From positions 1 to 15,715 of the forward strand of contig JAIWNN010000086.1 of assembly GCA_020216805.1 (NCBI GenBank): a stretch of DNA of 15,715 nucleotides. The letters run 5' to 3'. The DNA comes from Desulfarculus sp. (GTDB taxonomy: Bacteria; Desulfobacterota; Desulfarculia; Desulfarculales; Desulfarculaceae). A model generated the notes under the pieces. That model did not search any database and was not told the DNA's origin. It saw only the letters and a program-made list of their open reading frames with translations. Position numbers and translations under genes: made by a program. This document shows positions 1-15,715 of the stretch, piece after piece. Position 1 is the stretch's first letter; each line of letters begins with the position of its first letter.

Positions 1-207
1 CAGCCTCCCTGCTGCCCCTCGGCCAGCCTGGGTCATCGCGCCCTGCTGCGATCATTCTTGGAAGAGCGCCACCGCGAGAACAAAAGGGTGCGCAGCGCCT
101 TCTGGCACGCCATCACCAGCGCCGGCCTGCCCAACCTGCCCTCCCCGCCCACAACCCAGCGCCGGAGCCGACGCAAAAAGCCCGTCCGCGAATCCGTTCC
201 AGAATAA
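1..207 (+). CDS. C-terminal fragment of an unrecognised protein
   Basis: Frame 1 is open from the window edge to TAA at 205-207 and encodes 68 residues. The codons are mostly G/C-ending, as in the neighbouring real genes. The tail is basic, containing RRSRRKK, and follows a proline-rich stretch (LPSPPTT). I recognise no domain. The gene begins outside the window, so length and function cannot be judged. A competing leftward frame (233-33) has a less natural composition and no visible ribosome-binding site. The rightward call is an inference from codon use and the in-frame edge. Confidence 0.45.
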   Translation, partial: QPPCCPSASLGHRALLRSFLEERHRENKRVRSAFWHAITSAGLPNLPSPPTTQRRSRRKKPVRESVPE

Positions 208-347
208 ATGATCAGTCTGTCCGGCTGCTCCACCTGGCTGGGCGGCGGCCTGGCGGCGAAAAAATTTGCGCGTCCGCCCGGCTTGGTCTTACCCTGGATA
301 CCAGAAGGGATTCACCCCGGGCGCAAGCCATGCCGAGGGAGGAAGCC

Positions 348-1058
348 ATGGAAGACCATCGCGGCCTCAGCCGCCGCCAATTCCTTTACGTCGCCGCGGT
401 GGGCGCGGCGGCCGTCAGCACGGGAGGGATATTGACCATGAGCGATCAGGCCCAAGCCGCCCCGGCCATCGTCCAGCCGCCGTTGCCCTATGCCGACAAC
501 GCCCTGGAGCCGGTCATCAGCCAGAAGACCATCGGGTTCCACTATGGCAAGCACCACGCCGCCTACGTGGCCAACGCCAACAAGCTGCTGGCCGGCAGCG
601 ACCTGGCCGGGCTGCCTCTGGAGGAGATCATCAAGCGCAGCGCCGGCGACAAGGACAAGGTCGGCATCTTCAACAACGCCGCCCAGGTCTGGAACCACAC
701 CTTCTACTGGCTGAGCATGAAACCCGGTGGAGGCGGCCAACCCGGGGGGGAGCTGCTGAAAAAGATCCAGGCCGACTTCGGCGGCTTCGACCAGTTCGTC
801 GAGGCCTTCAGCAACGCCGCCGCCACCCAGTTCGGCTCGGGCTGGGCCTGGCTGGTGCTGGCCGACGGCAAACTGATGGTGACCAAGACCGCCAACGCCG
901 AGACCCCCCTGACCACCAAGGCCAAGCCGCTTCTGACCATCGACGTCTGGGAGCACGCCTATTACCTGGACTACCAGAACCGGCGGCCGGACTACATCAA
1001 GGACTGGCTGGCCAAGCTGGCCAACTGGGACTTCGCCCAGAAAAATCTGCTGGGCTGA
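348..1058 (+). CDS. sodB: Tat-exported Fe-type superoxide dismutase
   Basis: This 236-aa enzyme should disproportionate superoxide to peroxide and oxygen. The N-terminus has a twin-arginine signal: S-R-R-Q-F-L at residues 8-13, an alanine-rich hydrophobic segment, then an A-Q-A-A cleavage region near residue 40. The SOD fold follows. Metal ligands are visible as His65 (in FHYGKHH), His117 (in QVWNHTFYW), Asp199 and His203 (in DVWEHAYY). Gln113 in AAQVWNH and the FGSGWAWL block fit the Fe-SOD branch, although metal use cannot be proved from sequence. I chose ATG 348 over an upstream ATG at 330 because GAGGGAGGAA at 335-344 is an excellent Shine-Dalgarno and lies inside the longer version. The signal implies folding with metal in the cytoplasm and action in the periplasm. 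It is monocistronic and convergent with the GntR gene. Confidence 0.93.
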   Translation: MEDHRGLSRRQFLYVAAVGAAAVSTGGILTMSDQAQAAPAIVQPPLPYADNALEPVISQKTIGFHYGKHHAAYVANANKLLAGSDLAGLPLEEIIKRSAGDKDKVGIFNNAAQVWNHTFYWLSMKPGGGGQPGGELLKKIQADFGGFDQFVEAFSNAAATQFGSGWAWLVLADGKLMVTKTANAETPLTTKAKPLLTIDVWEHAYYLDYQNRRPDYIKDWLAKLANWDFAQKNLLG

Positions 1059-1076
1059 CGCCGTCTTGGCGGCGTC
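1057..1076 (+). terminator. Hairpin at the sod stop codon
   Basis: GACGCCG (1057-1063) pairs perfectly with CGGCGTC (1070-1076) around loop TCTTGG. The stem overlaps the stop codon. No U-tract follows, so termination is not certain; it may act together with the next hairpin or protect the mRNA 3' end. Confidence 0.4.
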
Positions 1077-1083
1077 GCCGGAC

Positions 1084-1108
1084 GGGCCCGGGGCGATCCC
1101 CCGGGCCC
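1084..1108. terminator. Strong GC hairpin between convergent sod and gntR
   Basis: A perfect 10-bp inverted repeat, GGGCCCGGGG (1084-1093) and CCCCGGGCCC (1099-1108), with loop CGATC. It lies between two convergent genes and would form on either transcript. There is no T-run on either side, so it is not a textbook intrinsic terminator. Confidence 0.45.
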
Positions 1109-1196
1109 CCGCGTCTCGGCCGCCGGGGTGGGGATCCGGGGCGGACCAGGGGCGGCTCCGCGGAGGGTTGGACGGCGGCGCGGGCGGGCCGGGAGG

Positions 1197-1928
1197 TCAG
1201 CCCGTGGCCTGGCCGCGGTAGCGCCGGTCCATGTTCAGCAGTTTCTGGCAGAACTGGTCCAGGTGGGCGCGCATGGCCTCGGCCGCCCGCTGGGGCTGGC
1301 CGGCGATCACCGCCTCGGCCACCGCGTCGTGCTCCCCGGCCCCGTGCAAGGCGTAGTGCTCCTGGGGCTCCACCGTGGCCACGATTTCGTGGGTGAGCTT
1401 GATCATGGCGTTGACGATGGCGTGCAGCAGGTAGTTGCCGCACATCTCGGCCAGGATGAAGTGGACCCGGGTCATGCCCTGCATGCGGTCATCGCCGTCG
1501 CAGAACTGGCCCCGCTCCCCGGCCAGGGCCTGGCGCAGTTGCTCGCGATAGGCGTCGTTGACCCGTGCGGCGGCCAGACGGGCCACCTCCGGCTCCACCA
1601 GCTTGCGCACCTGGTTCAGCTCGGGGATGGTGAGCTTGCCGGCCAGGTAGAGGTCCACGAAACCGCCGGTCAGGTGGTTGAAGTTCAGCTCCTTGAGGAA
1701 GGCCCCGCCGTTGGGCCCCTGGCGCATGGTCACGAAGCCGGTGGCCTCCAGGGCGCGCAACGCCTCCCGGATCACCCCCCGCCCCACCCCGAACTGCTCG
1801 ATAAGTTCACGTTCCGATGGCAGTTTGTCGCCGGGTTGGTACTGCCCGCTAAGGATGGCGGACTTGATCTGGGCGATGACCTCCTCGGAGATGCGGGGGC
1901 TGCGTATGGGCTGAAAGGTGGCTTTCAT
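1197..1928 (-). CDS. GntR-family regulator, FadR/FCD subfamily
   Basis: A 243-aa transcription factor. Residues about 9-76 form the GntR winged helix-turn-helix, with the hallmark PGDKLPSERELIEQFGVGRGVIREALRALEATG and then a G-rich wing (RQGPNGGAFL). The remainder is an all-helical FCD ligand domain. Candidate metal/ligand histidines are seen in TRVHFILAE, GAGEHDAVAEA and MRAHLDQF. FCD regulators usually sense small carboxylates. I took ATG 1926-1928 (MKATFQPIRSP) as start because homology to the HTH begins just after it. Upstream in-frame starts at 1958 and 2015 add a tail with no family look, and none of the starts has a strong Shine-Dalgarno. It is divergent from the TRAP/CoA-ligase operon and is its likely regulator, probably a repressor. 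Confidence 0.9.
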   Translation of the reverse strand: MKATFQPIRSPRISEEVIAQIKSAILSGQYQPGDKLPSERELIEQFGVGRGVIREALRALEATGFVTMRQGPNGGAFLKELNFNHLTGGFVDLYLAGKLTIPELNQVRKLVEPEVARLAAARVNDAYREQLRQALAGERGQFCDGDDRMQGMTRVHFILAEMCGNYLLHAIVNAMIKLTHEIVATVEPQEHYALHGAGEHDAVAEAVIAGQPQRAAEAMRAHLDQFCQKLLNMDRRYRGQATG

Positions 1929-2022
1929 GTCGCTTCTATAGGGGATAACCGATTCCATTGCAAGGAGAATCGGGTCTGAGCCCCGCGGCGGGGCGGAGGT
2001 GGCCGGGGCCCGCACTTTCCGC

Positions 2023-2052
2023 TTGACGGGCGGGGGTCCGGTTGAATAGTAT
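2023..2052 (+). promoter_or_regulatory. Candidate promoter of the dctPQM-ligase operon
   Basis: TTGACG at 2023-2028 and TAGTAT at 2047-2052, spaced by 18 bases, resemble a sigma70 promoter pointing right. The -10 lies inside the TAGTATACTA palindrome, so a protein bound there would block it. Transcription from here would give a leader of about 350 bases before dctP. Prediction by eye only. Confidence 0.4.
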
Positions 2053-2056
2053 ACTA
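2047..2056. promoter_or_regulatory. TAGTATACTA palindrome, candidate GntR operator
   Basis: A perfect 10-bp palindrome in the divergent regulator/transporter gap. FCD-type GntR proteins commonly bind short palindromes centred on GTATAC, which this matches. A second perfect palindrome, TTAATTAA, sits at 2058-2065, and an imperfect dyad TTAC...GTAA spans 2073-2087. All lie in an AT-rich island (2041-2110) within otherwise GC-rich DNA. Confidence 0.45.
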
Positions 2057-2203
2057 GTTAATTAATTTGATCTTACGTATTATGTAATATGTAGCGATGG
2101 TCATACCAATCGCTGCGTCGCGGAGAATCAGACTGGAGGCCCGCGTTCTCCGCGCTCCGCGGCCGCGCTCGGCCCGGCGTCTCTGATCCCTTCTTGCCCA
2201 ACC

Positions 2204-2222
2204 CCCCGCCCCGGTGGCGGGG
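2204..2222 (+). other. Hairpin in the long dctP leader
   Basis: CCCCGCC (2204-2210) pairs with GGCGGGG (2216-2222) around CCGGT. It lies in the region 2111-2409, which has no gene I can support on either strand. No U-tract follows. It is possibly leader structure and nothing more can be said. Confidence 0.25.
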
Positions 2223-2409
2223 ACGCGTCGTGAACATAGCACGTCCCGGTTGTTGAACCTCGTTTTCTCGCACTGCAACGGGAGCGGTCGGCCGCCCTTG
2301 GTCGGCGCGGCGGACCCGCGCGCAAGTCCTCATGACAGGCGGGCGCGCGGATCCCGGGCATCCCAATCCGCGTCCGCCCCTGGGCGGCGCACAACGAAAG
2401 GGGGAGAGC

Positions 2410-3441
2410 GTGATCTGGAAATCGGTGCTGGCGACGACGGCCCTGGCGCTGGGCATGACCCTGGCGGGGGCGGGCGGCGCGATGGCCAAGACCATCGAGC
2501 TGAAACTGGCCTCCTTCATGGCCCCCACCCAGGTCCAGCACACCAAGGTGCTGGAGCCCTGGGCCAAGAAGATCAACGAACAAACCAACGGGCAGGTCAA
2601 GATCACCGTCTTCGCCGCCTCGGCCCTGGGCAAGCCCCAGGAGCACTACGATATGGCGGCCAAGGGCATCGCCGACATCTCCTTCCCCATCTTGTCCTAC
2701 TCCCCCGGCCGCTTCAAGCTCTCCACGGTGCTGGAGCTGCCCTTCATGATGACCACCTCCGAGGCCATCAGCGCCGCCCTCTGGCAGATCTACGAGAAAT
2801 TCTGCCAGGATGAGTTCAAGGACGTGAAGGTGCTCTGGCTTTTCCAGCACGGCTCCTCCCAGCTGTTCACGGTCAAGAAGCCGGTCAAGACCCTGGCCGA
2901 CCTCAACGGCATGAAGGTGCGCTGCACCAACCCCCTGGTCAACAAGAGCATCACCATGATGGGGGCCAGCCCGGTCTTCATGCCGGTGCCCGAGGTCTAC
3001 GCCGCCCTGGAGCGCGGGGTGCTGGATGGCACCACCATCTCCTACGAGGGACTGGTGGCCTTCAAGCAGGACGAAGTGGTCAAGTACGCCACCACGCTGG
3101 ACATGTACGCCCTGAACATGGCCATCGTGATGAACAAGAAGAAATGGGAGTCCCTGCCCGAGGACGTCAAGAAGGTCTTCGACGAGAACAGCGGACTTTC
3201 CATGTCGCGCTTGGCCGGCAAGGTCTTCGACGAGGCCGAGGCCGAGAACATGGCCAAGGCCAAGGCCAAGGGCGTGGAGGTGGTTCAGATGGAGCCGGCC
3301 GAGCTGGCCAAGTGGAAGCAGCAATCGCGGACCATCTGGCTGGAGTGGGCCAAAGAAATGGACGCCCAGGGTCTGGCTGGGACCGCGGTGCTCAACGAGG
3401 CCATCGCCCTCATGGGCCACGAGCCCCTGACCGCCAAATGA
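2410..3441 (+). CDS. dctP: TRAP transporter substrate-binding protein, DctP family
   Basis: A 343-aa periplasmic binding protein that captures a substrate, usually a carboxylate, for the DctQM permease. Residues 1-26 form a signal peptide (Lys near the start, Ala/Leu-rich core, cleavage after AMA). The DctP fold follows. The block DLNGMKVR carries Arg171, the position of the family's conserved substrate-carboxylate-binding arginine; PVPEVYAALERGVLDG is the typical motif after it. The start is GTG 2410, preceded by AAAGGGGGAGAG. An in-frame ATG at 2332 would put 26 non-signal-like residues ahead of the signal peptide and is rejected. First gene of an operon with dctQ, dctM and an acyl-CoA ligase. 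The substrate cannot be named from sequence; the CoA ligase suggests a monocarboxylic or aromatic acid rather than a sugar. Confidence 0.92.
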   Translation: MIWKSVLATTALALGMTLAGAGGAMAKTIELKLASFMAPTQVQHTKVLEPWAKKINEQTNGQVKITVFAASALGKPQEHYDMAAKGIADISFPILSYSPGRFKLSTVLELPFMMTTSEAISAALWQIYEKFCQDEFKDVKVLWLFQHGSSQLFTVKKPVKTLADLNGMKVRCTNPLVNKSITMMGASPVFMPVPEVYAALERGVLDGTTISYEGLVAFKQDEVVKYATTLDMYALNMAIVMNKKKWESLPEDVKKVFDENSGLSMSRLAGKVFDEAEAENMAKAKAKGVEVVQMEPAELAKWKQQSRTIWLEWAKEMDAQGLAGTAVLNEAIALMGHEPLTAK

Positions 3442-3450
3442 TCTGAATCC

Positions 3451-3488
3451 GCCCGCCGCGCGCCGGCCCCTGGCGGCGCGCGGCGGGC
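3451..3488 (+). repeat. 15-bp GC inverted repeat between dctP and dctQ
   Basis: Positions 3451-3465 are perfectly complementary to 3474-3488 (core CCCGCCGCGCGCCG and its complement), with an 8-base loop. No T-run follows. In transporter operons such a hairpin after the binding-protein gene often stabilises the upstream mRNA or partly terminates transcription, giving more binding protein than permease. Confidence 0.6.
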
Positions 3489-3502
3489 CGCGGGAAAAGC
3501 CC

Positions 3503-3997
3503 ATGCCTAGCTCTTCTTCGCGCGGCCTGAGCGCCCTTGGCTCCCTGCTGTCCGTACTGGGTGCGGCGGTGCTGATGGGCATGATGCTGCTGACCGCGGT
3601 GGACGTGGTCTGCCGCTATGCCTTCAACCGCCCCATCCTGGGTGCGTTGGAGATCACCGAGTTCATGATCGTGGTGGTGGCGTTCTGCTTTCTGGCCGCG
3701 ATGCAGAAGGACAAGGGCCACGTGGCGGTGGACCTGTTGGTGACCCGCCTGCCCTCCACCGTGGCCCGCTGGATCACCGCTTTCTCACTGGCCCTTTCGC
3801 TGGGGGTGACCGTTCTGCTGGTCTGGGCCAGCCTGGAGCGAGGTCTGGAGGTGCTGGAGGTTGGCGAGCATTCCGGCATCCTGCGCATACCGGTCAGCCC
3901 CTTCGTCTTCCTGGTGGCGCTGGGTTTCGCCGCCTTCGGCCTGGACTTGCTGCGGGACCTGATCGCGCTGATCAGGGGAGAGGGCGAAAGGCGATGA
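3503..3997 (+). CDS. dctQ: TRAP transporter small permease, DctQ family
   Basis: A 164-aa inner-membrane protein with four hydrophobic segments (about residues 15-35, 50-66, 85-108 and 128-150), the usual DctQ topology. The segment VDVVCRYAFNRPILGALEITEF is the family's conserved region near helix 1-2. It pairs with DctM to form the sodium-driven permease that receives substrate from DctP. Its stop overlaps the dctM start in ATGA (3994-3997), indicating translational coupling. The Shine-Dalgarno before ATG 3503 is weak (GAAAAG), which fits lower expression than dctP. Confidence 0.9.
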   Translation: MPSSSSRGLSALGSLLSVLGAAVLMGMMLLTAVDVVCRYAFNRPILGALEITEFMIVVVAFCFLAAMQKDKGHVAVDLLVTRLPSTVARWITAFSLALSLGVTVLLVWASLERGLEVLEVGEHSGILRIPVSPFVFLVALGFAAFGLDLLRDLIALIRGEGERR

Positions 3998-5301
3998 GCG
4001 CGGAAAACCTGGGTCTTCTGGGAGTGTGCGTCCTTTTTTTGCTTCTGGCCTTGCGCATGCACATCGGCCTGGCCATGGCCCTGGTGGGCCTGGGCGGCTA
4101 CAGCCTGGTGGTGGGTTGGGATCCGGCCATCTCGGTGGCGGGGATGACTCCTTATGCGGCGGGCTCCAACTACATGCTCAGCGTCATTCCCTTGTTCGTG
4201 CTGATGGGCCAGTTCGCCTTCGTCTCCGGCCTGAGCCGGGACATCTACCGCACCGTCCACACCTGGCTGGGTCACCTGCCCGGCGGCCTGGCCATCGCCA
4301 CCGTGGTGGGTTGCGCCGGCTTCGCCTCCATCTGCGGGTCGTCCCTGGCCACCGCCGCCACCATGGGCACCGTGGCCATGCCCGAGATGCGCAAGTTCGG
4401 CTACGACAAGGCGCTCTCCTCCGGTTGCGTGGCCGCCGGCGGCACCCTGGGCATCCTGATCCCGCCCAGCATCGGCTTCGTGATCTACGGGCTTCTCATC
4501 GAGGAGTCCATCGGCAAGCTGTTCATGGCCGGAATCATCCCGGGCCTGCTGCTGTCCTCGCTGTTCATCCTCACCATTTTGTTCCAGTGCCTCCGCCGGC
4601 CCGAGTTGGGCCCGCGGGGGCCGGTGCACAGCATGGCCCAGCGCCTCCATTCCCTGGGCGGGGTCTGGGGGATGTTGATCCTGTGCGTGCTGGTCATCGG
4701 CGGCATCTACCTGGGGGTCTTCACCCCCACCGAGGCGGCCGGAGTGGGGGCCTTCGGAGCCTTTGTCATCGCCTTGCTCAAGCGCACCCTCAACCCGGGC
4801 ACGGTGGTCCAGTGCCTGATGTCGGCCGGCAAGACCACGGCCATGATCTTCCTGATCATCGTCGGAGCCGAGCTGCTCTCGCGCTTCTTGGCGGTGACCC
4901 AGTTGCCCATGCACCTGGCTGACCTGCTCTCGGGCCTGTCCTGCTCGCGCTATCTGATCCTGATGGCCATCCTGGTGCTCTACCTGGCCCTCGGCTGCGT
5001 GATGGACTGCTTCGCCATCATGATCCTCACCACCCCGATCTTGTTCCCGGTGATCAAAAGCCTGGGCTTCGACCCAATCTGGTACGGGGTGATGATGGTG
5101 ATCGTGCTGGAAATGGGTCTGATCACCCCGCCGGTGGGCATGAACGTCTTTGTCATCGGCGGGGTGGCCCCCGACGTGCCCATGACCACCATCTTCAAGG
5201 GCATCTGGCCCTTTTTCATCGCCTGCTGCGTGGCCCTGGTCCTTTTGACCGTCTTCCCCCAGTTGGCCACCTTCATCCCCAGCCAGATGGGCGCCAAGTA
5301 G
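3994..5301 (+). CDS. dctM: TRAP transporter large permease, DctM family
   Basis: A 435-aa polytopic membrane protein with about eleven or twelve hydrophobic segments, the size and look of DctM. It carries the substrate- and ion-conducting part of the transporter. Conserved blocks include GFASICGSSLATAATMGTVAMPEM, then AAGGTLGILIPPSIGFVIYG, and in the second half EMGLITPPVGMNVFVI, the repeated G-x-x-x-P-P pattern of the two inverted halves. It overlaps dctQ by four bases, and the acyl-CoA ligase begins 33 bases after its stop, so all four genes probably share one transcript. Confidence 0.93.
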   Translation: MSAENLGLLGVCVLFLLLALRMHIGLAMALVGLGGYSLVVGWDPAISVAGMTPYAAGSNYMLSVIPLFVLMGQFAFVSGLSRDIYRTVHTWLGHLPGGLAIATVVGCAGFASICGSSLATAATMGTVAMPEMRKFGYDKALSSGCVAAGGTLGILIPPSIGFVIYGLLIEESIGKLFMAGIIPGLLLSSLFILTILFQCLRRPELGPRGPVHSMAQRLHSLGGVWGMLILCVLVIGGIYLGVFTPTEAAGVGAFGAFVIALLKRTLNPGTVVQCLMSAGKTTAMIFLIIVGAELLSRFLAVTQLPMHLADLLSGLSCSRYLILMAILVLYLALGCVMDCFAIMILTTPILFPVIKSLGFDPIWYGVMMVIVLEMGLITPPVGMNVFVIGGVAPDVPMTTIFKGIWPFFIACCVALVLLTVFPQLATFIPSQMGAK

Positions 5302-5334
5302 CGCGGCGAGCATCCCAGCGGAGGTGGACACGAC

Positions 5335-6834
5335 ATGAATCTGGCGCGCAACCTGGAACGATCGGCGGCGTGGTTTCCCGACAACCTGGCGGTGGTGGAG
5401 GAAACCGGCGGCCTGAGTTACGCCGAGCTGGACCGCCAGGCCGGCCTGGCCGCGGCCGGGCTCAAGGCCCTGGGTCTGGCCCCTGGAGACCGGGTGGCCC
5501 TGTGCGCTCCCAACTCCGGGGAGTGGCTGGCTTTCTATTTCGGGGTGTTGAAGCTGGGCGCGGTGGCCATCACCCTCTCCAGCCAACTGGCGCCCGACGA
5601 GCTGAGCCTGTTGCTGGGCCATTGCCGCCCCCGGGTGCTCTACGCCAGCGCCAACCGCCTGCCGGAGCTGGCGGGCATCGTCCCCCAGACCAACATCGAG
5701 CGGGTGATCTGCCCCGGGGGGGATTTGGATTTCGCCGGCCTGCTGGCCCTGGCCAAGGGCGAGGGGCTGCGGGCGGTGGAGCGCGACCGCGATGACGTGG
5801 CGGCGGTGCTCTACACCGGGGGCACCACCGGCCTGCCCAAGGGGGTGATGCTCAGCCACCAGAACATCAACGCCGCCATCCACAACGTGGTCTACCAGGA
5901 GCAATCCAACCCCCGGGACCGGGCCCTGTGCTTCCTGCCCTTCAATCATGTCTTCGGCCAGATGCACATCATGAACGCCACCATCCTCTCCGGCGGCGGG
6001 GTGGTGCTCTTGCCGGCCTTCGATCTGGACAAGGTCATGGCCGCCATCGCCGAACGGGGCGTCACCAAGCTCTTCGGAGTCCCCACCATCTACGTGCGGT
6101 TGCTGCAGGTGCCGAACCTGCGGCAACGGCTGGGCGCGGTCCGCTACTCCTTCAGCGCCGCCGCCAGCATGGCCCGGGAGGTGGTGCGCCAGTGGAAGGA
6201 GACCACCGGCCTGGACATCCACGAGTCCTACGGCATGACCGAGACCGCCTCCATGGTCACCTACAACCACGTCCACCGTCACCTGGTGGGTTCGGTGGGG
6301 GTGCCGGTGGGCTGCACCGAGGTCAGCATCCGCGGCCCCGAGGGGCGGCCGCTGCCCACCGGCGAGGCCGGCGAGGTCTGGATCCGGGGGGCCAACGTGA
6401 TGCTGGGCTACCTGGACAACCCCCAGGCCACGGCCGAGACCCTGGTGGACGGCTGGCTGCGCTCCGGCGACATCGGCTACCTGGACCCGGACGACTACCT
6501 TTACATCGTGGACCGGCTCAAGGACATGATCATCACCGGCGGGGAGAACGTCTATCCCCGCGAGGTGGAGGAGGCCCTGCACCTCTGGCCGGGCCTGGCC
6601 GAATGCGCGGTGATCGGCCTGCCCGACCCCGAGTACGGCGAGCGGGTCACGGCCTATGTCGTGCCCCGGCCCGGGGTGGAGCTGGACCCGGCGGCGCTCA
6701 AGCCCTTCCTCAAACAGCGCCTCAGCGCCTTCAAGGTGCCCAAGGAGTTCGTGGTGGTGGACAAGCTGCCCACCAGCCACGCCGGCAAGATCCTCAAACG
6801 CGAGCTGCGCCGGATGGTGCTGGGCCAGAGCTGA
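5335..6834 (+). CDS. Acyl-CoA synthetase (AMP-binding, adenylate-forming)
   Basis: A 499-aa ligase that should activate a carboxylic acid with ATP and CoA through an acyl-adenylate. The full core motif set is visible: phosphate loop YTGGTTGLPKG from residue 160, YGMTETA at 299-305, GWLRSGD at 373-379, hinge DRLKD at 393-397 followed by ITGGENVYP, and the C-terminal GKILKRELR with probable catalytic Lys485. Length fits the medium/long-chain or aromatic acyl-CoA ligase groups; substrate choice cannot be read. ATG 5335 follows a good Shine-Dalgarno (GGAGGTG near 5320). Last gene of the TRAP operon. Inference: it traps the imported acid as a CoA thioester for beta-oxidation or a related route. 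Confidence 0.92.
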   Translation: MNLARNLERSAAWFPDNLAVVEETGGLSYAELDRQAGLAAAGLKALGLAPGDRVALCAPNSGEWLAFYFGVLKLGAVAITLSSQLAPDELSLLLGHCRPRVLYASANRLPELAGIVPQTNIERVICPGGDLDFAGLLALAKGEGLRAVERDRDDVAAVLYTGGTTGLPKGVMLSHQNINAAIHNVVYQEQSNPRDRALCFLPFNHVFGQMHIMNATILSGGGVVLLPAFDLDKVMAAIAERGVTKLFGVPTIYVRLLQVPNLRQRLGAVRYSFSAAASMAREVVRQWKETTGLDIHESYGMTETASMVTYNHVHRHLVGSVGVPVGCTEVSIRGPEGRPLPTGEAGEVWIRGANVMLGYLDNPQATAETLVDGWLRSGDIGYLDPDDYLYIVDRLKDMIITGGENVYPREVEEALHLWPGLAECAVIGLPDPEYGERVTAYVVPRPGVELDPAALKPFLKQRLSAFKVPKEFVVVDKLPTSHAGKILKRELRRMVLGQS

Positions 6835-6854
6835 CGGCCCCTGGACCAGCCCGC

Positions 6855-6905
6855 GCATCCCCTTTCGGGATGCCCCCGCCGGGGCCTCGCCGCCTCGGCG
6901 GGGGC
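6855..6905 (+). terminator. Two adjacent GC hairpins after the acyl-CoA ligase
   Basis: GCATCCC (6855-6861) pairs with GGGATGC (6867-6873), and GCCCCCGCCG (6872-6881) pairs with CGGCGGGGGC (6896-6905). They share two bases, so only nearly full forms can coexist. They begin 21 bases after the operon's last stop codon. No U-tract follows. This is a likely transcript end or mRNA-protecting structure. The gap to the next gene (6906-7066) shows nothing else. Confidence 0.5.
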
Positions 6906-7066
6906 TGACGCCCAAACTTCACCTGCCCGCCAAGCATTCGTAATCCGGGACGGCCATATTCGGGACTGGTGACGGCTCGGGAGGCGCGGGGCCGGCCCCG
7001 GGCCCCGGATCCGACCACCAAGCGCGCCCCCTGACGCCAGCATCCCCAGCCTTGGGAGACCACCCG

Positions 7067-7429
7067 ATGTCCGCCAGCCCCCCTGTTCCACTTCCTCCAC
7101 GAACCCGCCCGCTCCGGCCGGAGAACATCCGCCTAGGCCTGGTGGCCAAGCTGATCATCAACATCTTCACCCCTTGCGACGGGATCAACGCCCTGACCGA
7201 CCGCCGCTGGTTCCGGGACGCGCCCTACGCCTACGCCAGCTATCTTCACCGCGCTGGGGCCAAGACCTTTCCGGATAAGATGCGGGTGATCTGGGCGGCC
7301 AAGCAGGAAAAGGCCAAAAAGCTGATCATGGCGCGCCGGCGCTATGGCCGCATCCCCGAACCCTACCGCAAGGTCTGCCGCAAGACCCCCTGTGGTCTTT
7401 TGCGCCTGTTGGCGGCCTATCTCAGTTGA
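7067..7429 (+). CDS. Hypothetical 120-aa basic protein
   Basis: I do not recognise this protein. ATG 7067 has a GGGAG Shine-Dalgarno at 7054-7058, and codon use is like the neighbours. The N-terminus is proline-rich (about residues 4-17). The rest is compact and rich in Lys, Arg and aromatic residues, with a single-Cys FTPCDG motif, then WAAKQEKAKKLIMARRRYGRIPEPYRKVCRKTPCG. The Cys pattern (one, then two near the C-terminus) does not form a clear metal site. There is no signal peptide or convincing membrane segment. It is separated from the ligase by hairpins and converges on the LysE gene with a 21-base gap, so it is probably monocistronic. Confidence 0.65.
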   Translation: MSASPPVPLPPRTRPLRPENIRLGLVAKLIINIFTPCDGINALTDRRWFRDAPYAYASYLHRAGAKTFPDKMRVIWAAKQEKAKKLIMARRRYGRIPEPYRKVCRKTPCGLLRLLAAYLS

Positions 7430-7450
7430 GCGGTCATGGGCGAACCAGGG

Positions 7451-8095
7451 CTAGCGGGCCAGGCCCCAGCCCAGCAGCATCGCCAGACCCAAGGCCCCCA
7501 GCACCACGCCGGTGATTTGGTTCACCCGGCGCAGGCGGTGGGCGGCCAGGCCGGGGCGGAAGCGCATGGCAAAAGCGCAGAGCAGGGAGAACCAGGCCAG
7601 GGAGCCCAGGAACACCCCGGCGCCAACGGCCAGGGCCGCGGGCATGCCTGCGTTCAGGTCGGCGGTCATCCCCAGGGCCGCGAACAGGGCGGTCAGGGCC
7701 AGGATGACAAGGGGGTTGCCCAAGCAGAGGACCAAGGCGCTGCCGTAGTCACGCAGCCAGCGCCGGGCCGGGTCTGGTCCGTCCTCCTCCCGGGCCGGGG
7801 CCAGGATCAACGCCGCCCCCAGTCCCAGCAGGCCAAGGCCGCTGAGGCCGCGCAGGCGGGGGCCCATGGCCAGGAGCCAGTCGGTGAGCCAGGACAGGCC
7901 CAGGGCCACCACCAGGCCGAAAACGGCGTCGGCGCTGGCCGCGCCCAGGCCGGTCAGCAGCCCGGCGGACCAGCCCTGGGCCAAAGTCCGGCGCAGGCAA
8001 AGCACCCCCACCGGACCCATGGGCGCGGCCACGGCCAGTCCGGCGCAAAAAGACTTGACCAACAGCGCCGGCAGCCAGAGAAGATCGGGATTCAC
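7451..8095 (-). CDS. LysE/RhtB-family amino-acid exporter
   Basis: A 214-aa membrane protein with six hydrophobic segments typical of LysE/RhtB efflux carriers. The N-terminal block AAPMGPVGVLCLRRTLAQGWSAG and the following GLGAASADAVFG are family hallmarks; a second half with GNPLVILALTALFAALG follows. It should export an amino acid or similar small metabolite across the inner membrane. The start is GTG at 8095: an in-frame TAG lies 37 bases upstream and no ATG intervenes. No clear Shine-Dalgarno is seen, which fits coupling to the acyltransferase gene whose stop lies 36 bases upstream on the same strand. Substrate unknown. Confidence 0.85.
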   Translation of the reverse strand: MNPDLLWLPALLVKSFCAGLAVAAPMGPVGVLCLRRTLAQGWSAGLLTGLGAASADAVFGLVVALGLSWLTDWLLAMGPRLRGLSGLGLLGLGAALILAPAREEDGPDPARRWLRDYGSALVLCLGNPLVILALTALFAALGMTADLNAGMPAALAVGAGVFLGSLAWFSLLCAFAMRFRPGLAAHRLRRVNQITGVVLGALGLAMLLGWGLAR

Positions 8096-8131
8096 CGGGA
8101 CGACAAAACCCGCGCCACCGCGCTTTTCGCT

Positions 8132-9970
8132 CTAGGCGCAACGCCGCGCGGCGGCCTCCGCCTCGAGGGCGTGGTGGGCGCGGAACACCCGCTCCCAGTC
8201 ATCGCCGCCGTAGCGCAGCATGGTCTTGGCGTCGGCGTCCATCAGGTCAGCCACCAGCAGGCAGTCCACCGCGTTGTTGAAATCCGGGTCCAGGTTCCAG
8301 GCGCAGCAGCGGGCGGCCAGCTTGAGGTACTGCTTGAACAGAATCGGCGGGGCGCTCCGGTCGCTCTCCACGTCGGCCACCACCTCCGCGACCTCGTCCC
8401 AGTCCGTCAGTTGGGCCGCCAGACGGCTGGCCAGGGCCTGGTCGCGCCGGTGGATGGTCACCGGGGTCTTGGGCGAGACCAGGGAGCTGAAGGGGCTGGG
8501 GTGGCGGGTCGCCAGGAAGTCGATCATCAGCTGGCGGCTGAAGGTCTGGTAGCGCCGGGAGACGCTGACCGGGCCGAAGAGGTGGCGGTAGCGGGGGTTG
8601 GCCAGGATGAAGCGGCCGATGCCTTTCCAGAGCAGCAACAGGGCCGAGTAGGAGCGCTGGTATTTCGCGGCGATGAACGAGCGGCCCATCTCCAGGGCGT
8701 GGGGCATCCGGGCGAAGAAATCGGGATGGAAGTTGAACAGGGTGCTGGTGTACAAACCGTCGACGCCCTGGCGGGCCAGGATCTGATCGACCAGGCCCAG
8801 GCGATAGCCACCGGCCAACTCGCCCTCCTTTTGGTTCCAGAGGCACAGGTGCAAGTAGTGGTCGTCGAACCGATCCAGGTCCTGGTCGCGACCGGTGCCC
8901 TCGCCCACCTGGCGAAAACAGATCTCGCGCTGGCGGCCGATCTCCCGCATCAGAGAGGGGATCTGCCGGCGGCGGGCGTAGAAGACCCGGAAGTCGCCCG
9001 AGACCAGCAGGGTCTGGTCGAGGGGCAGGGTCGCCACGTCCAGCCGCACCAGTTCGCGGTCCGGGGCGGGGGCGATGGCCTCGGGCCAGGTCCGGGCCGC
9101 GGGTTTGCGCCGGCGTTTGGGCCTGGCCTCCTGGGCCGGGGGGCGCCGGCCCAGAACCTGGGTGCGCAGGCGAAAGTATTGGGTGATGTCGGCCAGGCCC
9201 GCCTTGGCCCGGTAACGCTGGGGCGCGATCGCCCCGCCCACCACCAGTTCCAAACGACGTCCCTGTTTGTTGGCCAGCTCCCGGGGAAGGAGCGCGGTGC
9301 GCAGGCGGGGGTGGAGCAGACCGGCCAACTGGAACAGGGCGCTGTTGCGACCCCGGAAGTGCACCGTCACCACCGCGGCCCCGGTCTTCTGGGCGATGCG
9401 GGCCACCGCTGGGTTCCATTCCGGGTCGCTGACCTTCAGCTCGCGCACCTTCAGGTGGGCCACCTCCCCGGCCGGGAACATGGCCAGCAGTCCGCCTTGC
9501 TCCACCCAACGGATGGCCTCGCGCAAGGGCCCCACGTTGTTGCCCACCGCCCGGGTCTCGTGGAAGGGGTCCACCAGGATGAACAGGTCGCGCAGCTCCG
9601 GAATGCGGCCCAGCAGGTAATTGGCCATGATCTTGACGTCCGGCCGCCGGCGCAGCAGATGATGGGCCAGCACGATGCCCTCCAGACCGCCGAAGGGATG
9701 GTTGACCACCACCATGGCGGGGCCTTGCTGGGGGATGGACGCGAAGTCGGTCGGCGTGATCAGGCTGGAGACGGCCATCTCCTGGAGCACGTTGTCCAGA
9801 AATTGGCCGGGCGGGGAGCCAGGCCGACAGCGCAGATAGATCCGCTCCAGCTCCCGCAGGGAGAGCAGGCGGCCCAGGGTCTCTTGGAACCAGGCCAGCA
9901 AACGGGCCCGCACCGGGCCGAAAGATGTCAGGTCCAGACTGAACAGGCTTTGTTCCTGGGCTGTGCTCAT
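8132..9970 (-). CDS. Fused lysophospholipid acyltransferase / OlsB-like N-acyltransferase
   Basis: A 612-aa two-domain protein. Residues about 65-270 are a PlsC-like acyltransferase with NHPFGGLEG (His91; Glu replaces the usual Asp of the HX4D motif) and FPAGEV at 165-170. A basic linker (about 275-295, KRRRKP) follows. Residues about 305-560 resemble the OlsB/GNAT-like N-acyltransferase domain, with FRVFYARRRQIPSLMREIGRQREICFR and LWNQKEGELAGGYRLG. This order (OlsA-like then OlsB-like) is that of OlsF, which makes ornithine lipids: N-acylation of ornithine with a 3-hydroxyacyl chain, then O-acylation. Substrate assignment is inferred from architecture. ATG 9970 has a GAGGT Shine-Dalgarno. 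The downstream LysE exporter is probably co-transcribed. Confidence 0.85.
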   Translation of the reverse strand: MSTAQEQSLFSLDLTSFGPVRARLLAWFQETLGRLLSLRELERIYLRCRPGSPPGQFLDNVLQEMAVSSLITPTDFASIPQQGPAMVVVNHPFGGLEGIVLAHHLLRRRPDVKIMANYLLGRIPELRDLFILVDPFHETRAVGNNVGPLREAIRWVEQGGLLAMFPAGEVAHLKVRELKVSDPEWNPAVARIAQKTGAAVVTVHFRGRNSALFQLAGLLHPRLRTALLPRELANKQGRRLELVVGGAIAPQRYRAKAGLADITQYFRLRTQVLGRRPPAQEARPKRRRKPAARTWPEAIAPAPDRELVRLDVATLPLDQTLLVSGDFRVFYARRRQIPSLMREIGRQREICFRQVGEGTGRDQDLDRFDDHYLHLCLWNQKEGELAGGYRLGLVDQILARQGVDGLYTSTLFNFHPDFFARMPHALEMGRSFIAAKYQRSYSALLLLWKGIGRFILANPRYRHLFGPVSVSRRYQTFSRQLMIDFLATRHPSPFSSLVSPKTPVTIHRRDQALASRLAAQLTDWDEVAEVVADVESDRSAPPILFKQYLKLAARCCAWNLDPDFNNAVDCLLVADLMDADAKTMLRYGGDDWERVFRAHHALEAEAAARRCA

Positions 9971-10164
9971 GGCTACCTCATCACCTTGGGGACCGATCAG
10001 GATATTTCAGGCCGCCCCTGGAGTTGGGGCCTGCGGGGACCTAACGTCCACAATCCCTACCCTTCAGAAAACCACCGCCAGGTGACATCAAGGTGATGGC
10101 CGTGACACATTTGCTTGTCATTCCGGGTGGACTGGAACCAGTGTTGGCGGCGCGCGGGCCTGGC

Positions 10165-10193
10165 TTGACAGCCCCGGCCGGGCTGACTAGGTT
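10165..10193 (+). promoter_or_regulatory. Candidate sigma70 promoter of the mobB-like gene
   Basis: A perfect -35 TTGACA (10165-10170), a 17-base spacer and a -10-like TAGGTT (10188-10193), about 72 bases before the start codon. The rest of the 9971-10264 gap, which is divergent with the acyltransferase gene, shows nothing further I can support. Confidence 0.5.
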
Positions 10194-10264
10194 GGGTGGG
10201 GATCCCGGGGCCGACAGGCTGGCCGGGGAAAGCGGGCAGTTATCATCTAACGGAGGATTGCATC

Positions 10265-10879
10265 ATGCCATCCGTCATCGTTCTGGCCGGGCCGGCCGGA
10301 GCGGACAAGACCGCCTGGATAGAGCAACTGGTCGCGGATCTGGCGCGACGAGGGCGTCGGGTGCTGGTGGTGAGCGCGCCGCCCGCTCCAGCGCCACCGC
10401 TCCCGCCCGCCGGTGCGGCGGCCTGGCTGGAGTTGGGTTCGGCTGGCTATCAACTGCGTTGCTCCACCGCCCAGACCCCCAGTTTGGATGAGATCCTGAT
10501 CCGTCACCTTGCCGGTTTCGACTTGATCATCAGTGAGTTGGCGCCATCATTCGCGGCGCCGGTCTTGGAATGGCTGCCGTCCGGCGTCGCCCCAAGCCTG
10601 GCCGGCGATCCCAATCTCAAGGCGGTGGTGGGCGCGGGCGCCGTCACGGCCGGGGTTCCGGTCCTGGGCCCGGAACAGGTGGACCAGACGGCGGAGCTGA
10701 TCCTGGCGCTAACCGCCGCGCCCGAGCATCGCGCCGCCCGCCTGTTGGTGGATGGCCGGCGGGTCTACATCAAAGATTTCGTGCAGGACATCCTGGCCGG
10801 AGCGGTGCGGGGCATGGTGGAGACTCTCAAAGGCGGGGGGCAGGCCGGACGGATCGAACTGCACCTATACCAAAGGTAG
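10265..10879 (+). CDS. mobB: MobB-like nucleotide-binding protein with altered P-loop
   Basis: A 204-aa protein resembling MobB, the GTP-binding adaptor of molybdopterin-guanine-dinucleotide synthesis. It opens with MPSVIVLAGPAGADKTAWIEQL; the Walker A motif reads GPAGADKT, with Asp where Gly normally precedes the Lys. FDLIISELAP (about residues 87-96) corresponds to the DLVIVEGF segment of MobB, with Glu kept but the Gly-Phe changed. The C-terminal part (about 160-204) has RLLVDGRRVYIKDFVQDILAGAVRGMVETLKG, a tail I associate with MobB-like proteins of anaerobes. ATG 10265 follows ACGGAGGA at 10250-10257. The changed P-loop may weaken nucleotide binding. A weak hairpin overlaps the region after the stop (10880-10895). 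Confidence 0.65.
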   Translation: MPSVIVLAGPAGADKTAWIEQLVADLARRGRRVLVVSAPPAPAPPLPPAGAAAWLELGSAGYQLRCSTAQTPSLDEILIRHLAGFDLIISELAPSFAAPVLEWLPSGVAPSLAGDPNLKAVVGAGAVTAGVPVLGPEQVDQTAELILALTAAPEHRAARLLVDGRRVYIKDFVQDILAGAVRGMVETLKGGGQAGRIELHLYQR

Positions 10880-11003
10880 CCGCCTCAGAGGGCGGTTCAG
10901 GGCAGCTTGAGAACTGCGAGGGGTGACCAGGGGAGAGCGGACAAGATTTCGGGTTGTCTGTCGGCCCCTCCGGCCGGTGGGGCTCGGGGGTGGCCGGCTG
11001 GGG

Positions 11004-11033
11004 AAAAATCAGGCCCGGCCCCATGGTCGGGCC
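11004..11033 (-). terminator. Intrinsic terminator of tRNA-Leu
   Basis: On the leftward transcript GGCCCG (11033-11028) pairs with CGGGCC (11017-11012) around a 10-base loop. A run of five U residues (11008-11004) follows three bases later. It sits about 20 bases beyond the tRNA 3' end. It is the only structure in the window with a proper U-tract. Confidence 0.7.
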
Positions 11034-11055
11034 GAGCCTGGCCGGCGGACGTTTT

Positions 11056-11143
11056 TGGTGCCGGAGGAGAGACTCGAACTCTCATACCCGCAAGGAGTGG
11101 GGGATTTTGAGTCCCCTGCGTCTACCAATTCCGCCACTCCGGC
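11056..11143 (-). tRNA. tRNA-Leu (anticodon CAA), CCA encoded
   Basis: The reverse strand folds as a class II tRNA. Acceptor GCCGGAG (from 11143) pairs with CTCCGGC (11066-11060), and discriminator A and encoded CCA end at 11056. The D-arm contains GGTAGACGC, and the anticodon stem GGGGA/TCCCC encloses loop CTCAAAA, giving anticodon CAA (reads UUG, Leu). A long variable arm and T-arm GAGAG-TTCGAGT-CTCTC follow. The long variable arm and the anticodon agree on leucine. Confidence 0.95.
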
Positions 11144-11154
11144 GCCTGGCGGCA

Positions 11155-11183
11155 GTTATAGACTGGCCGGCGGCCCAGGTCAA
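11155..11183 (-). promoter_or_regulatory. Promoter of tRNA-Leu
   Basis: On the reverse strand TTGACC (11183-11178), a 17-base spacer and TATAAC (11160-11155) form a strong sigma70-like promoter. The -10 ends 12 bases before the tRNA 5' end, which implies a very short 5' extension. Confidence 0.7.
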
Positions 11184-11233
11184 GCCCCGGGAGGCCAGAT
11201 TATGACTGGATGGGGATGGGCGGGCGAAATCGC

Positions 11234-11262
11234 TTGAGTCCATCCCGGGATCAGGGTTATAA
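11234..11262 (+). promoter_or_regulatory. Candidate promoter of pyrR
   Basis: TTGAGT (11234-11239), a 17-base spacer and TTATAA (11257-11262) point right. The leader to the pyrR start would be about 30 bases, leaving no room for a PyrR-type attenuator. Confidence 0.5.
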
Positions 11263-11299
11263 AAAATTTCCTGGCAATATCCCAACAAGCGGAGGAGTC

Positions 11300-11845
11300 A
11301 TGGCCGGACCAACGGGGGAGGTATTGTTTTCTGCTCCCCAAGTCCAGGATATGATTACTGATTTGGCCAGGCAGCTCGCTTCTCGCCACCCCGGGGCGGG
11401 CGAATTGTGCCTGGTGGGCATCCGCACCGGCGGAGCGCACCTGGCCACGCGCCTTCAGGCCGAACTGGCCCGCCAAACCGGTCTCAGCCCGGACACCGGG
11501 GTGATGGACATCACCCTCTACCGCGACGACTGGACCCGCCTGCACAGCCGCCCCAAGGTGGGACGCACCGCCATCGACTTCCCGGTCAACGAACGGGTGG
11601 TGGTCCTGGTGGACGACGTGCTCTACACCGGGCGCACGGTGCGCGCCGCCCTGGACGCCCTGATCGACTTCGGCCGGCCGCGGCGCATCGAACTGCTGGT
11701 GCTCATCGACCGGGGACAGCGCGAACTGCCAATTCAGCCCGACTACGTGGGCCGCCGGGTGGAGGCCGGCCCAGGGCAGGTGATCGACGTGGAGCTGACC
11801 GAGCAGGGGGCGGCCAGCGACCAGGTGGTTCGGCGTTCCCTATAG
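11300..11845 (+). CDS. pyrR: PyrR: pyrimidine regulator / uracil phosphoribosyltransferase
   Basis: A 181-aa member of the type I phosphoribosyltransferase family. The PRPP-binding motif is VVVLVDDVLYTGRT with Asp105-Asp106 and Thr110-Gly111. LCLVGIRTGGAHLA near the N-terminus, DITLYRDDW, and the C-terminal PDYVGRRVEAG are PyrR hallmarks that separate it from other PRTases. In Gram-positives PyrR binds pyr mRNA and also makes UMP from uracil and PRPP. Here it stands alone with no pyr biosynthesis gene in the window, so salvage or action elsewhere is inferred. ATG 11300 follows GGAGGAG at 11291-11297. The longer in-frame start at 11210 would span the promoter and is rejected. Confidence 0.92.
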   Translation: MAGPTGEVLFSAPQVQDMITDLARQLASRHPGAGELCLVGIRTGGAHLATRLQAELARQTGLSPDTGVMDITLYRDDWTRLHSRPKVGRTAIDFPVNERVVVLVDDVLYTGRTVRAALDALIDFGRPRRIELLVLIDRGQRELPIQPDYVGRRVEAGPGQVIDVELTEQGAASDQVVRRSL

Positions 11846-11857
11846 TCATTCATCATG

Positions 11858-11891
11858 ATTGAATATAACGATAAATGAAGTCTCATTCAAT
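11858..11891. other. AT-rich inverted repeat after pyrR
   Basis: ATTGAAT (11858-11864) is complementary to ATTCAAT (11885-11891) across a 20-base loop, within an AT-rich stretch (11845-11895). It could be a weak transcript end for pyrR or upstream sequence for the hdr promoter. The stem is weak and a function is not established. Confidence 0.25.
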
Positions 11892-11914
11892 TGGTGGCCA
11901 GCCCATTTCCAGGC

Positions 11915-11943
11915 TTGACAGGCCGTAGCTCCGAGTATAGGTA
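11915..11943 (+). promoter_or_regulatory. Candidate promoter of the hdrA-mvhD operon
   Basis: A perfect TTGACA (11915-11920), a 17-base spacer and TAGGTA (11938-11943); a TATAGG overlapping it at 11936 would give a 15-base spacer. The layout matches the one before the mobB-like gene. The leader to hdrA would be about 200 bases and has no gene I can support. Confidence 0.45.
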
Positions 11944-12043
11944 AGAAAGTGCTTTGTGAACGCGGTGACAATGGAGGCCGGGTTCGCGGGCGCCGCCGGG
12001 GGAGCGGGCAGGCAGGCAAGTTAGCCTAAATTCGGTTGCAATG

Positions 12044-12064
12044 GGGCCTGGCCGAGGCAGGCCC
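12044..12064 (+). other. Hairpin in the hdrA leader
   Basis: GGGCCTG (12044-12050) pairs perfectly with CAGGCCC (12058-12064) around a 7-base loop, about 90 bases before the hdrA start. No U-tract follows and no known riboswitch pattern was recognised. Confidence 0.3.
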
Positions 12065-12154
12065 GCGTGACGCCGTTCCAGGATGGCGGGGTTATTTATC
12101 CCTAAATCGATAGGTAAAAACCATCCATTCCACCCAAAGCGCGAGGGAGCGCCC

Positions 12155-15100
12155 ATGAGTGCAGGCAGAAACGTCACGGGAGCGGTGATGGTGGTGGGGG
12201 GCGGCATCGCCGGGATGCAGGCCGCCCTCGACCTGGCCAACTCCGGCTACTACGTCTATCTGGTGGAAAAAGGGCCCGCCATTGGTGGGGTCATGTCCCA
12301 ACTGGACAAGACCTTCCCCACCAATGACTGCGCCATGTGAATCATCTCCCCCAAACTGGTCGAGGTCGGCCGGCATATCAATATCGAGCTCCTCACGCTC
12401 TCCGAGGTGGTGGATATCGCGGGTGAGGAGGGCGACTTCACCGCCAAGGTGATCAGCCACCCGCGTTACGTGGACCTCAACAAGTGCATCGCCTGCGGGG
12501 CCTGCACCGGCAAATGCCCCAAAAAAGTCGCCAACGAGTACAACGAGGGTCTGGACACCCGCAAGGCCATCTACGTGCGCTACGCCCAGGCGGTCCCCCT
12601 CAAGTACGGCATCGATCCCGCCAACTGCCTGAAGATGACCAAGGGCAAGTGCGGCAACTGCGAGAAGCAGTGCCCCACCGGAGCCGTGAACTACGAGGAC
12701 AAGGAGGTCGTGCGCGACATCAAGGTCGGCTCGGTGATCCTGTCCGCCGGTTTCAAGGCCTTCGACCCCTCGGTCTACATCCAATACCAGTACAGCCAGT
12801 TCACCAACGTGGTCACCGCCCTGGAGTTCGAGCGCATCCTGGCCGCCAGCGGCCCCTGGATGGGCCATCTGGTGCGGCCCAGCGACGAGCGCGAGCCCAA
12901 GAAGATCGCCTGGATCCAGTGCGTGGGCTCCCGCGACGTGCATGCCTGCGACCACGCCTACTGCTCATCGGTCTGCTGCATGTACGCCATCAAGGAAGCG
13001 GCCATCGCCAAGGAGCACAGCCACCACGGGCTGGACGCGGCCATCTTCTACATGGACATGCGCACCTTCGGCAAGGACTTCGAGCGCTATCTCGAAAACG
13101 CCAAGGCCTCGGGCGTGCGCTTCATCCGCAGCCGCATCCACTCCATCGGCGAGCTGGAGGACAAGTCGCTGACCATCGAGTACGCCACCGAGGACGGCCA
13201 GGCCCGCGAGGAAGTCTTCGACATGGTGGTGCTCTCCCAGGGCATGGAGATCCCGGACAGCACCGTGGAGCTGGCCCGGAACCTGGGCATCGAGCTCAAG
13301 GCCAGCCGTTTCCTCAAGACCAACTCCTTCGCCCCGGTGGCCAGCAGCCGGCCCGGCATCTACGCCTGCGGCGCCCTGGCCGGGCCCAAGGACATCCCGC
13401 TGTCGGTGGTGGAGGCCTCGGCCGCGGCCTGCGCGGCGGCGGGCAAGCTCAGCAGCGCCCGGGGCTCCCTGGCCCAGGTCAAGGAGACCCCCAAGGCGGT
13501 GGACGTGCGGGGCGAGACCCCCAAGATCGGCGTGTTCGTCTGCTCCTGCGGCATCAACATCGCCGGCGTGGTGGACGTCAAGGCGGTGGCGGACTACGCC
13601 GCCAAGCTGCCTTTCGTGGAGTACGTGGAGAACAACCTGTTCACCTGCTCCCAGGACACCCAGGACAAGATGGCCCAGGTGGTCAAGGAGCGCGGCCTGA
13701 ACCGGGTGGTGGTGGCGGCCTGCACCCCGCGCACCCACGAGCCGCTGTTCCAGGAGACCCTGGTCAGCGCCGGACTCAACAAGTACCTCTTCGACATGGC
13801 CAACATCCGCAACCAGGACTCCTGGGTCCACTCCGGCGAGCCGGAGATGGCCACCGAGAAGGCCAAGGACCTGGTGCGCATGGCGGTGGCCAAGGCCAGC
13901 CTGTTGCAACCCCTGCAGGAGGTGCAGCTCACGGTCAACCCCGGAGCCCTGGTCATCGGCGGCGGCATCGCCGGCATGAACGCGGCCCTGGAGCTGGCCC
14001 GCCAGGGCTTCTCCTGCCACCTGGTGGAGCGCGACAACGCCCTGGGCGGCAACGCCCGCATGATCCGCACCACCGCCCTGGGCGAGGACGTGCAGGGCTA
14101 CATCCAGGACCTGGCCGCCCAGGTGCAGGGCAACCCCCTGATCACCACCCACCTGAACACCAGCGTCAAGACGGTGGACGGCTTCGTGGGCAACTTCAAG
14201 ACCACCCTGGCCGGCCCCGAGGGCGAGGAGGTCCTGGAGCACGGCGCGGCGATCATCGCCATCGGCGCCGGCGAATACAAGCCCACCGAATACCTCTATG
14301 GCCAGCACCCGGCGGTCAAGACCCACCTGGAGCTGGACGCGGCCATCATGGCCGGCGAGCTGGACCCCAAGAAGATCGGCACCGCGGTCTTCATCCAGTG
14401 CGTGGGCAGCCGCGAGCCCGAGCGTCCCTACTGCTCCAAGGTCTGCTGCACCCACTCGGTGGAAAGCGCCCTCTGGCTCAAGGAGCACAACCCCGACTGC
14501 CAGGTGGTGATCCTCTACCGCGACATGCGCACCTTCGGCGAGCGCGAGCTGCTCTACAAGGAAGCCCGCGAGAAGGGCGTGCTCTTCGTGCGCTACGACC
14601 TGGACCACAAGCCCCAGGCGATGGCCAAGGGCGACAAGGTCAGCCTCACCGTGCGCGACCACATCCTGGGCCGCGACCTGTTGATCGAGGCCGACCTGGT
14701 GGGCCTGGCCAGCGCCATCGTCAGCCACAAGGCCAACGACCTGGCCCAGATGTTCAAGGTGCCCCTGGACGAGGACGGCTGGTTCCTGGAGGCCCACCAG
14801 AAGCTGCGTCCGGTTGACTTCGCCACCGACGGCGTCTTCATGGCCGGCCTGGCCCACTATCCCAAGCCCATCGAGGAGGCGGTGGCCCAGGCCCAGGCCG
14901 CGGTGGCCCGGGCGGTGACGGTGCTGTCGAGCCCCGAGCTGAGCCTGCCGGGCACGGTGGCCTTCATCGACCAGAAGAAGTGCGTGGGCTGCGGCGTCTG
15001 CTGGACGGTCTGCCCCTACAACGCCATCAGCCAGGACGACAAGGGTCTGGCGGTGGTCAACGAGGCGCTGTGCAAGGGCTGCGGCACCTGCGTGGCCTCC

Positions 15101-15175
15101 TGCCGCTCCGGGGCTCCCAACCTGCGCGGCTTCACCACCCAGGACGTCATGGCCCAGATCGAGGCCATGTTGTAA
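12155..15175 (+). CDS. hdrA: Selenoprotein HdrA, tandem-module flavin/FeS heterodisulfide reductase subunit
   Basis: Read through TGA 12338-12340 as Sec62, this is a 1006-aa HdrA. Module 1: FAD motif GGGIAG at 15-20, [10 protein letters not shown], then C59-A-M-U62 where HdrA normally has CAMC. Two 4Fe-4S sites follow (Cys111/114/117/121 and Cys158/166/169/173), then CVGSRD...YCSSVCC (256-275). FVCSCG (Cys463/465) and a domain with [10 protein letters not shown] lead to module 2, with FAD motif GGGIAG at 602-607, [10 protein letters not shown] and CVGSRE...YCSKVCC from Cys749. A C-terminal ferredoxin domain has Cys943/946/949/953 and Cys973/976/979/983. HdrA is the flavin hub of cytoplasmic electron-bifurcating or confurcating complexes. 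ATG 12155 has GAGGGAG upstream. Codon use and family similarity continue unbroken past the TGA. A pseudogene is the alternative and looks unlikely. Confidence 0.9.
12338..12340 (+). other. In-frame TGA read as selenocysteine (HdrA Sec62)
   Basis: The codons around it read Asn-Asp-Cys-Ala-Met-[TGA]-[10 protein letters not shown]. Family members have Cys at the TGA position. The downstream frame stays open for 944 further sense codons. Recoding is inferred, not observed. Confidence 0.88.
12356..12373 (+). promoter_or_regulatory. Bacterial SECIS-like hairpin in hdrA
   Basis: CUGGUC (12356-12361) pairs with GGCCGG (12368-12373), six pairs of which two are G-U, around loop GAGGUC. The loop begins with G and holds a GGU, as in the Escherichia coli fdhF element. 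It starts 21 bases after the TGA, inside the usual bacterial range of about 16-37. Fold judged by eye. Confidence 0.65.
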
Positions 15176-15193
15176 GGAGCGAGGGGTGCGCCC

Positions 15194-15634
15194 ATGAGTG
15201 ATCATGCCGAGTTCCAGCCGCGCATCGCGGCCTTTCTGTGCAACTGGTGCTCCTATGGAGCCGCGGACCTGGCCGGCGTCAGCCGTCTCCAGTATCCGCC
15301 CAACATCCACGTGATCCGCATCCCCTGCACCGGCCGGATGAGCCCCAAGTTCATCCTCCAGGCCTTCCGCAAGGGAGTCGACGGGGTCTGGGTCTCCGGC
15401 TGACACCCGGGCGACTGCCACTATATTGCTGGCAACATGTTCGCCCGGCGGCGGTTCGCCGTCCTGAAAAACCTGCTGGAGTACGTGGGCCTGGAGCCCG
15501 GTCGTCTGCACTTCTCCTGGATCTCCTCGGCCGAGGCCGAGAAGTTCCAAAAAACCGTCACCGCCGTCACCGAGGCGGTCAAGGCCCTGGGGCCGGCCCA
15601 ACACCTGATCAAAGACATCCGGAAGGTGGCCTGA
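15194..15634 (+). CDS. mvhD: Selenoprotein MvhD, 2Fe-2S electron-transfer subunit
   Basis: Read through TGA 15401-15403 as Sec70, this is a 146-aa MvhD/FrhD-family protein of normal length. Conserved elements in order: [18 protein letters not shown] (Cys16, Cys19), [19 protein letters not shown] (Cys45), [10 protein letters not shown]70-HPGDC75HY. The family has Cys where U70 stands and uses these residues around a 2Fe-2S cluster. MvhD links HdrA to an electron donor or acceptor partner, a hydrogenase in methanogens and often formate dehydrogenase or other modules in sulfate reducers. ATG 15194 lies 18 bases after hdrA with AAGGAGCGAGGGG as Shine-Dalgarno region. Its stop overlaps the next start by one base (TGATG). 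The genes are clearly one operon. Confidence 0.9.
15401..15403 (+). other. In-frame TGA read as selenocysteine (MvhD Sec70)
   Basis: The TGA falls exactly at the first Cys of the invariant G-C-H-P-G-D-C-H-Y block. Everything on both sides is intact and in one frame to a natural stop at 15632-15634. Recoding is inferred from conservation and the adjacent hairpin. Confidence 0.9.
15407..15448 (+). promoter_or_regulatory. Bacterial SECIS-like compound hairpin in mvhD
   Basis: Starting three bases after the TGA, CCGGGCGA (15407-15414) pairs perfectly with UCGCCCGG (15441-15448). Inside it, after an asymmetric internal loop, UGCCA (15416-15420) pairs with UGGCA (15430-15434) around a 9-base loop CUAUAUUGC. 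The apical loop starts 17 bases after the TGA. Size (42 bases) and position fit a bacterial SECIS. The loop lacks an early G, so this element is less canonical than the hdrA one. Confidence 0.6.
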
Positions 15635-15715
15635 TGGACAATCAAGCCATAGCCCAGCGGATCCGCGAGGTGGCCAAGCGGCTTTTGTCGGAGGGCAAGG
15701 TGGACGTGGTGATCG
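15634..15715 (+). CDS. N-terminus of a third hdr-operon protein (truncated)
   Basis: ATG 15634 overlaps the mvhD stop by one base and has GGAAGGTGG upstream. The 27 visible residues, with IREVAKRLLSEGKVDVVI, resemble the N-terminus of 4Fe-4S ferredoxin or F420-hydrogenase-beta-like proteins found beside hdrA/mvhD in sulfate reducers; I recall that similarity and cannot test it here. The window ends inside the gene. Close coupling argues that it belongs to the same electron-transfer complex. Confidence 0.7.
   Translation, partial: MDNQAIAQRIREVAKRLLSEGKVDVVI

Follow-up and report, generated by a model that had tools for sequence, protein, structure and literature searches.

An hdrA-like gene with an in-frame TGA at a conserved cysteine site in a Desulfarculus genome: a highly probable selenoprotein HdrA, with the adjacent MvhD probably recoded as well

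The window analyzed here is a stretch of 15,715 nucleotides of a Desulfarculus sp., which represents contig 22 of a 1.83-Mb MAG that consists of 171 contigs and is 55% complete. Toward its end, the forward strand carries an hdrA-like gene (positions 12155 to 15175), an mvhD-like gene (15194 to 15634), and the start of a next gene (15634 to 15715), which is cut by the contig end and resembles, by eye, a 320-aa 4Fe-4S protein that follows mvhD in genome G008. A tRNA gene is located on the minus strand at 11059 to 11143 (Rfam, 57 bits), and the region from 8132 to 9970 encodes a protein like the ornithine-lipid synthase OlsF, with a score of 374 bits that is below the cut-off of 620.

The hdrA-like gene encodes 1006 residues when its in-frame TGA is read as selenocysteine (Sec). 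According to the reading frame, HdrA models, Pfam, and the PDB, the protein comprises two HdrA-type flavin halves and ferredoxin modules. The sole internal stop of the frame is the TGA at 12338 to 12340 on the forward strand (residue 62), in the context FPTNDCAM[TGA]IISPK, and the frame is terminated by TAA. The preliminary description had reported one interrupting TGA at exactly this place, within CAM[TGA]IISPK, and this observation is confirmed. The TGA occupies the second position of a C-x-x-[C/U] motif. Upstream of it, the translation and Pfam FAD/NAD(P)-binding matches revealed a GxGxxG dinucleotide-binding motif (GGGIAG, residues 15 to 20; 12197 to 12214, forward strand). Mechanical ORF calling splits the gene into an ORF of 85 aa (12083 to 12340, with 61 codons from 12155) and an ORF of 922 aa (12407 to 15175), and the GxGxxG motif falls in the short N-terminal ORF. 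A split into a stub and a 922-aa fragment devoid of the FAD motif had been foreseen, with the stub given as 86 aa. The match to the HdrA profile NF040770 had 954.9 bits, with a curated cut-off of 1100, and all three HdrA models matched by the gene gave scores below their curated cut-offs. PDB HdrA chains match the protein with an E value of 2e-192, and the GxGxxG FAD fold, the CxxC motif, and the ferredoxin modules of HdrA are all present.

Homologues of HdrA were searched for in 98 genomes, 20 of which belong to the family Desulfarculaceae. Among the matches listed, all 12 full-length family genes with at least 77% identity (that of the window and 11 others, from 12 of the 20 family genomes) contained one TGA each. 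An additional match of 78% identity in G018 spans only residues 451 to 1005 and is therefore uninformative on residue 62. A set of 90 HdrAs was assembled from the 50 TGA-bearing rows among the matches listed, together with 40 of the stop-free rows. The motif was found in all of them, and residue 62 fell into one alignment column that contained TGA in 50 cases and TGC or TGT in 40 cases. Both C59 and Cys/Sec62 were present in 90 of the 90 aligned proteins, whereby the motif had also served to pick the reading frame. The proposal that the TGA takes the place of the conserved second Cys of HdrA, together with the suggested alignment of U62 to Cys-containing HdrA, was thus borne out, as all 40 homologues examined that lack the TGA have Cys at this site. 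A second set of 80 titled loci, partly from the same organisms as the first and with any residue permitted at the site, yielded 90 motifs, 67 with TGA and 23 with Cys. One Desulfarculus sp. MAG (83%), one Desulfarculaceae MAG (78%), and Desulfocarbo indianensis (77%) are among the best matches to the window HdrA in the titled records.

A FastTree phylogeny of the 90 HdrAs was calculated with columns 55 to 80 left out, and the distribution of the Sec and Cys states on this tree requires at least 7 changes. The 12 Sec HdrA genes of the family (support 87) are the sister group of 10 Cys paralogues of the same family. The MAG of the window is represented by one Sec and one Cys HdrA, which shows that both versions coexist in one genome, and each of them adjoins an MvhD of the same kind. 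Two HdrA genes contained further in-frame stops. One of them (L088, G085:C1:307436-310441) has a second TGA at codon 455 (VFVCY[U]GANIG), in a column where the remaining 89 aligned HdrAs have Cys, and downstream of this TGA lies a 10-bp hairpin with -17.6 kcal/mol. The other (L078, G072:C43:4194-7229) has, in addition to its TGA, a TAG at codon 962 in the C-terminal ferredoxin module.

Shortly after the UGA of hdrA, a SECIS-type hairpin is located at 12356 to 12373 of the forward strand. Its 7-bp stem is formed by 12356 to 12362 (CTGGTCG) and 12367 to 12373 (CGGCCGG), with the loop AGGU at 12363 to 12366 (AGGT in the DNA). A hairpin with a GGU-containing loop had already been described at this place, but its start had been put 21 bases after the TGA. 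In fact, the hairpin starts at a distance of 15 nt from the TGA (18 nt when counted from the first base of the codon), and 22 nt lie between the TGA and the loop.

The assignment is based on folds, synonymous constraint, and the conservation of the 18-mer. At codons +6 to +11, synonymous identity in same-residue pairs was 0.62-1.00 in Sec genes versus 0.20-0.49 in Cys genes, and codon +8 was GAG in all 50 Sec HdrA genes. The six-codon window that starts at residue 68 had the largest Sec-minus-Cys synonymous excess of 985 windows, with a value of 0.44 compared to a mean of 0.02 and a standard deviation of 0.06 over the whole gene. Within the family alone, the hairpin stretch is fully invariant, as are a few other windows. 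In the first set, 36 of 50 Sec genes had the exact 18-mer after the site, compared with 0 of 40 Cys genes; the second, partly overlapping set gave 56 of 67 for Sec and 0 of 23 for Cys genes. When stabilities were compared with those of synonymous shuffles, the mean z was -1.72 for the 50 Sec genes (24 distinct fragments) and +0.28 for the 40 Cys genes, and p values of 0.05 or below were obtained for 38% of the Sec fragments and 0% of the Cys fragments. For the hairpin of the window hdrA alone, the stability was not significant (p 0.068, as 6.8% of the synonymous-codon shuffles reached it), at least 8 other stretches of the same gene have a lower stability z, and a search of the whole window with Rfam at gathering thresholds retrieved one tRNA and no SECIS family. 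Therefore, the stability in a single gene was dropped as a proof of a SECIS, and the hairpin claim rests on the comparison of genes. Other lineages contain at least two further hairpin types with the loops GGUCG and GGUC, the letters of which were read by eye and partly from folds. For four TGA genes whose hairpins are of another type (L066, L071, L073, and L098), z values above -0.2 were obtained over the codons tested. Three loci (L208, L221, and L232) contained two Sec-HdrA motifs each, the second with another hairpin (GATGTC-GGTC-GACATC).

The mvhD-like gene (15194 to 15634, forward strand) encodes a delta subunit of the FlpD/MvhD type, as indicated by its translation and a PF02662 match of 181 bits. 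It has 146 residues when an in-frame TGA is read as Sec, and its terminator is also TGA. This second in-frame TGA of the window, which is absent from the preliminary description, is located at 15401 to 15403 (residue 70, GVWVSG[U]HPGDCHY). The corresponding site is Cys in the 5 solved (PDB) relatives shown, and the gene combines an FlpD domain with a TGA at a conserved Cys. The MvhD matches with 86-99% identity, 15 of 15 from 14 genomes, contained one TGA each among the matches listed. On the basis of folding energies, a candidate SECIS hairpin of mvhD was placed at 15406 to 15450 (forward strand), with a lower stem around CCGGGCGA/TCGCCCGG and an upper stem TGCCA/TGGCA (15416 to 15420 and 15430 to 15434). 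The folding energies of the 48 nt after the TGA were -18.2 to -23.5 kcal/mol in 8 Sec genes versus -7.5 to -12.4 kcal/mol in 4 Cys genes, all chosen by us, and over 36 nt the same Sec and Cys genes did not differ.

The states of HdrA and MvhD tended to agree. At 12 family loci with Sec-HdrA, MvhD has a TGA too, and 18 Cys-MvhD places, among those listed, sit in loci with Cys-HdrA; L025 (G053), with Sec-HdrA and Cys-MvhD, is an exception. An MvhD was present within 400 bases of 55 of the 90 HdrA genes, and in 51 of these 55 adjacent pairs, among the matches listed, the states were identical (23 Sec-Sec and 28 Cys-Cys). Two pairs were Sec-Cys in the order HdrA-MvhD (G053:C406 and G009:C1), and two were Cys-Sec (G069:C30 and G016:C10). 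The input of this count was the 90 HdrA genes and part of the MvhD places listed, and the pairs share ancestry. The count omits HdrA rows whose match starts only at about residue 134-164, some of which lie beside a TGA-MvhD (e.g., G071:C2 and G014:C1:1296855), and at least three further Cys-Sec pairs (G085:C2, G094:C42, and G021:C72) are outside the table, their HdrAs not being among the 90. The position of the TGA inside MvhD was read for part of the loci.

The preliminary description had proposed a search for selA, selB, selD, and tRNA-Sec (selC) in the host genome, and the three protein genes were found. SelA (602 bits), SelB (379 bits), and SelD (364 bits) of the host MAG all scored over the curated cut-offs, and SelD has its own TGA (KLAEKARAAG[U]AAKIGPG, residue 11 of the translated piece). 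A tRNA-Sec was not found with the Rfam model in the MAG, which is 55% complete, and four weak matches to the model turned out to be two tRNA-Ser, one tRNA-Trp, and one tRNA-Gly. Of 12 family loci submitted to ARAGORN, 11 yielded a tRNA-SeC; they correspond to 11 of the 20 family genomes, among them G002 and G004, which share the genus of the host. Two genomes with TGA-HdrA and selA, G003 (97% complete) and G016 (93%), yielded no tRNA-Sec match above 48 bits (best about 44 bits, cut-off 47). The selA gene was over the cut-off in 27 of the 30 genomes that have a TGA-HdrA among the matches listed and was not found in the other three (G001, G005, and G067; 70-79% complete). As selA occurs in 73 of the 98 genomes of the whole set, its presence is only a mild discriminator for TGA-HdrA. 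A match of 56.7 bits to the tRNA-Sec model was observed just upstream of a Cys hdrA in G002 (C1:54779-54871) and is possibly a tRNA-Ser; the same genome also has a clear tRNA-Sec at C101.

In three relatives (G002, G008, and G014), the operon continues to an HdrC-like protein with a CCG domain, which also contains an in-frame TGA (LLLPE[U]GHAY). Contig 22 ends before the expected place of this gene, and the best HdrC/CCG match of the host MAG is 50% identical and has no stop, but Cys at the site. At identities of at least 82%, 16 family matches were retrieved from 15 genomes, query included, with one TGA each. Of 24 HdrC/CCG loci examined, 20 were Sec, 2 were Cys, and 2 (L179 and L183) were unmatched by the motif pattern. 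The Sec loci (L161-L176, L181, L182, L184, and L185) have the motif PE[U]GHA and lie either further along the operon or at related loci. Hairpins of the types GGAACTA-GGCT-TAGTTTC and GACCA-GGCT-TGGTC follow the TGA and were tested with 16 distinct fragments from the 20 Sec loci. In total, 92.9% of the cells were paired, and two pairs were changed on both sides (GC to AU and UA to CG). The cells paired, the doubly changed cells, and the covariation score were each reached by 0 of 500 shuffles, whereas 443 of the shuffles attained the number of doubly changed pairs and all 500 the number of pair types. In 3 and 5 of the 16 sequences, respectively, the two outer pairs are not formed. The HdrC/CCG search also gave rows of about 27% identity with in-frame TAG or TAA; three of these stretches were retrieved, and for one, G000:C91, the reading was clean, and the TAG was the gene's own end. 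Between the mvhD and HdrC/CCG genes of G002, there is a gene for a protein of 279 residues that belongs to the hydrogenase-gamma FAD/NAD type, which suggests NAD(P)H as partner.

The in-frame stop of hdrA is almost certainly translated as selenocysteine by the cell, and four other explanations have to be weighed against this reading. A sequencing or assembly error, or a decaying pseudogene, might be suspected in a MAG fragmented into 171 contigs that also contains an intact, 75% identical Cys paralogue. However, the same codon is TGA in 11 other family assemblies and in 50 genes of the set, the 1006 codons contain no further stop, and the synonymous constraint is peculiar to TGA genes, so that this possibility is extremely improbable. 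If the UGA were a true stop, the cell would make a short peptide from the N terminus and, separately, a C-terminal HdrA, for which mechanical ORFs of 85 and 922 aa indeed exist. Yet termination would cut the CxxC motif within a continuous conserved domain, at a site where the homologues examined that lack the TGA have Cys and downstream of which a conserved hairpin lies, and the same arrangement is found in three subunits of one operon in relatives. We regard true termination as very unlikely.

A genome-wide reassignment of UGA to Trp or Cys has a negligible probability. No supporting point was found for it, TGA is the ordinary stop of 5 of the 10 other assigned genes of the window and of MvhD itself, and SelA, SelB, and SelD are present. 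In principle, an 18-mer that is nearly identical across families could mark another site, e.g., a regulatory one, and the downstream sequence would then be kept for a different reason while readthrough inserts another residue. The absence of the 18-mer from all Cys genes examined (0 of 40 and 0 of 23), the different hairpins that other TGA lineages have at nearby spacing (read by eye), and the compensatory changes in the HdrC/CCG hairpin argue against this, and its probability is as minute as that of an error or pseudogene.

Taken together, the selenoprotein interpretation of the preliminary description is supported, and we are highly confident that the following explanation is correct as a whole. 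SelB with Sec-tRNA(Sec) would recognize the hairpin at 12356 to 12373 and insert selenocysteine at UGA 62, so that Sec62 becomes part of the CxxU motif in the thioredoxin-reductase-like first FAD half of HdrA, and MvhD would be recoded in the same manner at residue 70. In relatives, the operon also comprises a 4Fe-4S protein, an NAD(P)H-type FAD/Fe-S module (G002), and the HdrC/CCG-domain subunit with a predicted third Sec. For the strain of the window, we infer that the subunits assemble into a soluble flavin-based electron-bifurcating or -confurcating Hdr complex, in which selenolates at Cys sites along the electron path may lower the potential or protect redox-active thiols. Sec62 itself may serve as a cluster ligand, pair with C59 as thiol and selenol, or have a tuning effect near the FAD.

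On a broader scale, it is likely that Desulfarculaceae have one operon for an electron-bifurcating Hdr complex with Sec in three subunits (HdrA CxxU, MvhD G[U]HPGDCH, and HdrC/CCG PE[U]GHA) beside a TGA-free paralogous set in the same genome, and that some HdrAs (G085) have a second Sec at an invariant Cys. If this is true, the Sec operon and the TGA-free set would form a natural matched pair for studying the role of selenium in flavin-based electron bifurcation. Compared with Sec-HdrA, a known kind, the triple-Sec operon is of more interest. The co-occurring Sec and Cys paralogues offer a ready comparison of selenium and sulfur at the same site, and the conserved 18-base hairpin could serve as a simple marker to find more Sec-HdrA. 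Since these genes are split by mechanical gene calling, it is easy to misread Sec-HdrA and Sec-MvhD in sulfate reducers.

Sec in HdrA is known from methanogens, in which HdrA and MvhD are parts of a flavin-based electron-bifurcating complex and an MvhD-type delta subunit with Sec (VhuD/MvhD) also occurs. The window MvhD is likewise a delta subunit of this type with a predicted Sec, but it is bacterial. In the HdrA of the PDB entries 9sfi and 9t1s (CoB-CoM heterodisulfide reductase iron-sulfur subunit A), the position that aligns ungapped to U62 is given as the letter X (9sfi_A, PTDDCAM-X-ILAPK), and by our reading this X is a non-standard residue, Sec. A delta subunit of the MvhD type is part of the 9sfi entry as well, as is an HdrC2 that bears the name H2/formate:CoB-CoM heterodisulfide,ferredoxin reductase. 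Its HdrA has 658 residues, whereas that of the window is bacterial and has 1006 residues with two HdrA halves. In the methanogen HdrA 5odc_A and its relatives, the FAD and ferredoxin domains match, and U62 aligns ungapped to Cys197; the differences are Cys instead of Sec and another domain order (window residues 454-619 correspond to residues 2-167 of 5odc_A). The Cys HdrA and Cys MvhD paralogues of the same MAG (G000:C53:85-3626) are 75% and 80% identical to the window proteins. This HdrA paralogue (G000:C53:630-3626), aligned over residues 8-1006, adjoins the Cys MvhD, has TGC at the site, and lacks the 18-base hairpin sequence. The same TGA place and the same 18-base hairpin are present in the Sec-HdrA of other Desulfobacterota, e.g., Desulfocarbo indianensis SCBM (77% identical) and Desulfatibacillum alkenivorans DSM 16219 (59% identical), both of which are other species than that of the window. 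In summary, Sec-HdrA is already known as a kind, and the window represents a sound further case that is not new in kind.
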